From the NCBI RefSeq assembly GCF_001742305.1, contig NZ_MJAT01000038.1, positions 1 to 64,000 on the forward strand: DNA of 64,000 nt, given 5' to 3'. A program made the translations under genes and the position numbers. Below, piece by piece: positions 1 to 64,000 of this stretch. Numbering within the stretch: position 1 is the stretch's first letter; each line of letters opens with the position of its first letter. The DNA comes from Desulfuribacillus stibiiarsenatis (lineage in GTDB: Bacteria; Bacillota; Bacilli; Desulfuribacillales; Desulfuribacillaceae). The notes beneath the pieces were generated by a model. The model saw only the letters and a program-made list of their open reading frames with translations, had not been told where the DNA came from and ran no database searches.

Positions 1-190
1 CAGAAGTCACTGACTTGTGAATAGTTTGTCTGTTCTATCAACATAGCAGGTTTCCTGTCCTGCACAGTCTGCATTCTTTCGAATGCGAGAATTGACGTTG
101 TTATGATTGCACTATACAGTTTTCAAGGAACTTTTTGATGGATTGTTTTTGCTTCAACCCACGCTTGTTTGTTTCGTTTGTGTCATCGCC
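1..190 (-). other. Probable rRNA operon leader (operon lies off the left edge)
   Basis: Read on the minus strand, this stretch follows two promoters and contains the string TTCCTTGAAAACTG (about 114-134), a hallmark of the leader or spacer just upstream of 16S rRNA genes in Bacillales. No reading frame here looks real: those seen are short and Phe/Cys/Leu-rich. The inference is that transcription runs leftward into a 16S gene outside the window. A tRNA or other stable RNA operon is possible. The part at about 36-60 resembles a repeat found at 46.7 kb. Confidence 0.55.
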
Positions 191-210
191 TTGTTTTTAG
201 CGACTTTCAT

Positions 211-239
211 ATCATATCACAGCCAGTTTGTTGTGTCAA
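211..239 (-). promoter_or_regulatory. Perfect sigma-A promoter (rRNA P2-like)
   Basis: The -35 box TTGACA (complement of 234-239) and the -10 box TATGAT (complement of 211-216) are separated by exactly 17 bp. Transcription would run leftward toward the window edge through the leader-like sequence. A near-consensus promoter with no protein gene after it fits a stable RNA operon. Confidence 0.75.
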
Positions 240-395
240 CATGTTTTTTTCAAATTCTTTTTTTGAGTCTGTTCGAAATCTTTTTTTGAATTTGTGTAGG
301 GCGATTCTTTCGAGATTGCCTCACCATGTTGCAAGCCGAAGCTTGTGTCTGTTGTACGATGTGTTGTTTGTGCTCGTTTCGGAGCGACAAATAGT

Positions 396-425
396 ATCTT
401 ACCACGAATCGAATAACAATTGCAA
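396..425 (-). promoter_or_regulatory. Upstream sigma-A promoter (rRNA P1-like)
   Basis: TTGCAA (420-425) and TAAGAT (complement of 396-401) are spaced 18 bp, with a TG dinucleotide one base before the -10 hexamer (extended -10). It lies about 185 bp upstream of the perfect promoter and points the same way, the tandem arrangement typical of Bacillus rRNA operons. It is weaker than the downstream one. Confidence 0.45.
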
Positions 426-579
426 CAGGTATCTTTTACCATGTTTCAAGGCGTACAAAAATAATACAACATAAGAAACTTTATATAGTGCTTTTCCTTA
501 GTAATCACTTAGTTTACTAAGGACTTAGATTAGTAAGTGCTTACTATATAGTTTAATAATATTACTTAAACCTTATAAA

Positions 580-1173
580 TCAAGGCTGGGAAAAAGGATA
601 CTCAATTATATATTCATTGAAAGTAGAAAGTACACTATGATAGTCTTCTAAATCGTGAATCACGATACCTTTTTCCAACTGCGCGATTTGCTCTTCTGGA
701 ATCCAATCCACTTCTATGGGGAAAAACTCATTCATTGGATGATTCGGAGTTTCATCTTGATGATAAATCACTAACTGGTTTCTCGCATTAATCCCGAATA
801 AGATATTTCCTAACATATCAGGATGAATGTTTGCATGTTCATTTGTCAGACGAATTTCATTTTCTTCAATTTTTTGCACTTGATAATTATCGTTATATTC
901 TCTTTTAAGGCCTAATTGCAAAACTTCTAACGAAGGTGCATACACTTCTCGATATGTGATATCTTCCGAACCACATAAGTAACTGTCGACAAGCGTGACC
1001 TTATACAAGGTAGCATAACTAAGAGCTTCTTGTAATAAAACATCTTCTGTCACTGTCGGATCTACAACAAAACGATGTTGTTTTTTCTCCAAATATAATT
1101 CTTGCGCGTATAATGCAACTAATAATAATACAACAATAATGCTGCTAATGATAAATGGCCTGTTGTTGGACAT
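580..1173 (-). CDS. bofC: BofC-like forespore regulator (intercompartmental signalling)
   Basis: The protein has 197 residues with an N-terminal membrane segment or uncleaved signal at residues 7-22 and no other hydrophobic stretch. The C-terminal half (FGIN...QLVIY...FFPIEV...QLEKGI) follows the pattern I remember for the BofC C-terminal domain. In B. subtilis BofC sits in the forespore intermembrane space and restrains SpoIVB signalling to pro-sigma-K processing. The ATG at 1173 is chosen because GAGGGG lies 7 nt upstream; an ATG 14 codons earlier has no ribosome site. It lies just downstream of yebC, and these two are also close neighbours in B. subtilis, which supports the call. The N-terminal part is too divergent to judge, so this could be a distant family member. 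Confidence 0.7.
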   Translation of the reverse strand: MSNNRPFIISSIIVVLLLVALYAQELYLEKKQHRFVVDPTVTEDVLLQEALSYATLYKVTLVDSYLCGSEDITYREVYAPSLEVLQLGLKREYNDNYQVQKIEENEIRLTNEHANIHPDMLGNILFGINARNQLVIYHQDETPNHPMNEFFPIEVDWIPEEQIAQLEKGIVIHDLEDYHSVLSTFNEYIIEYPFSQP

Positions 1174-1233
1174 AAAAACACCCCTCAGTTTATTTTTTAA
1201 CCACAGTATGGCCAAAACTGAAGGGTATCTATA

Positions 1234-1989
1234 CTATCCCTGGTACTTCTCCAAGTCTTCTTGAGAAATATCAAAATTGGAGTAGACATTTTGCACATCG
1301 TCATTATCTTCTAGTTTGTCAATGAGTATTAACATTTTTTGAGCTTCATCACCTGTTAAAGTGATTGTATTTTGAGGAACCATGGTTACCTCTGAATTTG
1401 ATACTTTGACTCCAGCGGCTGTTATTGTCGCTTTCACCTCTTCAAATACTTCTGGTTGCGTGATGACCTCATAATACTCTTCTTCTGATCTCATATCATC
1501 CGCTCCGCCCTCTAGGGCAAGAAGCAATAGTTCCTCTTCCTGAATCGAATTTTCTTCTTTCATGATGTTGATTACGCCTTTTTTGTCAAACATCCAGTTC
1601 ACACAACCTAATTCACCTAGGTTTCCACCGTATTTAGAAAAAATATGACGCATATCTGATGCCGCACGGTTTCGACTATCTGTGAGTACTTCTACATATA
1701 TAGCAACACCGCCAGGACCATATCCTTCATAGTTAATTTCTTCGTAGTTTACTCCCTCTAATTCGCCAGTTGCCTTCTTAATGACTCGCTCAATGTTATC
1801 ATTCGGCATGTTATGTTCTCTCGCTTTGTTCATAGCTAGTCGAAGACGCGAGTTAGCGTTCGGGTCGCCACCACCTTCACGTGCTGCAACGAAAATCTCT
1901 TTCGAAAGTTTGGTAAAGATTTTTCCCCTTGCTGCATCTTGACGTCCCTTTCTATGGGCAATGTTTTTCCATTTGGAGTGTCCAGCCAT
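1234..1989 (-). CDS. yebC: YebC/PmpR family DNA-binding or translation-associated protein
   Basis: The protein has 251 residues and starts [10 protein letters not shown], the invariant start of the YebC family, followed by the conserved [21 protein letters not shown] segment (quoted in part) and the GYGPGGVAI motif near residue 90. Family members are cytosolic, about 240-250 residues, and described either as transcriptional regulators or as factors that relieve ribosome stalling at proline stretches. A possible start six codons upstream would add a non-family leader, so 1989 is preferred although the ribosome site (GGATGG) is weak. It is the first gene of a pair with the bofC-like gene, separated by about 60 bp. 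Confidence 0.93.
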
Positions 1990-2063
1990 AGTTCTTACAC
2001 CATCCATTCATTTTACAAATATATAATCACTAATAATACTCGACTATTTTATCACAGGAGTCA

Positions 2064-2900
2064 TTAAGAGTTCCAGTCTCTAGGGTATAAAAAGTCGTGC
2101 CCAACGGATCTATGGGATATCTTCGCGATTATCGGTGCTTTTCTTTTATAATGATTCAACTGAACTTTCTTGGTCACTTTTGCAATAAAGTCTTGATTGA
2201 AATAGTCTAAGAGCTCCACATCGCTATATCTGCAATCATATTTATAGTATAGAAAGCAATCAACCTCATCGTAAGTAAATCCCAGTTCTTGTTCATCGGT
2301 CTGCCCTTCCCACAAGTCTGCACTTGGTGCTTTTTCAATGATTGATTTCGGTATTTGTAGGTATCGAGCAAGTTGATACATTTGATTTTTATATATATCA
2401 CCAATAGGGTTTAAGGCCGATGCCATATCTCCATAAATCGTACCATATCCTAACAATAATTCGGTTTTGTTACTGGTCCCTATCACTAATGCATTCCATA
2501 AAGAAGAATGATCGTATAGAATCGTCATTCTCTCTCTGGCCATTTTATTCCCTTTGCGCAACATATCATAACCTTCGTCTTTAAAATGATTGAAGTAGGC
2601 ATCAATCATAGGTGTTATTTCAATAACTTTAGAAGGCAATTGTAAATCTTCTATCACCTTTTTAGCATCCCCAAGACTATCAGGATTGCTTGTCTTGTAT
2701 GGCATCATGATGACATGTACATTTTCAGGCCCTAGAGCTTGGGCCGCTAAATATGCGACAACAGCGGAATCGATTCCCCCGGATAGACCCATGACTACTT
2801 TACGAAAACCCACCTTGTGAACTTCGTTTTGTATAAATTGAACTAAGATTTTCGTAGTTAGCTCCGTGTCAATTAACAATGTTGAAATATCACTTTTCAT
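2064..2900 (-). CDS. nadE: NAD synthetase, synthetase (ATP-PPase) part
   Basis: The protein has 278 residues. It converts nicotinate adenine dinucleotide plus ATP and ammonia to NAD in the cytosol. The ATP pyrophosphatase P-loop SGGIDS is at residues 40-45, and [12 protein letters not shown] and [12 protein letters not shown] are family motifs. Its start overlaps the end of the upstream amidase gene by 11 nt, with AGGGGGG as the ribosome site. Together the two genes equal a normal fused glutamine-dependent enzyme (301 + 278 residues). It is likely translationally coupled to the amidase, which would supply ammonia from glutamine. See the finding on the six-G run for the possibility of a frameshifted fused gene. 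Confidence 0.93.
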
Positions 2901-3795
2901 CCCTTTGCCCCCCTAACGATGGAGTAATTAACTGCTCGTTCGTTTTTGCAGAGATGCGTTGAAGCTCTTTGATAGTTAAATCAAGCTTTTCATTTCGCTT
3001 CAATGGATTCGCAATTCTGCTGCGGCGTATTTTACGCAAATCAATGTTTGCCATAAACAGCCCCTCATCCAAGTTAGGAGCTTGTAGTACTAGATTCCCT
3101 TCTGAATCATATACAGAAGATCCACCTGCAAAAGAAAGTCCATCCTCATATCCGACTCGATTCACATACACGACATAAACGCCATGAAGTTGAGCATAAG
3201 AACGAATTGTCGTTTGCCACCATAGGTTTGATTGAATTTGGCCATCAATCGGGCCGCGGCCTGGACTAGCAGCTACCACGTATATTACATGTGCACCATC
3301 TGTGCTTAAAATATAAGCTGTCGATGGATGCCAAGCATCCTCACAGATTAGCATACCTATCCTAGCATCTTCAGTAGAAAATGCTTGAATGCGATTTCCA
3401 GCATCAAAGTATCTTGCTTCATCAAATAAGCCGTATGTCGGCAAATATACTTTACGGTGAATATGTAGAATTTTCCCCATTGATGCATAAATCGATGAAA
3501 TGTAAAAGGAGTGACGTTCGTCTTCTTCCACAAAACTGAAGATGATATCAATATCTGAGCTTTTCTGAACCAGTTGTTGAATTTCTCTACTATTGATAGT
3601 AAGTGCAACATCATACGATAGATCTTGAAGATTATAGCCTGTCAGGCTTAATTCTGGAAATGCGATGACATTCGCCTGCTGTTGCTTTGCCTTTTCTATG
3701 TAGTCTAAATGCTTGTCCAAATTCTTGCGAACATCACCCAATAGAGGTTTCATTTGCGCAATAGCACATGTAATCAACTTTTTCCCTCTTAACAT
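2890..3795 (-). CDS. Nitrilase-family glutamine amidase of split NAD synthetase
   Basis: The protein has 301 residues and is a carbon-nitrogen hydrolase with the Glu-Lys-Cys triad: E48 (FPELSLTGY), K115 ([10 protein letters not shown]) and C151 ([10 protein letters not shown]). The stretch [19 protein letters not shown] matches the amidase domain of glutamine-dependent NAD synthetases better than other nitrilases, so the inferred role is glutamine hydrolysis feeding ammonia to the adjacent NadE. The start at 3795 is chosen because AGGAGG lies 9 nt upstream; an ATG 15 codons earlier has no ribosome site. In most bacteria this domain is fused to the synthetase. Here it ends in TGA 11 nt into nadE. 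Confidence 0.88.
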
Positions 3796-3941
3796 TTGTA
3801 TAAACCTCCTAATCTGTTCAAGCTCATCAATCTCATTCATCTACTTCGTTACAACAAATATTATACTATACGAGTATGTACATAATTAGCATTCGCTCAG
3901 TATAATTAAAGCACATTATATTGATATAGAAAACTAATTTA

Positions 3942-4008
3942 TTATAGATGTGTTGCTAATGCAAAGCTACTTATCATCATAATTTTTATAAATTCTAATG
4001 ATGTAAAG
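3942..4008 (+). repeat. Dispersed structured repeat, type 2 (partial)
   Basis: It contains GATGTGTTGCTAATGCA (3948-3964), identical over that length to the copy at 46.7 kb, followed by AGCTA and a hairpin (ATCATCAT ... ATGATGT). In the 46.7 kb copy the same position holds a hairpin of different sequence, so the arms differ while the arrangement is kept. It lies in the roughly 250-bp gap between the NAD amidase and the LysM gene, where I see no other gene. Confidence 0.5.
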
Positions 4009-4030
4009 AAGGGGACTATTCGTCCCCTAT
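4009..4030 (-). terminator. Hairpin terminator after the LysM gene
   Basis: The 7-bp stem AGGGGAC/GTCCCCT (4010-4016 with 4022-4028) has a 5-nt loop, followed on the minus strand by a short pyrimidine run (TTCTTT). It is modest but placed directly after the LysM gene stop. Confidence 0.5.
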
Positions 4031-4048
4031 ATAATAATTATAATCTAT

Positions 4049-4645
4049 TTAGTTTTCCTCTTCATCCATTGTATAATTCCCTGGATACATCGGATATTCA
4101 CCAACACCTGGGAATACTGGGTAATTCTCATACCAACCACCACTTGGTTGCCCCTGATACATTCTCCAATTCGGGCCTAATGGATATCTCGGGCCAACTG
4201 TAGGATAATCACATCCACATTTAGAGCGCGGTATTCCCGTAGGCAAACATGGGTATGGTCCCTCATCGTACATAGGGCTTTGGATTGGATTCTGCATCGG
4301 ATACGGCATAGGCTGTGGACATGGTCTTGTTGCCCTTGGTCTCAAACACGGATTTGGTGCTGGTTGTGGACAAGGTTGTATTGGCATTGGTCTAGGACGT
4401 TGCGGATGATGATGTTCATGGTGTGGGTGATGCGGATGATGGTGATGATGATCGTGTTTTGGCGGACAAGGTAGTGGTCCTGGAGTACTAGCCGGAATCA
4501 TAATAATCTGTCCAGGATATATTAAATCCGGGTTACTAATTTGTGGGTTCGCTGCTATCAACACTTCTAATGGTACATTAAAACGCTTTGCAATCTTATA
4601 CATTGTATCGCCAGGCTTAACAACGTAAGTACGATTATAATCCAC
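4049..4645 (-). CDS. LysM-domain protein with His-rich and Pro-rich tail (spore coat-type)
   Basis: The protein has 198 residues. Residues 7-50 form one LysM peptidoglycan-binding module (YVVKPGDTMYKIAKRF ... YPGQIIMIPA). Then comes a run of about 18 residues that is mostly His with Pro, and a long Pro/Cys/Gly/Tyr-rich tail to the end. This architecture (one LysM plus low-complexity tail, no signal peptide) resembles SafA/CotX-type spore coat morphogens; the function is inferred. The GTG at 4645 is the chosen start because AAGGAGG lies 8 nt upstream; the longer frame begins upstream of that ribosome site. The His tract could bind metal. Confidence 0.7.
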   Translation of the reverse strand: MDYNRTYVVKPGDTMYKIAKRFNVPLEVLIAANPQISNPDLIYPGQIIMIPASTPGPLPCPPKHDHHHHHPHHPHHEHHHPQRPRPMPIQPCPQPAPNPCLRPRATRPCPQPMPYPMQNPIQSPMYDEGPYPCLPTGIPRSKCGCDYPTVGPRYPLGPNWRMYQGQPSGGWYENYPVFPGVGEYPMYPGNYTMDEEEN

Positions 4646-4737
4646 TGAGAAATCCTCCTTAAAAGATATAGTCAATTTACTATATGCTTGAAAGATTTCA
4701 CAGCAACCTGTTAAACGCCTATTTTACAGGCATTTAA

Positions 4738-4884
4738 CTAATAGATATATGTCATTGTAGAATGTGGATCAAAAGACAGTAATAAAAATTGCTCGTCAGA
4801 TATACCTCGATTCCCACTAGAACAACTTACAAGAGTCATGAACATTACCATCATAATAATTATCAAGAGAAACCGTTGATTCAT
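4738..4884 (-). CDS. Short putative lipoprotein (48 aa)
   Basis: A 48-codon frame too short for most gene tracks: M-N-Q-R, then an Ile/Met/Leu-rich signal segment, then the lipobox LVSC (Cys21), then a 27-residue mature part beginning SSGNRGISDE. AAGGAGA lies 9 nt upstream of the ATG. The pattern (charged start, hydrophobic core, L-V-S-C, Ser/Gly after Cys) is what is expected for a signal-peptidase II substrate. I do not recognise the mature part and assign no function. It lies about 90 bp upstream of the LysM gene on the same strand and could share its transcript. Confidence 0.6.
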   Translation of the reverse strand: MNQRFLLIIIMMVMFMTLVSCSSGNRGISDEQFLLLSFDPHSTMTYIY

Positions 4885-4933
4885 CCACTCTCTCCTTACT
4901 TTTCTCTATAAATTCAACGATAACAATATATAA

Positions 4934-4963
4934 TTGAAAATGCAACAGCCAAAATGGTATAAT
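4934..4963 (+). promoter_or_regulatory. Promoter for the cobalamin riboswitch and cobT
   Basis: TTGAAA (4934-4939), an 18-bp spacer and TATAAT (4958-4963) with TGG just before the -10 (extended -10). The predicted start is about 20 nt before the riboswitch. Confidence 0.7.
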
Positions 4964-4980
4964 TTTATCAAACAAAACCT

Positions 4981-5150
4981 CGATAGGTGCCTATATCAAA
5001 TATATAGGAGAATAGGGAATAATGTGCAAATCATTAGCGGTCCCGCCACTGTAACTTGGAGATTCCTAGCATAACCACTGCGATTTAAGCGGGAAGGGTT
5101 AGGGTATCTATGAAAAGAAGCCAGGAGACCTGCCTATCAGGATACATAAT
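4981..5150 (+). promoter_or_regulatory. Cobalamin (B12) riboswitch
   Basis: It contains the B12 box AGCCAGGAGACCTGCC (5119-5134) and the conserved core GCGGTCCCGCCACTGTAA (5037-5054), both diagnostic of the adenosylcobalamin aptamer. It is followed by an intrinsic terminator and then cobT, so cobalamin binding is expected to shut off cobT transcription. Confidence 0.93.
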
Positions 5151-5163
5151 GATTAGACGATGG

Positions 5164-5198
5164 AAAAGTCTATAGCTTATTTGCTATAGACTTTTTTA
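5164..5198 (+). terminator. Riboswitch-controlled terminator before cobT
   Basis: A 13-bp perfect stem (5164-5176 with 5183-5195), a 6-nt loop and a U run overlapping the 3' arm. It lies between the B12 aptamer and the cobT ribosome site, so it is the likely expression platform. Confidence 0.88.
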
Positions 5199-5216
5199 TT
5201 TATGAGGAGGAGAAAA

Positions 5217-6269
5217 ATGAATTTAGAAAATGTATTAGAATCAATAAAACCATTGGATAAACATTCGATGGACTTGTGCAAAACTCATCTCGATAGCCTT
5301 ACGAAACCGATAGGAAGTTTAGGCGTATTAGAAGACCTTGCCATTCAGATTTCCGGAATCACTATGAACTCTAAGCCTATCATTAAGCAGAAGCAGGCCT
5401 TTGTATTTGCAGCTGATCATGGAATTACAGAAGAAGGTGTTAGCGCCTTTCCGCAAGAGGTAACGAAACAAATGGTATTAAACTTCATAAACGGAGGCGC
5501 AGCAATCAATGTACTAGCTAGGAAAGCTCAAACACCGGTAACAGTGGTTGATATTGGAGTCAATGGAGACTTAATAATTGAGGGCTTGGTTCAGTGTAAA
5601 GTCGCACATGGTACAAAGAATTTTTCAAAGGAACCTGCTATGACAAGAGAGCAAGCAATTCTTGCGATAGAAACTGGAATTCTTCTGACGACCGAAGCAA
5701 TCAATCGCGGGGTTGATCTCTTTATTATCGGCGAAATGGGGATTGGCAATACTACATCTAGTTCAGCGATTGTAACGGCGCTAACCAATGCGCCATTAGA
5801 GGATACCGTAGGCTGTGGAACTGGAATTAGTACGGACTCTTTGCAAATCAAAAGGTCGATTATCAAAACTTCCCTTGAAAAACACAAGCCTAACGCAAAC
5901 GACGGGTTAGACGTATTATCAAAGATCGGCGGTTTGGAGATTGCAGGCATGGTCGGAGTTATTCTAGCATGTGCAGCGAATCGACGTCCAGTCATCTTAG
6001 ATGGATTTATCTCTGGAGCAGCTGCATTGATTGCACAGTCTCTTTCTCCACTATCTGTATCCTATATGATTCCTTCCCATTCTTCTGTGGAGCCTGGACA
6101 TCGAGTTATATATCAGAAGCTCACTCTACACCCGTTCTTGCATATGAATATGCGACTTGGTGAAGGTACAGGTGCCGCCCTTGCGATTCATGTAATTGAG
6201 TCCTCTTTGCAAATATTACATGAAATGGCGACCTTCGCTGATGCTGGTGTCAGCAATAAGAATCTTTAG
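5217..6269 (+). CDS. cobT: Nicotinate-nucleotide:dimethylbenzimidazole phosphoribosyltransferase
   Basis: The protein has 350 residues. It transfers the ribose phosphate of nicotinate mononucleotide to 5,6-dimethylbenzimidazole (or another base) to make the lower-ligand nucleotide of cobalamin. FAADHGITEEGVSAFPQ near residue 65 and the C-terminal RLGEGTGAA are family motifs; the Glu at position 316 corresponds to the catalytic Glu of the Salmonella enzyme. The ATG at 5217 follows GAGGAGG by 6 nt; an ATG five codons earlier lies inside that ribosome site. It stands alone downstream of the B12 riboswitch with no other cob genes nearby, which fits salvage or a scattered pathway. Confidence 0.95.
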   Translation: MNLENVLESIKPLDKHSMDLCKTHLDSLTKPIGSLGVLEDLAIQISGITMNSKPIIKQKQAFVFAADHGITEEGVSAFPQEVTKQMVLNFINGGAAINVLARKAQTPVTVVDIGVNGDLIIEGLVQCKVAHGTKNFSKEPAMTREQAILAIETGILLTTEAINRGVDLFIIGEMGIGNTTSSSAIVTALTNAPLEDTVGCGTGISTDSLQIKRSIIKTSLEKHKPNANDGLDVLSKIGGLEIAGMVGVILACAANRRPVILDGFISGAAALIAQSLSPLSVSYMIPSHSSVEPGHRVIYQKLTLHPFLHMNMRLGEGTGAALAIHVIESSLQILHEMATFADAGVSNKNL

Positions 6270-6311
6270 AAAAGCACAACTCGGCATATACAAGTCCATA
6301 ACACAATACAA

Positions 6312-6336
6312 AAGGGGCACCACCATGTGCCCCTTC
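6312..6336. terminator. Hairpin between converging cobT and torD-like genes
   Basis: Nine-base-pair stem AAGGGGCAC/GTGCCCCTT (6312-6320 with 6327-6335), loop CACCAT. The U runs on both sides are short. Position between two converging genes suggests it serves both. Confidence 0.6.
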
Positions 6337-6361
6337 CCAAAATTCATCTCTGTTTTGAAAT

Positions 6362-6994
6362 CTAACTTACTTTTAAATTTCTTTCCATACGATTCATATC
6401 CCAAGTAATAAATTTCTGGATGATTTCTATGCAATTAATAAAGAAGGTATGTTTAGACTTAGATTCAAGTACTTTTATATACTCTTCTAGCCAATCAAAA
6501 TGATCTTTCATGAATTGCAGCTGATATTCTTCATCCGTTACATCTACTAAAATTGCGGCTAGCTCTAACATCAGCCCCAAATGATCTGGTTTCTTTTCGT
6601 AACCTGTAGGGATTGTTAGTTTCAGTGCATTATATATGCTTTCAATATGGAGTGCCGGGTCACCATACAGAAATCCTTTTTCTTTAGCCCAAGAAACACC
6701 TGCTGTAGGATCCTGAGTCCAAGGCTTATATAGCGATTCAATCGGCGCACAGGATATCTGCTCAGAGGCAACATTGTTAAATACCTTTGTATATTGAGCA
6801 TGATAGTCGTCAAAGTTTAAAAACTGCTGTTCGCTGAGACTATTTTTTTCAAAAGTATATCCGATGCCTTTCGATAATATCTCCATCTCAACTTCTAAAG
6901 CTCCATGCGTCAAATCTTGAAAAAAACGCTTCGTCGGTGGCTTGATTAATTCAGACAACAAGCTATATGCGTTACTGCGCATTTTTTTATCCAT
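6362..6994 (-). CDS. TorD/DmsD-type chaperone for the molybdoenzyme
   Basis: The protein has 210 residues, all-helical in character and without a signal peptide. It carries the features of the TorD/DmsD/NarJ chaperone family: the Y-x-x-L-F/N-x-A-P-like stretch near SCAPIESLYK, and E-x-x-H/Y-D-like motifs with LGLMLELAAILVD. Such proteins bind the Tat leader of Mo reductases and hold the apoenzyme until cofactor is inserted. It is the last gene of the Mo reductase operon and overlaps the NrfD stop by 8 nt. The ATG at 6994 is chosen because GGTGAG lies 7 nt upstream; longer starts would lie deep in nrfD. Confidence 0.82.
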   Translation of the reverse strand: MDKKMRSNAYSLLSELIKPPTKRFFQDLTHGALEVEMEILSKGIGYTFEKNSLSEQQFLNFDDYHAQYTKVFNNVASEQISCAPIESLYKPWTQDPTAGVSWAKEKGFLYGDPALHIESIYNALKLTIPTGYEKKPDHLGLMLELAAILVDVTDEEYQLQFMKDHFDWLEEYIKVLESKSKHTFFINCIEIIQKFITWDMNRMERNLKVS

Positions 6995-8183
6995 GTTGAC
7001 GCTCACCGATATTACCATACTTATTTTGTACAAATACAAATGCTCTTTCGCCTAGCATATACGCCACCACAATTACGCCGAATGCCCCTATAACAACACT
7101 ATACTCAACAAATGTAGGATTATATACTAAATAACTTGTAGTTGCTGAGGTTTCTGGCCCTAAAGAGATAATTTGACCCGCTGTTACAAGATTGTGTCTA
7201 GCAAACATCAGACCTACTAAAGCCAGACCTGCAGCAAATAGTAGGTTTTTTTGCGTTTTTGCAAAAAATAGTACAATCAAGAACGGTACCAGTAGACCTA
7301 AACCAATTTCGAAAACCCAGAACGAAATCGCTAATGGCCCGTTAATCATTGCCATCGTAGCCTCATATCGTTCAGGAACGTTTCCAATATAACCACTTAG
7401 TACATTCCATATCGTGAAGAACAAAGTAATTGCAATAAATAACCCGAGCAATTTGCCAAAAATATCAACTAACTCATTAGTATTCTTACGGCTTTTATCT
7501 CTTTCCACAAAGTAGAATAGGATAATCAGTGCAGCCGCTCCAGAGACAAGAGCATTGATAATAAACATTCCCGGTAAGAAAGGTGCTGTCCAGAACGGTC
7601 TTGCAGCTAATGTACCAAATACCGCCCCTAAGTTACTTGTTGCTGCAACACCCGTTAGGATTGCAAAGATTGCACAAAACCGAGATAGTCTGTGTAAATT
7701 TAATGCGTATAGTAATGTTTCCGCAATCAGAAACATTAGATAGATTCCGTATAAATATCCCATCCATATAAATGCTGAACTAAAGTTCGGTGACAATATC
7801 GCATAGATCACTAAGCGAATTGGGTAATGTAATTCTACTGCGATAATAATAAAGGCAGTAATCATAGATACAACTGCTAAAATTACAGGTCGTATCCCCA
7901 TTGATTCAAATGCTTTAATATGAAACACATGACCCAAAGAAGATAATAAACATAATCCTGTACATCCTACGGCAAAGTATACATAAGCTGAGATTAAGAC
8001 ACCCCAGGCAACCTCATTCGATGTTCCCCAAGCTTGATGAGAATATATCAGTGACATCACTGCACCATAACCGAATAGCGCAACGAGTACGCCTATGATT
8101 CCCATAAACGGTAGATTCATATTTTTTGTGAAATCACTAGGTAAATTCACTTCGTGGTACAACATTGTTTCTTTCATAGCCAT
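6987..8183 (-). CDS. NrfD/PsrC-type membrane subunit of the Mo reductase
   Basis: The protein has 398 residues with about ten hydrophobic segments and few charges, typical of the NrfD/PsrC family that anchors the complex and exchanges electrons with the menaquinone pool. It has no cysteine or heme motif pattern. It follows the Fe-S subunit by 14 bp and the ribosome site AAAGGGGG precedes the ATG. With the Mo and Fe-S subunits it forms the standard three-part complex (A-B-C) on the outer face of the membrane. Whether it pumps protons cannot be judged. Confidence 0.88.
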   Translation of the reverse strand: MAMKETMLYHEVNLPSDFTKNMNLPFMGIIGVLVALFGYGAVMSLIYSHQAWGTSNEVAWGVLISAYVYFAVGCTGLCLLSSLGHVFHIKAFESMGIRPVILAVVSMITAFIIIAVELHYPIRLVIYAILSPNFSSAFIWMGYLYGIYLMFLIAETLLYALNLHRLSRFCAIFAILTGVAATSNLGAVFGTLAARPFWTAPFLPGMFIINALVSGAAALIILFYFVERDKSRKNTNELVDIFGKLLGLFIAITLFFTIWNVLSGYIGNVPERYEATMAMINGPLAISFWVFEIGLGLLVPFLIVLFFAKTQKNLLFAAGLALVGLMFARHNLVTAGQIISLGPETSATTSYLVYNPTFVEYSVVIGAFGVIVVAYMLGERAFVFVQNKYGNIGERQHG

Positions 8184-8197
8184 TTAAATCGCCCCCT

Positions 8198-8749
8198 TTA
8201 TATTTGACGAATGTAATAAATTCGTGGTTTCGTACCAAGCTCGGCTTTTAGTGGCACTGCGCGCTTTTTAATAATTTCTTTGCTAATCTCACTGTTTGGG
8301 TCATCGAGATCTCCAAACATTCTAGCTTTCGTAACACAAGTGTTTACACAAGCTGGTGTTTCCCCAGTAGCAATAAAGTCGGCGCAGAACTTGCACTTTT
8401 CTGGCACATGGTACTTCTCACTCCAAATTCGAGCATTATACGGGCAAGCTACAATACAGCCTTTGCATCCGATGCACTTCTTTTCCTCTACTAATACTAA
8501 GCCATCTTGTCTTTTATAAGTAGCATACGTCGGACAAATTCTCATACATGGTGGGTCGTCACAATGGTTACATTGTGTTGTGAAATTTTCTATATTGACA
8601 TTCGGGTACGTTCCTTTTTCAAAAGTATGAACATCAATAAAATGTTCATTATAAGGAAGTTGCCATTGATTTTGACAAGCAATTTGGCACGCGTGGCAGC
8701 CCACGCAACTACTATTATCTATTAACATTCCATATCGTGTCACTTTCAT
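8198..8749 (-). CDS. Four-cluster ferredoxin-type subunit of the Mo reductase
   Basis: The protein has 183 residues with sixteen cysteines in four groups: CVGCHACQIAC, CNHCDDPPCMRIC, CIGCKGCIVAC and CKFC...CVNTC. These would hold four [4Fe-4S] clusters, as in PsrB, PhsB, DmsB and NrfC. It carries electrons from the membrane NrfD subunit to the molybdenum subunit. It has no signal peptide and is presumably co-exported with the Tat-bearing Mo subunit. GGAGG precedes the start, and the gene follows the Mo subunit by about 17 bp. Confidence 0.93.
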   Translation of the reverse strand: MKVTRYGMLIDNSSCVGCHACQIACQNQWQLPYNEHFIDVHTFEKGTYPNVNIENFTTQCNHCDDPPCMRICPTYATYKRQDGLVLVEEKKCIGCKGCIVACPYNARIWSEKYHVPEKCKFCADFIATGETPACVNTCVTKARMFGDLDDPNSEISKEIIKKRAVPLKAELGTKPRIYYIRQI

Positions 8750-8766
8750 AACCTCCCTTTCGCCTA

Positions 8767-10971
8767 TTAAGCTTTTCTCACTCTTACTAAGGTTTCATGT
8801 GCATTCATTGTTCCAGAGAACTTCTCCATCATGAATGGTGTAAAGTCATTTGGATTTGCCGCCATGCGTAATTCTTCAGGTAAGCGAGTTGCAAATTGAC
8901 CAAAGTGTCCTGGCATAAAGATGCAATCTGGATGTAATCTCTCAGTCACTTTCACATTAAGCTTAGCAGTATGTTGCTCGTTTTCAACGATTACAAGGTC
9001 CCCATGTTTAATTCCTAGAGTTTTTGCACGCTTACTACTCATCCAAATCCAATCGGCATTTGATATCTTAGAGACATATGCTAGGCTTGGTAAAGTTATC
9101 GTAGCAGTATGTGTATGCGTGGCATACTTACCCCAAATTAAACGGAACTCATTAAGGTTCGAAGGGTCTGGTGATACTAATGGTGGCACCCATCTCACTA
9201 CAGGTGGGTAATTTTCTTTTAAGCATTTCTCAGAGAAAAATTCTACTAACCCACTAGGAGTTTTTACAAACTTTTCCACTTCACCTTCCACAGGTTCTTT
9301 CTGTGGTTGCTTATACGTAATGTACCCTTTTTCTAATAAATCCTTATACGCAATACCAAGTGGCTTTAATCTTGCTTCATTTAATTGATCAAGTGTAAAA
9401 TTAAAGAACTCACTAACTCCTGCTGCTTTAGCAATACCTGCTACGATTTCATCAAGCGGCTTGGTATCAGGGTAGATTTTATCGATGACCTGATCTGTTA
9501 TGCAAACTCTCATGCCTTTGTTTTCAACAATTTCTCGTCTTTCTAAAAACGTTGGTTCTGGAAGGATATAATCTGCACATTCTGCTGTTTCGGTCATAAA
9601 TATATCGATTACCACTAAACATTCCATACTCTTAAGACCTTTTACCATGACGTCGCGTCCAGCAAAGTTTCGAGCAATGTTATTTTGGCGTACTATTCCA
9701 CCCTTAGTAATGCCGTCAATTGCTTTTTTCACAACTAAATGTGTTACACCTTGGCTTGCTACAGTAAATGGGAATGTATCCCCAGCACCAACTTCATCTA
9801 AGCGGCGTAGTCCTTTTGGTGCTTTTGGTGATGGTCCATCAACTTTCCCGAATTCGGGATCACTTGAAAAACGTATCCCACCTTTTTTACCGATGTTACC
9901 TAGTAAGCCATTGATGCAAGCCATTGCTCTACCTAATTCCGAGCTGTTTTCATAGCTACACCCTACAGAACCTTTCCAAGCTTCCTCAATTAATGAAGCT
10001 GGCTTATTCGCACCTAACCCATTAGCAACCTCGATGATAGTATCGGCTGGTACATCAGTAATCTCTGCTGCCCATTCCGGTGTATATTTCTTCATCTCCT
10101 CCGCTAACTCAGCAAAGCCGATAGTATATTCTTCAACAAACTTTTTATCATATAGATCATCTTTTATTAAGACGTGCATTACTGCTAATAAGAAAGCCAA
10201 ATCTGTACCCGGACGAATGTTAACCCATTTTGAACCGAAAGCACAAGAATTACTATAGCGCGGATCTAAGATAACAATCTGCGCCCCATTATCTCTTGCA
10301 ATACGTAGACTTCTTGCTTGATTCGGTCTCATTCCATCAGCTGGTGAACGACCAACGTAAACGATGTATTTGGCATTATTAATATCTGAACTATGAACCG
10401 CACCATACACTAAAGGCATGGCACTATTTCTAGCGGTATTACATGATGGGTTGTGAGTTACACGAGTAGGGATTTGTAGTGCATCGGCTAATCTTGTCAA
10501 ATAAAATGTTCCAAAAGCTTTAGGATTTTGACCGATAAACAGTGTTTCTGATCCATGCTTTTGAATGATATCTTTAAATTTAGCTCCAATTTCACTAAAT
10601 GCTTGTTCCCAGGAGATTGGTTCGAATTCATTGTCTCCAACCTTTTTCATTGGTTGCGTGACGCGATATCCGGATGTAGCATAAGGCTGGTCTAGCATTG
10701 CTTGCCCACGACCACATAACGTTCCTAAGCCGTTCGAGCAATCAGGATTTCCTTTCGCTCTCCACACACGACCATTTTTCACTGATACAATCATCCCACA
10801 GCGATTGGTACATCCATTACACAAGGTATTCTTTGTATATACAACTGCATTTTCAGATGCTTCTAACCATTGCTCATAAGATAAAAGGCCAGTAGTGCCA
10901 ACTGTGACTGATGCTCCTGTAGCAACCGTTGCTTTTAAAAACGTTCTTCTTGACACACGATTATCAAACAT
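8767..10971 (-). CDS. Molybdopterin oxidoreductase, PsrA/PhsA-like (polysulfide or thiosulfate reductase type)
   Basis: The protein has 734 residues. A Tat signal (SRRTFLKA, residues 7-14) directs folded export. Cysteines 51, 54, 58 and 86 (C-x2-C-x3-C-x27-C) hold one [4Fe-4S] cluster, and Cys177 in the segment HNPSCNTARNS is the likely Mo ligand, as in polysulfide and thiosulfate reductases and other Cys-ligated members. The C-terminal molybdopterin-dinucleotide domain includes GIKHGDLVIVEN and the PGHFG segment. The start at 10971 follows GGGGAG; a start 12 codons earlier lies upstream of this site. The operon continues with Fe-S, NrfD and chaperone genes. The electron acceptor is not fixed by sequence: polysulfide or thiosulfate is the first guess, and arsenate, selenate or tetrathionate are alternatives. 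Confidence 0.88.
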   Translation of the reverse strand: MFDNRVSRRTFLKATVATGASVTVGTTGLLSYEQWLEASENAVVYTKNTLCNGCTNRCGMIVSVKNGRVWRAKGNPDCSNGLGTLCGRGQAMLDQPYATSGYRVTQPMKKVGDNEFEPISWEQAFSEIGAKFKDIIQKHGSETLFIGQNPKAFGTFYLTRLADALQIPTRVTHNPSCNTARNSAMPLVYGAVHSSDINNAKYIVYVGRSPADGMRPNQARSLRIARDNGAQIVILDPRYSNSCAFGSKWVNIRPGTDLAFLLAVMHVLIKDDLYDKKFVEEYTIGFAELAEEMKKYTPEWAAEITDVPADTIIEVANGLGANKPASLIEEAWKGSVGCSYENSSELGRAMACINGLLGNIGKKGGIRFSSDPEFGKVDGPSPKAPKGLRRLDEVGAGDTFPFTVASQGVTHLVVKKAIDGITKGGIVRQNNIARNFAGRDVMVKGLKSMECLVVIDIFMTETAECADYILPEPTFLERREIVENKGMRVCITDQVIDKIYPDTKPLDEIVAGIAKAAGVSEFFNFTLDQLNEARLKPLGIAYKDLLEKGYITYKQPQKEPVEGEVEKFVKTPSGLVEFFSEKCLKENYPPVVRWVPPLVSPDPSNLNEFRLIWGKYATHTHTATITLPSLAYVSKISNADWIWMSSKRAKTLGIKHGDLVIVENEQHTAKLNVKVTERLHPDCIFMPGHFGQFATRLPEELRMAANPNDFTPFMMEKFSGTMNAHETLVRVRKA

Positions 10972-11187
10972 TGTTTTCTCCCCTTTCCTTTTATACAAAA
11001 AATCCACTACATGAATTCACAATCTATAATTCCAATCATCCCCCCATCCTTGCAATTGTGATGTTTGCACATTTATAAATCTTTCACTTCATAATGTATT
11101 CATAATTCTAAGGCGATTATATATAACTTTACTTTCGTTGCATAATAGCAGTAATTTTTATGGCCATAACGTTCCTTTATATCATGA

Positions 11188-11201
11188 GATATTTAAATAT
11201 C
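11188..11201. promoter_or_regulatory. Perfect 14-bp palindrome in the divergent control region
   Basis: GATATTTAAATATC is a perfect palindrome in the 384-bp gap between the Mo reductase operon and the divergent LysR gene. It is AT-rich, so chance is possible, but its place fits an operator. I saw no clear FNR box (TTGAT-N4-ATCAA) in this gap. Confidence 0.3.
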
Positions 11202-11324
11202 AAACTAGTTATTTCTGATTACTTTTCGATGCAATTATAGTCCGGAGGATAGTTGTATTAAATACTTTTACGTCATATAATAAAACATAATACCTTCACA
11301 TTTTCGCGATAAAGTTAAAATCTT

Positions 11325-11341
11325 ATCATCGAAAATATGAT
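11325..11341. promoter_or_regulatory. Possible LysR-type box (inverted repeat ATCAT-N7-ATGAT)
   Basis: ATCAT and ATGAT separated by 7 nt contain the T-N11-A core seen in LysR operators. It lies 14 bp before the LysR start codon, so it could serve autoregulation. It is short and unproven. Confidence 0.3.
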
Positions 11342-11355
11342 TCCAGGGGTGAAAC

Positions 11356-12489
11356 ATGCGATTCGATCAATTAAAAATCTTTAAAGAAGCTGCAGATTTA
11401 CAGAGCTTCTCAAAAGCGGGAAAAAAACTACATCTCACGCAGCCAGGTGTTAGCAGTCAAATTAATTCCCTAGAAAAAACTATCGGTATTCCACTCTTCG
11501 ACCGACACACTCATGGAGTTTCATTAACAGAAATTGGACAAATCGTTTATAATTTCTCAGTGGATGTTTTTGATCTTCATAAAAAAATGGAGCAACAAAT
11601 TGATGCTATTATCTCGTCTTCCGATGTGAAAAAAATTACGATTGGCTCGACCCATATCCTAGGCACTTATTACCTACCTTTAGATATTCTTGATTTTGAG
11701 AAAAAGTATCCGCATATTACAGTAGAGTTGAAGGTTATGGATGATCATGAAGTACTAACTGCTTTAAAAGAAAAAAAGATTGATATCGCATTTATCGAGG
11801 GGCCTGTGCAAGACGATACGGTCGATCTTCATTTGTTAGCGTTTGACGAATTAGTTCTAGTCGCTAGTAAAAATGATCCGGTATTAGATGCAACTGCATT
11901 ATCGAATTTGGATTTTAAGAAAGGTCAGTTATTAATGTTAGAAAAGAGTTTTGGTATATCCAAAACTTTGCTTGAAGGTTTGGAACAACATACAATAGAT
12001 TTGCATACATGTAGTAATGTGAAATCGAATTTATCAAATATTCATTCTTTAAAAATCGCTATTAATGCGATTGGCGCGTTTTCATTCTTACCTAGGATTA
12101 CCGTACAGAATGAAATACGTTTTGGTATATTGGAAGAATTTCCGATGCCACAAATGCAGTTATTCATACCCTATTGGGCTGCCACTTTAAAAGAGTCCCA
12201 TATTCCTATCATCGGCACCCGTTTCATTCAGTTTTTCTCTTTGAATCAAAATCATGACTTGATAAAAGATATTCAAACAAAGATTCCTTGCTGGGAGCTT
12301 ACAAATTGTAGCATAAAATATGGTGGTAGCGAGTGTGAAGTGTATAAGAACCAATGTTTCCCATGTTGGACTGTAAAAGGTACACCTTGCAAAGGCCCCT
12401 CCGGCTTAGATACTGGTCGCTGTCATAATTGTGAAGTATATTTAAAGCACGGCGAAAACCGACCAATCTTAATTACACAGTTCCGATAA
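11356..12489 (+). CDS. LysR-family regulator with C-terminal eight-cysteine (two-CW-like) domain
   Basis: The protein has 377 residues. Residues 1-60 form the LysR winged helix (FSKAGKKLHLTQPGVSSQI ... LFDRHTHGVSLTEIG), and residues about 90-300 the substrate-binding-like effector domain. Typical LysR proteins end near 300. Here about 66 residues follow with Cys at 312, 318, 327, 334, 337, 345, 356 and 359, in the order CWELTNC ... CFPCW ... GTPC ... CHNCEVY. That order resembles the two-CW domain found attached to other bacterial signalling proteins; it could bind a metal or Fe-S cluster and sense redox state. AGGGGTGA precedes the ATG. It is divergent from the Mo reductase operon, which it presumably controls. 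Confidence 0.88.
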   Translation: MRFDQLKIFKEAADLQSFSKAGKKLHLTQPGVSSQINSLEKTIGIPLFDRHTHGVSLTEIGQIVYNFSVDVFDLHKKMEQQIDAIISSSDVKKITIGSTHILGTYYLPLDILDFEKKYPHITVELKVMDDHEVLTALKEKKIDIAFIEGPVQDDTVDLHLLAFDELVLVASKNDPVLDATALSNLDFKKGQLLMLEKSFGISKTLLEGLEQHTIDLHTCSNVKSNLSNIHSLKIAINAIGAFSFLPRITVQNEIRFGILEEFPMPQMQLFIPYWAATLKESHIPIIGTRFIQFFSLNQNHDLIKDIQTKIPCWELTNCSIKYGGSECEVYKNQCFPCWTVKGTPCKGPSGLDTGRCHNCEVYLKHGENRPILITQFR

Positions 12490-12557
12490 CGTTAATTACT
12501 CTCTTGTCCTATCCATAACTTGCAATACACCATTAATCAAATTTTTATATTTCTCAA

Positions 12558-12606
12558 TAAAAAAGGAATAATTGCAAGATAAGTTCGCAATCATTCCTTT
12601 TTTACA
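12558..12606. terminator. Bidirectional terminator after the LysR gene
   Basis: AAAAGGAAT-a-ATTGC pairs with GCAAT-c-ATTCCTTTT (12561-12575 with 12587-12601), with A runs before and T runs after. It would serve the LysR gene and perhaps the converging phosphoesterase gene. Confidence 0.7.
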
Positions 12607-12704
12607 TATATTTTCCGAATTTTAACCAAACATTGACCTGCTATAAAGTTTTGCTTTAAATAACTAACAACAAAAAATTATATCCTCCGAACTGACTAGT
12701 AATA

Positions 12705-13547
12705 TTAGTAAATCGTTAAAAATGCTACCTCTGGAGAATTGAACAATCGAATCGGTATTATACTATTTCCCATACCTTTCGTGACATACATAACGGTTTG
12801 GCGATTATTCTCTACAAATGTTTCCTCAAAGACTCCATAGTCATATTTCGGAAACCATCCTTCTCCTGGGGAGATAAGTCCACCAATAAACGGAAGTCGA
12901 ATCTGTCCTCCATGCGAATGCCCACTTAGAATAACATCAGTCTTGCCAGTGAAGTGGGGCATAAACGTTGGTCTGTGAGACAATAAAATCGTTGTATCTG
13001 TTTGCTCACCTGCTTCGGATAATAGTTCATCAACTATAGGTTGAGACTCTTGAAATGAAACAATATTTGGATCACTTAGACCCACAAAAGAAACGGATTG
13101 TCCATTCTCCAAATTCAATGTATATTTTTGGTTATCTAAAGTTGTAACCCCGTATTCTTCTATAAGATTTTGAAATTCGGGATATAAAGGGTTGGCTCCT
13201 TCATGATTTCCTGTTATAAAAAAGGTCGGCTTGCCCCGCTCTTGGAAATATTGCAATAAAAATTCTACAGGCATAAAATCATCAGTTTTTTTATCAATCA
13301 TATCACCTGTCATTACAACGACATCATAATCTAAACGATCCATCATAAGTGTTAATTTTCTTTGCTTAGTACTAAATAGTTTTCCATGTAAATCTGATAT
13401 GTGTAGAACTTTAACGGGAATTTCTAGGTTCGATTGCGTACTCCGAATCTCTACTTCATTTAAAGACACGTAGTTATTATTAATCGATAGAAAAACTAAA
13501 AACATCATTAAAAGTATCATTCTTAGTAACAGGACAGTCTTCCGCAT
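12705..13547 (-). CDS. Membrane-anchored metallophosphoesterase (YkuE-like)
   Basis: The protein has 280 residues. An N-terminal membrane segment spans residues 8-25. Calcineurin-type metal-binding motifs follow in order: ISDLHGK, VVMTGDMID, FITGNHEG, LLSHRP and LSGHSHGGQIRLP. The C-terminal GHSHGGQ plus the YVTKGMGNS segment is typical of the YkuE/YpbG group, outward-facing phosphodiesterases sometimes linked to lipid or cell-wall phosphates. The substrate is unknown. The start at 13547 follows AAGGGG by 7 nt. It is a monocistronic unit converging on the LysR gene. Confidence 0.85.
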   Translation of the reverse strand: MRKTVLLLRMILLMMFLVFLSINNNYVSLNEVEIRSTQSNLEIPVKVLHISDLHGKLFSTKQRKLTLMMDRLDYDVVVMTGDMIDKKTDDFMPVEFLLQYFQERGKPTFFITGNHEGANPLYPEFQNLIEEYGVTTLDNQKYTLNLENGQSVSFVGLSDPNIVSFQESQPIVDELLSEAGEQTDTTILLSHRPTFMPHFTGKTDVILSGHSHGGQIRLPFIGGLISPGEGWFPKYDYGVFEETFVENNRQTVMYVTKGMGNSIIPIRLFNSPEVAFLTIY

Positions 13548-13621
13548 GCTCAAACCCCTTCAATTTCAATATATATGTATTATAAACGAATCTTCAGTAT
13601 AAAATATACACTTTACCAAAA

Positions 13622-13660
13622 ATGAAACAAACTTCTCACATTTAGCGAGAAGTTTGTCTT
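13622..13660 (-). terminator. Terminator of the ilv-leu operon
   Basis: An 11-bp perfect stem ACAAACTTCTC/GAGAAGTTTGT (13627-13637 with 13647-13657) lies just after leuB and is followed on the minus strand by a T-rich tail (TTTCATTTTT). Confidence 0.75.
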
Positions 13661-13686
13661 TATATATTATTTGCTTAATTTTCTTA

Positions 13687-14766
13687 TTACATGCGGTCTA
13701 ATTCTTCTATAATGGCTGCGCCCATTTCTGTAGTAGAAAGAGTTGGCTGACCTTTGACAGCTAAATCACCAGTGCGTAAGCCCTTTTCAAGAACTGCCGC
13801 AACTGCCGTTTCAATTGCATCTGCTTCTTTTACTTGATTGAAAGAGAAACGCAGCATCATAGCAGCTGATAATATTGTCGCAATTGGATTGGCAATATTC
13901 ATACCAGCAATGTCAGGGGCAGAACCATGAATTGGCTCATACATAGCATTATTCCCTGCTCCAATGCTCGCAGATGCTAACATTCCAATAGAGCCAGTTA
14001 ACATAGCAGCCTCATCACTTAGAATATCACCAAACATATTCTCCGTTACGATTACGTCGAATTGCTTAGGATTTCTAACTAATTGCATTGCGCAGTTATC
14101 AACGTACTGCTGATCGACTTCAACTTCAGGGAAATCTTTGCGTACTTCCGCAACCACTTCTCTCCATAGTCTTGAAGTTTCAATGATGTTCGCCTTATCA
14201 ACAGACGTAACCTTCTTCCTACGTTTCATAGCAAGCTCAAACGCAAGACGCACGATTCTCTCGATTTCAGGACGCGTATACTCTAACACGTCAATTGCTT
14301 TCTCTGTTCCATCTTCTGTTGTCGTACGCTTATGCTCACCGAAGTAAATACCACCAGTAAGTTCACGAACAACTAATAAATCCACACCAGAAACAACTTC
14401 CTCTTTTAATGTAGAAGCGCCTACTAAACTTGGATATACAATCGCAGGTCGAAGGTTCGCGTATAGACCTAACTCCTTACGAAGTCCAAGTAATGCTGCT
14501 TCAGGACGCTTATTACCAGGCAAGTTATCCCATTTAAATCCACCAACGGCACCTAATAGAACTGCATCGCTTGCCAGGCAAGCGTTCAGTGTATCAGCAG
14601 GAAGTGGCTCACCAGTTTGATCAATTGCACATCCACCGACTGGATACTCATCAAATTGATACGATGTACCAAATTTTTGTTCTACTTTTTTTAATACTTT
14701 CACTGCTTCTGCAATAATATCTGGACCGATTCCATCACCAGGAAGAACAGCAATTTTCTTCGTCAC
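13687..14766 (-). CDS. leuB: 3-isopropylmalate dehydrogenase
   Basis: The protein has 359 residues and catalyses the NAD-dependent oxidative decarboxylation of 3-isopropylmalate, the third committed step of leucine synthesis. Family motifs include [11 protein letters not shown] at the start, GAVGGPKWD-like [12 protein letters not shown] near residue 75, [12 protein letters not shown] near 134 and [14 protein letters not shown] near 240. The start is GTG, sharing its first G with the leuD stop TAG, and GAAGGTGG precedes it, so translation is probably coupled. It is the last gene of the operon and is followed by the terminator. Confidence 0.97.
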
Positions 14767-15260
14767 TATTGAGCCACCTTCTTTTTCACATAATTCACAA
14801 GACCACCAGCGTTGATGATTTCTTGGATAAATGGTGGGAATGGAGCTACTTCATAGGTTTTATTTTGTGTTTGATTAAAGATGATTCCCTTATCTAGGTC
14901 TACTTCAACAACATCACCTTCTTGAATTTCCTTTGCCGCTTCTGGAGATTCAAGGATTGGTAATCCAATATTGATAGAATTGCGATAGAAGATGCGTGCA
15001 AAAGAGTCCGCAATAACAACTGTAACGCCAACTTCTTTAATAGCAATTGGAGCATGCTCACGAGAACTACCACAACCGAAGTTCTTACCGGCAATCATAA
15101 TATCTCCAGGAGATACTTTTCCCGCAAATGTTGCGTCCGCATCCTCCATACAATGCTTAGCAAGCTCTTTAGGGTCAGAGGTGTTTAAATAACGAGCTGG
15201 GATAATTAAATCCGTATCCACATCATTTCCGAATTTCCATGTTTTTCCTGAAAGCTTCAT
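14766..15260 (-). CDS. leuD: 3-isopropylmalate dehydratase small subunit
   Basis: The protein has 164 residues and is the swivel (small) subunit of isopropylmalate isomerase. It contains [12 protein letters not shown] near residue 15 and the conserved [14 protein letters not shown] near residue 58. Its short length, with the 427-residue LeuC, marks the archaeal/clostridial type of isomerase rather than the longer Bacillus/E. coli type. It overlaps both neighbours by a single nucleotide (TAATG and TAGTG junctions), which implies coupled translation. Confidence 0.96.
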
Positions 15261-16543
15261 TATTTCATTACCTCCTCAAATGGCTTAATTTCCTTAGGAT
15301 CGGTAATCGTTCCTCGGATTGCAGTCGCCGCAGCAACAGCAGGACTTGCTAGGTATACTTCTGACTCTGGGTGACCCATACGACCTACAAAGTTACGATT
15401 TGTTGTAGATAGTGCACGCTCACCTTTCGCTAATATACCCATATGTCCACCTAAGCATGGTCCGCATGTAGGAGTACTTACAATTGCTCCAGCATTTATG
15501 AAGATTTCTACTAATCCTTCTTTCATAGCATCAAGATAGATTTGTTGTGTACCAGGAATTACAATTGTACGCACTCTGCGGTTTACTTTGTTACCTTCTA
15601 GTAAGCGAGCTGCTACGCGCAAATCTTCTAAACGACCATTTGTGCATGACCCAATGACCACTTGATCAATCACGATGTCTTTTCCAGCACTTACTGGATG
15701 CGTGTTCTCTGGTAAGTGTGGGAATGCCACTGTTGGCTCGATAGTTGTTACATCAAATTCGATAACACGAGAATATACCGCGTCTGCATCTGCTTTATAT
15801 ACTGTATATTCGCGCTTTGCACGATCTTTCACATAGGCTAATGTTGTCTCATCTGGCTCAAATAATCCACATTTTGCACCAGCTTCAATTGCCATATTCG
15901 CCATTGTAAAACGTTGGTCCATCGTTAACTGTGAAATAACTGGTCCAGTAAATTCCATCGAGCAGTATCTTGCACCATCTACACCGATATGACCAATAGT
16001 GTGAAGGATTAAGTCTTTTCCAGTTACGTATGGTTGTAGCGTACCTGTGAAGACAAATTTAATTGTTTCAGGTACCTTTAACCAAGCTTCTCCTGTCGCC
16101 ATTCCACAAGCTAGGTCTGTACTACCAACACCTGTTGCAAATGCGCCAAGAGCTCCATAAGTACATGTGTGTGAATCAGCACCGATTACCACATCGCCAG
16201 GTAATACTAACCCTTTTTCAGGTAACAGGCAGTGTTCTACACCCATTTCGCCAATTTCAAAATAGTTGACGATTTCATGCTTGTAAGCAAATTCTCTCAT
16301 GATCTTTGTTTGTTCTGCTGACATAATATCTTTGTTAGGAGCAAAGTGGTCAGGTACTAAAAACACCTTGTTTTTGTCAAATACTGTAGCTACCCCTAAT
16401 TTATTAAACTCACGAATCGCCACTGGCGCTGTGATATCATTTGCTAATGTTCCATCTAACTTTACGTTGATTAGTTCTCCAGCCTTAACCTGCTCACGAT
16501 CACAGTGTGCAGCTAGAATCTTCTCTACTAGAGTCATTCCCAT
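15260..16543 (-). CDS. leuC: 3-isopropylmalate dehydratase large subunit
   Basis: The protein has 427 residues and is the [4Fe-4S] subunit that interconverts 2- and 3-isopropylmalate. Cluster ligands are in IGSCTNG and [23 protein letters not shown] is the substrate-side signature. Length fits the short (about 420-residue) archaeal/clostridial class. The start ATG has AAGGGGA about 8 nt upstream and lies inside the end of leuA (44-nt overlap), a sign of tight packing. A second ATG two codons later is equally possible. Confidence 0.96.
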
Positions 16544-18065
16544 TATCCATTTCCCCTTTCTTTACTATCATGCGATTTAATGCATTGATATATGCTTTTA
16601 CACTTGCTTCTAGGATGTCTGTACTCATACCACGACCATTTACACTGATTTCCCCTTGTTGTACCCGGACAAATACTTCTCCCAATGCATCTGTTCCACC
16701 AGAAACAGAGCGTATGCGATAATCGGTTAATGCAAGCGGTTCTCCTGACAATCGATCAATGGTATTGTAAATCGCATTGATAGGTCCATCTCCACAAGCA
16801 GCTTCTTCTTGTGTAACTCCTGCTTCTGTTCTTAAACGAACTGTTGCCGTTGGTATTGTGGAATTGCCACTTGAAATCTGGAAGTAATCAAGATGATATT
16901 TCTCTTGCGGCGAAGTGATAGCCTCTTCTTCGACAATCGCAGATATATCAGCATCTGTTACCTCTTTCTTCTTATCTGCTAATTCCTTAAATTGCTCAAA
17001 TGCCTTATTGATTAAATCTTCACTAAGTACAAAGCCTAAATCCTGTAACTTATCACGGAATGCATGGCGTCCAGAATGTTTACCAAGAACTAAACTACTT
17101 TTCTTTAGTCCTATCGTTTCTGGAGTCATGATTTCATAAGTAGATTTATCCTTTAACATTCCATCCTGGTGAATGCCAGATTCATGTGCAAATGCATTTG
17201 CACCTACTACTGCTTTATTTCTAGGCACCATCATACCTGTTAATCTGCTAACTAACTGTGATGTACGAGAGATTTGTGATAAATCAAGGGTTGTTTTTGC
17301 TTGGTATAACTCTTTACGTGTATGAAGAGCCATTGCAATTTCCTCAATAGCGGCATTCCCTGCACGTTCCCCAATACCGTTTATCGTTCCCTCCACTTGA
17401 TCAAGACCATTTCGAATTCCTGCCAAGGAGTTAGCTACTGCTAATCCTAAATCGTTATGACAATGACCGCTGAAACGCGCCTTATGGCTATTAGGAATCT
17501 CTGTTTTTAAACGACGAATCAATTCTCCGTACTCCTCAGGCATTAAATATCCTACCGTATCTGGAACGTTGATTACAGTAGCACCTTCATTGATAACTGC
17601 TTCAATGATGCGCTTTAAGTATTCTATATCACTTCTACCTGCATCCTCAGCAGACCACTGTACATCCGATACATACTTCTTCGTGTAACGGACCATTTCC
17701 TTAGCAATTTCAAGAACTTGCTCTGGCGATTTCTGAAGTTTATGCTGCATATGAATGCTTGAAGTCGCGATAAAGACGTGAATTCGAGGGTTAACCGCGT
17801 ATTTCACGGCTTCCCAGGCGCGATCAATATCCTTCGTTACAGAGCGTGATAATGCTGCTACTGTCGTGTTCTTCACTGCATTTGCAATCGCTTTTACAGC
17901 CTCAAAATCACCGACAGAGGCAGCTGGAAAGCCTGCCTCCATTACATGAACCCCAAGTCTTTCTAACTGACTAGCAATCTCTAGTTTTTCATTCGTGTTC
18001 AGATTGACCCCAGGGGATTGCTCGCCATCTCTTAGAGTCGTATCAAAAATTTGAATTTCACGCAT
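16500..18065 (-). CDS. leuA: 2-isopropylmalate synthase
   Basis: The protein has 521 residues and condenses acetyl-CoA with 2-oxoisovalerate, the first committed step of leucine synthesis. The N-terminal TIM barrel starts with [13 protein letters not shown] and carries the metal-binding HCHNDLG near residue 203. The C-terminal regulatory LeuA dimer domain (about 390-510) includes [13 protein letters not shown] and would bind leucine for feedback inhibition. The start at 18065 is placed 5 nt after GAGGTGG; a GTG three codons earlier lies inside that site. The 3' end overlaps leuC by 44 nt. Confidence 0.96.
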
Positions 18066-18128
18066 GCTTTCCACCTCTATCCTTTAAAAATGCTTTTAAT
18101 TTTTATAGAAACTCTATATTCGGTTGTA

Positions 18129-19121
18129 TTATTTCTTATTTAACCATGACATCATGCCACGTAATTCAGCGCCAACTTTTTCAATTTGGTGCTCTTCCTC
18201 TTGTCTAGCAATTGCGTTAAATACAGGGCGGTTTGCTTGGTTCTCTAAGATCCAGTTACGTGCAAATTCTCCGTCTTGAATCTCTTTCAATACTTTCTTC
18301 ATCTCTTTACGAGTTTCATCCGTGATGATTCTTCTACCAATCATGAAATCTCCGTATTGTGCTGTGTCACTGATTGAGTAACGCATACGGCTTAATCCGC
18401 CTTCATACATTAAATCAACGATTAACTTTAACTCATGTAAGCACTCGAAATATGCGATTTCTGGTTGGTATCCAGCTTCTACTAATGTTTCAAAGCCAGC
18501 TTTTACAAGCTCCGATGCTCCACCACATAATACTGCTTGCTCACCGAATAAATCTGTTTCTGTCTCTTCTCTAAATGATGTTTCAAGTACACCTGAACGA
18601 GCTGCACCGATACCATTTGCATAAGCAAGAGCAATCTCACGTGCATTACCTGTTGCATCTTGTTGAATAGCAAATAGTCCTGGTACTCCGCCACCTTCTA
18701 CGTATACACGACGAACTAGGTGACCAGGGCCCTTTGGAGCTACTAACATTACATCCACGTTTTTAGGAGCAACGATTTGTCCAAAGTGAATGTTAAAGCC
18801 GTGAGAGAATGATAATGTCTTACCTTCTGTTAAATAAGGAGCAATTTCCTCAGCATATACTTTTCCTTGTCTTTCGTCTGGAAGAAGAATTTGAATGAAG
18901 TCAGCCTTTTGTGTTGCTTCTCCTACAGAATACACTTCAAAACCATCTGCTTCTGCTACTTCCCAAGATTTACCCTGACGAAGACCAATAATTACTTTTA
19001 ACCCACTATCACGAAGGTTTTGTGCCTGGCTGTGACCTTGGCTACCATAACCGATTACAGCAATTGTTTTTCCCTTTAAGATATCTAATTTTGCCTCGTT
19101 TTCATAATACATTTTTACCAT
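18129..19121 (-). CDS. ilvC: Ketol-acid reductoisomerase (class I)
   Basis: The protein has 330 residues and converts acetolactate to 2,3-dihydroxyisovalerate (and the isoleucine counterpart), using NAD(P)H and magnesium. The N-terminal Rossmann fold has [17 protein letters not shown] from about residue 21. The C-terminal knotted domain contains the metal-binding [12 protein letters not shown] and [17 protein letters not shown]. Length fits the short class I enzyme. AGGAGG lies about 10 nt upstream of the first ATG. It sits between ilvN and leuA. Confidence 0.97.
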
Positions 19122-19203
19122 TTTAATAATTCCTCCTAAGTATTAGATCAAATTTTAGATTTTATATTAGATAAGTTAGCTTTCCTTCATTGAATTCAGC
19201 TAA

Positions 19204-19704
19204 CTATGAATCTTTTGTAGTAGTACCTCTAAGTAAAGATACGACACCAGTTCTAGCAACTTCTTTAATGCCATATGGTCTTAATAATTCAAGCATAGCA
19301 GTAATTTTTGACTCATCTCCAACCACTTGAACTATCAGTGAGTTGCGACTCACATCGACGACGCTTGCGCGGAATGGTTCAATTAAGTTAAGAACCTCTG
19401 GCCTAGTGTTTGCTGTTACCATTACTTTAATGAGTGCTAGTTCGCGAGTAACATTTGGTTCATGGGTAATATTAATGACCTTAATCACATCAATGAGCTT
19501 ATGCAGCTGCTTCATAACTTGCTCAACCGTTGGCTCATCTCCCCTAACAACAATTGTCATTCGGGATAAACCAACTTCTTCAGCTGGACCTACAGTAATA
19601 CTATCAATGTTAAATCCTCTTCGACTAAAGAGACCAGAAATCCGTGAAAGAACACCCGATTGGTCGTTAACAAGAACAGAGATTACATTTTTAACATTTT
19701 TCAT
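19204..19704 (-). CDS. ilvN: Acetolactate synthase small (regulatory) subunit
   Basis: The protein has 166 residues and contains an N-terminal ACT domain (VLVNDQSGVLSRISGLFSRR) followed by the AHAS small-subunit C-terminal domain. It binds valine or related amino acids and activates the catalytic subunit. The ATG at 19704 begins one base after the ilvB stop and has GAGAGGAG about 9 nt upstream. An ATG three codons earlier abuts that ribosome site and is unlikely. Also called ilvH in some genomes. Confidence 0.95.
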   Translation of the reverse strand: MKNVKNVISVLVNDQSGVLSRISGLFSRRGFNIDSITVGPAEEVGLSRMTIVVRGDEPTVEQVMKQLHKLIDVIKVINITHEPNVTRELALIKVMVTANTRPEVLNLIEPFRASVVDVSRNSLIVQVVGDESKITAMLELLRPYGIKEVARTGVVSLLRGTTTKDS

Positions 19705-19705
19705 A

Positions 19706-21409
19706 TTACTCATCTCCTCTCATCATATTCTCAACTGGAGCGCCTGGTGGAATGAAAGGAAATACGTTTTCTGATTGTTCAACAACAAATTCTAACACAC
19801 ACGGACCCTCAAAAGCTAATGCTTCATCAATGATTTGCTCTGCCTCTTCCGGAGTAGTTGCACGGAATGCTTTAATGCTATAAGCTTCAGCGAGTTTCAC
19901 AAAGTCTGGATGTCCTTTAAAGATTGTTTGTGAGTAGCGCTTTTGGAAGAACATTTCTTGCCATTGACGCACCATTCCCAAAGCCCCATTATTCAGGATT
20001 GCAAGCTTTAATGGAATCTGATGTTCAGAGATTGTCGCTAGCTCTTGAATATTCATTTGCACACTACCGTCACCGGAAATACAAATTGTCTGGCGTTCTG
20101 GACGCCCAAGCTGTGCACCGATTGCTGCAGGTAAGCCATAGCCCATAGTTCCCAAACCACCAGATGAGAAGAACTGATTCGCTTCATTAAATGTATAATA
20201 TTGCGAAGTCCACATCTGATGCTGCCCTACATCGGTAGCGATAATGGCTTTACTATCTGTCTTTTGACAAATTGTGTCAATTACAAATTGCGGACGGAGC
20301 TTTCCATCACCTTTCAAGTATGTGAGAGGATACTCACTCTTCCAAAACTTAACTTGTGTTCTCCATTCTTCAATGTCCAAAGGCTCAACATGTTCGATGA
20401 GCGCTTCCAATACATTCTTTAAATCGCCCACGATTGGAATATGTGCAGAAATATTCTTACCAATCTCAGCAGGATCAATATCTACATGAACAATTTTCGC
20501 GTGTTTTGCGAATTCGTCAAGCTTTCCTGTCACACGATCATCAAAACGTGCACCAAAGTTTAATAGCAAGTCACACTCATTGACAGCCCAGTTTGCCGCT
20601 ATAGTACCATGCATCCCTAACATTCCTAAATGTAACTCATCACTTCCTGGGAATGCACCTAACCCATTAAAGGTTGACACAACAGGAATGTTCGCTGTTT
20701 TAGCTACTTTATATAATTCATTGGAAGCATTGGAACGGATCATTCCCCCACCAGTCATAATCAATGGTTTTTTTGCTTCTTTAATTACCTTCGCTAGCTT
20801 TTTAATCTGCCCTTTATTTGGCGCATACGTAGGATTATAGCTTCGAATGTAGACGCTGTCTGGATAAGAAAATTCGGCTAATTGCACGCCTACATCTTTA
20901 CAAAAGTCAATCAGAACTGGCCCTGGTCTCCCAGTCCTAGCAATATGAAAGGCTTCTTTCATTACACGAGGAATCTCTTTAATATGCTTTACCAGATAAT
21001 TGTGCTTTGTAATTGGCATTGTAATACCTGTAATATCCGCTTCTTGGAAAGCATCTGTTCCTAATAGGTCTGTCCCTACTTGGCCTGTAATACATACAAG
21101 TGGAACTGAGTCCATATAGGCTGTAGCGATTCCAGTTACAAGATTCGTTGCCCCTGGTCCTGAAGTTGCAATACATACTCCGACTTTTCCAGTCGCTCGA
21201 GCGTAGCCATCGGCTGCATGAATTGCACCCTGCTCATGTCTAGCTAGAATGTGCTTTAACCCACTATCATAAAGAGCATCATACACCTTCATAATAGCTC
21301 CCCCAGGGTATCCAAATACAAGATCTACGCCTTCTTGCTTTAGACACTCAATTACCATCTGTGCTCCATTGATTTTTTCTTTTTCTGTTTTGGCTCCACT
21401 AGCACTCAT
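19706..21409 (-). CDS. ilvB: Acetolactate synthase large (catalytic) subunit
   Basis: The protein has 567 residues and is a thiamine-diphosphate enzyme that joins two pyruvates, or pyruvate and 2-oxobutyrate. The catalytic Glu is in RHEQGAIHAADGYARATG near residue 58. FAD- and substrate-site stretches follow, and the ThDP/Mg motif GDGSVQMNIQELAT ... NN is near residue 440. The start at 21409 follows GAGAGGTG by 9 nt; a GTG four codons earlier lies in that site. It is separated from ilvD by about 145 bp without an obvious promoter and overlaps the ilvN ribosome site. Confidence 0.96.
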   Translation of the reverse strand: MSASGAKTEKEKINGAQMVIECLKQEGVDLVFGYPGGAIMKVYDALYDSGLKHILARHEQGAIHAADGYARATGKVGVCIATSGPGATNLVTGIATAYMDSVPLVCITGQVGTDLLGTDAFQEADITGITMPITKHNYLVKHIKEIPRVMKEAFHIARTGRPGPVLIDFCKDVGVQLAEFSYPDSVYIRSYNPTYAPNKGQIKKLAKVIKEAKKPLIMTGGGMIRSNASNELYKVAKTANIPVVSTFNGLGAFPGSDELHLGMLGMHGTIAANWAVNECDLLLNFGARFDDRVTGKLDEFAKHAKIVHVDIDPAEIGKNISAHIPIVGDLKNVLEALIEHVEPLDIEEWRTQVKFWKSEYPLTYLKGDGKLRPQFVIDTICQKTDSKAIIATDVGQHQMWTSQYYTFNEANQFFSSGGLGTMGYGLPAAIGAQLGRPERQTICISGDGSVQMNIQELATISEHQIPLKLAILNNGALGMVRQWQEMFFQKRYSQTIFKGHPDFVKLAEAYSIKAFRATTPEEAEQIIDEALAFEGPCVLEFVVEQSENVFPFIPPGAPVENMMRGDE

Positions 21410-21554
21410 CGCGATATACACCTCTCTCTTATATTTCTTCTCTCCTAGCTCATCCAGTGAACTTTATCTTTTATCTAGTGTTACTTCGTTATATATGCTG
21501 TGTCATATTTCTAACTTCAGCTACTTATTTCCGTTGTCTCTATGGAAAGCCAGC

Positions 21555-23219
21555 TTATTTTTTAAACACTGCCCCTGTATTAGCGGATTGAACCAATGAA
21601 GAATAGCGCTTTAAATATCCTTTTGTTACTCTAGGCTGTTTAGCATCAATGGTTGCTTTTGAGTCTTCAATGCGTTGTTGAATCTCAGCGTCGCTTAACT
21701 TAATATCAAGCTTACGCTTTGGAATATCGATTGCAATGATATCCCCTTCTTGTACAATAGCGATTGGTCCATACGCTTTCGCTTCTGGAGAAACGTGCCC
21801 GATTGACGCTCCACGAGTTGCTCCAGAGAATCTTCCATCCGTTAGTAATGCTACTTCCTTATCTAAACCCATACCTGCTAATGCAGAGGTAGGTGTTAAC
21901 ATTTCTCTCATACCAGGTCCACCACGGGGTCCTTCGTAACGGATGACTACTACATCACCTTTTACAATTCCGCCAGTCATAATAGCCTGTACAGCACTTT
22001 CTTCCCCATCGAAAACTTTAGCAGGCCCTTCATGAACCATCATCTCAGGAGCTACTGCCCCTTGCTTTACTACCGCACCGTCAGGAGCTAAGTTTCCGAA
22101 AAGAATCGCGATTCCACCTGTCTGATTGTAAGGATTATCGACTGGACGAATTACTTCAGTATTTAAATTTGCAGCATTCTCTAAGTTTTCACCTAAGCTT
22201 TTGCCAGTTGCTGTAATGACAGATGTATCTAATTGACCAGCTAGCACCTTCATTACCGCTTGAATTCCACCTGCAAAGTACAAATCTTCAATGTGTTGGT
22301 CTCCAGCAGGGCTTAATTTGCAAAGTTGCGGAGTACGTGCACTAACTGAATCGATATACTTTAAGTCTAAATCAGCATCTAATTCATTCGCAATTGCTAA
22401 TAAATGCAATATAGTATTAGATGAGCATCCAAGTGCCATATCGACGGATAAAGCATTTTCAAGTGCTTTGGCAGACATAATATCTCTAGGACGAATATTC
22501 TTTTCCAGTAGTTCTAATATTTTGATTCCAGTGTATTTTGCTAATCGCTCTCTATGAGCAAACACCGCAGGAATTGTTCCTGATCCAGGTAATGCCATTC
22601 CAATTGCTTCCGTTAGACAGTTCATAGAGTTCGCTGTAAACATACCAGCACAAGAACCGCACCCAGGACAAGCGTTCTCTTCCATTTGATATAAGTCAGC
22701 TTCTGACATTTTCCCTGCTTTCACAGCTCCAACTGCTTCAAAGACACTACTTAAGTCAACGCTTCTATCTTTAAATTTACCAGCTAGCATCGGTCCACCA
22801 CTAATGAAAATCGATGGCTTGTTAATTCTCGCAGCTGCCATAAGCATACCAGGAACAACTTTGTCACAGTTTGGAACGAATACTATCGCATCGAAGTCAT
22901 GAGCACTTGCCACTACTTCAATGCTATCACAGATGATTTCTCTACTCGCGAGGGAGTAATGCATTCCTAAATGATTCATTGCAATACCATCACATACAGC
23001 AATTGTCGAAAATTCTAATGGTGTTCCACCTGCCATCCTTACACCAGCTTTGACAGCTTCAGAGATTTGCTTAAGATGCTTGTGTCCAGGAATAATTTCG
23101 TTATGAGAGTTAACAATCCCAATCAGTGGCTGCTTTAACTCTTCATCAATATACCCCATAGCCTTAAAAAGCGAACGATGAGGTGCTCTTTCGATTCCTT
23201 GTGTCACTTGATTCTTCAT
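21555..23219 (-). CDS. ilvD: Dihydroxy-acid dehydratase
   Basis: The protein has 554 residues and removes water from 2,3-dihydroxyisovalerate or 2,3-dihydroxy-3-methylvalerate, the third step of valine and isoleucine synthesis. Fe-S ligands lie in [11 protein letters not shown] and [17 protein letters not shown]; the C-terminal [11 protein letters not shown] is the second signature. GGAGGAG lies 7 nt upstream of the ATG. It is the first structural gene after the T-box leader, ahead of ilvB, unlike the B. subtilis layout where ilvD is elsewhere. Confidence 0.97.
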
Positions 23220-23264
23220 AGTATAACTCCTCCATTAGTGTAAGGTTAGATTCTGATAGGTATT

Positions 23265-23600
23265 AAAAAAACCCTCATCTCTGTATACAGGATAATCCTG
23301 TAACAGGGACGAAGGTATTGGTCGCGGTACCACCCTGGTTCACTTAAGTTTTACAACTCAAGTCTCTTGATCCACAGATAATAATAGTATTCGCTTTTGG
23401 GCGGAATCCTATCATCCATCATGGATACTGTTCAACACGTATCGTGTGTCTAACGATCAATCCTAGTGGGATATCGTAATCGATATCGGTTCAGTTGATT
23501 GCTTTGAGGTGAGTTCACAAATAGCTTAGTGGCCTGTTCTCATCCTTCCAGGCTCTCTGTACACTAATACTCTATAAGTTACTTGTCCTCTTCATCGCTT
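23265..23600 (-). promoter_or_regulatory. T-box leader of the ilv-leu operon, specifier CUC (Leu)
   Basis: The T-box core GGGTGGTACCGCG (complement of 23323-23335) is followed by a terminator hairpin (23265-23315) whose 5' arm pairs with sequence after the T-box. The Stem I specifier loop reads GTGAACTCACCTC on the minus strand; CTC (complement of 23511-23513) is a leucine codon. The UGGU of the T-box would pair with an A discriminator base, as in tRNA-Leu. Low charged tRNA-Leu should raise operon expression. A one-base shift would give UCA (Ser), which does not fit the genes. Confidence 0.93.
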
Positions 23601-23663
23601 ATCAATGAAAATGTTTTGCAAATTTTCTGAAATCTATGATTATTCTTTGAATGTTTATAGAAA

Positions 23664-23692
23664 ATTATATCTAGCTAGCAGTGAGATGTCAA
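23664..23692 (-). promoter_or_regulatory. Perfect sigma-A promoter of the ilv-leu operon
   Basis: TTGACA (complement of 23687-23692), exactly 17 bp, and TATAAT (complement of 23664-23669). The -35 box starts 4 bp past the pheA stop codon. The start point near 23657 leads directly into the T-box leader. Confidence 0.9.
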
Positions 23693-23695
23693 TAC

Positions 23696-24574
23696 TTATG
23701 ACCCACTTTTTTTCAAAGGAGTGAAGGTTAATAATTGATAACTTCCCAAAAATTGCACAGTAGATCCCGTCTTCTTAACATGAGCTAATGCTTTCTGTAC
23801 TTTTTCATCATCAATATGCCCATGCAGGTCAATAAAAAAGTGATAAGAACCTAGTTGCTTCTTCGTTGGACGAGACTCAATTTTCGTTAAGTCAATGGAT
23901 TCCTCTGCAAAAGAACGCAATACTTCATATAATGCTCCTGGATAGTCCTTCCCTAAAGTAACAAGTATAGAAGTCTTCCATGGCTCATTATCTGAACGTA
24001 CATATTCTAATAGTTCCTTCCACTTCTTCGTTACTAATACAAAGCGGGTATTATTATTCGTGCGATCTTGAATATTTGCTGCTAGAATCGTTAAGTCATA
24101 AATATCTGCCGCGAGTACTGTTCCGATGGCAGCTTTATCTCGATCTTTATTTTCATGAATATATTCTGCTGCCTTTGCCGTACTTTGTAAATGCTCTGTT
24201 TGCGCATTCGGCAAGAACTCTCTCAAATAGTGCCTACATTGAGCTATCGCCTGCGGATGAGACATCACTGTCTGAATCTGATCTAGATGAACCCCATGAT
24301 TGACTAATAACGAGTGAGAAACGGGTACTACGACTTCCTTCGCAATATATAGCTCTACTTGATTGGCTAAGAAATCTACCGTCAAGTTCACTGACCCTTC
24401 AATAGAGTTCTCGATTGGTACAACAGCAGCATCGATTTTCCCTTCATCAGCCGCTAGAAGAACATCAGCAATACTCGGATAAGGAATTAATTGACGATTC
24501 TTGGGCATAAGTTGTTCTGCTGCTTGTTGTGTAAAAGTACCCCTAGGACCTAAATAACCTATTTTGTATTCCAT
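23696..24574 (-). CDS. pheA: Prephenate dehydratase
   Basis: The protein has 292 residues and converts prephenate to phenylpyruvate. The N-terminal dehydratase domain begins GYLGPRGTFTQQAA and includes the conserved NNTRFVLV (catalytic Thr, about residue 180). The C-terminal ACT domain (about 205-285), with ESRPTKKQLGSYHFFIDL, binds phenylalanine for feedback control. There is no chorismate mutase domain, as in Bacillus. It overlaps the proC end by 16 nt, so proC and pheA are probably cotranscribed. Confidence 0.96.
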   Translation of the reverse strand: MEYKIGYLGPRGTFTQQAAEQLMPKNRQLIPYPSIADVLLAADEGKIDAAVVPIENSIEGSVNLTVDFLANQVELYIAKEVVVPVSHSLLVNHGVHLDQIQTVMSHPQAIAQCRHYLREFLPNAQTEHLQSTAKAAEYIHENKDRDKAAIGTVLAADIYDLTILAANIQDRTNNNTRFVLVTKKWKELLEYVRSDNEPWKTSILVTLGKDYPGALYEVLRSFAEESIDLTKIESRPTKKQLGSYHFFIDLHGHIDDEKVQKALAHVKKTGSTVQFLGSYQLLTFTPLKKSGS

Positions 24575-25413
24575 AAAGTTGCTTCCAATTCCTTTCCTAT
24601 TTCTCCAGCCCGTTCCTTAGCTCTTGCCACTGCAGCATATAATATGTCATGAAATTGATTGTCTTCAAGTTTTTGCAAGCCTGCGGCAGTCGTTCCGTTT
24701 GGCGAAGTCACTTGTTGTCGTAATATTGCTGGTTCTGCTTTCGTCTCTAATAGCATTTTGGCAGCCCCATAGACAGTCTGCACTACAAGCTCACGCGATA
24801 CTTCCTGTGATAAACCAGCCTCAACACCAGCTTTCTCCATACCTTCAATAAGGTAATAGATATACGCCGGTCCACTACCGCTTAAACCAGTCACCGCATC
24901 CATTTGAGACTCTTCAACAACTGCAACTTTACCGATAGTCTCGAAAATTTTCTCAGCTATGTGCAATGTTTCAGCATTTACATACTTACCTTTGCAAATA
25001 CCAGTGGCAGATTCGCATATAGCACTAGAAGTATTCGGCATTGTTCTAATCACTGGAATTTCTTGTTTAATAATAGTCTCGATGATCTCAGTTGTAATCC
25101 CCGCTGCTACGGATATAAGAATTTGTTGATTATTAAGAAAAGCAGCGAGCTCCGTAGTAACATCCTTAATAGCCCAAGGTTTTACCGCAAGCACTATGAC
25201 GTCTGCAAGTTCACACCCTTGCTGAATCGAGGAAGCTAGCTCAACTCCATATTTTTCGCGCAATTCTACTAGACGATCATGATTTTTTTGATTTGTAACA
25301 TAGATTTGTTGCGGTGCAATTATTGCTGATGTTACAAGTCCTTTTATAATGGCTTCCGCCATCGACCCAGCACCAATAAAAAAAATCGATTTTCCTAAAG
25401 TACTTGCACTCAT
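24559..25413 (-). CDS. proC: Pyrroline-5-carboxylate reductase
   Basis: The protein has 284 residues and reduces pyrroline-5-carboxylate to proline with NAD(P)H. The N-terminal nucleotide fold has FFIGAGSMAEAII; the C-terminal signature is GLSGSGPAYIY with the VTSPNGTTAAGL segment. AGGGAA precedes the ATG at 25413. It lies 107 bp downstream of proA and overlaps pheA, completing the glutamate-to-proline route proB-proA-proC in this window. Confidence 0.96.
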   Translation of the reverse strand: MSASTLGKSIFFIGAGSMAEAIIKGLVTSAIIAPQQIYVTNQKNHDRLVELREKYGVELASSIQQGCELADVIVLAVKPWAIKDVTTELAAFLNNQQILISVAAGITTEIIETIIKQEIPVIRTMPNTSSAICESATGICKGKYVNAETLHIAEKIFETIGKVAVVEESQMDAVTGLSGSGPAYIYYLIEGMEKAGVEAGLSQEVSRELVVQTVYGAAKMLLETKAEPAILRQQVTSPNGTTAAGLQKLEDNQFHDILYAAVARAKERAGEIGKELEATLWNTK

Positions 25414-25520
25414 CGTGTTCCCTCATCTCTGTACATTTTATTACATATGGCTCACTCTATTTTTCATGATATACTTTCATTACATTCCAAGACGTACTTC
25501 CATGACGTACAATTCACTTT

Positions 25521-26768
25521 CTATTGACGAATTTGTCCTTGGCCGTACAGTCGGTATTTATAGCTTGTTAATTCCGGTAATCCCATTGGTCCTCTAGCAT
25601 GTAGCTTTTGAGTACTAATGCCAATTTCCGCTCCAAAACCATATTGGAAGCCGTCCGTAAATCTCGTAGACGCATTATGATAGACAGCCGCGGCATCCAC
25701 TTCATTTAAAAATTTGTTGGCGTTTTCACGATTTTCTGTAATAATCGCCTCCGAATGACGACTACCATATATCTCTATATGTTCGATCGCTTGGTCAACA
25801 GATTCGACGATTTTCATAGCTACTATATAGTCTAGAAATTCCGTATAATAGTCTTCCTCTGTTGCGGATTCTACCCTCGAATCTAGAGTTTGTGTTTTTG
25901 CACAACCAAGGATTTTCACACTCTGCTCTATTAAAGCGTCATTAAGAGTAGTAAGATGATTGCGAGCCCATTGTTGCTCGACAAGAATTGTCTCTATCGA
26001 ATTACATACTGCCGGACGTTGTGTCTTTCCATTGATTGCAATATCTATTGACATACTTACTTGTGCTTCCTTATCAATAAATAAATGACAATTACCAACT
26101 CCTGTTTCTATCACAGGTACCGTAGATTTCTGAACTACCATTTGTATCAACCCAGCCCCACCGCGTGGAATCACTAAGTCCAGGTATTGATTTAATGTAA
26201 GCATTTCCTCTACTAACTTACGATCTAAGCCTTCAATGAGTTGTACAGCATCTGGCGATACCTCTGTTCCTTGTAATGCTTTCTTTACGATTGAAACTAA
26301 GCATGTGTTACTATGAATCGCATTAGAACCACCACGTAGAAGGACAGCATTGCCCGTCTTCAAACAAAGTCCTATCGCATCAATCGTAACATTTGGTCGC
26401 GCCTCATAAATGATACCGATGAGTCCAAACGGTACTCTAACCTTTTGCATCAAGACATTCGAATCTAGAGCTTTCTCGAGTAATACTTCTCCGATTGGAT
26501 CTTCTAATTGAGTAATTTGCTCTAAACCTTCTACCATATCTTTAATTCTCGCTTCTGTTAAAATCAAACGATCGATAATGGATTGAGAAGTTTGGTTGGC
26601 AATTGCCGCATCAATATCCTTTTGATTCTCCGCGACAATGACATCAATATTTTGTAGTAACCCTTGAGCAATGGCTAAGATTGCTTGATTCTTTGCCTCT
26701 GATGATGTCGTGGATAACTTACGACAGACCTGTTTTGCTATTTTTGCTTTTTCTACTACTTCTGACAT
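25521..26768 (-). CDS. proA: Glutamate-5-semialdehyde dehydrogenase
   Basis: The protein has 415 residues and reduces glutamyl-5-phosphate to the semialdehyde with NADPH. Family motifs include PFGLIGIIYEARPNVTIDA, the catalytic Cys in ETGVGNCHLFID near residue 240, and NASTRFTDGFQYGFGAEIGIS near the end. The ATG at 26768 follows GGAGGG by 7 nt; a start 14 codons upstream has no ribosome site. It follows proB by about 57 bp and is probably cotranscribed with it. Confidence 0.97.
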   Translation of the reverse strand: MSEVVEKAKIAKQVCRKLSTTSSEAKNQAILAIAQGLLQNIDVIVAENQKDIDAAIANQTSQSIIDRLILTEARIKDMVEGLEQITQLEDPIGEVLLEKALDSNVLMQKVRVPFGLIGIIYEARPNVTIDAIGLCLKTGNAVLLRGGSNAIHSNTCLVSIVKKALQGTEVSPDAVQLIEGLDRKLVEEMLTLNQYLDLVIPRGGAGLIQMVVQKSTVPVIETGVGNCHLFIDKEAQVSMSIDIAINGKTQRPAVCNSIETILVEQQWARNHLTTLNDALIEQSVKILGCAKTQTLDSRVESATEEDYYTEFLDYIVAMKIVESVDQAIEHIEIYGSRHSEAIITENRENANKFLNEVDAAAVYHNASTRFTDGFQYGFGAEIGISTQKLHARGPMGLPELTSYKYRLYGQGQIRQ

Positions 26769-26824
26769 GGATATCCCTCCGAGCGATTGACTGATTATAT
26801 TTCCAACCATAATAACACATTTCT

Positions 26825-27901
26825 CTAGTGGATAAATAGGTCATTTTTATGAATAACAATAATTCCTTTTGGTCGAATTTCTTGTTCTAATATGCCTTTA
26901 ATCTCCGCACTGGAAATGCTGACAACGCCCTTCCCTAATTCTTTGCCAGATTCACTACAAATTTCAATGACATTTCCGCTACAAAAATCACCTTTTATTT
27001 CTTTTACCCCAGCGGCTAAAAGACTTTTGTTATCATGATATATCGCATGTTCTGCACCATGGTCGACAAAAATCTTACCCAGTGGCTTACTTGCAAAAGC
27101 TAGCCATTGCATCCTATTTTTTAACGTCTTTTGGGCAGGAAGAAACTTCGTTCCAATATTCTCATGCTCTAAGAAAATCTTCTTCAACACCCACGGTATT
27201 GAACCCTTTGCAATATATGTAGTAGCACCGCTCAGTGTCGCAATTCTCGCCGCTTCGATTTTTGTGATCATACCACCGGTACCAGCCTTGGTACCAGCAC
27301 CTTTAGCCATTTGTTGAATTGATTCATCAATTATGTCTACAACATCTAGCTTCTTCGCTTCTGGATTATGCTTCGGGTGATCCGTGTAAAGACCATCTAT
27401 ATCTGTTAGAACAAGCAGTGAATCGGCCTCTACAACACCTGCAACAAGTGCTGCAAGTCGATCATTGTCACCAAATTTAATCTCATCCACTGCTACTGTA
27501 TCATTCTCATTCACAATTGGAAGAATGCCGTTTTGCAATAAAGTCTGAAACGTATTTTTGGCATTCACGTAGCGTTTTCGGTCTGCAATATCTTCATTGG
27601 TTAATAAAATTTGTGCGACATTGATGCCTTCGCATTGGAATAGTTGTTCATAACGGTGCATTAATAGACCCTGACCTACAGCAGCTGCTGCTTGTTTCTG
27701 TGGTACGAGAAGCCCCTCGCGCTCCCAACCTAACTTACCAAGCCCTGCCGCAACAGCACCAGAAGATACTAACACCACTTCAAACCCTTTACGCATGAGG
27801 TACGCTATCTGTGTTGTCAGCTTTTCCATTTGATCGTGGGCTATAATTCCATCGGCCGTAAGGCTACTACTTCCTACTTTTATTACTACTCTATTCTTCA
27901 T
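26825..27901 (-). CDS. proB: Glutamate 5-kinase with PUA domain
   Basis: The protein has 358 residues. The N-terminal amino-acid kinase domain (VVIKVGSSSLT ... VSSGAVAAG ... NENDTVAVDEIKFGDND ... GTGGMITKIEAA) phosphorylates glutamate; the C-terminal PUA domain (about 265-345) is common in proline-inhibited kinases. The ATG at 27901 has AGGAG upstream, placed at the edge of a dispersed repeat. A start 11 codons earlier lies inside the repeat and is unlikely. Any promoter must lie within or beyond the repeat pair at 27917-28235, so the repeat is probably part of the proB leader, in antisense orientation. Confidence 0.96.
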   Translation of the reverse strand: MKNRVVIKVGSSSLTADGIIAHDQMEKLTTQIAYLMRKGFEVVLVSSGAVAAGLGKLGWEREGLLVPQKQAAAAVGQGLLMHRYEQLFQCEGINVAQILLTNEDIADRKRYVNAKNTFQTLLQNGILPIVNENDTVAVDEIKFGDNDRLAALVAGVVEADSLLVLTDIDGLYTDHPKHNPEAKKLDVVDIIDESIQQMAKGAGTKAGTGGMITKIEAARIATLSGATTYIAKGSIPWVLKKIFLEHENIGTKFLPAQKTLKNRMQWLAFASKPLGKIFVDHGAEHAIYHDNKSLLAAGVKEIKGDFCSGNVIEICSESGKELGKGVVSISSAEIKGILEQEIRPKGIIVIHKNDLFIH

Positions 27902-27916
27902 TTTCGTCCATCTCCT

Positions 27917-28036
27917 ATAAAGAAAACTTAGCATTCGCCAAGCCTTAGGCGAAGAGAATGCTTTAGTTGCACTTATTTCGCAGCTTGGCGATACTTATCT
28001 CTCACTTATAAAGTGAGAATTAGTAAAGCCGCTAAG
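27917..28036 (+). repeat. Dispersed structured repeat, type 1, copy A
   Basis: The first 65 nt are identical to copy B (28037-28101). They begin ATAAAGAAAACTTAG, then a hairpin, then CTTTAGTTGCACTTATTTCG. A second conserved block AGCTTGGCG follows, and an outer stem CTTATCT/AGATAA encloses a short hairpin (CTCACTT-ATA-AAGTGAG). It codes for nothing visible and lies against the proB ribosome site. Copy B has a much longer arm in place of the short hairpin. Confidence 0.8.
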
Positions 28037-28235
28037 ATAAAGAAAACTTAGCATTCGCCAAGCCTTAGGCGAAGAGAATGCTTTAGTTGCACTTATTTCG
28101 CCTGTACCCCTTGCGGGTGAAGCTTGGCGACACTTATCTCCCACTTTCACCTAAAGGTACGTAATGGTTCTAACTATTTTAAAAATAGAAGAACCATTCT
28201 GTAGAAGTGGGAGTATTAATAAAGCCGCTGAGATA
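28037..28235 (+). repeat. Dispersed structured repeat, type 1, copy B
   Basis: It sits in direct tandem with copy A. Relative to A it has a 19-nt insertion after the 65-nt identical block (small ACCC/GGGT hairpin), and its arm is expanded: nested pairings CTTATCTC/GAGATA, CCACTT/AAGTGG, AATGGTTC/GAACCATT and CTATTTT/AAAATAG. This expanded arm is nearly identical to that in the copy at 57.9 kb. The right end is CCGCTGAGATA. Confidence 0.8.
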
Positions 28236-28312
28236 GAAGGATTCTATATACTAGCAACGAAGTAGTGCGTTATAATGCTACAATTTAGCACGTTTTATTA
28301 ACATTTGTATTA

Positions 28313-28352
28313 AAAAAGAAGAGTTCATCATCCAGTACGGACGAGAAACTCC
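28313..28352 (-). terminator. Terminator after thrB
   Basis: Imperfect 13-bp stem (28321-28333 with 28339-28351, GAGTTTCTCGTCC/GGATGATGAACTC on the minus strand), 5-nt loop, followed by TTCTTTTTT. It lies 10 bp after the thrB stop. Confidence 0.78.
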
Positions 28353-28361
28353 ATTTCTCAC

Positions 28362-29258
28362 TTAAGATTTATCAATCTTAGCGCCTGATAAAATAGGCTT
28401 TAATACCCTAATATTACATTTCACGCCATGCGCTTCAAAGACTTCCTTCATAACAGTTTGCACTTGTTTTGAGTCGTCAGTAGTGAGTGCTAAGATTGTC
28501 GGTCCCGCTCCACTTAGCACTACTCCTAGGGCCCCTGCCGCCTTGGCATTTTCTATTACTTCATTCATGCCTGGTATAAGTGTACAGCGGTATGGCTGAT
28601 GCAATCGATCTTCCATAACCTCTGCTAATAATTGTAGGTTATTCGTTATAAGAGCAGTCACTAACAACGATGCCCTGTTCACATTAAATAACGCGTCCTG
28701 AAACGATACTGTGCTAGGCAAGACTTCTCTTGCCTTCTTCGTCGCTAACGGAAATTCTGGGATTGCGACAACTGCTTCAATCTGGATACCAGGTACTATT
28801 TTCTGATAAAGCAATTTATCCTTGCCCCATCCCGCGACAATAACTCCGCCTAATAAAGCAGGAAGTACATTATCAGGATGTCCCTCAATCTTTGTCACGA
28901 GTTCAGCTAATTCTTGTTCACATAATGGATTATCTAACAGCGCGTTGGCTGCGACAACTCCCCCTACTACCGCTGCCGCACTACTCCCAAGACCTCTTGC
29001 AACAGGCACTTCATTATGAAGATGAATACGTAATCCAGGACAATGTTGCTCAACTTGATCAAAGACCATTTTCGCAGCTTGGTAGACAATATTCGTTTCG
29101 TTTAGACTGATATCAGACTCGCCTTCCCCACTAACAGTTATCACTAACGAATCATGGATTGCCATTTCTACTGTATTATACATATCCAACGCCATTCCCA
29201 TCGTATCAAAGCCCGGGCCTAGGTTCGCAGTCGTAGCAGGTACTGTGACCTTTACCAT
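28362..29258 (-). CDS. thrB: Homoserine kinase
   Basis: The protein has 298 residues and belongs to the GHMP kinase family; it phosphorylates L-homoserine with ATP. The N-terminal VPATTANLGPGFDTMGMAL and the ATP-binding PVARGLGSSAAAVVGG near residue 90 are family signatures, as is the C-terminal GVVLSGAGPTILAL. GGAGGAG lies 5 nt upstream of the ATG. It is the last gene of hom-thrC-thrB and is followed by a terminator. Confidence 0.96.
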   Translation of the reverse strand: MVKVTVPATTANLGPGFDTMGMALDMYNTVEMAIHDSLVITVSGEGESDISLNETNIVYQAAKMVFDQVEQHCPGLRIHLHNEVPVARGLGSSAAAVVGGVVAANALLDNPLCEQELAELVTKIEGHPDNVLPALLGGVIVAGWGKDKLLYQKIVPGIQIEAVVAIPEFPLATKKAREVLPSTVSFQDALFNVNRASLLVTALITNNLQLLAEVMEDRLHQPYRCTLIPGMNEVIENAKAAGALGVVLSGAGPTILALTTDDSKQVQTVMKEVFEAHGVKCNIRVLKPILSGAKIDKS

Positions 29259-29283
29259 TATGTCTCCTCCAAATCATATCTGT

Positions 29284-30336
29284 TTAGCCAATAATCTTCT
29301 TTAATACAGCTTCTTTCTCTGCTGGAACTACTTCCGGCTCGTAATTCGTTACACTTAAAGCTGTGTTAGGATCCTTTAAGCCATTCCCTGTAAGGACACT
29401 TACAACTTTAGAACCCTTTGGAATCGTCCCATCTTGCACAGACTTTAATACACCTGCTAGAGAAGCAGCCGATCCAGGCTCTGCAAAAATCCCTTCACGC
29501 TTTGCCATTAATTTGTATGCAGCAATGATTTCTTCATCAGTCACCATATCAATTTTTCCATTAGATTCTTTCGCTGCGTTTACTGCCCCGTCCCAGCTTG
29601 CTGGGTTACCAATACGAATCGCTGTAGCAATTGTCTCTGGTTTTTCAATAATTTCATTTTTCACAATTGCAGCTGCACCTTCAGCTTCAAAACCTAGCAT
29701 AATCGGAGTTTTTGTAGAAATCTTATGCTCGCAATATTCTTTAAAGCCTTTCCAGTACGCAGTGATATTCCCTGCATTACCAACTGGTATAACTAAGTAA
29801 TCTGGTGCATCTCCCAATTGATCACACACCTCAAAAGCAGCCGTTTTCTGACCTTCTATGCGATATGGATTGACAGAATTCACTAATGTGATAGGCTCTT
29901 CATCAGTAATATCACGCACAATTTTTAATGCTTGGTCAAAGTTACCTTCTATAGCTACAACTTCCGCACCATAGATGATTGCTTGCGCTAATTTCCCTAA
30001 CGCTATATTCCCTGCAGGAACTAACACTAGGCATCGCATACCCATGCTAGCAGCATACGCAGCAGCGGCAGCTGATGTATTGCCTGTAGACGCACACATA
30101 ATCACTTTACTACCTTCTTCTGCTGCCTTCGCAACAGCCATTACCATTCCGCGGTCCTTAAACGATCCTGTAGGATTTAATCCTTCATATTTAAAATATA
30201 GTTCAATCCCTAATTCTTGAGAAAGATTTTTCGCGTAAACAAGTGGTGTGTTTCCTTCATATAAAGTCACGCGAGGTGTCTTATCTGTTACAGGTAAAAA
30301 TGCTTTGTATTTTTCAATAATTCCTTCCCACTTCAC
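29284..30336 (-). CDS. thrC: Threonine synthase
   Basis: The protein has 350 residues and is a PLP enzyme that converts O-phosphohomoserine to threonine. The PLP-binding lysine is K60 in GSFKDRG; the phosphate cradle is [10 protein letters not shown] near residue 185, and [11 protein letters not shown] lies near the end. The start is a GTG with AAGGAGG about 10 nt upstream, and only 3 nt separate it from the hom stop codon, so the two are probably translationally coupled. Confidence 0.96.
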
Positions 30337-30339
30337 TGC

Positions 30340-31656
30340 TTATTTGCCTCCTTCTTCTACTCGAACAATATTATAAACCCTAGCAACTTGAGCAAGTTTG
30401 CCTATTTCCTTTGTAGCCTTTTGTAGCTGCTCGTGTCTTACTGTGTGTGTTACAAGTACAACTTCTGCTTCACCAGTTGCACAATCTTCACAACCTGCGC
30501 TTCTGCCTCCACGTTGAATAATTGATTCTACGCTGACGTTATTCTCACCTAGAATTCGAGTGACACCTGCTAATACGCCAGGCTCATCCTTAGCGAGTAG
30601 ACGAATGTAGCTTTTGGAAACGATATCATTGATATCTTTAATATTCTTATCATGATAACACGTACAACCAATTCTGCCATTGGAATTACTACGAATATTT
30701 CTTAAAACCTCTACAACATCCCCCATGACAGCACTCGCTGTCGGGAGTTCGCCAGCACCTCGGCCATAGAACATCGCATCACCTAACGCCTTACCTTTTA
30801 CAAACACTGCATTATATACACCATTAACTGCAGCTAGCGGATGATTATTCGGGATAAACGTAGGATTTACTCGTACTTCAATTTGACCATTTTCACGCTT
30901 CGCCACACCTAAAAGTTTAATGACATATCCTAAGTCCTTCGCGTACGCAATATCGCGCGCAGAGATTTTCGTGATCCCTTCCACATTTACATCATCAAAT
31001 GTAACACGTGAACTAAAGGCAATAGAGGCCAAAATAGCCGTTTTTCGCGCAGCATCATATCCCTCTACATCAGAGGTTGGATCAGCTTCTGCATATCCCA
31101 GCTCTTGGGCTTCCTTTAACACATCAGCAAAATCTGCTCCTTCTTGTGTCATCTTGCTTAAAATGTAGTTGGTTGTTCCATTTAAGATTCCCATTACTTC
31201 TACAATATCATCAGCGGCTAAACTTTCCTTTAACGCGCGAACAATTGGAATCGCGCCAGCAACTGCAGCTTCATACATTAAGTCACATTTCTTTTGGTCC
31301 GCTAGTTCAAAAAGCTCTTGTCCTGATATAGCAATTAAATCTTTATTCGCAGTAACTATATGCTTCCCTTGATTGATGGCGTCGATAATGTGTTTCTTAG
31401 TTTCTTCGATTCCACCCATAACTTCAATAAGGACCTGAATATCTTTATCCATAATAACATCCAGAGGATTATCTGTGAATATATCTTCGGAAAGTTCTAT
31501 ATTACGTTTCTTATTTAAGTTCTTTACCAGAACTTTTTTAATTTCAATGTGATACCCTGTTTTCTTAAATAAATCCTCTTGATTTTCTTTAATAATTCTC
31601 GCCACACCAGTACCAACAGTACCTAAACCTAACAAACCAACTTTTATTGTTTCCAT
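30340..31656 (-). CDS. hom: Homoserine dehydrogenase with C-terminal ACT domain
   Basis: The protein has 438 residues and reduces aspartate semialdehyde to homoserine. The N-terminal nucleotide fold has VGLLGLGTVGTGVARI; catalytic-domain motifs include TANKDLIA, YEAAVAGAIPIVRALKESL and EGYDAARKTAILA. The last 90 residues (LLAKDEPGVLAGVTRILGE onward) form an ACT domain for threonine inhibition. The ATG at 31656 follows GAGGAG by 8 nt; a GTG three codons earlier lies in that ribosome site. It is the first gene of hom-thrC-thrB. Confidence 0.96.
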   Translation of the reverse strand: METIKVGLLGLGTVGTGVARIIKENQEDLFKKTGYHIEIKKVLVKNLNKKRNIELSEDIFTDNPLDVIMDKDIQVLIEVMGGIEETKKHIIDAINQGKHIVTANKDLIAISGQELFELADQKKCDLMYEAAVAGAIPIVRALKESLAADDIVEVMGILNGTTNYILSKMTQEGADFADVLKEAQELGYAEADPTSDVEGYDAARKTAILASIAFSSRVTFDDVNVEGITKISARDIAYAKDLGYVIKLLGVAKRENGQIEVRVNPTFIPNNHPLAAVNGVYNAVFVKGKALGDAMFYGRGAGELPTASAVMGDVVEVLRNIRSNSNGRIGCTCYHDKNIKDINDIVSKSYIRLLAKDEPGVLAGVTRILGENNVSVESIIQRGGRSAGCEDCATGEAEVVLVTHTVRHEQLQKATKEIGKLAQVARVYNIVRVEEGGK

Positions 31657-31731
31657 AATTCCCACTCCTCATAATTGATTGTAATCGTTTCTTTAATTAC
31701 TATTAGATATTGCTTGAATTTTGTATATACG

Positions 31732-32175
31732 TTAATTCTGTCCTACTAAATGAGCTTTCTTAACTCCTTGTAAGCTAACAAGGTTTTCTAATAACAGTGG
31801 CAAGTCTACATCCATAGACTTGGTTTCTATTGTCAAAGTAACAATTGCCATCCCTTGTAATGGTAAGGTCTGATTGATTGTCAAAATGTTACCTTGGTGA
31901 TTTGCAACAGCACTCAGAACCTTCGAGAGAATCCCAGATTCGTGTTTTAAATCTAGGGCGATTGTAACAATGCGCTCCCTGGATGCCTCGTGAAAAGGTA
32001 TAATTCCGTCTTTGTACTTGTAAAAGACGCTTCGGCTGATCCCTACACGTTCCACTGCTTCTTTGACAGTTGCAACCTCGCCTCTATTTAATAGTTCCTT
32101 AGCTAAAGCTGTCTTGATTACAACGTCTGGTAAGATATCCTCCTGGACAAGGTAATATGTAGTTTGTTTAGACAT
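31732..32175 (-). CDS. thrR: ThrR/PheB-type ACT-domain regulator
   Basis: The protein has 147 residues. Residues about 15-60 contain a helix-turn-helix-like segment (TVKEAVERVGISRSVFYKYKDG) and residues about 70-145 an ACT domain. Both fit the UPF0735/PheB family; the B. subtilis member ThrR represses the homoserine/threonine genes. Its place directly upstream of hom-thrC-thrB, with a 75-bp gap, strongly supports that role here. The ACT domain probably senses an amino acid. A sigma-A promoter lies about 60 bp upstream. Confidence 0.85.
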   Translation of the reverse strand: MSKQTTYYLVQEDILPDVVIKTALAKELLNRGEVATVKEAVERVGISRSVFYKYKDGIIPFHEASRERIVTIALDLKHESGILSKVLSAVANHQGNILTINQTLPLQGMAIVTLTIETKSMDVDLPLLLENLVSLQGVKKAHLVGQN

Positions 32176-32231
32176 GTTTATTCATCACCTTCTGTCCTCG
32201 AATGAGATACAAACGTCTCTGCATAATGGAC

Positions 32232-32259
32232 ATTATAGCACGGATTCAAAAAAGGTCAA
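32232..32259 (-). promoter_or_regulatory. Promoter for thrR (and probably hom-thrC-thrB)
   Basis: TTGACC (complement of 32254-32259), 16 bp, TATAAT (complement of 32232-32237). It is the only good leftward promoter seen before thrR. Confidence 0.7.
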
Positions 32260-32287
32260 TAGTGTATCCTCATTATTTACATTAAAT

Positions 32288-32316
32288 TTGACGAAAATAT
32301 ACATTATCGATAACAT
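32288..32316 (+). promoter_or_regulatory. Possible promoter for nfo
   Basis: TTGACG (32288-32293), 17 bp, TAACAT (32311-32316), about 110 bp upstream of the nfo start. The -10 box is weak (4 of 6). Confidence 0.4.
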
Positions 32317-32428
32317 TAACTCAGTTTACTCAACATCACAGAATTCAACATTTGTAATAAAACATTCTTCTTTTTTCTAAAAATAATTAAGCTACTTAAA
32401 ACAATTAAGTTACATAGGAGTGGTTGAA

Positions 32429-33265
32429 ATGATAATTGGGGCACATGTATCTTTTGCGAAGGGGTTTCATGCAGCAATTCAAGAAGCAGTGAATATGAAT
32501 GCTACGGCATGTCAATTCTTTACTAGAAGCCCTCGAGGTGGTAAAGCCAAGGATTTAATCGATAGGGATGTAGAAAAAGGAAAAGCTCTTGCCGTAGAGC
32601 GTGGCATTCAATCTATGGTTATTCATACACCTTATATCATCAATTTAGCAGCACCGAAAGAAGATACCTTTACTGCAGCAAAGGAAATTTTATCTCTTGA
32701 TATACAGCGTGCTCAGATATTAGGGGTGCAAAATGTAGTTGTCCATACAGGTTCTCATACTGGTAGTGGCGAGAAACAAGGCATCAAAAGAATTGTACAA
32801 GCACTCGATGAAACACTCACTGGAGAAGAGCAAACAACAGTCTTATTAGAAATGATGTCAGGACATGGTTCAGAACTAGGTGGAACGATGGATCATATCC
32901 AAGAAATTCTTAGCCTTGTGAAACATCCAGAGAAGATAGGCGTTTGTGGTGACACTTGCCATATGTATACGGCAGGATATGATTTAGTCCAAGATTTAGA
33001 TGGTGTATTGGACGAATTCAATCGTAAAATAGGTCTTGATCGTTTGCGAGTATTCCACGTAAATGACAGTAAAATGCCCCTAGGTAGTCATAAGGATCGT
33101 CACGAAGACATCGGTTATGGTACCTTAGGGGGCGATTTCTTCCAATCATTTGTTCGGCACGATAAATTACAACATGTTACGTTTATTCTCGAAACTCCAA
33201 CTGGAGTATATAAGGAAGAAATTGCTTATATTCGAGATAACGCTCCTTTACCACCACGCAGCTAA
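32429..33265 (+). CDS. nfo: Endonuclease IV (AP endonuclease)
   Basis: The protein has 278 residues and is a TIM-barrel, three-zinc enzyme that cuts DNA at abasic sites. Metal-binding His/Asp/Glu motifs are in order: GAHVSFAKGF, VVHTGSHTGSGE, VLLEMMSGHGSE, GVCGDTCHMYTAGYD, RVFHVNDSKMPLGSHKDRHEDIG and ILETPT near the end. GGAG lies 8 nt before the ATG at 32429; a GTG three codons earlier overlaps that site. It converges on yunB, overlapping it by 4 nt. Confidence 0.96.
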   Translation: MIIGAHVSFAKGFHAAIQEAVNMNATACQFFTRSPRGGKAKDLIDRDVEKGKALAVERGIQSMVIHTPYIINLAAPKEDTFTAAKEILSLDIQRAQILGVQNVVVHTGSHTGSGEKQGIKRIVQALDETLTGEEQTTVLLEMMSGHGSELGGTMDHIQEILSLVKHPEKIGVCGDTCHMYTAGYDLVQDLDGVLDEFNRKIGLDRLRVFHVNDSKMPLGSHKDRHEDIGYGTLGGDFFQSFVRHDKLQHVTFILETPTGVYKEEIAYIRDNAPLPPRS

Positions 33266-33987
33266 TTACCCATGATCTGAATAGGCGGGAAAATGTTCGG
33301 TGGTTTCACTGACGGACTATCTCCGCCTCCTTCAGTTCCTTGCGGCAATCCTCTGCCGTTATAGTAGAATTGTGGAACATTCCCTACATACAAGGCATAG
33401 GCGATTGGAATTCGTGTGACAACCTGGGTATTCTTCGTATCAAAAGGAATTACAATCTTAACATCTGCCTTTACTTCTACAAACACGACATGCAGGGTTT
33501 GGTTAATACCTGCTTCTTCGAAACGCCAATCCACATTCGTATACGCAGCTCCCTGAGGAACAATCGTAATCGGAATCGTTGGTCCATATTGTGATAATAT
33601 CGTTGAGTTAAATGCCTGACCGATTGGAATGCGGATTACTTCCTTTTCTATCGCATTTAATGTGTTTTGAACGCGTATTGTTGTTTCGGCAGCTATCCTA
33701 GAAACTTCAGAGAAATTTAATTGCGCATAAGACACTCGACCTTGACTATCCAATTTAATATCTAATAGATTGCGATAATCTGTTTCCTCGGCAATCTTTT
33801 TACTGACGGCATCGTTAATCGCTTCCGTTGCAATTTTTTTCGTCCGCACTTCAGCAATTGAGATTAGATTTGGACGTAAGTTTGTCTCCAAATAATAAAA
33901 GCTATATAAGCTGCCATAAATTGATACAGCCATAAACAAAAATAGTATCAGTGAATGTTTTCTTCGATATCGTTTAAAAAGGGGCAC
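33262..33987 (-). CDS. yunB: YunB-like sporulation protein
   Basis: The protein has 241 residues, with one N-terminal membrane segment (about residues 10-30) and the rest outside or in the intermembrane space. The segments IAEVRTKKIATEAINDAVSKK and VTRIPIAYALYVGNVPQ resemble B. subtilis YunB, a sigma-E-dependent sporulation protein needed for full spore formation. A GTG start with GAGGTG 7 nt upstream is used. It ends overlapping nfo by 4 nt and is divergent from the PBP gene. Biochemical role is unknown. Confidence 0.82.
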   Translation of the reverse strand: MPLFKRYRRKHSLILFLFMAVSIYGSLYSFYYLETNLRPNLISIAEVRTKKIATEAINDAVSKKIAEETDYRNLLDIKLDSQGRVSYAQLNFSEVSRIAAETTIRVQNTLNAIEKEVIRIPIGQAFNSTILSQYGPTIPITIVPQGAAYTNVDWRFEEAGINQTLHVVFVEVKADVKIVIPFDTKNTQVVTRIPIAYALYVGNVPQFYYNGRGLPQGTEGGGDSPSVKPPNIFPPIQIMGN

Positions 33988-34133
33988 TATCCAACACCTC
34001 GCTTATAACAATTCTATGCACGTGTGTTGGAAAAGTATTCTGCTTGTATATCTTTATTTGACTTTTGCGTACTTTCTTTCCCTATATAATAGTCGTCGAC
34101 AAATTGTCTGTTATGGCAAATATTTTTTTGCTT

Positions 34134-34162
34134 TTGTTCACTATTTGAAATTATGTTATAAT
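34134..34162 (+). promoter_or_regulatory. Promoter for the class A PBP gene
   Basis: TTGTTC (34134-34139), 17 bp, TATAAT (34157-34162) preceded by TG one base before (extended -10). It lies about 70 bp upstream of the PBP start. Confidence 0.65.
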
Positions 34163-34231
34163 AAACTATAATTTTTTGCTAATGACTTATCGCATTTTAT
34201 ATGCTTTATAAATAGAGAGGAGTACCATCCG

Positions 34232-37210
34232 ATGTCAGAAGGAAAAGCGCCGACAAATTCAAATAGAAAGAAACAGTTGAAAATGTTAGGGGGCCTATTT
34301 TTAAAAGGATTAAAATTATTTATAGCTATAGCAGTTGTTATTGGATTCTTTGCAGGTGGAGCAGTGACAGGTTTTGTCGCTTCGAAGGTGAATGGCATGC
34401 CTACACCAACGAAAGAGGAAATTAGAGAAAAGGTCAATGAAGGCTGGCAAGTAGGTTTTGCTTATTTCGACGATAGTACTCTAATCGGGCAATTGCGTGC
34501 TGAGGAAAATAGAAAAACAGTGGAACTAGATGAAATCTCACCGTATTTAATCGATGCCTTTATAGCTACAGAGGACAGAGACTTCTTCAACCATCCTGGC
34601 GTGAATATCATGGCAGCATTCCGAGCAGTAAAGCAGAATTTAGTTGCAAGGGATATCGTGAGTGGTTTTAGTACGATTACCCAACAGCTTGCACGTAATA
34701 CTTTCCTTACGCACCAACAGTCTATGGAAAGAAAAGTACGAGAAATGTTTCTAGCTCTACGTATGGAGCGCGCCCTTACGAAAGAAGAAATTTTAACGGC
34801 ATACTTAAATAAAATTTATTTCGGAAAAGATGCCAATGGCTCTAATATATATGGCGTCGAAGCTGCAGCCAAAGGTTATTTTGGCGTTTCTGCGAAAGAC
34901 CTAAATTTAGCTCAAGCTTCTATCATTGCCGGTTTACCACAGAATCCCATTGGATATTCATTATATCGCAACCTTGAAGGTGCGCAAAACCGCCAAAAAC
35001 GTGTACTTAATTACATGTTAACAAGTAAATTCATTACTAAGTCTGAATATGATGAGGCACTAGAATACGATATCAATGCTAACTTAATTCGCCCGCAAGC
35101 CCGTGCATATTCGAAGTATCCATTTGTAATGATGGATATTGAAGATCGTGCTGCAGAAGCACTTGTGAATGCAGGATTATATGACGACAAAGCTGAAGCG
35201 CACTACGCGATTTTAAGTAGTGGTGTGAACATTTATACAACAATTCAACCAGAAATGCAGAAAATCGTTGATAACGTTCTAAGCAATCCAGACAACTTCA
35301 TGAAAAATATTAATTATAAACATCCTCTTACAGGAGAAATGATTGAAGATGCCATGCAGGAAGCTGGTGTCACAATGGTAGACCCTAAGACTGGTGCAAT
35401 CTGGGCAATGGGCGGAGGACGTGAGTTCCAAAGAAGTCAATCGAACCATACTCGTGTGACTCGTCAAACTGGCTCTGCCATGAAAGCAATTGCAGTATTT
35501 GCACCTGCCATCGAGAAAAAAATCCTTATGCCTGGCAGCGTGATTGATGATGTACCATTTGTAAGAGACGATCCATCGGCGGCTTCTGGCCAATATTTCC
35601 CGCAAAACTGGGATAAAAAGTTCCATGGACTGATTACTGCACGTGTAGCTTTACAGTGGTCCTATAACATCCCAGCTTTGAAAGTGTTTGAACAGTTATC
35701 GCCACAAGTCGGAATGAGCTATGTCGAGCAGATGGGCGTAACTACGTTAACTCCGGGTGATAAACGACAATTAGCCTCTGCCATAGGTGGCCTCGAAAGA
35801 GGGATTAGTGTAGAAGAGATGATTGGCGCTTATGCAACCTTTGCCAATAAAGGCGCGCATAACGATCCGTTCTTAATTAAAAAAATAACGGATGTGAATG
35901 GTGATATATTGTTCGAGCACAAACCAAAGGCCGTTCCTGTGTTTTCTGAACAAACAAGTTATATTATGACGGATATGTTACGCACTGTTGTACGAAGTGG
36001 TACTGGTGGACGTGTCGGTGCAGAATTTAAAAACCGTGATATTGTAGGCAAAACTGGTACGACAAATGACACAAAGGATTCCTGGTTCTTAGGATATACT
36101 CCGGACGTTGCATTAGGCGTGTTTATAGGGTTTGACATTCCATATCCTATGCCATCCAGTGAAGGGTCTCGTTCGACAATTATATTTAATAAAATCATGA
36201 AGGAAGTATTCGATAAATTCCCTGATCGCTTCCCTGCGAATAAACGTTTTGTACAGCCAGAAGGCATTGAAAGTGTAGCTGTCTCGACAAAGTCTGGTAA
36301 ATTACCTTCTGAAGCTGCTGCTGAAGCTAGTTGGGTAGCTTCTGACTTATTCTTAAAAGATGCAATACCGACGGATTACTGCGATGTTGCGATAAAAGCA
36401 AACTATGTAGAAGTGGAAGGCAAAAAATATCTTCCAAGTGAATTCACTCCAGCCCATAAGCTTAAGGTTGGCTATTTCATTAAACGTCCTGCCCCTTACG
36501 TATTGCCGGAGGGTGACCGCAAGTACTTACCTTTAGATGCTGATCAGGAGCTTCCTACTCAAGTGGATCCGCTCAATGATCCTAGTATGATGCCACCTAA
36601 GGAACCTACTGGTTTACGCGTGTCAGAACATACAGCAAATTCTGTCACATTGCGATGGACGCCTAGCTCTAGTTCCGATGTAAAGGGCTATATATTAGAA
36701 AGAAGCGATACTCCTTCTGGAATTTTCGTCCCAGTACATGAGGGTGTTATTACAACAACTAGTCTTACAGATATTGCTGTAGCTAACTCCTTCACATACT
36801 ATTATCATGTAAAGGCAGTCGATAGTCAGGACCGGAATTCATCACCAAGTAATACCGTGAGTATACGACCTGGAACATATCCACCGAAAGCACCAGCTAG
36901 TACTAGCATCACAGAATCACCGATGGGTATAGCTCTTAATTGGGTGCATAATGCGACAGAAGAGAACGTTTCCCGATATAAAATCTATCGTGCTACTTCT
37001 GCCAACGGACCTTTTGAATATATCTCAGCTACACCAGACAACCGATATACCGATGTAACGGCAAATGCCCAAGGCGCATTCTGGTATTACATCACAGCTG
37101 AAAATGACAGTGGTGAGTCTGCAAAATCTAAGACTTTAACCCTTGTAAAAGGAAACACAAACCCTGGTGATCAACCATCAAACCCTGGTACAGAACCTCT
37201 ATCAAACTAG
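34232..37210 (+). CDS. Class A penicillin-binding protein with two C-terminal fibronectin III domains
   Basis: The protein has 992 residues. A cytoplasmic basic N-terminus is followed by one membrane segment (about 24-50). The family 51 transglycosylase domain (about 80-260) has ATEDRDFFNHPG with its catalytic Glu, and FSTITQQLARN. The transpeptidase domain (about 350-650) has the SxxK box in TGSAMK near 414, the SYN triad in WSYN and KTGTT near 607. Two fibronectin type III-like modules follow (about 788-877 and 882-970), then a Pro/Asn-rich tail. It polymerises and crosslinks peptidoglycan outside the membrane. It is PBP1A/PonA-like; the FN3 tail could bind wall polymers. Confidence 0.94.
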   Translation: MSEGKAPTNSNRKKQLKMLGGLFLKGLKLFIAIAVVIGFFAGGAVTGFVASKVNGMPTPTKEEIREKVNEGWQVGFAYFDDSTLIGQLRAEENRKTVELDEISPYLIDAFIATEDRDFFNHPGVNIMAAFRAVKQNLVARDIVSGFSTITQQLARNTFLTHQQSMERKVREMFLALRMERALTKEEILTAYLNKIYFGKDANGSNIYGVEAAAKGYFGVSAKDLNLAQASIIAGLPQNPIGYSLYRNLEGAQNRQKRVLNYMLTSKFITKSEYDEALEYDINANLIRPQARAYSKYPFVMMDIEDRAAEALVNAGLYDDKAEAHYAILSSGVNIYTTIQPEMQKIVDNVLSNPDNFMKNINYKHPLTGEMIEDAMQEAGVTMVDPKTGAIWAMGGGREFQRSQSNHTRVTRQTGSAMKAIAVFAPAIEKKILMPGSVIDDVPFVRDDPSAASGQYFPQNWDKKFHGLITARVALQWSYNIPALKVFEQLSPQVGMSYVEQMGVTTLTPGDKRQLASAIGGLERGISVEEMIGAYATFANKGAHNDPFLIKKITDVNGDILFEHKPKAVPVFSEQTSYIMTDMLRTVVRSGTGGRVGAEFKNRDIVGKTGTTNDTKDSWFLGYTPDVALGVFIGFDIPYPMPSSEGSRSTIIFNKIMKEVFDKFPDRFPANKRFVQPEGIESVAVSTKSGKLPSEAAAEASWVASDLFLKDAIPTDYCDVAIKANYVEVEGKKYLPSEFTPAHKLKVGYFIKRPAPYVLPEGDRKYLPLDADQELPTQVDPLNDPSMMPPKEPTGLRVSEHTANSVTLRWTPSSSSDVKGYILERSDTPSGIFVPVHEGVITTTSLTDIAVANSFTYYYHVKAVDSQDRNSSPSNTVSIRPGTYPPKAPASTSITESPMGIALNWVHNATEENVSRYKIYRATSANGPFEYISATPDNRYTDVTANAQGAFWYYITAENDSGESAKSKTLTLVKGNTNPGDQPSNPGTEPLSN

Positions 37211-37254
37211 CGAACAAACGTAAATCAGTCATTAAATGCATCACAGGATTAGTA

Positions 37255-37279
37255 AAAGCTTGGTAAAACGCCAAGCTTT
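37255..37279 (+). terminator. Hairpin after the PBP gene
   Basis: A 9-bp perfect stem AAAGCTTGG/CCAAGCTTT (37255-37263 with 37271-37279) with a 7-nt loop. No U run follows, so it may be an RNA-stabilising or repeat-derived hairpin rather than a terminator. Confidence 0.35.
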
Positions 37280-37305
37280 AGAAAAGAGAATTCTTATATA
37301 CTAAA

Positions 37306-37362
37306 GCAAAAAGCCACAAGTGGTAGCGAATGAATAGCTACTGCCTGTGGCTTATGTTTTTC
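37306..37362. terminator. Terminator between converging PBP and pxpC genes
   Basis: AAGCCACA...GTGGTAGC pairs with GCTACTGCC...TGTGGCTT, with TTTTT shortly after on the plus strand and an A/T-rich flank on the other side. It is likely bidirectional; its right end reaches into the last codons of pxpC. Confidence 0.7.
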
Positions 37363-38345
37363 CTAGATAATCCTAGGATACGATAAATTTTTTCTTGTGT
37401 TTTCCATAATCGATGTGCCTCATATACAGTAATAGACATGAACTTGATTTTTTGATGGAATGTCAATTGAGCTACCCGTGGCAAGTCGATTGTTGCTACA
37501 CAAGCTATTTTAGGATATCCGCCAGTTGTTTGACAGTCAGCCCCTAATATCACCGGTTGCCCGTCAGGGGTAACTTGAATCGAACCATATGTTACAGCAT
37601 CAGATATAATTTCTTTACTTTGGTCGTTCATATGCTCTAAGTTTCTTCCTTGAAGTCGTATTCCCATGCGATCGAAATCCTTCGTTACTTGATAGACTTC
37701 CTGATAAAATGAAGAGAGACCATGTTCGGAGAATGATTCGCTTTGCGGTCCTTCGATTACTCGTAACGTAACGGGATCGTTGGGATATACATTTTCTAAC
37801 ACATTAGGTAAATATTGGTGATTTAACGTACGCCTACATTGAATGTCGCCTGTATAATCAAGGTATGGTATTTGGTCGCCCGCCCTTAATCGTCTACCTT
37901 CGATTCCGCCGATATGTGCACGAATATATGTTGCTGCACTCCCCATCACCTTAGGGACTTGAAACCCACCTAGCACAGAAAGATAACTCCGACACCCTAT
38001 GCCGATGCCACCTTGTTTCCCAAACGTAAGGACATCATCACGCTGGACTGGAATGGTGCTCCACATGGGGATTTTCTTATCGTTTATCATTGGCTGAAAG
38101 TCTGCTCCCGCGAGAGAAATGATTGTACTTTTTGAGAAACGGATAACAGGCGGTGTTAGAGTAATTTCCAAGCTAGGTGTATTTCTGTGATTCCCTAGTA
38201 AAAGGTTGCCAATCTGATAGGCATGAGAATCCATAGCTCCAGATACAGTCATGCCTTGCCCCCTGTATCCAATCCTGCCTAAATCTTGTATTGAGTCCAG
38301 TAATCCAGCGTTTTCAATGACAATTCCTTCTATATTGCTTTCCAC
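37338..38345 (-). CDS. pxpC: 5-oxoprolinase subunit C (KipA-like)
   Basis: The protein has 335 residues and belongs to the biotin-dependent carboxyltransferase-like (AHS2) family: GLLDSIQDLGRIGYRGQGM and SGAMDSHAYQIGNLLLGN at the N-terminus, and GADCQTTGGYPKIA near residue 275. With PxpA and PxpB it opens 5-oxoproline to glutamate using ATP. In B. subtilis the homologue is KipA, partner of the kinase inhibitor KipI. The start overlaps the pxpA end by 16 nt. The gene order here is pxpB-pxpA-pxpC. Confidence 0.92.
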   Translation of the reverse strand: MESNIEGIVIENAGLLDSIQDLGRIGYRGQGMTVSGAMDSHAYQIGNLLLGNHRNTPSLEITLTPPVIRFSKSTIISLAGADFQPMINDKKIPMWSTIPVQRDDVLTFGKQGGIGIGCRSYLSVLGGFQVPKVMGSAATYIRAHIGGIEGRRLRAGDQIPYLDYTGDIQCRRTLNHQYLPNVLENVYPNDPVTLRVIEGPQSESFSEHGLSSFYQEVYQVTKDFDRMGIRLQGRNLEHMNDQSKEIISDAVTYGSIQVTPDGQPVILGADCQTTGGYPKIACVATIDLPRVAQLTFHQKIKFMSITVYEAHRLWKTQEKIYRILGLSRKNISHRQ

Positions 38346-39076
38346 TGACCGACCGCCTCCACATGGATTCCATTAGCCAAAATTCCATGTTTTAATTGAT
38401 GAGCAATCGCTACGGCATTTTCATGATCCCCATGGATACACAATGTATCTGCGACCTTATTCTCATCACGTAAGAATTGTAACGCTTGTTCTGTTGCCTG
38501 TTTAGGTTCGCAAATCACAGCATTGGCCTCAGTTCTTGGAACTAGCGTTCCATCCTGTAGATATCGACGATCAGCAAATACTTCAACTGCAACAGGTAAT
38601 CCATGTTGTTTTCCTAGCTCCAGCAGACAGCTATTAGCCGGAGCAAAAAGAATACATTCCTGGCGCGCTACTTTACATATGGCTTGAACAATCGCCTCTG
38701 CGACAACAGGATCTTTCACGGCACGGTTGTATAACGCTCCATGAGGCTTGACGTGTTGCATACTCCCCCCAAAAGCAGTAACCATACCTTGTAAGGCAGC
38801 GATTTGATACATGACCATATGATAGATATCTTTCTTGTCCATCTCCATATACCGTCTACCAAAACCTATACTATCTGGATAGCTTGGATGGGCACCAATC
38901 GCAACGTTATATTCTAACGCCTTCACAATAGTATTCGCCATAACTCTTGGATCGCCAGCATGAAACCCACAAGCAAGGTTTACAGAAGTCACATGTTGTA
39001 ACATTTGTTCGTCATTTCCCAAGGAATAAATGCCGTAGCTTTCACCCATATCGCAATTTATATCAATTTTCCTCAT
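38330..39076 (-). CDS. pxpA: 5-oxoprolinase subunit A (LamB/YcsF family)
   Basis: The protein has 248 residues. The start IDINCDMGESYG and the segments NLACGFHAGDPRVM, GAHPSYPD and VKPHGALYN are signatures of the YcsF/PxpA family. It is the catalytic core of the ATP-dependent 5-oxoprolinase, removing a damaged form of glutamate/glutamine that arises spontaneously. The ATG overlaps the pxpB stop by 4 nt. Confidence 0.95.
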   Translation of the reverse strand: MRKIDINCDMGESYGIYSLGNDEQMLQHVTSVNLACGFHAGDPRVMANTIVKALEYNVAIGAHPSYPDSIGFGRRYMEMDKKDIYHMVMYQIAALQGMVTAFGGSMQHVKPHGALYNRAVKDPVVAEAIVQAICKVARQECILFAPANSCLLELGKQHGLPVAVEVFADRRYLQDGTLVPRTEANAVICEPKQATEQALQFLRDENKVADTLCIHGDHENAVAIAHQLKHGILANGIHVEAVGQWKAI

Positions 39077-39819
39077 AACTTATCTCCTAATAATGTATGA
39101 TACGTTTCTCTATCAATTGGCGTAAAACGGATATAGTCGCCCGATTTTAATAGAAATGGTGATTCTCTGTAAGGATTATATAAGTCTATCGGTGTATGAC
39201 CAATAATCCTCCAGCCGCCAGGACTATCTACAGAGTAGATTCCTGTTTGCTTCCCTGCAATCCCTACGGACCCTGCCTTCACTCTTAATCGAGGTTTATC
39301 TAAACGTGGAGTGGCGATTTGTAAGGATAAGCCTCCTAGGTACGGAAAACCCGGTGTGAATCCAAGCATATGTACTAGATATATCCTAGCAGAATGTATC
39401 GCTATGACGTCGTCCGTAGTTATATTATGAAAGCTTGCGACATCTTCTAAATCAGGACCATGTTCTTCACCATAAAATGTTGGAATCTCAAGAATCTGTT
39501 CAATTGAAACATTGGTTCTTAAGGAAGAATGATTGGGAGATGTGCAATTCGGAAATGTATGATTTAGAGATTTATTATGTTGGTATAATTCTTCTTCAAC
39601 TTTTAGTAATTGATTAACTAGTTCCTGATATTCTATGAGATATGGATTATAGAAGACTGTCAACGTCGTGTATGCGGGTACCCACTCTACAATTGCATGG
39701 ATTTCTTTTCCTTTAAGTATTTCAATAAACGTGAGGATGCGATTTACCGTATTCTCATCAATGCAATTACCAAAGAGGATTTGGATTCCTTGATCTCCTA
39801 AAGGCCTATATTCAAGCAT
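39073..39819 (-). CDS. pxpB: 5-oxoprolinase subunit B (KipI-like)
   Basis: The protein has 248 residues of the AHS1/KipI family: the N-terminal YRPLGDQGIQILFG and the C-terminal GFTPGFPYLGGL, VKAGSVGIAGKQTGIYS and SPGGWRIIG motifs. It works with PxpA and PxpC; the homologous KipI also inhibits a sporulation kinase, so a second role is possible in this spore former. The ATG at 39819 follows GGGGAG by 6 nt. Extending the frame upstream would run into a dispersed repeat, so the shorter start is preferred. Confidence 0.93.
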   Translation of the reverse strand: MLEYRPLGDQGIQILFGNCIDENTVNRILTFIEILKGKEIHAIVEWVPAYTTLTVFYNPYLIEYQELVNQLLKVEEELYQHNKSLNHTFPNCTSPNHSSLRTNVSIEQILEIPTFYGEEHGPDLEDVASFHNITTDDVIAIHSARIYLVHMLGFTPGFPYLGGLSLQIATPRLDKPRLRVKAGSVGIAGKQTGIYSVDSPGGWRIIGHTPIDLYNPYRESPFLLKSGDYIRFTPIDRETYHTLLGDKL

Positions 39820-39842
39820 TCCATTCTCCCCTTTACATAATT

Positions 39843-39949
39843 GATAAACAAAACTTGACATACACCAAGTCCTTCTGACGAAGGTGAATGCCTTAGTTGC
39901 CGTTATACTATCTACATTTAAAAACTTATACTTTCTGATAGTATAAAAA
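39843..39949 (+). repeat. Dispersed structured repeat, hybrid of types 1 and 2
   Basis: The left half aligns with type 1 (GATAAACAAAACTT ... CCAAG ... GAATGCCTTAGTTGC, compared with GATAAAGAAAACTT ... CCAAG ... GAATGCTTTAGTTGC). The right half is the type 2 hairpin TACTATCTACAT ... CTTTCTGATAGTATA, shared with 46.7 kb. It fills the gap between mutS2 and pxpB. Confidence 0.7.
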
Positions 39950-39987
39950 GATATCGTTCATCCTAGTGGATTTACATATTTGTAAGA

Positions 39988-42369
39988 CTATTGCTTTAAG
40001 GTAAGAACCGTAACACCCATCCCGCCTTCATTGTAGTTCGCGATTCTCATAGATTGTATTCTCGGATGCTTTCGAAAATACTCTTGAAGTCCAACACGTA
40101 ATGCACCTGTTCCCTTGCCATGTATGATTGATACTTCTCGTAGACCCGCAAGAATCACTTTATCTAAGTAGTGTTCAATATCATAGATAGCTTCGTCAAT
40201 CGTTTTTCCGCGCAAATCTAACTCCATCCGCACATCGGAATGTTCTTTTTGTAGCCTGACAATCTGTTTCGTCTCTATAATAGGCTTCGCCTTGATTTTA
40301 TCTAAATCTTCACGTTTTAGTGTGACCTTCATAATCCCAACTTGAACAAGATACTCTGAATCTGATGCTTTCTGTAGTACTGTACCTTTTTGATTGAGTG
40401 ATCGGACCTTTACTTCATCCCCTGCGGTCAATTTCTCCATGAGACTGATATGTTTTACATCCGTTTTCTTCTCGTGCTTTTGAAAACTCAAAGTGTCAAT
40501 AGCTTCTATTTCTTTCTTTTTCTCAATTAATACATGATCCTTGAGGATTTGCTGCTCTTTCTGTAAATCTCGCAATTCAGAAATAATTCCTTCTGCAGCT
40601 TTCTTAGACTGGGCAATCTCTAATCGCGCTTGATCTTCTAATTGCTTAATTTTCTTCTCTTTAAATTCTTGAAATTGGCGAATATCGTCCTGCATTTTTT
40701 GTTTTTGTAACTCTAGTTCTCTCGTAATCTTTTCAATCTTTTGTCGCTCATCTTCAAGTTCTTTACGGCTACTCTCTAAATTTTCTAAAAGTGAATTTAC
40801 ATCTTTCTCTTCTCTACTTAGATATTGCTCTGCAAGCTGTATATATCGTTCTTTTAGGCCTAAGCGCCGTGCAATCGCTAATGCATTACTCTTACCTGGT
40901 ATCCCTATCAACAACCGATACGTAGGTCGCAACGACTCCACATCAAACTCAACGCTTGCGTTAATCATCCTTGGCATATTGTAAGCAAAGCTCTTTAATT
41001 CACTATAATGGGTGGTGGCAATGGTCGTTACTTTTAAATTGTGTAAGTCAGTCAATAATGCCATTGCTAGGGCTGCGCCTTCTTGCGGATCAGTCCCTGC
41101 TCCCAATTCATCTACGAGTACTAAACTATTAGGAGTGACGGATTCCAGAATATATATAATATTGGTCATATGACCAGAAAAAGTACTAAGGTTCTGCTCA
41201 ATACTCTGTTCATCGCCTATATCTGCATAAATGCCGTCAAACACTGCAAAATGGCATTCTTCTTCCGTAGTCGGTTGCACTCCCGAACACGCTAGAAGTG
41301 ATAATAGGCCGATTGTTTTTAATGTTACCGTCTTCCCGCCCGTATTCGGACCTGTGATGACGATTGTATGAAAATCCTCTCCTAGGGTAACATCTACAGG
41401 TACAACTTCACTGTCATGTATTAAAGGATGTCTTACCTTTCTTGCTTTAATGAAACCTTTATCATTTAAGATTGGGAATACTCCACGCTTTTCAACCGCA
41501 TACATTGCTTTTGCAAAGATACAATCTAACTCCTGTAAACATACCATATTGATTTGAATCTCATCGGCATATATTGCTACTTTTTCCGTCAGGTCACGCA
41601 GAATACGATCGATTTCATTCTTTTCTTTAATTTCCATTTCCTTCTGCTGATTGTTTAGTGATACAACACTTTCCGGTTCAATGAACAATGTAGCCCCGCT
41701 CGATGATTGATCATGCACCATACCACCGAAAACTCCTCTGTATTCCGATTTCACAGGAATTACATATCGGTCGTTTCTTGTGGTTATGATTAAGTCTTGT
41801 AGCATTTTTTGATAATTTGAATTCCTTAGGATTTCATCTAATTTCTGTCGGATTCTACCTTGCAAGGTTTGAATCTGTCGGCGAATTTGTAACAATGTAG
41901 GTGATGCACTATCTTTAATCGTGCCATTTTCATCAATACATGACTCTATATCTCTTTCGAGGGAAGGATGCTCGTTCAAAGGTTCAACATAAGGGTAAAG
42001 CGATGTACCTTCAATATTTATATTCTTAGCATGGTTCTTCCAGTAATCTTGTATAAAATTCCGAACACGTCTAGTACCCCGTATTGTATTTGAAATATTG
42101 AGTAACTCTTCTGCATTCAATACACCTTGCATCTTCGCCCGTTTTAACGAGGTTCTAACATCACGAATCCCACCAAAAGATAAGTGGCCTTTTTTATTCA
42201 GTATTGCTTTCGCTTCTTCAGTTTCCTGCTGCAACTTTTTCGCAATCGCAATTTTATTAGTAGGTAATAACTGTTCAATTCTTTCCTTACCCATATGGGT
42301 TTGCGCCTTTTGGGCAATTAATAATTTAATTTTATTGTACTCTAAGATTCCTAGATCTTTCGCGCGCAT
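39988..42369 (-). CDS. mutS2: MutS2 ATPase with C-terminal Smr domain
   Basis: The protein has 793 residues. The MutS core ATPase has Walker A GPNTGGKTVTLKT near residue 336 and DELGAGTDPQEG downstream. A long coiled coil (about 520-630) follows. The C-terminal KOW/Smr part carries LDLRGKTIDEAI and IIHGKGTGALR, the nuclease-type Smr motifs. MutS2 lacks the mismatch-recognition domain of MutS and acts on recombination intermediates or on stalled, collided ribosomes. AGGAGG precedes the ATG, 12 bp after the U32 gene. Confidence 0.96.
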   Translation of the reverse strand: MRAKDLGILEYNKIKLLIAQKAQTHMGKERIEQLLPTNKIAIAKKLQQETEEAKAILNKKGHLSFGGIRDVRTSLKRAKMQGVLNAEELLNISNTIRGTRRVRNFIQDYWKNHAKNINIEGTSLYPYVEPLNEHPSLERDIESCIDENGTIKDSASPTLLQIRRQIQTLQGRIRQKLDEILRNSNYQKMLQDLIITTRNDRYVIPVKSEYRGVFGGMVHDQSSSGATLFIEPESVVSLNNQQKEMEIKEKNEIDRILRDLTEKVAIYADEIQINMVCLQELDCIFAKAMYAVEKRGVFPILNDKGFIKARKVRHPLIHDSEVVPVDVTLGEDFHTIVITGPNTGGKTVTLKTIGLLSLLACSGVQPTTEEECHFAVFDGIYADIGDEQSIEQNLSTFSGHMTNIIYILESVTPNSLVLVDELGAGTDPQEGAALAMALLTDLHNLKVTTIATTHYSELKSFAYNMPRMINASVEFDVESLRPTYRLLIGIPGKSNALAIARRLGLKERYIQLAEQYLSREEKDVNSLLENLESSRKELEDERQKIEKITRELELQKQKMQDDIRQFQEFKEKKIKQLEDQARLEIAQSKKAAEGIISELRDLQKEQQILKDHVLIEKKKEIEAIDTLSFQKHEKKTDVKHISLMEKLTAGDEVKVRSLNQKGTVLQKASDSEYLVQVGIMKVTLKREDLDKIKAKPIIETKQIVRLQKEHSDVRMELDLRGKTIDEAIYDIEHYLDKVILAGLREVSIIHGKGTGALRVGLQEYFRKHPRIQSMRIANYNEGGMGVTVLTLKQ

Positions 42370-42380
42370 AATGCGTCCTC

Positions 42381-44906
42381 CTATTTAACTCCTCGTTGCC
42401 AATGCCCTTTCGTTAGCTCGCCTTGGTAAGGGGCCGATAATCTATATTCGGTCTTTATCTTTTTCGTTTCCACATATTCCTTATAAGCTTCTGCATATAC
42501 AGCCAATGTATCTTGCAAAGTGTCTAAATTTTGTAAGTCATGACTAATGTCAACAATAATCCCCTGGTGTCGGTTGTTTAGCAGTTCTTCAAATTCTGAA
42601 AGTAAGCTTGTAATCTGAGCATTGTAAATCTCAATTTGGCCAAATCGATTTTCCTTTACTGGCATTTGGAATCCCTTTCGATCCTTCAAGAAGTAATTCC
42701 TTTTCAGTGATTTTCCAATTTTATCTTCGGTAATATTCTCTGAAATCAAAGAATGTTCACTAATCATTAAACGATAGCGGGAATGAATATAAATAAGTCC
42801 TTTGTATTGGAACTTCTTCAATTGGTATTGATTCAGTTCTAACGATAAAGCAATCCCCTTGGGTGCCAAAACATCGAGCACAGAATAACTTTGTTGGTTA
42901 AATGCATGTAATCCACTATCAAATATAATGTCCGCCTTCTGGTTCACTTGCAAAACTAGTTCTCTCTGCCCAATTTGTTGCACAACAAAGCCATCCACAC
43001 CTTGTTCAACGGCTTTACGAACGAGTTGCTCGATTGCTTCTAGGCTTTGTTGCTTTACCATACTAGGTATTACAGCATAGATTGAACGGTTGGCTTTCTT
43101 AGCAATGATTTTCTCTAAAGAGCTCCAATCTCCTGCAAAGAATATGGAAGAGTATTCTTCAGGCAAATAGTCCACAACATTGACGTCCGCGATTTTTGCA
43201 ATCAACATTGGATGTCTCTTATAATTTTCCTGTAAACTTTTTTGTTCCTGAGTGTCTATTCCTAAGTCATTATGAAATTGAAAACTACCCTTTCCTTTTC
43301 TTAGAGATGTACACTCATCGACAGCCATTCTTCGAAGGTCATTGAGTATACTAGCAGGAATCATTGCATTCTCATCAATATCTAACGTGATTGCTTTGAG
43401 CGTAAATACTGTATTGCCAAGGCGATTCAACTGTTTTTCTACTACCTCATAAGAAATTGGATGTTTCTGAGCAATCGGAACCACAAAGTCCGTTCGAATT
43501 TCCCCTTGATTCCCATCATTATCGCAGTACTGTAATACAGCATGCTCTCCAACTTTACCGATTAAGTGAAATGAAATTCCTATTTCTGTCGGATGATCAA
43601 GTTCATCTATTTCCCGGGAAAGAGTCTTATCAAAGCTCTTATATACATGACTTCCAACCTGCACTTTATGTTTCACAGGAAGTTGAACAACTTCCCCTGC
43701 TTGTGCGTTTTCTCTTTTTTTATTATTTATAAGGATTTCCGTAACCGAAAATCCAAACCCTTCTTCCTCTTCATGATTACTTTCTTTTCCGGAACTTTTT
43801 TTGCTATATCGATTATCTATTTCTTTGCTATGCTTGTGATGGGTTTCGTTTGTTCTTTGTTTAGGATGTTCGATATATATCCCATCCCCAACAAGAAGTG
43901 GTGCTTGTAAACGTACCCAAACAGAGTGTCCTCGCGGATCGACCTTTTCCACATGTCCAATCGACAAGCCTTTGTTGTTATGTCTCGATAGACTTATCCA
44001 ATCTCTTCCTAAATTTTTCTCGAGAAATCCCGTAGAGAAGTCACGATTAAAAGTCTGGGCCATACGTGAAACATCAGCAACTTCACTTGCGACAATCATA
44101 TCACGATTATCAGATTGGATGTGATTCCATACAGAATCGATCATATTCCGATAGGCTTTCACTGTGTAAAAGACATATTCCCGATTCTTCAACCGACCTT
44201 CGATTTTCAAAGTATGAATACCACTCTGAATGGCGGAGGTAACTAATTCTATGCCATTCAAGTCTTTAGGGCTAATTAACGTTCCTTGCATTTGTTCTAA
44301 TTCATAGGGCAAACGGCAAGGCTGAGCGCATGTACCACGATTGCCGCTCCTTCCCCCAATCACACTGCTCATTAAACACTGGCCCGAGTAGCAGAAGCAT
44401 TGAGCGCCATGGATAAAGGACTCAATCTCTATATCTGGATGTATTTGATGGATTTCTGCAATTTCTTCTAACGTTAACTCACGAGCTAACACAACTCTTT
44501 TAAACCCTAAATTTCTCAATGCTTGTACACCATATTGATTCGTTGTCGTAAGCTGTGTACTAGCGTGAATTGACAAGTCAGGGATATATGTCTTAAATAT
44601 GTTCGCAGCCCCAAGATCTTGAAGAATCACAGCATCTGGACCTATTGCTGCTAATTGTTCAGCATATGTAACGAGCTCTTTCATCTCACTATCTTTAATA
44701 ATCGTATTTACAGCTACAAATACTTTTCTTTGAAAGAAGTGAGCATAATCAATACCTTCTTTAAGCTCCTCCAAGGTAAAGTTTTTGGCCCCTGCCCGCG
44801 CACTAAATGCTGGCCCGCCAACATATATCGCGTCAGCACCTGCATGTACTGCAGTACGCAGGATATCCAAGGAACCGGCGGGAGCTAATAATTCTATCTT
44901 TTTCAT
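42381..44906 (-). CDS. Long U32-family protein (RlhA/TrhP-like RNA hydroxylation family)
   Basis: The protein has 841 residues. The N-terminal half is the U32 domain: ELLAPAGSLDILRTAVHAGA at the start and the Cys-rich HGAQCFCYSGQCLMSS ... GNRGTCAQPCRLPY near 165-198, which may hold an Fe-S cluster. The second half corresponds to the extra (collagenase-like/DUF3656) domain of the long subgroup. Family members were called peptidases, but several are needed for tRNA or 23S rRNA hydroxylation, so RNA modification is the better guess. It precedes mutS2 by 12 bp. Confidence 0.88.
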   Translation of the reverse strand: MKKIELLAPAGSLDILRTAVHAGADAIYVGGPAFSARAGAKNFTLEELKEGIDYAHFFQRKVFVAVNTIIKDSEMKELVTYAEQLAAIGPDAVILQDLGAANIFKTYIPDLSIHASTQLTTTNQYGVQALRNLGFKRVVLARELTLEEIAEIHQIHPDIEIESFIHGAQCFCYSGQCLMSSVIGGRSGNRGTCAQPCRLPYELEQMQGTLISPKDLNGIELVTSAIQSGIHTLKIEGRLKNREYVFYTVKAYRNMIDSVWNHIQSDNRDMIVASEVADVSRMAQTFNRDFSTGFLEKNLGRDWISLSRHNNKGLSIGHVEKVDPRGHSVWVRLQAPLLVGDGIYIEHPKQRTNETHHKHSKEIDNRYSKKSSGKESNHEEEEGFGFSVTEILINNKKRENAQAGEVVQLPVKHKVQVGSHVYKSFDKTLSREIDELDHPTEIGISFHLIGKVGEHAVLQYCDNDGNQGEIRTDFVVPIAQKHPISYEVVEKQLNRLGNTVFTLKAITLDIDENAMIPASILNDLRRMAVDECTSLRKGKGSFQFHNDLGIDTQEQKSLQENYKRHPMLIAKIADVNVVDYLPEEYSSIFFAGDWSSLEKIIAKKANRSIYAVIPSMVKQQSLEAIEQLVRKAVEQGVDGFVVQQIGQRELVLQVNQKADIIFDSGLHAFNQQSYSVLDVLAPKGIALSLELNQYQLKKFQYKGLIYIHSRYRLMISEHSLISENITEDKIGKSLKRNYFLKDRKGFQMPVKENRFGQIEIYNAQITSLLSEFEELLNNRHQGIIVDISHDLQNLDTLQDTLAVYAEAYKEYVETKKIKTEYRLSAPYQGELTKGHWQRGVK

Positions 44907-44939
44907 CTTTTCACCTAGCCATTATATAGAATATTTACA

Positions 44940-46631
44940 TTACCTGTGATTACGTTTTATATATTGTGAAATTTCATCTCTTGTTCTTGTATTGAGAATA
45001 TCCTTTGCCTCTAATCCTGCTCTTCTTGCCACAGATACTCCCAATTCCATATCCAACATGGATTGCTTATCATGGGAATCTGTATTGATACATATTACCA
45101 GACCGTATTCTTTTACTGCTTTTCTAGCATGTTCAGCATTTAGATCCAAGCGATCTGGACTAGAGTTGATTTCCAGGCATGTATTTGTTTCTTTTGCTTT
45201 TGCAAAAACAACATCAATATCTAGGTCATAGCCAGGCCTTTTTGCGATTAAGCGCCCTGTTGGGTGAGCTAATATATCTACGTATGGAGATTCTAAAGCA
45301 GTAATGAACTTCTCCGTTTGTTGTTTTCGATCTTGTTGAAATCCCGTATGAATCGAAGCAACGACAAGATCCACATCATGCAGGAAATCGTCATCAAAAT
45401 CCAATGTTCTGTTTGGTAAAATATCCATTTCTGTACCTGAAAAAATATAAAAATCCTTCCACGTCTTATTTAGCCTTTGTATTTCTTGTTGTTGTTTCTT
45501 CCAACGCTCTACCGTTAGACCTTTTGCTATTTTCAACGATTGCGAATGGTCAGTAATCGCTATATATTCATATCCCAGTTCACGTGCTTGTTGTGCCATC
45601 TCCTCTATGGTGTGCACACCATCACTATAGATAGAATGCATATGAAGGTCACCTTTGATATCGGATAGTTCCACTAATTTAGGAAAATCCCCTTTCTTGA
45701 ACTCTTCAATAAATGTAAATTCACGTATTTCCGGCGGTATGAAAGGCATATCTATACTATTAAATATCTGTTCTTCCGATTCCCATTCTGTCTCTAAGTC
45801 AATACCCTTGTCATTAGCTAATGTGTGTGCAAAATTCAAATACTCTAGAGATCCCGTCCGTTCATGCAAAGTATAAAAGAACCGATTGGGAGCACAAAAG
45901 ATAAAACGTATAGGAACTGGCAAACTATATTCTAAAAGCACGTCACAGTATTCAGACTCCTTGGCAATCACTGTTCGAATCATTGGTGACTTCAGGATCT
46001 CGTCCATCAACTGCTCTGGATCTTCACTACTAATTACTAAATCAATTCGCTCAATCACATCTAACCTACGTCGAATTTCACCCGCCATAGATACCTGTAC
46101 CACTAGTTCTTGCTTTTGAAATATTTCTTCCAATGATTTTGCTAATGGCAAAACAGACCCTAGATTAAATTCTTTCGGCGGATTTTTTAGCCTTTCTATG
46201 CCAGTAATAACCTTGAATTCAAACTTTGCACCAATTCCGTCAATTAGTCGAATCTTTCTTGCTCGCGCGGCAGCTTCTAACTGATCCAACGTTGTGATTC
46301 CTAACTTTTTATGTAGAAGTCGAATGGATTTCGGTCCTACTCCATGTATTTTAAGCATTTTCAAAAAATCTGGTGGTGTTTCTTGTAATAGCTGCTCGTA
46401 TTCTTGAATTGTACCTGTATCGATATATTCCGTAATGATATTAGCAATTTTTTCTCCAATACCTGGAATTTGTTTGCGTCTGGTAGTTGACATATCCTTA
46501 ATTGATTCACGAATACTTTCCACAGTATTGGCAGCATTTCGATATGCAAGGATCTTGAAGTCACTCTCGCCTTTTAATTCTTTCAACACTGCCATTTCTT
46601 TCAAATACCATGCAATCGTGTAATTATCCAT
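44940..46631 (-). CDS. polX: PolX-family protein; PHP nuclease intact, polymerase site degenerate
   Basis: The protein has 563 residues. It has N-terminal helix-hairpin-helix motifs (QIPGIGEKIA, IHGVGPKSI, IDGIGAKFE), a beta-type nucleotidyltransferase fold (about 155-310) and a C-terminal PHP domain (about 325-563). The PHP domain has its metal ligands in GDLHMHSIYSDG, ITDHSQS, GTEMDIL, ASIHTG, AHPTGR and INTDSHD. In the polymerase domain the G-x-x-R-R ... D-x-D pattern is kept as G184, R187, R188, but the first Asp is R195, and only D197 remains. The third Asp of the V-D-L-R motif appears as P240. So 3'-5' exonuclease or AP-endonuclease activity is likely, but DNA synthesis is doubtful. Confidence 0.9.
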   Translation of the reverse strand: MDNYTIAWYLKEMAVLKELKGESDFKILAYRNAANTVESIRESIKDMSTTRRKQIPGIGEKIANIITEYIDTGTIQEYEQLLQETPPDFLKMLKIHGVGPKSIRLLHKKLGITTLDQLEAAARARKIRLIDGIGAKFEFKVITGIERLKNPPKEFNLGSVLPLAKSLEEIFQKQELVVQVSMAGEIRRRLDVIERIDLVISSEDPEQLMDEILKSPMIRTVIAKESEYCDVLLEYSLPVPIRFIFCAPNRFFYTLHERTGSLEYLNFAHTLANDKGIDLETEWESEEQIFNSIDMPFIPPEIREFTFIEEFKKGDFPKLVELSDIKGDLHMHSIYSDGVHTIEEMAQQARELGYEYIAITDHSQSLKIAKGLTVERWKKQQQEIQRLNKTWKDFYIFSGTEMDILPNRTLDFDDDFLHDVDLVVASIHTGFQQDRKQQTEKFITALESPYVDILAHPTGRLIAKRPGYDLDIDVVFAKAKETNTCLEINSSPDRLDLNAEHARKAVKEYGLVICINTDSHDKQSMLDMELGVSVARRAGLEAKDILNTRTRDEISQYIKRNHR

Positions 46632-46652
46632 AAGAACACTCCTTTGTAGCCA

Positions 46653-46752
46653 TAGTTGCGCTGACCCATCAACACAGCAGGTTTCCTGCTGATGTGTTGC
46701 TAATGCACAGCTATACTATCTACATAAAAAACTTATACTTTCTGATAGTATA
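46653..46752 (+). repeat. Dispersed structured repeat, type 2
   Basis: TAGTTGCGCTGAC, then a hairpin CAACACAGCAGG-TTTC-CTGCTGATGTGTTG, then CTAATGCACAGC, then a second hairpin built from TACTATCTACAT ... CTTTCTGATAGTATA. The second hairpin is almost identical over about 40 nt to the one at 39.9 kb. It lies between PolX and the GGDEF/HD-GYP gene. Confidence 0.7.
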
Positions 46753-46762
46753 ACAAAAGTAC

Positions 46763-46790
46763 AAAAAAACAACACCTTTCACAGGTGTTA
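46763..46790 (-). terminator. Terminator of the signalling operon
   Basis: AACACCT/AGGTGTT stem (46771-46777 with 46783-46789) followed on the minus strand by GTTTTTTT. It lies just after the GGDEF/HD-GYP gene. Confidence 0.82.
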
Positions 46791-46805
46791 GATAGATTCT
46801 CATAT

Positions 46806-48647
46806 TCAAGATTGTTGTATAGTGGACGATTGGCATGTCGATGGTTGTATACTGGATGATTGCATACTCGAAATAAATACTTCCACTAATGCTGGATCAA
46901 ATTGCGTTCCTGCATATCTTTGTAGCTCTTGAACGGCTGCTTCTACAGCCATCCCATCTCGATACGGGCGATTACTCGTCATCGCATCAAAAGCATCGGC
47001 AATCGCTAACATCCTGCACTCTATCGGTATTCCTTCTCCTTTAATACCTAGCGGATATCCCTTCCCATTCCACCATTCGTGATGCTTCAGAATAAAGTTA
47101 GCAATGTGTTTAAGCTCAGGGGCAGACATTGCAATTCTAAACCCAATTTCACTATGTTGCTTCATTTTCTCCCATTCTGTTTCCGTTAATTTGCCTGTCT
47201 TAAACAGAATTTCATCTGGGATACCTACTTTACCAATATCGTGAAATCGTGCAAATAAGCGTAAATCAACAATTTGTGATTCCGGTAGATTTACATGTTT
47301 TGCCATCAGCACAACTAACTCTTCCATACGTTCCGTATGCTTCTCTGTCTCAAAATCCCGTACCTCTAGTGCTTTTATCAGCAGTTGAACGATTCCACTA
47401 CGGGTGCTTCTCTTTTCATGTAGCTTTTCACGATACATAAAGTTGTCTGCTTCACGATATGTATCTAATAAGTTGTTCTCGCCAGTGTTAATTGCATAGC
47501 CTATAGAAATGCTAATCGGTAACTGCGGATTATTCTGATTGTATAAATCTTGTTGCGTTCTTATGTCTTCCATACATTCAAGCAATCCCTCTCGGGAGGT
47601 ATTGGGGAGTAAGATCGCAAATTCGTCACCACCAATCCGAGTACTAATCGCATCCAGTGGCACCCCCTTTTTGATGATTTGCCCTACCTCTTGCAAAAGC
47701 TTATCACCTACATCATGACCAAACGAATCATTAATAATTTTCAAACCATCGACATCACAAATCAAAAATCCAATTGGCAAATACATTTCATGGTTTAAAC
47801 GTTTCAACTGATGCTCTAAGTAGATTCTATTATGCAATCCCGTTAATGGGTCGTGTGTACTTAAATATTTCAATTCTTCTTCCATGATTTTCCGCTCTGT
47901 AATATCCCTTCCGACTACCATGACAGATCGAATGTGATTATCGACATCAAACTCTGGTACCAGCTGCCAATCAATCCACTCTGCTATATTGGTCTGTGTT
48001 TCTATGCGTGCGGGGCCATGTTTATTAAAGACGTGATTCATCGCCTTACGAATCACTTCTAAATCATGGAAGATTTCTATTTCATCGTATTTCATACCTC
48101 GGTTAAATGATGAGCCATTAGCACACCTTGTCAGCACCTTTTGATTGGCATAAATGATAACCCCGTCAGAATTGATTCTTAAGATGTAATCTAATGAGTT
48201 TTCCGCTAAAGTCCGAAATTTACGTTCGTTGTCCCGTAAATTTTCTTCAACAATTCGTTTTAATCGTCTCACATTTGCTTCTTGAATCTCACGGCGAACG
48301 GCAGGTATTAATCGAATCGTATTATCTTTCATAATGTAATCGTGGGCGCCGGCTTTCATAATCTCAACTGCTAATTCCTCTAAAATTGTTCCAGAGACTA
48401 CGATAAACGGTATATCTAAACCTACTTCTTGTAGAGTTCGTAAGGCGGAAAAGGCATCGAAGTTAGGCATTGAATAGTCGCTAATAATCACATCCCAGTC
48501 ATGCCCCATCAAACTAAACAAAAGTTCTTCCTTGGTCTGGATTTGTTTCATTCGGATTTTGAAGCCGCCATTTTCCATGGCTCGTTTCAGTAATAATACA
48601 TCGTTTTCTGAGTCTTCTATAAACAAAACATTCAATTCTTGATCCAT
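46806..48647 (-). CDS. REC-PAS-GGDEF-HD-GYP cyclic-di-GMP signalling protein
   Basis: The protein has 613 residues. Receiver domain (about 5-120) with phospho-acceptor Asp in ISDYSMP; PAS domain (about 135-255); GGDEF domain (about 270-425) with intact RIGGDEF near 337; HD-GYP domain (about 430-600) with HDIGKVGIPDEI near 467 and HHEWWNGKGYP near 521. It may both make and break cyclic-di-GMP under control of phosphorylation. No inhibitory RxxD site is seen five residues before GGDEF. The ATG at 48647 follows GGAGG closely. It is the last gene of the cluster with a response regulator and a kinase. Confidence 0.93.
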   Translation of the reverse strand: MDQELNVLFIEDSENDVLLLKRAMENGGFKIRMKQIQTKEELLFSLMGHDWDVIISDYSMPNFDAFSALRTLQEVGLDIPFIVVSGTILEELAVEIMKAGAHDYIMKDNTIRLIPAVRREIQEANVRRLKRIVEENLRDNERKFRTLAENSLDYILRINSDGVIIYANQKVLTRCANGSSFNRGMKYDEIEIFHDLEVIRKAMNHVFNKHGPARIETQTNIAEWIDWQLVPEFDVDNHIRSVMVVGRDITERKIMEEELKYLSTHDPLTGLHNRIYLEHQLKRLNHEMYLPIGFLICDVDGLKIINDSFGHDVGDKLLQEVGQIIKKGVPLDAISTRIGGDEFAILLPNTSREGLLECMEDIRTQQDLYNQNNPQLPISISIGYAINTGENNLLDTYREADNFMYREKLHEKRSTRSGIVQLLIKALEVRDFETEKHTERMEELVVLMAKHVNLPESQIVDLRLFARFHDIGKVGIPDEILFKTGKLTETEWEKMKQHSEIGFRIAMSAPELKHIANFILKHHEWWNGKGYPLGIKGEGIPIECRMLAIADAFDAMTSNRPYRDGMAVEAAVQELQRYAGTQFDPALVEVFISSMQSSSIQPSTCQSSTIQQS

Positions 48648-48702
48648 ACCTACCTCCTCCTCTCTCTTTATAAATGTACACATTACAGAACGACCTAATC
48701 TG

Positions 48703-49113
48703 CTAGTTATAGGCCGGCAGTTGATTGACCGACAACCAGTAGCGACCTAAGTTATTCACCGTATCGATAAACTCTTCATAATCTACTGGTTTAGTAACAT
48801 AACTATTAGCCCCTAAACGATAACTATTGGTCATATCGCTTTCTTCACGAGAAGAGGACAATATAACGACTGGTGTACTATATAAATCATTATTTTCTCT
48901 AATCGTTTTAAGTACTTCCATGCCACTCACGACAGGTAAGTTTAAATCTAACATAATCACTTGGAATTGCTCATCCTGTGCTATAATTCGTAATGCTTCA
49001 CTACCGTCTCTAGCAATTACAATTTTGTTTTTTATATTGTTTTTCTTTAGAGCTCGTAACATTAATAGCTCTTCATCTGGATTATCTTCTACTAATAAGA
49101 TCGCCTTGTTCAT
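48703..49113 (-). CDS. Single-domain response regulator (Rcp1-like)
   Basis: The protein has 136 residues and is a receiver domain only: acidic pocket in VEDNPDEE, phospho-acceptor D56 in MLDLNLP, conserved SSS and TKPVD segments. The NPDEE plus long-insert form resembles Rcp1-type regulators that relay phosphate from phytochrome-like kinases. It has no output domain, so it probably shuttles phosphate between the adjacent kinase and the REC-PAS-GGDEF-HD-GYP protein. A ribosome site (AGGAGGG) precedes it. Confidence 0.92.
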   Translation of the reverse strand: MNKAILLVEDNPDEELLMLRALKKNNIKNKIVIARDGSEALRIIAQDEQFQVIMLDLNLPVVSGMEVLKTIRENNDLYSTPVVILSSSREESDMTNSYRLGANSYVTKPVDYEEFIDTVNNLGRYWLSVNQLPAYN

Positions 49114-49162
49114 CTAAGCCCTCCTACTTCTTTTAACGTTAATCTCGCTTAAAGAATGCATT

Positions 49163-49202
49163 AGTTGCGCAGACGCAAAAAACAGTAATTACTGATGTGC
49201 TA
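49163..49202 (+). repeat. Dispersed structured repeat, type 2 (short form)
   Basis: GCATTAGTTGCGCAGAC ... CAGTAATTACTG ... GATGTGCTACTAATGCAGC. It shares TAGTTGCGC.GAC and GATGTG..CTAATGCA with the 46.7 kb copy; the central hairpin is replaced by a short palindrome. The ends GCATTAGT/ACTAATGC are inverted repeats. It lies between the kinase and the response regulator genes, splitting an otherwise compact cluster. Confidence 0.5.
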
Positions 49203-49231
49203 CTAATGCAGCCTATGTACATCAAATAAAG

Positions 49232-50119
49232 TTAAATACATTCTGATGTGCTAAAAAAGAACGTACTTCCGTCTCCAATTTTACTTTCTGCCCAGATTTC
49301 GCCCCCATGACGCGCAATAATCCGTCTTACCGTTGCGAGACCAATTCCAACTCCAGGAATATCTGTATCATTATGAAGGCGCTGGAACGGAGTGAATAGA
49401 CGATCATAGTACTGCATGTTAAATCCAATTCCGCAATCCTTAATGAAATATGCCTTCCTACTTGTATCATCTGTAGTACCGAATTGTATGTAAGTATTTT
49501 CTGGTGGAGAGTATTTGATAGCATTTTCTATTAAATTTGTCATCGCAATCCGGAGCAGGCTCTCATCACCACGAACTATTACATTCTGTTCTATTTCACA
49601 TTGGATTTTCCGATGTCGATTTTCTGTCTTACTTTTTTCAATCAGTTCACATATAATCTGCGACAAATTTACACGTACCATTGAAAGATCACTTCTTGCA
49701 GAGCGAGATAATACTAGTAAAGAGTCAATTAAGTTACCCATATGAAGGCTAGCTTTACGAATTCTAAGCAAATAATCTTGCGCTTCTTCATTTAAGGACT
49801 CTGCGTAATCTTCTAAAAGGGCTTTACTAAATCCATTGATTGTACGTAGTGGAGCTTTTAAATCGTGCGATACAGAATAACTAAAGGCTTCTAATTCTTT
49901 GTTAGCCATTTCTAGTTGCATCGTTCTTTGATTAACTCTCGCTTCTAAATCAGTATTTAATTGCTGTATTTCTTGATGTGCTTGCTCTAGCTCATGGATT
50001 CGTTTTTGCAGTTCTGGATAATAGCTTTTCTGAATTGACACTTCTCCCAGCCCTATTAATTTTTCTCTTAGGTCCATCGGGGCCGTATATTTCGATAATG
50101 AATCATAGCGCCTTTTCAT
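49232..50119 (-). CDS. Soluble histidine kinase without a recognisable sensor domain
   Basis: The protein has 295 residues and no membrane segment. A coiled-coil linker (about 20-75) leads to the HisKA dimerisation domain with SYSVSHDLKAPLRTINGF (His near 84) and the HATPase domain with NLIENAIKYSP, DCGIGFNMQYYDRLFTPFQRLH and GVGIGLATVRRII. It resembles the kinase module of phytochrome-type proteins without their sensory part. The start at 50119 follows GAGGGA; it overlaps the end of the alcohol dehydrogenase gene by 17 nt, so the two may be cotranscribed. The signal is unknown. Confidence 0.88.
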   Translation of the reverse strand: MKRRYDSLSKYTAPMDLREKLIGLGEVSIQKSYYPELQKRIHELEQAHQEIQQLNTDLEARVNQRTMQLEMANKELEAFSYSVSHDLKAPLRTINGFSKALLEDYAESLNEEAQDYLLRIRKASLHMGNLIDSLLVLSRSARSDLSMVRVNLSQIICELIEKSKTENRHRKIQCEIEQNVIVRGDESLLRIAMTNLIENAIKYSPPENTYIQFGTTDDTSRKAYFIKDCGIGFNMQYYDRLFTPFQRLHNDTDIPGVGIGLATVRRIIARHGGEIWAESKIGDGSTFFFSTSECI

Positions 50120-51269
50120 AGATTCCCTCGATATCAGTAAGACTTGCTTGCTTAGGATTAGTCTGCATACATGGATCCGATAATGCATTTTGAGCTAGAA
50201 ACTTTATTGTCTCTTGATTTACACCTAACTCCGCCAAATTCCTATTTAATCCTATGACGAGTCGTAAGTTAGCAATACAAGCAATGAGTTTGTCTTTTAT
50301 CTCATCCATTTCCATATTCGAAATATTGATTCCCATCGCGTGAGCAATGTCAGCATAACGTTCAGGGACGGCGTCAAAATTATAATCTATCACATGCTGT
50401 AAGAGAATGGCATTGCATTCTCCATGGGGAAGGTTGAGGTATCCCCCTAAACTGTGAGCCATAGCGTGAACGGCACCTAGAATTGCATTTGAGAAAGCCA
50501 TCCCAGCCTGTAGGCTTCCATACATTGTCTTTGCTCTAACTTCGATATCATTCGGATCTTTCATCACAAGTGGGATACTTTGTGAAAGATAGCGAATTGC
50601 CTCTAATGCATGTAAATCCGTGACAGGAGAGCTAGCATTCGACACATAGGCTTCAATCGCGTGGCATAGAGCATCTATACATGTACAAGCCGTTAAATGC
50701 GGCGACATCGTTAATAAAGTTTCTGGATCAATTAATGCTACATCTGGTACTACTGTTTTACTTACGATTGCTATTTTCACGAGATTATCTGTATCCGTAA
50801 TGATTGCGAACTGAGATACGTCCGCAGATGAACCTGAGGTTGTGGGAATACATACTAATGGTGGAATGGGAGTCTGCACATTATCTACACCTTCAAAATC
50901 TAAGATATGCCGTTGATTCGAAGCAACGATTCCAATGCCCTTTGCACAGTCCATCGGACTCCCACCGCCAATCGCGATAATCGCATGACAAGATTCATTC
51001 TTATATGTACTAGCACCTTCCATAACTTCATGCGCTTTAGGGTTAATTGAGACATTTGAGAAAACTGAATATTGAATCCCAAATTTATTAAGACTATCAA
51101 TAATGTCATCGACTATACCTGTTTGCAGTACTCCCTCATCAGTAACGACTAAAACTCTGCTAGCTCCAAAATTTTTCGCATATTGACCTGCTAAACGACG
51201 AGCACCAACTCCAAAAATAAATTCTGGTGCAACAAACTTTCTTAAGTCCAGTCCATATTCAAACCTCAT
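50103..51269 (-). CDS. Iron-containing alcohol dehydrogenase
   Basis: The protein has 388 residues. NAD-binding GGGSPMDCAKGIGIVA near residue 97, TTSGSSADVSQFA, and the metal-ligand region DALCHAIEAYVS plus HAMAHSLGGYLNLPHGECNA are typical of the group III family. Substrate (ethanol, butanol, 1,3-propanediol, lactaldehyde or other) cannot be told. The ATG at 51269 has GGGAG about 10 nt upstream; a GTG three codons earlier is too close to that site. It is the first gene of the signalling cluster, an unusual partner for a kinase. Confidence 0.9.
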   Translation of the reverse strand: MRFEYGLDLRKFVAPEFIFGVGARRLAGQYAKNFGASRVLVVTDEGVLQTGIVDDIIDSLNKFGIQYSVFSNVSINPKAHEVMEGASTYKNESCHAIIAIGGGSPMDCAKGIGIVASNQRHILDFEGVDNVQTPIPPLVCIPTTSGSSADVSQFAIITDTDNLVKIAIVSKTVVPDVALIDPETLLTMSPHLTACTCIDALCHAIEAYVSNASSPVTDLHALEAIRYLSQSIPLVMKDPNDIEVRAKTMYGSLQAGMAFSNAILGAVHAMAHSLGGYLNLPHGECNAILLQHVIDYNFDAVPERYADIAHAMGINISNMEMDEIKDKLIACIANLRLVIGLNRNLAELGVNQETIKFLAQNALSDPCMQTNPKQASLTDIEGIYEKAL

Positions 51270-51386
51270 GAAGTCCACTCTCCCAAGTTATAGACTCGTA
51301 CACACGATCATAATCACTAGTTATATAGTACCATATTCCGTTGGTTGTCGTCTCGCATTAATATGTAAACATGTAAGCTTTATATG

Positions 51387-51432
51387 ATAAAGAAAATCGG
51401 CATATCGCCAGAAACATATATTCTGATAGTAA
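51387..51432 (+). repeat. Decayed copy of the dispersed repeat
   Basis: GATAAAGAAAATCGGCATATCGCCA resembles the type 1 left end (GATAAAGAAAACTTAGCATTCGCCA), and ATATTCTGATAGTA resembles the end of the type 2 hairpin. It is short and weak, in the 249-bp gap between the alcohol dehydrogenase and cvpA genes. Confidence 0.35.
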
Positions 51433-51494
51433 AAAATAAAACTCCTCCTGCAATAAACAGTTAGTAATTTCTACTGTTCATACAAGAGGAGCTT
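51431..51494 (-). terminator. Terminator after cvpA
   Basis: A long stem: GCTCCTC ... ACAGT / ACTGT ... GAGGAGT on the minus strand (51441-51450 with 51486-51492 outer, and an inner ACAGT/ACTGT), followed by TTTTATTTTTT. Confidence 0.78.
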
Positions 51495-51518
51495 ATATAA
51501 AAGATTGAGGTTCTAACC

Positions 51519-52061
51519 TTATGCTATTGAGTCTTGTAATACACGGATAATTTTGTCACGAACAAATCCAAAATCTGTTAAAAGATACTGTCCGATTTGC
51601 GACTGAGCCAATCCGTTTTGTATCGTTACTATCGGTAGAAACGATGCTATATTGATGATTATGATCAGTATAATCATAGTTTCTGCAAAGCTTAGTAACA
51701 GACCTAAAATTCGGTTGACGCTATTAATTAACGGTAGTTTTGTAAACATGTCCAGTGTCCTACCGACAAGCAACAATGCAATCCGAATTGCAAAAAACAA
51801 TAAAGCAAACGCTGCTGCACTTGCTATCGTATTATTAATCGAAAGATTAATAGGAATGGGTAGTGCTAATAATTCATCAATCTCTTTCAGTTGAAAGTAA
51901 GGCGCTATGATTGCTGCCACTTCCGGGTGGTATTTATATGCAATAATAAATGACGCAATCACGCTAATTAAGCTGATAAACTGAAGTACAAATCCCCTAC
52001 TATAGCCACGGATAAGGCTAACTACTATTAATAAGAGAATAATCCCATCTAAAACACTCAT
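51519..52061 (-). CDS. cvpA: CvpA-family membrane protein
   Basis: The protein has 180 residues with four hydrophobic segments. The N-terminal LDGIILLLIVVSLIRGYSRG followed by FVLQFISLI is typical of CvpA/colicin V production family members, membrane proteins linked to envelope or biofilm functions with no defined reaction. GAGGTGG precedes the ATG. It lies 22 bp after zapA, an arrangement common in Bacillota (zapA-cvpA near pheT and mutS2). Confidence 0.9.
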   Translation of the reverse strand: MSVLDGIILLLIVVSLIRGYSRGFVLQFISLISVIASFIIAYKYHPEVAAIIAPYFQLKEIDELLALPIPINLSINNTIASAAAFALLFFAIRIALLLVGRTLDMFTKLPLINSVNRILGLLLSFAETMIILIIIINIASFLPIVTIQNGLAQSQIGQYLLTDFGFVRDKIIRVLQDSIA

Positions 52062-52083
52062 CGGTCCACCTCGAATGACTTTT

Positions 52084-52332
52084 CTATTGTTTCTCGATGA
52101 TTCTTAATAATTCTTCGTATTCTTCCTTAAGTTTAAAGTATTCGTCCGTGATATTGACTGCTGTTAATACGGCAACCTTTTTCGCATCTAATCGAGGGTT
52201 TGCTTCTGCTAACTGGTTCATTTTATCGTCAACATATCCTGCTACAAGACGCATATGGTTCGATGAAGCAGATCCTTTCAAAGTATAGTGCTGACCAAAT
52301 ATCTCGATGGTAATTTTATTCTTATCAGACAA
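52084..52332 (-). CDS. zapA: Cell division protein ZapA
   Basis: The protein has 82 residues. The N-terminal beta part (KITIEIFGQHYTLKG) and a C-terminal coiled coil (about 55-82) match ZapA, which bundles FtsZ filaments at the division ring. The start codon is TTG with AGGAGGG 8 nt upstream; the nearby ATG is out of frame. It lies about 145 bp downstream of pheT and just before cvpA. Confidence 0.9.
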   Translation of the reverse strand: MSDKNKITIEIFGQHYTLKGSASSNHMRLVAGYVDDKMNQLAEANPRLDAKKVAVLTAVNITDEYFKLKEEYEELLRIIEKQ

Positions 52333-52401
52333 TCATTATTCCCTCCTCATACGCGATTTCTTCTTATAGTAAGAATAATCATTGATTTTAATGAATTCTT
52401 A

Positions 52402-52437
52402 ATTCTAAATTCTAGACTCTATATTCTAAATTCTAGA
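52402..52437. repeat. Two identical 15-bp direct repeats
   Basis: ATTCTAAATTCTAGA occurs at 52402-52416 and again at 52423-52437 (21-bp period), in the gap between pheT and zapA. It is AT-rich. I assign no role. Confidence 0.6.
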
Positions 52438-52475
52438 TTGATTACAAAATCCCTGCAAGAAGCTGTATAACAATA

Positions 52476-54908
52476 CTAACTACGTAGTTCCGCATTCCAA
52501 TCTTGTTGAACTCCAGAGATTATTTTTTGGGTGACTTGTTGTATCTCTTCATCCGTCAAAGTCTTCTCAGGATTTCTAAAAGTCAATGAGAATGCTAGGC
52601 TCTTCTTTCCTTCTCCGACACCTTTTCCATCATACACATCAAACAATTGCAGATCTACCAATAGCGCTCCCGCATACTGTTTCACTGATTTCATAATTTC
52701 AAATGATGCCTTATCTTTGTCGACTACAATCGCTAAATCTCTCTTAATGGATGGGTAACGTGGTAGTGACTGATATTGAATTTTCAAGCTAGAAAGCTCC
52801 AGCATCAACTCATAATCGAGTTCAAAATAAAAAGTTTTTGGCAGGTCATATTGTGCCTGAACCTTCGGATGTATCTGGCCAATGTATCCTAACTCTTTAC
52901 CACCAATTTGTATAGAGGCTGTCTGTCCAGCATGCATCGCTGGAAGGTCAGTCGCCTGGAATGTCACATCAAATAACGAGATTCCAAACTGGCTAACGAG
53001 AAACTCAACGACACCTTTTACATAGTAGTAATCAATTGCCTGCGGCTTATGCGACCAATGATTTGGTGTGGCGTCCCCATAAGCAATCCCAGCAATAATA
53101 ACCTTTTCCGTAGGAAGCTGCTGCAATGGTAGCTCCTTCGGCATGAAAATCTTACCTAGTTCGAATAATCTTACCGCGTCATTCTTATGACTATAGTTGT
53201 AAGCGGCTAATTCTAACATAGATGGTAGCATCGTCGTACGTAAATGACTACGCTCTTCCGACATTGGCATCTTTAGTGGAATCATCTGCTGATATTTCTC
53301 ATCAAGTAACTCAAGTTCTGTTACTTTTACAGGGTTAATGAACGAGTAAGAAACTGCCTCATCCCAAGAAGCAGAAAGCAACGTTTCTCGAACCCTTCTT
53401 CTCCCTTTTTGCTCAATTGTTAATTTTCCTTGTGTCGATTGACCAATCGGTAGCGTAGTCGGAATATTCTTGTAGCCAAATAGTCTAGCAACCTCTTCCG
53501 ATAAATCGTCTGCAATCGTAATATCGCGACGACGAGTAGGAACTTTCACAAGTAACTCTTCACCACGGTTTGTAACTGTGAAATGTAATCTTTCGAAGTA
53601 CTGTACCATATCGGCCTGCGCTATATCTGTACCCAGTCGACGGTTAATTCTGTCAGCAGTGATGATAATTTCCTTACCCTCACTCACATCAGCATTGGAA
53701 TCGATATGGCCTTTAGCAACTCTGCCACCACCAAGTTCAGCAATTAACATGGCAGCTCGATTCATAGCATCAATGACAATATTTGGATCGGTACCCTTTT
53801 CGAAACGAACACTCGCTTCTGTACGTAGCCCTATACTAGTCGCTGTCTTTCTTATACTGTTTGGATTAAAGTGAGCGGATTCCAATAATATATTGACCGT
53901 TGAATCGGATACTTCCGATGTAAATCCACCCATTACACCTGCAATCGCAACAGCTTCCTGCTGGTCTGCAATCACGACCATATTGGATTGTAATGTGCGC
54001 TCAGTTTCATCTAAAGTTTTAATTATTTCTCCTTCATTCGCACGACGAACAATAATAGTCTTACCAATTACCTTATCATAGTCAAACGCGTGTAACGGTT
54101 GACCATACTCAATTAAGATTAAATTCGTAATATCTACAATGTTATTAATCGAACGTATTCCTGCAGCTTGGAGCTTGTTACGAAGCCACATCGGTGATGG
54201 TGCAATTTTTACATCCTCAATCACACGACATGCATAACGTGGACATAATTCTTGATCTTGAACATCAAGTTTCATCAATCCATCGATGGAATTGTCACTT
54301 TCTACTAAAGATATTGCGGGTACATTGACAGGGCGACTAAATAGCGCACCCATCTCATAAGCTACACCGCGAATACTCAAGCAATCCGAGCGATTAGGAG
54401 TTAAATCTAATTCCAACACCACATCATCTAAATTAAAAATTGTCTTTACGTCTGTCCCTACAGCATACTGTTCTGGGAATACGTAGATTCCTTCTTGTAG
54501 TTCTTTCGGAATATACTTGTTCTCTAGACCAAGTTCTTTTCCAGAACAAATCATTCCTTGGGACTCGACTCCACGTAATTTCGAACGTTTAATTTTGAAA
54601 TCGCCTGGCAACACTGCTCCAACCTTTGCAACAGGTACTAACTGACCTGGTGCAACATTCGCTGCTCCGCAAACAATTTGCAATGTTTCCGTTTCCCCTA
54701 CATCTACTGTACAGACTCGTAGCTTATCTGCATCGGGATGTTGTACAACCTCTAACACGTGCCCAACAACAACATTACTTACACCTTTATCTAAGCGTTC
54801 TATCGCATCTACTTCAATTCCAGCGTTCGTAAGACGATCCGCAAGGATTTCTGGTGTGATATCTGATAAATCAATCCACTCGTTTAACCATTTATATGAA
54901 ACCTTCAT
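52476..54908 (-). CDS. pheT: Phenylalanyl-tRNA synthetase beta subunit
   Basis: The protein has 810 residues. It forms the alpha2-beta2 enzyme with PheS and carries the editing site. Domains in order: N-terminal tRNA-binding/EMAP fold (about 40-150, with HPDADKLRVCTVD), B3/B4 editing domain (about 210-390), B5 (about 405-475) and the C-terminal anticodon-binding ferredoxin fold (about 715-810, YPSIKRDLAIVVD). GGAGG precedes the ATG, 11 bp after pheS. Confidence 0.97.
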   Translation of the reverse strand: MKVSYKWLNEWIDLSDITPEILADRLTNAGIEVDAIERLDKGVSNVVVGHVLEVVQHPDADKLRVCTVDVGETETLQIVCGAANVAPGQLVPVAKVGAVLPGDFKIKRSKLRGVESQGMICSGKELGLENKYIPKELQEGIYVFPEQYAVGTDVKTIFNLDDVVLELDLTPNRSDCLSIRGVAYEMGALFSRPVNVPAISLVESDNSIDGLMKLDVQDQELCPRYACRVIEDVKIAPSPMWLRNKLQAAGIRSINNIVDITNLILIEYGQPLHAFDYDKVIGKTIIVRRANEGEIIKTLDETERTLQSNMVVIADQQEAVAIAGVMGGFTSEVSDSTVNILLESAHFNPNSIRKTATSIGLRTEASVRFEKGTDPNIVIDAMNRAAMLIAELGGGRVAKGHIDSNADVSEGKEIIITADRINRRLGTDIAQADMVQYFERLHFTVTNRGEELLVKVPTRRRDITIADDLSEEVARLFGYKNIPTTLPIGQSTQGKLTIEQKGRRRVRETLLSASWDEAVSYSFINPVKVTELELLDEKYQQMIPLKMPMSEERSHLRTTMLPSMLELAAYNYSHKNDAVRLFELGKIFMPKELPLQQLPTEKVIIAGIAYGDATPNHWSHKPQAIDYYYVKGVVEFLVSQFGISLFDVTFQATDLPAMHAGQTASIQIGGKELGYIGQIHPKVQAQYDLPKTFYFELDYELMLELSSLKIQYQSLPRYPSIKRDLAIVVDKDKASFEIMKSVKQYAGALLVDLQLFDVYDGKGVGEGKKSLAFSLTFRNPEKTLTDEEIQQVTQKIISGVQQDWNAELRS

Positions 54909-54919
54909 GAATTTACCTC

Positions 54920-55957
54920 CTAAGCCTTTTTCTGAAATTGACGTAAGAAACGAGTGTCATTCATATAGAATTGACGGATGTCCTCAATGCCATATTTCAG
55001 CATCGCAATTCTTTCAATGCCCATCCCAAAAGCAAAACCGCTATAGATTTCAGGATCATATCCTGACATTTCTAAAACCTTCGGATGTACCATACCTGAA
55101 CCTAAGATCTCAAGCCAGCCTGTTTGTTTACAAACACGGCATCCTTTACCTTCACAAATGATACAGGATACATCGACTTCTGCACTTGGTTCTGTGAAAG
55201 GGAAGAAACTTGGACGCAGACGAATCTGTTGGTGCTCTCCAAACATTTGTCTAGCAAATGTTAAAAGTGTACCTTTTAAATCGCTCATTCGAATATGCTT
55301 ATCGATCACAAGACCTTCCGCTTGCATAAACACATGCGAGTGTGTAGCATCATCATCGTCACGGCGATACACTCTACCAGGACATATGATTTTTACAGGT
55401 ACTTCTGATTTCATGCGTTCCATCGTGCGCACTTGAACTGGAGAAGTATGCGTTCGCATCAGGAATTCCTCAGTAATATAGAAAGAGTCTTGCATGTCCC
55501 GAGCCGGATGATTTTTCGGCAGGTTTAGAGCTTCAAAGTTATAATAATCTTTTTCAACCTCAGGACCTTCAGCTACTTCATACCCTAACCCTAGGAAAAT
55601 ATCTTCAATTTCCTTCGCCACTAGCGTCAACGGATGTTGACTTCCTGTGATCACAGGTCTGCCTGGCAACGTTACGTCAATATTTTCTTTTGCTAACTGC
55701 TTTTCTTGCTCTTTTTGAACAATTTCAGATGCTTTTTTTGAAATTTGCTCTTCTAATAACTCTCGTACTTCGTTCGCAATCTGACCAATCAGAGGACGCT
55801 CTTCCGCAGAAAGCTGACCCATATTACGAAGAATAGCTGTTAATTCGCCTTTTTTCCCTAGAATACGTACTTTTAAGTCTTGAAGATCTTTCTGGTCAGC
55901 TAGCTTCTCTAATGCTTCTAACGTTGCATTCTTTAACTCCATCATTTTATCGCGCAT
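54920..55957 (-). CDS. pheS: Phenylalanyl-tRNA synthetase alpha subunit
   Basis: The protein has 345 residues and is the class II catalytic subunit that charges tRNA-Phe. It has an N-terminal coiled coil (about 1-90), class II motif 2 ([14 protein letters not shown]) and motif 3 ([14 protein letters not shown]). The ATG at 55957 has only AGGT about 10 nt upstream, and that sits in a perfect 9-bp hairpin (55962-55983). It is the first gene of pheST under a Phe T-box. Confidence 0.96.
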
Positions 55958-55961
55958 ACTT

Positions 55962-55983
55962 TTATACCTGGAATCAGGTATAA
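55962..55983 (-). promoter_or_regulatory. Perfect hairpin over the pheS ribosome site
   Basis: TTATACCTG-ATTC-CAGGTATAA on the minus strand: nine perfect base pairs and a 4-nt loop. The only Shine-Dalgarno-like bases (AGGT) before the pheS ATG are in its 3' arm. It could limit translation, or be a processing or protein-binding site. Confidence 0.45.
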
Positions 55984-56044
55984 TTCACCTCACTTATTAT
56001 AAATTTGCATAAATTTACAGATATTTCAGATTTAAGTAAACAAT

Positions 56045-56278
56045 AAAAACCTTCATCCCAAAAAAGGGACGAAGGTTCGCGTTACCACCCTAATTGTAAA
56101 CATAGAAAAACAAACACTCTTGTTTACCACTTCATTATCAATAACGGCATAGGGCCGACTATCCGTACTGTTTTCCGGATAGTAGTCTTCGGAGGGAACT
56201 TCGGTATTAGGTCTTAAAGCCACTCTCAGTCAATATGGCTCTTCCTGTTTAAAGCACACTAACACTTACTCGCTCCTG
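56045..56278 (-). promoter_or_regulatory. T-box leader of pheST, specifier UUC (Phe)
   Basis: T-box AGGGTGGTAACGCG on the minus strand, followed by the terminator CCTTCGTCCC-TTTTTT-GGGATGAAGG with TTTTT (about 56044-56075). The specifier region reads GAAGTTCCCTCC; TTC (complement of 56196-56198) is a Phe codon. Uncharged tRNA-Phe should permit read-through into pheST. Confidence 0.92.
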
Positions 56279-56332
56279 CATTACATTTTTATATGAAATT
56301 CATAAAGTTTGAACATTATTATACATGGCGAA

Positions 56333-57160
56333 TCACGCTTTTGCAAGTCCCCATCGCCGAATGAGATCAAATGCTATAATTCCAGTAGCTACCGATACGT
56401 TCAAGGATTCTGCCTTCCCAGGCATCGGGATGGTAATAAACGAATCGATCAATGATCGAATCTCTTCTGAAATCCCATTCCCTTCGCTACCCATAACTAA
56501 AGCAACCTTTTCGGGAAGCGTATCAATAGTATCATATGAATCCCCTACAATGTCGGCACCAATAAAGTGAAAACCCACTTCCTTGAGTTGTTGAATAGCA
56601 GTATGTAAATCCTCTTCGATAACAGGTACATGAAAGATACTACCCATTGCTGCTCGAATTGTCTTTTCATTGTATGGGTCCGCACAACCAGCACCTAATA
56701 TCACAGCCTTAGCTCCCACCGCATCGGCAATGCGAATTATTGTACCAACATTTCCTGGATCTTGCACTTGATCGAGTATGATGATTAATTGCGCAGCTTG
56801 ATCACTATTAAGTATCCAATCATACCCTTGCATTGATTCGTGTTTCTCTACAACTGCAAGGCACCCCTTAGGCGATTTGACAGTCGATATTTGAGAAAAT
56901 AACTTATCCTCTACTTGATATACAGGTTTGTCGCCAATCATATCTTCATTGAGCCTTTCAAAGACAAATGACTCGCTGATGTATATCTCTTTTACAGAAT
57001 ACTTCTGCGACTGTAAATTGTTACACAATGCTTCCTCTAGGAGCTTTTCTCCATCGATAATAAATGCACCGAATTCTTCTCTGTATTTCTTTTGATGTAG
57101 CTTTTTAAGTTTTTTAATTTTTGCGTTATCTTGTGATTGTATTACTGGGTACTCGCTCAT
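56333..57160 (-). CDS. TrmH/SpoU-family RNA 2'-O-methyltransferase
   Basis: The protein has 275 residues. An N-terminal RNA-binding part (about 1-100, with IDGEKLLEEAL) is followed by the SPOUT methyltransferase domain: motif 1 LDQVQDPGNVGTIIRIADAVGA near 135, motif 2 LVMGSEGNGISEEI near 222, motif 3 IPMPGKAESLNVSVATGI near 248. It methylates ribose in 23S rRNA or tRNA; the target nucleoside is unknown. Its ATG overlaps the ktrA stop (ATGA), so translation is coupled. Confidence 0.92.
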   Translation of the reverse strand: MSEYPVIQSQDNAKIKKLKKLHQKKYREEFGAFIIDGEKLLEEALCNNLQSQKYSVKEIYISESFVFERLNEDMIGDKPVYQVEDKLFSQISTVKSPKGCLAVVEKHESMQGYDWILNSDQAAQLIIILDQVQDPGNVGTIIRIADAVGAKAVILGAGCADPYNEKTIRAAMGSIFHVPVIEEDLHTAIQQLKEVGFHFIGADIVGDSYDTIDTLPEKVALVMGSEGNGISEEIRSLIDSFITIPMPGKAESLNVSVATGIIAFDLIRRWGLAKA

Positions 57161-57816
57161 TCAGCCATTTTTCCTTCAAACTCACGCAAATCATCATTAT
57201 GACCAACGACTACTAACACATCATCTTCGTGTATAAGATCCTCAGCCCTTGGGGCAACATTGATAGCGTCCTTTTCTGACTTAATTGCCATAATATTAAT
57301 TCCAAATTCAGCACGAATATTCAGATCTTTAATCGTTTTCCCAATCATCGAACTCGTAGCAACAAACTCCAGAATACTATAATCTGGCGACAGTTCGATA
57401 TAGTCTAGAATATTAGGCGATAGTAAGTTATGGGCAACACGATATCCCATATCACGCTCAGGATATACGATACGATGGGCGCCAATCTTTTCGAGTACTT
57501 TCCCATGTAATGGGTTTTGGGCCTTCACAACAATGTGCTCAACACCCATTTCCTTCACAATCAATGTTGCCATGATACTTGCTTGAATATCTTGCCCAAT
57601 GGCAATTACTACACACGGAAAGTTACGAATCCCCAACGCCTTTAAAGATTTCTCATCCGTTGAATCTGCCTGAACGGCTTGTGTTACCATGTTAGCAATT
57701 GCTTGCACTTTCTCTTCGCTATTATCAATTGCAAGTACTTCATGACCCATATCATATAAAGTTTTTGCTATACTACTGCCAAATCGTCCTAGACCAAGGA
57801 CTGCAAATTGTTTCAA
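57157..57816 (-). CDS. ktrA: KtrA/TrkA-type potassium uptake regulatory protein
   Basis: The protein has 219 residues. The N-terminal RCK-N domain has the dinucleotide-binding VLGLGRFGSSIAKTL and a conserved acidic residue in LAIDNSEE; the C-terminal RCK-C domain spans about 140-219. It would form a cytosolic ring gating a KtrB-type potassium channel, which is not in this window. The start is TTG with GGAG upstream. The preceding leader contains a dispersed repeat. Confidence 0.93.
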   Translation of the reverse strand: MKQFAVLGLGRFGSSIAKTLYDMGHEVLAIDNSEEKVQAIANMVTQAVQADSTDEKSLKALGIRNFPCVVIAIGQDIQASIMATLIVKEMGVEHIVVKAQNPLHGKVLEKIGAHRIVYPERDMGYRVAHNLLSPNILDYIELSPDYSILEFVATSSMIGKTIKDLNIRAEFGINIMAIKSEKDAINVAPRAEDLIHEDDVLVVVGHNDDLREFEGKMAE

Positions 57817-57841
57817 TGAAATTCACTCCATTATGATTACT

Positions 57842-58019
57842 TATCTCAGCGGTGTTACTAATACTCCCACTTCTACAGAATGGTTCTTCTATTTTAAAAA
57901 TAGTTGGAACCATTACGTACCTGAGGTGAAAGTGGGAGATAAGTGCCGCCAAGCTTCGAAATAAGTGCAACTAAAGTTCAGATGGAATAAAAACTCCATC
58001 TGAACTAAGTTTTCTTTAT
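57842..58019 (-). repeat. Dispersed structured repeat, type 1, copy C (inverted)
   Basis: In minus orientation it starts ATAAAGAAAACTTAG, as copies A and B do, but the first hairpin is wholly different in sequence (AGTTCAGATGGA ... TCCATCTGAACT) yet still perfectly paired. Then CTTTAGTTGCACTTATTTCG, AGCTTGGCGGCACTTATCTC and the expanded arm are nearly identical to copy B, ending CCGCTGAGATAA. The stop codon TAA of the CBS-domain gene lies within its first bases. Confidence 0.8.
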
Positions 58020-58408
58020 GCTTGTTCTTTCTCCAAAATCGAAATCAATGCTTTAACGACATCAGTCTCAGTAAACATACCTTTTACGACATCTCCTTCA
58101 ACCACGGGTAAGCCACTGTATTTGTACTGCTCCATTAACTTTAAAGCCTCTAATAGTGTAGCACTATCTTCAACTGTTACCAAATCTTTTGACATTATCC
58201 AATCAACGGGAGTTTCAGGGTAGCGAGAAGGTTGACGCAATGCTGCTTCTATATCTTTTCTAACAACAATTCCTCTGAGAGCTCCATTTTCGGTGATTAA
58301 TAAATGACGGAACTTTCTCTCTTCCATAATATCTAGGCATTCTTTTAATGTAGCTGACGGCTCTACAGTTACTGCAGGTGTGTTACGAAAATCTCTTACT
58401 AACAACAT
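58016..58408 (-). CDS. CBS-domain pair protein
   Basis: The protein has 130 residues and is a tandem CBS (Bateman) module and nothing else: first CBS about 8-60 (VTVEPSATLKECLDIMEERKF), second about 70-125 (DLVTVEDSATLLEALKLMEQYK, with GLPVVEGDVVKGMFTETDVV). Such modules bind adenine nucleotides and act as energy or ligand sensors. AGAGGTG lies 7 nt before the ATG at 58408; a much longer frame upstream has no ribosome site. The partner protein is unknown. The stop codon lies inside the left edge of a dispersed repeat. Confidence 0.85.
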   Translation of the reverse strand: MLLVRDFRNTPAVTVEPSATLKECLDIMEERKFRHLLITENGALRGIVVRKDIEAALRQPSRYPETPVDWIMSKDLVTVEDSATLLEALKLMEQYKYSGLPVVEGDVVKGMFTETDVVKALISILEKEQA

Positions 58409-58502
58409 TACATTGCACCTCTTCCCATGATTTAACCTATCTCTACTATAGTTTTCATGATAACGAAAAGTAGTGAAGAATGCAATGCTAACCATAAATA
58501 GT

Positions 58503-58528
58503 AAAAGCCCTACTTTTCAGTAGGGCCT
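58503..58528 (-). terminator. Terminator of infC-rpmI-rplT
   Basis: GCCCTACT/AGTAGGGC (58507-58514 with 58519-58526), loop of 4 nt, then TTTTAC on the minus strand. It lies 12 bp after rplT. Confidence 0.82.
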
Positions 58529-58538
58529 ATCCTATAAA

Positions 58539-58898
58539 TTAAGCATTTAGTTTCTCTTTCGCTACAGTAGCTAATTGAGCAAAACCAGTCTTATCGTTTA
58601 CTGCTAAGTCAGCTAACATTTTACGGTTGATATCAACACCAGCAACCTTTAATCCGTGGATTAAATTGCTGTAGCTTAAACCATTGATGCGAGCAGCCGC
58701 GTTAATACGAGTGATCCATAATTTACGGAAATCACGCTTCTTTTGACGGCGGTCACGGTAAGCGTACATTAATGATTTCATTACCTGTTGTTTTGCTGTT
58801 CTATATAAAGAATGTTTAGACCCGAAATAACCACGAGCTAACTTTAATACTTTTTTACGTCTTCTACGAGATGTATAGCCATTTTTGACTCTTGGCAT
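58539..58898 (-). CDS. rplT: Ribosomal protein L20
   Basis: The protein has 119 residues and is an early-assembly 23S rRNA-binding protein of the large subunit. The basic N-terminal arm [20 protein letters not shown] and the globular [19 protein letters not shown] segment are conserved. In Bacillus L20 also represses its own operon at the leader RNA. GGAGG precedes the ATG. It is the last gene of infC-rpmI-rplT. Confidence 0.98.
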
Positions 58899-58927
58899 GA
58901 CAAAACCTCCTACTTATTCCATTATTC

Positions 58928-59125
58928 TTATAGATATGTTACTAATTGAGCAATGCGCTTTTGGTCACCTTTAGAAACCGTAGCACTTTTACGAAGCTTA
59001 CGCTTTTGATCTTGTTTCTTGTTTGCAAACAAGTGACTTGTATAAGCGTGGCTACGCTTAAGCTTGCCTGTTCCAGTTCTTTTTAGACGCTTGGCTAAGC
59101 CGCGATGAGTTTTCATTTTAGGCAT
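58928..59125 (-). CDS. rpmI: Ribosomal protein L35
   Basis: The protein has 65 residues, starting [13 protein letters not shown], the invariant start of the family, and very basic. It belongs to the large ribosomal subunit. The ATG at 59125 is 8 nt after AGGAGG; an ATG two codons earlier touches that site and would add residues not seen in the family. It lies between infC and rplT. Confidence 0.98.
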
Positions 59126-59159
59126 ATTCATATCCTCCTGTTACTTATGACTCATGATA

Positions 59160-59678
59160 CTATTTCTCGTTTGATGGGTTCAAAATCATCAACATACTGC
59201 GACCTTCCATTTTTGGAGTTCTTTCCATGGTAGCAATGTCTTTCACGTTTTCGTATAACTTCATTAAGACATCTCTACCTAGTTCGCTGTGAGCAATTTG
59301 GCGCCCACGGAAACGTATGGTAGCTTTCACTTTATCGCCTTTTTCCAAAAACTTGCGTACGCTGCGTAATTTCGTCTGAAAATCGTTTTCTTCGATATTC
59401 GTACTTAGACGCACTTCTTTTATGCTGATAATCTTTTGGTTCTTACGTGCTTCCTTTTCTTTCTTTGTTTGCTCATAATGGAATTTACCATAATCCATGA
59501 TTTTGCAAACTGGTGGGTTAGCCGTAGGGGCAACATTCACCAAATCTAAATTTCGATCAGTAGCAAGCTGTAACGCTTCCTTCAGTGGAACAATTCCTAA
59601 CTGTTCACCTTCTGCATCAATCAGACGCACTTCTCTTGCTTTAATACCTTCATTGATTAACAAATCTTTACTAATAAT
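59160..59678 (-). CDS. infC: Translation initiation factor IF-3, AUU start
   Basis: The protein has about 172 residues. It binds the 30S subunit and checks start-codon pairing. Conserved parts: [17 protein letters not shown] at the start, [18 protein letters not shown] in the middle, [17 protein letters not shown] in the C-domain. No ATG fits; a TTG at 59663 would cut the conserved N-terminus. An ATT at 59678 (or 59675), with AGGAGG 5 (or 8) nt upstream, restores the family N-terminus. Use of AUU is known for infC in other bacteria, where it allows self-regulation. Confidence 0.93.
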
Positions 59679-59689
59679 TTACACCTCCT

Positions 59690-59876
59690 GATGACAATTC
59701 AATAACACCTTATGTCGACAACATACTTGGCATTGAAAGCAACAAAAAATGCGGATGAATAAATCATCCGCATTAACTCTAACCATAGGTATATTACACT
59801 CAGTCGGTTAATCGTCGTACCCGTCAACGTTAGTCAACTAGGTGAGAAGCGGATGCTCCTTCTTGTCACTTTTGCT
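59690..59876 (-). promoter_or_regulatory. L20-type leader of infC-rpmI-rplT
   Basis: The transcript begins with GAGCATCCGCTTCTCACC (about 59838-59860), the recognised feature of Bacillus L20 leaders. A terminator AATGCGGATGA/TCATCCGCATT with T run lies at 59745-59776. CATCCGC near the start can pair with GCGGATG of the terminator, giving an alternative fold. L20 binding is expected to favour termination. Confidence 0.8.
59745..59776 (-). terminator. Attenuator terminator in the L20 leader
   Basis: Eleven-base-pair perfect stem AATGCGGATGA/TCATCCGCATT, 5-nt loop, followed by a T run on the minus strand. Confidence 0.85.
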
Positions 59877-59906
59877 ACTATATCAAATTCACAAGATGTT
59901 TGTCAA
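59877..59906 (-). promoter_or_regulatory. Promoter of infC-rpmI-rplT
   Basis: TTGACA (complement of 59901-59906), 18 bp, TATAGT (complement of 59877-59882). It lies between thrS and the L20 leader. Confidence 0.8.
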
Positions 59907-59941
59907 GCATATATTTTCACTTTTACTGAAAACTCTGCAAT

Positions 59942-61843
59942 TTATTTATACTCTACGACTTCAAGTAATACCTTATCTAAAAAGCCATTTACCATTTGGA
60001 AACCAAGATCATCTCCACGGAAACGAACAGACACGCCGCCATTTTCCACTTCTTTATCGCCTACAACTAAAATGTATGGAACCTTTTCCATTTGACCTTC
60101 ACGAATCTTAAATCCTAGTTTCTCATTACGATCATCCGTTGTAACACGGATATCTTTCGCGAATAATTGTTGCTCCACCTGCTTCGCATATTCGTTATGA
60201 ACAGATGAAACCGGAATAATTCTAACTTGCTCAGGCGATAACCAAATCGGTAACGCACCAGCGAAATGTTCAATCAGTAGTGCAGTAAAGCGCTCCATAG
60301 ATCCATACACTACTCTGTGTAGCATTACTGGACGGTGTTTCTGATTATCATCCCCGATATAGTTCAAATCAAATTTTTCAGGCATTTGGAAATCTAATTG
60401 AATAGTCCCGCACTGCCAAGTACGTTTCAGACAATCTTTAACCTTGAAATCGATCTTTGGACCATAGAATGCTCCGTCCCCTTCATTCACCTTATAATTC
60501 ATACCACGGGCTTGTAGTACATTTACCAACGCAGTTGTAGCGCGTTCCCATAGCTCATCAGAACCCATTGACTTTTCAGGTCTTGTGGAAAGTTCTACCT
60601 CATACTCAAAGCCAAAGACTTTATAGAAACGGTCAACCAATGAAATCACGCCACTGATTTCTTCCTCAATTTGATCTGGCAAAACGAATAAGTGCGCATC
60701 ATCTTGCGTAAAGCTACGAACGCGTAACAATCCATTGAGTGCACCTGAAAGTTCATGGCGATGTACTAGACCTAATTCAGCCAAGCGGATTGGAAGATCG
60801 CGGTAACTTCTTAGGTGAGACTTATAAATCATCATCGCACCAGGGCAGTTCATCGGCTTCACAGCAAAATCTATATCGTCTACCTTTGTAAAATACATAT
60901 TCTCACCATAATGATGCCAGTGACCCGATTGCTCCCATAATCGTCTATTTAGTATAATTGGTGTCTTAATCTCTTGGTATCCAGCTTTACGGTGTTCATC
61001 TCTCCAGAAAGACTCTAATTGGTTTCTCAACACCATCCCCTTCGGGTGGTATAATGGCATTCCAGGCGCGTCATCAGAAAAGCTAAACAAATCAAGTTCA
61101 CGACCTAGTTTACGATGATCACGCTTCTTTGCTTCTTCTAGGAACAATAAGTATTCGTCTAAGTCTTCTTTCTTCGGGAAGGCAACTCCATAAATACGAG
61201 TTAGCATTTCATTGTCGGAATTCCCTCTCCAATATGCTCCGGCAACACTTAATAGCTTAATATTCTTTAGTTTCCCGGTTGACTCTAAATGCGGACCTGA
61301 ACATAGGTCAGTGAATTCTCCTTGATGGTAAATAGAAATTTCCACGTCATCTGCTAACCCAGAAATCAGCTCTTCCTTCATATATTCGCCTGCTGCAGCA
61401 AAACGCTTCAATGCTTCTTCACGAGTTAATACTTCTCTTGAAATTTTGTGGTCTTCTTTAATAACACGATTGATCTCCTGCTCGATTTTCGGCAACTCTT
61501 CAATGCTCACTGGAGTTTCAAGAGATATGTCATAATAAAACCCATTTTCGATATCTGGTCCAATTCCGAATTTCGCTGTAGGATATAATCTTTTCACTGC
61601 TTGCGCTAAAATGTGCGCTGCACTATGACGGTAAATCTTCAAACCTTCTTCTGAGTCTAATACAATGATTTCTAACTCAGAATCCGCTTGCACTTCAGTA
61701 TTCAAGTCTACATTTTTCCCATTCAACTTACCTGCGATTGCTTTCTTTTTTAGACCTGGGCTGATTTCCCCTGCAATCTCCTTAATTGTCATTCCTTGCT
61801 GAAATTCTCTAATCGTTCCGTCTTTTAAAGTAATCTTAATCAT
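59942..61843 (-). CDS. thrS: Threonyl-tRNA synthetase
   Basis: The protein has 633 residues. N-terminal TGS domain (1-62, MIKITLKDGTIREF), editing domain (about 65-230, with HSAAHILAQAV near 74), class II catalytic core (about 240-530, with zinc ligands Cys in MNCPGAM and two His downstream) and anticodon-binding domain (about 535-633). The ATG at 61843 follows AAAGGAGG. A longer frame runs through the T-box and is not used. Controlled by a Thr T-box. Confidence 0.97.
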   Translation of the reverse strand: MIKITLKDGTIREFQQGMTIKEIAGEISPGLKKKAIAGKLNGKNVDLNTEVQADSELEIIVLDSEEGLKIYRHSAAHILAQAVKRLYPTAKFGIGPDIENGFYYDISLETPVSIEELPKIEQEINRVIKEDHKISREVLTREEALKRFAAAGEYMKEELISGLADDVEISIYHQGEFTDLCSGPHLESTGKLKNIKLLSVAGAYWRGNSDNEMLTRIYGVAFPKKEDLDEYLLFLEEAKKRDHRKLGRELDLFSFSDDAPGMPLYHPKGMVLRNQLESFWRDEHRKAGYQEIKTPIILNRRLWEQSGHWHHYGENMYFTKVDDIDFAVKPMNCPGAMMIYKSHLRSYRDLPIRLAELGLVHRHELSGALNGLLRVRSFTQDDAHLFVLPDQIEEEISGVISLVDRFYKVFGFEYEVELSTRPEKSMGSDELWERATTALVNVLQARGMNYKVNEGDGAFYGPKIDFKVKDCLKRTWQCGTIQLDFQMPEKFDLNYIGDDNQKHRPVMLHRVVYGSMERFTALLIEHFAGALPIWLSPEQVRIIPVSSVHNEYAKQVEQQLFAKDIRVTTDDRNEKLGFKIREGQMEKVPYILVVGDKEVENGGVSVRFRGDDLGFQMVNGFLDKVLLEVVEYK

Positions 61844-61884
61844 TATGGAGCCTCCTTTAGTATAAATACTTATTACAATACAAA

Positions 61885-62122
61885 ACGCAAAAAAACACTT
61901 CTCCCTAAAAAGGGACGAAATGTTCGTGGTTCCACCCAAATTCAATACAACAATCCTTCAACGTCGTATACTCATTGTAATCGAATAACGTGGATTAAAC
62001 GCTTAAGTTGAATTCCTTAAGATCTCAGAGGCGGTATTCTCATGTCAGCACATAGATAAGCTTTCAGCCTAGGCTTATCCTCTCTGGAAGTCTAATCATA
62101 AGAACATATCCTCATCAGCGAC
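61885..62122 (-). promoter_or_regulatory. T-box leader of thrS, specifier ACC (Thr)
   Basis: T-box core GGGTGGAACCACG on the minus strand (near 61923-61937); its UGGA would pair with a U discriminator base as in tRNA-Thr. The terminator ACATTTCGTCCCT ... AGGGAGAAGTGT with a T run is at about 61885-61922. The specifier region reads GAATACCGCCTC; ACC (complement of 62033-62035) is a Thr codon. Confidence 0.92.
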
Positions 62123-62209
62123 TCATTATTAATATTATAAATCGAATTGCAAATTCAGTAATATAATTATTATATATATTTTTTTGCATAATACAAGAGC
62201 TACTTCCTA

Positions 62210-62716
62210 TTAATGATTCATGAAAATATCTCCGCCTTTTTTTGCATCTGGACTTTCCAGATAATTTGTAGCCATGTGGTATAAACCTGTAAAAATAATA
62301 GCAGAGATAATCATAGACCCGAAAATAAGGACAATCGCTTCCTTACCAGTTAATGAATATTCATTTTTCACAGTGAAACTTAATAGAGAAATAACAATCC
62401 CAGATGGTATTAGATATGACACATATATAGGTGCCTCTTTAAAATGTGCTATCCCTCCACTTATCATACCAATACCAATTGCTAAACCTAAAGAACTAAA
62501 TATAAGTTTCAATACTTTACTAACAGAAATCTGTTTTTTATCAATAACAAATTCATTGATGTATGAACCAGCAGTAAAAAGCAATAGACCAAATAACAGT
62601 ACCGTAGAATACCTTATAAAATTAAATGGCATCAAAACAATCCCACTAGACGTCATACCAATTCCTAAAAAATACACGACATATATTACGTACATCGAAA
62701 CCAATTTCTTTAGCAT
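62210..62716 (-). CDS. Small multi-pass membrane protein of unknown function
   Basis: The protein has 168 residues with about five hydrophobic segments (roughly 8-25, 29-48, 62-85, 93-112, 125-148) and a short polar end. I recognise no family motif. GGGAG lies 4 nt before the ATG. It stands alone between the thrS leader and a glycosyltransferase gene. The 83-bp gap upstream of the thrS promoter region holds no other gene. Confidence 0.7.
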   Translation of the reverse strand: MLKKLVSMYVIYVVYFLGIGMTSSGIVLMPFNFIRYSTVLLFGLLLFTAGSYINEFVIDKKQISVSKVLKLIFSSLGLAIGIGMISGGIAHFKEAPIYVSYLIPSGIVISLLSFTVKNEYSLTGKEAIVLIFGSMIISAIIFTGLYHMATNYLESPDAKKGGDIFMNH

Positions 62717-62813
62717 GTTACTCCCACCTTAGTGATTTACAATCATAATCTTAACATGCCCATTATTTCTTGTTTTATTTAGAAAGCAACTTCATTACAA
62801 GTTCCTGTATTTC

Positions 62814-63905
62814 TTAAATACTACCAAGCACTTCTAGCACGTTATCCTGATTGTCGTTGTTATATTGTATATGGAAGTAGTCGAGAAACTTAGTGGGATT
62901 GTTACTGAAACTTTCTAAACAACGATTTAAACTTCCACCGTCCGGTGTATACATACTATATTGATGCTTGTTCATAAATAAGAGATTCCCTTCTTCTTGC
63001 CCAGGTAATGGCTGTAATAACAATGTGGGTAGTTTCTTAACTAATGCTTCTGCACAAGTGACTCCTCCAGGTTTTGTAATCATTAAATCGGAAGCGTCCA
63101 TTAGTTCATCAACATTTTCCACAAAAGAAAACAAATGCACATAATCTTTATCATATCCGTTGGTTTCAATCATTTGGTACAGTCGATTGTTTCTTCCAGT
63201 AACAAAAAGGATTTGGATATTCTGTGTAGTTAGAATCATATCGATTAACTCTTTATCAAATCCTACACCTAGTCCACCACCCATACATAAAATCGTAGGC
63301 ATATCCGCTAATCCAAGTTTTTTACGGACTAGTGTCTTATTGCTCTTTATTAGAAATTTAGGTTGGACTGGTATTCCAGTAACTTTTAATTTTGATGGAG
63401 AAACTCCAAACTGGATGAACTCTTGAAAAACATTATCTGATGGCAATAAGTAAACATCTACACCATCATTTACCCAAGAACTATGGAAGCAATAATCAGT
63501 GACTACAGTACATAACATAACATGTAAACCGCTCTTTTTTAATTTCGATATCATCATAGCGGGAAAAGGATGAGTACAAATAATTACATCCGGTTGGTGT
63601 TCTTTTATAACAGCTTCTATTCTTGCATACATCAGATGTCGAAGTAAAAATTGTGTATGTGCGGGAATCGGTGTATATTGAGTTTTCTTATAAATTTTAG
63701 CCCAAAGCGATGGCGAGTACTTCAAGGACTGTAAATATGCAAATGAAATCATCTGGCTTATAGCAGGCCTTAATAAACTACTTAACTCTAAGACATCCAC
63801 TTTCCATCCTGCTTTATTGCAGATGATTAAATCTCTGATAGCTTTCGCCACCATTGTATGACCAGACCCAAAAGGTTCTGATAATATCAATATCCGCTTC
63901 ATCAT
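62814..63905 (-). CDS. MGDG-synthase/UgtP-like glycosyltransferase
   Basis: The protein has 363 residues and is a GT-B fold enzyme of the family 28 type. The N-terminal ILSEPFGSGHTMVAKAI and HPFPAMMISKL belong to the MGDG synthase-like domain. The C-terminal nucleotide-sugar part has CMGGGLGVGFDKELID, FVENVDELMDASDLMITKPGGVTCAEAL and LPGQEEGN. Related enzymes add sugars to diacylglycerol at the inner membrane face (UgtP) or act like MurG. Acceptor is unknown. A second ATG follows the first directly, so the start is uncertain by one codon. It begins 15 bp after the partial gene at the window edge and may share its operon. Confidence 0.85.
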   Translation of the reverse strand: MMKRILILSEPFGSGHTMVAKAIRDLIICNKAGWKVDVLELSSLLRPAISQMISFAYLQSLKYSPSLWAKIYKKTQYTPIPAHTQFLLRHLMYARIEAVIKEHQPDVIICTHPFPAMMISKLKKSGLHVMLCTVVTDYCFHSSWVNDGVDVYLLPSDNVFQEFIQFGVSPSKLKVTGIPVQPKFLIKSNKTLVRKKLGLADMPTILCMGGGLGVGFDKELIDMILTTQNIQILFVTGRNNRLYQMIETNGYDKDYVHLFSFVENVDELMDASDLMITKPGGVTCAEALVKKLPTLLLQPLPGQEEGNLLFMNKHQYSMYTPDGGSLNRCLESFSNNPTKFLDYFHIQYNNDNQDNVLEVLGSI

Positions 63906-63920
63906 TAGAACATCACTTCC

Positions 63921-64000
63921 TTACTGTAAAAACAAAACTTTTGATACATAGACGACGATTCCTGATGTGAAAGATCCCAAGAAAGCTCCTATAATACAAT
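63921..64000 (-). CDS. C-terminal end of a membrane protein (partial)
   Basis: Read leftward from the window edge, one frame gives 25 codons, IIGAFLGSFTSGIVVY followed by VSKVLFLQ and a TAA stop at 63921-63923. It has the look of a final membrane helix. The other two frames are short or stop early. The gene continues beyond the right edge; I cannot name it. Confidence 0.5.
   Translation of the reverse strand, partial: CIIGAFLGSFTSGIVVYVSKVLFLQ

Follow-up and report, generated by a model that had tools for sequence, protein, structure and literature searches.

Palindrome-associated elements of IS200/IS605 (PATEs) are non-autonomous elements with terminal hairpins that have no inverted terminal repeats and do not duplicate their target; they insert 3' of a short T-rich motif, and base pairing joins a guide-like sequence near the hairpin to the cleavage site (PMC5934647, PMC7290912). 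The repeats bcr1-bcr3 of B. cereus are short, dispersed and MITE-like, often lie in UTRs or between genes and carry a TTTAT motif (PMC6542083, PMC3446304). Pneumococcal BOX elements are modular, with fixed ends and variable internal hairpin modules (PMC3049150), and the REP/BIME sequences that occur with TnpA-REP are palindromes located outside genes, in which a short tetranucleotide next to the hairpin is conserved (PMC8266576). Here, we describe a tandem pair of structured repeats in front of proB of Desulfuribacillus stibiiarsenatis, located in a window (the whole stretch of DNA that was analysed) of 64,000 nucleotides. With a probability of roughly 55%, both units of the pair are copies, arranged in tandem, of a short mobile DNA element that is non-autonomous and behaves as an IS200/IS605 PATE does.

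A sequence-only reading of the window had described a noncoding tandem repeat with a common left block, in which one copy has an extra 19-nt hairpin and a long nested arm and the other a short arm. All of this was confirmed. Positions 27917-27981 and 28037-28101 are identical over 65 nt, the AGCTTGGCG... block (27982-28007 versus 28121-28146) is 92% identical, and the longest open frame does not exceed 51 codons. The outer stem TATCT/AGATA proposed in the same reading is absent from minimum-energy folds. The element reads along the minus strand, as do the flanking genes proB and thrB. With unit boundaries drawn from the tandem junctions and one empty site, copy B extends from 28233 to 28038 (196 nt, TCTCAGCGGC...TTTTCTTTA) and is followed head-to-tail by copy A, from 28037 to 27918 (120 nt, TCTTAGCGGC...TTTTCTTTA). 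Copy B contains a long arm 1 (28138-28213, minus strand; CTCCCACTTC...GAAGTGGGAG, in which a GGTTCTTC hairpin is nested), the optional 19-nt module CACCCGCAAGGGGTACAGG (28101-28119, minus strand), which of the pair only B has, and a 3' hairpin, H2, of type II sequence (28051-28081, minus strand; GCATTCTCTTCGCC...GGCGAATGC). In copy A, a short arm 1 (28001-28017, minus strand; CTCACTTTATAAGTGAG) is combined with the same 3' hairpin as in B (27931-27961, minus strand). None of 200 shuffles folded as well as either copy (z = -5.9 for B and -4.8 for A). By the rule derived from the empty site and the guide/end data described below, the putative right cleavage site of each is CTTTA (minus strand): at 28038-28042 in B, directly before the start of A, and at 27918-27922 in A, where a single base separates it from the Shine-Dalgarno sequence of proB, AGGAGATGG (27916-27908, minus strand), which the repeat end adjoins, as had been noted. 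Both copies precede proB (glutamate 5-kinase; 26825-27901, minus strand), which shares their strand and probably starts at 27901, judging from its ribosome-binding site. The pair is sense-oriented in the leader, as a minority of copies are, and its terminator-like hairpin is weak; it is conceivable that proB expression is affected.

Copies were searched by BLAST and then with R1, a covariance model based on 38 copies; the sequence context of this genome was taken as stretches around the copies. In the draft genome (3.12 Mb), R1 matched 114 3' modules, and E was < 1e-4 for about 105. The approximately 100 related copies bear out the description as a dispersed repeat and exclude chance for the proB pair. 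Two main types share a fixed 3' frame, AAGTGCAACTA-hairpin H2-AAGTTTTCTTTA. Type I starts with TCTCAGCGGCG and has a short form of about 126 nt; type II starts with a small hairpin, for example ACTATCAGAA...GATAGT. Among type I copies with the common H2, a long or short arm and the presence or absence of the 19-nt module occur in all four combinations (7, 10, 2 and 24 copies), and the occurrence of the 19-nt module in other copies is independent of arm length; modules have therefore been exchanged or gained repeatedly. Judged from their sequence, the proB copies look like chimeras, in which the 5' half of type I is joined to the H2 of type II. Tandem arrays have 3-6 units; one, on contig C36 of G000 (19895-20303), consists of three tandem type I units and a fragment. 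A type I copy is also nested within the hairpin of another element (L024), and H2 arms contain nested hairpin inserts of about 50 nt, of two different kinds (L005, L141; L087, L126, L133, L142). Elsewhere in the window are the 3' module of another copy, a TAAC...GTTTA variant (39844-39905, minus strand), and a type I copy with a long arm (57842-58019, plus strand). In a related subfamily, AAGTGCGACTA...AAGTCTTCTTTA (L086 and L212), the foot of the stem shows a compensatory change from A-U to G-C.

A covariation check on all copies in the genome had been suggested, and the 3' hairpin indeed covaries. When a hand-drawn 20-pair structure was laid over 89 distinct 3' modules, of which most came from other genera, 91% of the cells were paired. 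Two-sided changes in H2 affected 14 of the 20 pairs and 112 cells, compared with 38 ± 4.6 in shuffles, and slid versions of the structure gave at most 68 two-sided cells and at most 53% pairing. The alignment came from MAFFT, with no fitting to the structure; the sequences had been chosen by their frame, so that the frame pairs are under-tested. Such strong folding and covariation, together with a terminator-like hairpin and T tail on the top strand, would also suit a functional RNA family, a regulator or terminator dispersed by happenstance. A new RNA family had indeed been proposed as an alternative, and of this the covarying structure and the absence from Rfam stood: Rfam 15, also at permissive thresholds, gave chance matches only, and a literature search for the frame sequences returned only chance strings in unrelated papers. 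However, most type II copies lie directly 3' of a terminator, in its transcriptional shadow, which makes an RNA gene less likely. G-U pairs are only slightly more frequent than A-C in the 3' modules (65:43, p = 0.04) and give no argument for RNA. Furthermore, no common downstream gene was seen, and a close relative is without the element at the same locus. Altogether, we regard a dispersed functional RNA as quite improbable.

This close relative provides a view of the insertion itself. In Desulfosporosinus sp. I2 (L211) two tandem copies are present, and its congener G421 (95% identity) has neither. The empty site, GGTCTCTTTTTAG/TAACG (borders are marked by slashes), reads straight through (TTTTTAG/TAACG), and the occupied site reads TTTTTAG/TACTAG...CTTTA/TACTAG...CTTTA/TAACG. 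The insertion is exact, the target being neither duplicated nor shortened, and is found where the T-run of a terminator ends. It is the one clean empty site found, and is of type II; at L208 the 'empty' loci of congeners are too diverged between genes to define borders. At another locus (L234; L323 in G405), two Desulfosporosinus species have an identical element in flanks that are 93% identical, which may reflect slower change or conversion, and at that terminator a third species carries a copy that has diverged.

The left flank of the copies is variable (GAT, AAT, CAT, TTAA, TTAC) and the right end is constantly CTTTA(T). Type I copies are inserted 3' of TTA(T), mostly in gene leaders, and type II copies behind a T-run plus a purine (TTTR). 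Most type I copies are flanked by TTAT on both sides, as expected of a classical MITE moved by a DDE transposase with TTAT as target duplication. This explanation was already disfavoured and is highly improbable: the left and right border tetramers disagree in several copies, no terminal inverted repeats are visible by eye, and there is no duplication at the type II empty site. The TA ambiguity at both borders of that site would fit movement as a double-stranded circle, recombined site-specifically at a core of one or two bases (T or TA) by a putative recombinase. This has been suggested for bcr1-bcr3, whose TTTAT-carrying repeats were linked to a 'site-specific recombination-like mechanism' (PMC6542083), and the lack of a Y1 enzyme in several carriers would be in line with it. 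On the other hand, the left border has different bases in different copies (GT, AC, GC, AT), which do not form a fixed core, the IS110-type recombinase considered as mobiliser (PF01548) is absent from this genome, and the hairpins and their covariation are left unexplained. We consider recombination of a double-stranded circle unlikely.

The four bases before H2 change together with the 3' end: among 49 de-replicated copies from this genome and its family neighbour G001, 30 have TAAG with CTTTA, 12 have TAAC with GTTTA and 7 are different, the copies of other genera having been found by a CTTTA pattern and hence giving no test of this covariation. TAAG/CTTTA and TAAC/GTTTA resemble the guide/cleavage pairing of IS608 (PMC5934647), but the covariation, with its two main states, could equally reflect the base of the 3' stem. 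No guide was identified at the left end, where one would be expected 5' of the first hairpin.

Taken together, the family is dispersed, structured, non-autonomous, mobile and not in Rfam. The copy number, the frame, the covariation, the exact insertion without duplication, the tandem and nested copies, the guide/end covariation and the exchange of modules were all observed here. As to the route, we infer a single strand and an HUH enzyme. The single strand would fold into hairpins set apart by the fixed frame, and an HUH-type enzyme acting in trans would cut on the left 3' of the T-rich TTTR or TTA of the host sequence and on the right 3' of the element's own CTTTA, the latter being selected through pairing with the TAAG guide. 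The excised strand would then re-insert behind another such site, without target duplication. The element end, a hairpin followed by TTTTCTTTA, resembles the target, a terminator with its T-run, so that new copies could land behind old ones.

According to gene and terminator calls made by a simple script without annotation, 35 of 46 type II copies in this genome lie behind a predicted intrinsic terminator and the upstream gene is co-oriented in 38:6 cases; type I copies run against the neighbouring genes (36:10). On the nearly complete chromosome of G156, with the contig start assumed to be the replication origin, 34 of 37 type II-like copies point away from the contig start in each half, as leading-strand genes do. 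In this genome, by contrast, 18 of 23 type I copies are opposite to the leading strand as defined by GC skew. A lagging-template model therefore fits type II only; the orientation of type I is opposite to that expected from IS608, unless co-oriented insertions were selected away. It is tempting to speculate that terminator-like activity of the top strand could select against sense type I copies in leaders.

Carriers were searched for an enzyme. Y1_Tnp is absent from this genome and from 4 of 15 other carriers (G001, G281, G125, G207). A transposase of the IS200/IS605 kind with the same ends had been anticipated; at 30 Y1 loci of carriers, R1 found no module and no Y1 gene had these ends. With the gene absent here, a Y1 transposase sharing the element ends was rejected as mobiliser. 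That no enzyme was found lowers the claim to PATE membership and leaves the evidence for mobility untouched. What stood of the assignment to PATEs or MITEs are the dispersed, tandem and nested copies, the absence of inverted terminal repeats and target duplication, the insertion 3' of a T-rich motif, the guide/end covariation and the empty site; a PATE in the strict sense is not supported, with no transposon with the same ends and no detectable Y1 in this genome, and with no left guide identified. Group IIC-like reverse transcriptases have a preference for terminators. Retro-insertion by such an enzyme would explain the terminator targeting of type II, and a group II intron reverse transcriptase is indeed encoded in this genome. 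But this locus (contig C6, L315:230-1830) is ordinary and intron-like, with flanks of its own that Rfam does not recognise and no module nearby, which led us to reject it as mobiliser; moreover, type I copies do not use terminators and the Rfam search revealed no group II motifs in the element. Retro-insertion is thus very unlikely. The second of the two reverse transcriptases of this genome (contig C1, L314:1081-2649) is weakly similar, below cut-off, to the antiviral DRT4 family and is also without a module.

The family of the proB element matches the anatomy of PATEs as listed above, with a guide-like sequence at the right end only. It differs in that no parent IS with its ends was found, carriers may lack a Y1 transposase, hairpin sequences are freely exchanged and a left guide was not located. 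By description, it shares with bcr1-bcr3 the short, dispersed and MITE-like nature, the frequent position in UTRs or between genes and the TTTAT motif; however, bcr1 is described as specific for the B. cereus group, whereas the family studied here spans several classes of Bacillota, and blastn of the element gave no match to a B. cereus plasmid. BOX was compared by its modular principle. Unlike BOX, the family swaps arms at fixed positions, targets terminators and shows guide/end covariation. With REP/BIME it has in common palindromes outside genes and a conserved tetranucleotide near the hairpin, but it is longer and multi-hairpin, the proB element is without the hairpin-linked GTAG motif, and TnpA-REP, of the same Pfam family as Y1_Tnp, is not encoded in this genome. 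A tentative and rather doubtful further step would be to see here an uncatalogued class of gene-less Bacillota elements, recognised by structure rather than sequence, with freely exchanged hairpins and terminator- and leader-targeting types, and moved by an undescribed enzyme.

If the PATE-like reading holds, a phylum-wide mobile repeat has been missing from Rfam. Its natural variation would be a built-in test of guide/cleavage pairing. One is also led to ask by which enzyme elements with hairpins alike in structure, but not in sequence, are moved. The occurrence of both insertion habits within a single genome, one behind terminators and the other in leaders, opens target choice to testing, and genes with a copy in their leader, proB among them, may be altered in expression.

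In a sample of 398 genomes from the phylum, a strict pattern for the 3' module, AAGTGCAACTAN{22,50}AAGTTTTCTTTA, matched 15, which belong to 13 of 267 genera, with up to 43 matches per genome; the reversed pattern gave 0 matches in the same 398 genomes. Named carriers among the matches listed are Desulfosporosinus, Natribacillus, Pseudalkalibacillus, Gracilibacillus, Sporolactobacillus, Terrilactibacillus, Aneurinibacillus and others. Phage carriage was not found in IMG/VR or phage genomes. Two plasmid matches, weak and of type II, added Sporomusa and Radiobacillus as carriers. Type I is far rarer and was found in this genome, its family neighbour G001 and a MAG of another family (G154), whose copies are 97% identical; since this MAG is 7% contaminated, horizontal transfer of type I is not claimed. 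In the carrier genus Desulfosporosinus, D. metallidurans has a match to the TwoAYGGAY RNA just under the gathering score (L192:2831-2992).

Follow-up and report, generated by a model that had tools for sequence, protein, structure and literature searches.

Positions 57842-58019 of a 64,000-nucleotide stretch of the Desulfuribacillus stibiiarsenatis genome (the whole stretch analysed, hereafter the window) hold an inverted repeat copy, copy C, that shares its flanks with two other copies in the window (copies A and B) and encloses a different hairpin. The locus raises the question of what kind of sequence retains its flanks and its pairing while the paired bases themselves differ. An own-genome search returned 70 matching pieces with about 50 left modules, and copy C was one of approximately 50 copies of a tiny two-hairpin, putatively mobile DNA element that was both dispersed and arranged in tandem. 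The copies within the window were as follows.

27917..28040, plus strand: copy A, type-2 left hairpin, without insert, short right arm
28037..28236, plus strand: copy B, type-2 left hairpin, 19-nt insert, long right arm
39844..39946, plus strand: copy D, newly found, a diverged type-2 element (covariance model 22.1 bits, E 0.024)
57841..58019, minus strand: copy C, complete element, type-1 left hairpin, without the 19-nt insert, long right arm

Structure of the element

The three copies recognised in the initial annotation were real, while the fourth, diverged one at 39844 on the plus strand had been missed. Copies A and B were in tandem (27917-28236) with a single ATAA common to both, having a GHMP kinase gene on one side and an amino acid kinase/PUA gene on the other. 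Copy C was located immediately 3' of the stop of a CBS-domain gene, whose stop codon TAA falls within the left tip of the element (58012..58019), and a TrkA-like gene followed 25 bp further on. At two other loci (L018, L020) copies were found at extreme ORF ends, where the element tip may provide the stop codon.

Family members were built to a common plan. The tip, ATAAAGAA or ATTAGAA, was followed by a left hairpin, a GCACTTATxxx linker and a right hairpin that varied in length, and the right end, complementary to the linker, came last. The corresponding parts of copy C are listed below.

58012..58019, minus strand: left tip ATAAAGAA, unpaired and almost invariant among relatives
57969..58011, minus strand: left hairpin with outer stem AACT/AGTT and inner stem GTTCAGATGGA/TCCATCTGAAC, from fold and covariation
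57957..57968, minus strand: linker GCACTTATTTCG, containing TTATTTC, the complement of the right end GAGATAA
57841..57956, minus strand: right arm, a large hairpin with the long-arm module and terminal GAGATAA, from the fold

Read as the reverse complement, copy C passed from ATAAAGAAAACTTAG through the hairpin arms TTCAGATGGA...TCCATCTGAA, paired at 10/10 positions, to CTTTAGTTGCACTTATTTCG, after which came a large second hairpin and GAGATA(A). This strand folded as DNA at -33.2 kcal/mol (z = -7.7, with 0/200 shuffles equal) and strongly as RNA (z = -8.3), and both the structure and the repetition of copy C are far beyond chance. Its nearest whole-length relative in the genome was at C32:210183 (96% identical).

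In many subfamilies the right end was complementary to the linker, which adjoins the right hairpin at its 5' foot; examples are TTATTTC/GAGATAA in copy C, TTATACTGTCG/CGACAGTGTAA in genome G058 and the perfect match TTATACTATC/GATAGTATAA in copy D. This pairing held in 80.4% of cells compared with 60.6% in shuffles for 26 hand-picked rows, a statistic that is suggestive only because the register was fixed by eye.

Several copies had additional features. Three direct-tandem copies at 122-bp spacing and an additional truncated copy, with a single ATAA shared at every junction, were located at G000:C36:19600-20700 (L095), and an extra nested hairpin, AAGAGTACCCAGTTTTCTGTAAGGTAAAACCTTACGAAAACGGATGTTACTC, was present within the left-hairpin loop at L015 (C4:88001) and L079 (C1:134517). 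On the 322-kb contig C21 of G000 all 11 clear copies were on the same strand, while other contigs were mixed. The possibility that left-only or right-only sites here represented a larger autonomous copy was rejected, as these proved to be short copies, either truncated or diverged, or else matches by chance.

Stem covariation and exchange of hairpins

The hairpin arm had been proposed to be selected as a stem or replaced as a module, and the evidence bore out both. When 31 diverse left modules were aligned, two-sided changes were found at 13 pairs of the 14-pair left stem, and at 14 of 18 pairs once the outer RACT/AGTY stem was included. Double-changed cells numbered 64 compared with 18.4 in shuffles, none of 500 of which scored as high, and the outermost pair of the left stem was without exception either G-C (17 rows) or A-U (14 rows). 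Pairing held in 91.5% of cells across these copies and fell to 38-43% when the partner was slid by one column, a control that is somewhat flattering since the 31 rows had been chosen to be diverse and had themselves served to define the structure. The shuffle control leaves relatedness in; pair counts, pair types and the slid control were concordant. Maintenance of the left arm as a stem is therefore supported. The two outcomes named in the initial annotation as refuting its reading, flank similarity of only a few bases and genome copies whose arm is unpaired, did not refute it, given the exact flanks and the 91.5% of cells that pair. The paired stem first described for copy C was real and longer than noted, as AACT/AGTT inside the supposed flanks also pairs; the invariant feet of the left module were AAAGAA-RACTT and TTAGTYGCACTTAT.

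Copies A, B and C contained exact 15-nt and 20-nt flanks, as had been claimed, and the perfect hairpin of copy C did differ from the GCATTC...GAATGC of A and B. Two forms were accordingly distinguished, type 1 with TTCAGATGGA (copy C) and type 2 with CATTCGCC (copies A and B). A census of 50 rows in the genome gave 43 of type 1, 4 of type 2 and 3 unclear (2 of them spurious). Copy C is thus the ordinary form rather than the swapped copy that it had been taken for, and A and B carry the minority hairpin. Hairpins resembling the type-2 form, such as AAAACTTGGCTCCGCCAAGC...GGCGGAGCCTTAGTTGCACTTAT, occur within the same flanks in many other Bacilli.

Copy D and the copy at C1:97893 combined a type-2 hairpin with a type-2-like right end, whereas copies A and B joined a type-2 hairpin to a type-1 right end. 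The right arm existed in short and long forms across the copies of the genome, and hairpin type by insert, hairpin type by arm and insert by arm each occurred in all four combinations, the type-2 cells containing few copies. These pairwise combinations indicate that the modules reassort, and recombination between two co-resident subfamilies via the shared flanks is the simplest reading. The long arms of B and C were indeed similar (91.1% identity), as first noted, but the recent spread or gene conversion proposed specifically between them was rejected since each had a closer relative elsewhere in the genome, B on contig C10 (95.5%) and C on C32 (93.8%).

A different inserted repeat, ATTAGTTGGGGACATTCCTGTCCCC...GTGTCCCC, was observed in the right-hairpin loop at L113, L115, L117, L149, L162 and L168 (Desulfotruncus, Soudan_19). 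It occurred on two right-hairpin types and parallels the long arm of the Desulfuribacillus stibiiarsenatis copies.

Distribution of the family

A covariance model of the left module matched 54/398 Bacilli genomes from 30/145 genera, some weak single matches among which may be chance, at least one inspected locus (L255) appearing spurious. The exact left-module pattern identified 94 stretches in named genomes, mostly in Desulfotruncus arcticus, followed by the Soudan_19 Clostridiales MAG, Peptococcaceae BRH_c8a, Desulfotomaculum sp. BL5, Pseudogracilibacillus auburnensis, Virgibacillus halotolerans and Cerasibacillus terrae. Desulfotruncus arcticus and other Clostridia had many copies, and the viral contigs, phages and plasmids searched contained zero element matches.

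No Rfam family scored above its gathering score over copies A-D. Four Rfam matches were located elsewhere in the window:

4968-5151, plus strand: cobalamin riboswitch
23302-23604, minus strand: T-box leader
56062-56290, minus strand: T-box leader
59737-59870, minus strand: L20 leader

Insertion sites and mobility

An insertion polymorphism was resolved upstream of a gene which we take to be murF from a reading of its translated start rather than from a database match. Within one large genus (g23) the element was present at this site in G256, G160 and G353 and the same site was empty in G282, G309, G238, G220 and G192, with flanks 94-96% identical; more distant congeners were also without an element upstream of murF. 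The empty site read GGATAA^CAAGAAAAAGG (G282, G220) compared with GGATCA, 84 bp and CAAGAAAAAGG at the filled site (G256), where the element reads TTAGAAAACTTGG...ATCAAC between GGATCA and CAAGAAAAAGG. To judge from these aligned sequences the insertion at this one well-resolved site is precise and without target duplication. Owing to letters shared at the joints, the boundary of the element can be placed only to within one or two bases. In 86 Clostridial copies AT preceded the left tip and NAA (N free) followed GAGAT, again with no sign of duplication. The element is very probably mobile and non-autonomous.

Searches for empty sites among the other sampled loci returned only self or element matches. 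An empty site in the genus of G058 was considered and rejected; beyond the end of the gene the G014 orthologue was without an element, but the sequences failed to align across the junction. In G318 (L375) the region upstream of murF had filled-like flank letters (ACTAC, GGATCA), no element and a few bases missing, and this site is possibly an excision scar.

The size and copy number of the element and its absence of a gene would suit a classical DD(E/D)-transposon MITE, an element that has terminal inverted repeats and duplicates its target. The empty site already disfavours that explanation, neither it nor the 86 boundaries showing a duplication, and the ends are not mutual inverted repeats (ATAAAGAAAACTTAG and TTATCTCAGCGG), which leaves a DD(E/D) MITE scarcely credible.

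The bcr1-like elements are a live comparison because of their TTTAT motif. The bcr1-bcr3 repeats are mobile, structured and TTTAT-linked (PMC6542083), and a repeat of this kind would be moved by a site-specific-recombination-like process at TTTAT motifs. The element studied here resembles them in being intergenic, structured and mobile, in size (about 100-400 bp for bcr1-bcr3) and in a TTTAT/ATAAA-like end motif; they differ in being described as restricted to the B. cereus group, the comparison being by description. Such ATAAA/TTTAT-like motifs bounded most Desulfuribacillus stibiiarsenatis copies, with ATAAA on the left and ATAA on the right, but not the Clostridial copies, whose right motif, GAGATNAA, included a free base and lacked any repeated pentamer. 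The murF insertion also had no duplicated TTTAT, and we consider a bcr1-like origin rather improbable. A search of the literature, including printed sequences, in which coverage of the bcr repeats was limited, yielded no prior record of the element.

Copies were located near gene starts, and both orientations relative to the adjacent gene were common. Convergent gene pairs were avoided, with 6/119 element-containing gaps being convergent compared with 69/360 control gaps by crude ORF calls (p = 0.0001). This comprised 5/88 and 60/311, respectively, for the Clostridial loci and 1/31 and 9/49 for Desulfuribacillus stibiiarsenatis. Together with the strong RNA fold, this placement would be expected of a structured regulatory RNA (a leader or attenuator) repeated by happenstance. 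The common occurrence of both orientations, the functionally mixed neighbours, the lack of an Rfam match and the presence/absence polymorphism at murF all argue against this, and a regulatory RNA is very unlikely. The avoidance of convergent pairs can be accounted for without a regulatory role and may come from target preference or from tolerance. With respect to GC skew, copy orientation was biased with opposite signs in two lineages, and gave no consistent signature of the insertion into the lagging-strand template looked for in an IS200/IS605 derivative.

Search for a mobilising enzyme

No Y1_Tnp gene was found in the Desulfuribacillus stibiiarsenatis genome (99.86% complete), nor was a RAYT. 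Among the Bacilli, Y1 genes were present in 40/54 carriers compared with 176/344 non-carriers (p = 0.002), leaving 14/54 carriers without one, and full-length RAYT-like matches in 14/54 compared with 35/344 (p = 0.003), both comparisons being from hand counts uncorrected for kinship and genome size. Y1 matches were found in 22/25 carriers inspected singly, and none of the best-scoring carrier Y1 loci (up to 30 per search) was flanked by the left module. A resident IS200/IS605 partner was therefore rejected. RAYT loci elsewhere were also unflanked by the element, with one borderline match approximately 0.8 kb away (L287, E 0.0011). The association of Y1 and RAYT genes with the element is weak and pinpointed no partner.

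Against this result has to be weighed the alternative that the element is a REP/REPIN-like repeat and was moved in trans by a RAYT, a domesticated Y1 transposase since lost from this genome. The REP/REPIN families share with the element short palindromes in many intergenic copies, singly and in tandem or as dimers, with species-wide spread, and in carriers G043 and G047 the only Y1 genes present resemble RAYTs. RAYT subclasses 2.1 and 2.3 are reported without known REP partners (PMC6006769), which speaks for such a pairing, as does the uncorrected enrichment of RAYT-like matches in carriers. The element differs from REP/REPIN sequences in having two unlike hairpins per unit and no adjacent RAYT; 40/54 carriers had no full-length RAYT-like match, and the hairpin 5' foot was without GTAG or GTGG. 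A lost RAYT is an unlikely explanation, although less so than the alternatives above.

Relation to known repeats and proposed mechanism

A close structural parallel was with the ends of IS200/IS605 elements (IS608, ISDra2) and of their non-autonomous derivatives (PATEs), each end of which likewise bears a subterminal hairpin. They also lack inverted repeats and target duplication, and have an AT-rich left flank and a right end complementary to the stretch 5' of the right-hairpin foot. In IS608 and ISDra2 the subterminal hairpins are bound by the enzyme, and the choice of left flank and right end depends on base interactions with tetranucleotides located 5' of the hairpin feet (PMC6006769). The element likewise had hairpins near both ends that were kept by structure rather than by sequence, and inserted precisely without target duplication as far as one orthologous site and 86 boundaries show. 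It differed in its long left hairpin (18 bp) and in a conserved NAA right flank, which IS200/IS605 targets do not require. The layout is thus that of an IS200/IS605 derivative or a REP-like repeat, but the element lacks a Y1 gene with matching ends, in the genome and the carriers examined, and the GTAG foot. Given these absences, membership of IS200/IS605 or REP/RAYT is not claimed. The CGTC-tagged palindromic repeats (PMC3733652) are likewise orphan palindromes without a dedicated transposase, but have not been reported from Firmicutes, and the element carries no CGTC tag.

Taken together, the element is probably a non-autonomous miniature transposable element of approximately 85-200 bp with two subterminal hairpins, belonging to a superfamily of Bacilli and Desulfotomaculum-type Clostridia. 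Since the layout matches the IS608/ISDra2 ends, the mechanism is most likely single-strand mobilisation in trans, and we give that step alone slightly less than an even chance. One strand would adopt the two-hairpin fold and a trans-acting enzyme would bind the folded ends, the right end being positioned by its pairing with the linker beside the right-hairpin foot. Insertion would then be precise, without target duplication, at AT-rich sites. As the stems are kept by structure, whole hairpins would be exchangeable, and recombination through the conserved flanks could swap them between co-resident subfamilies, producing the difference between copies A/B and copy C.

Small palindromic repeats are well described in Proteobacteria and poorly in Firmicutes, and here one structural template links many genera. 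With a resolved insertion site, reassorting hairpins and no known mover, the question of what moves the element is directly testable. The family also accounts for unannotated intergenic DNA near gene starts in the carrier genomes. A more tentative proposal, doubtful at present, is that of a Firmicute-wide two-hairpin superfamily with precise, duplication-free insertion whose mover would be either a non-Y1 host enzyme or a RAYT group without a known repeat partner. If the RAYT version were true, the element would be the missing substrate of that group.
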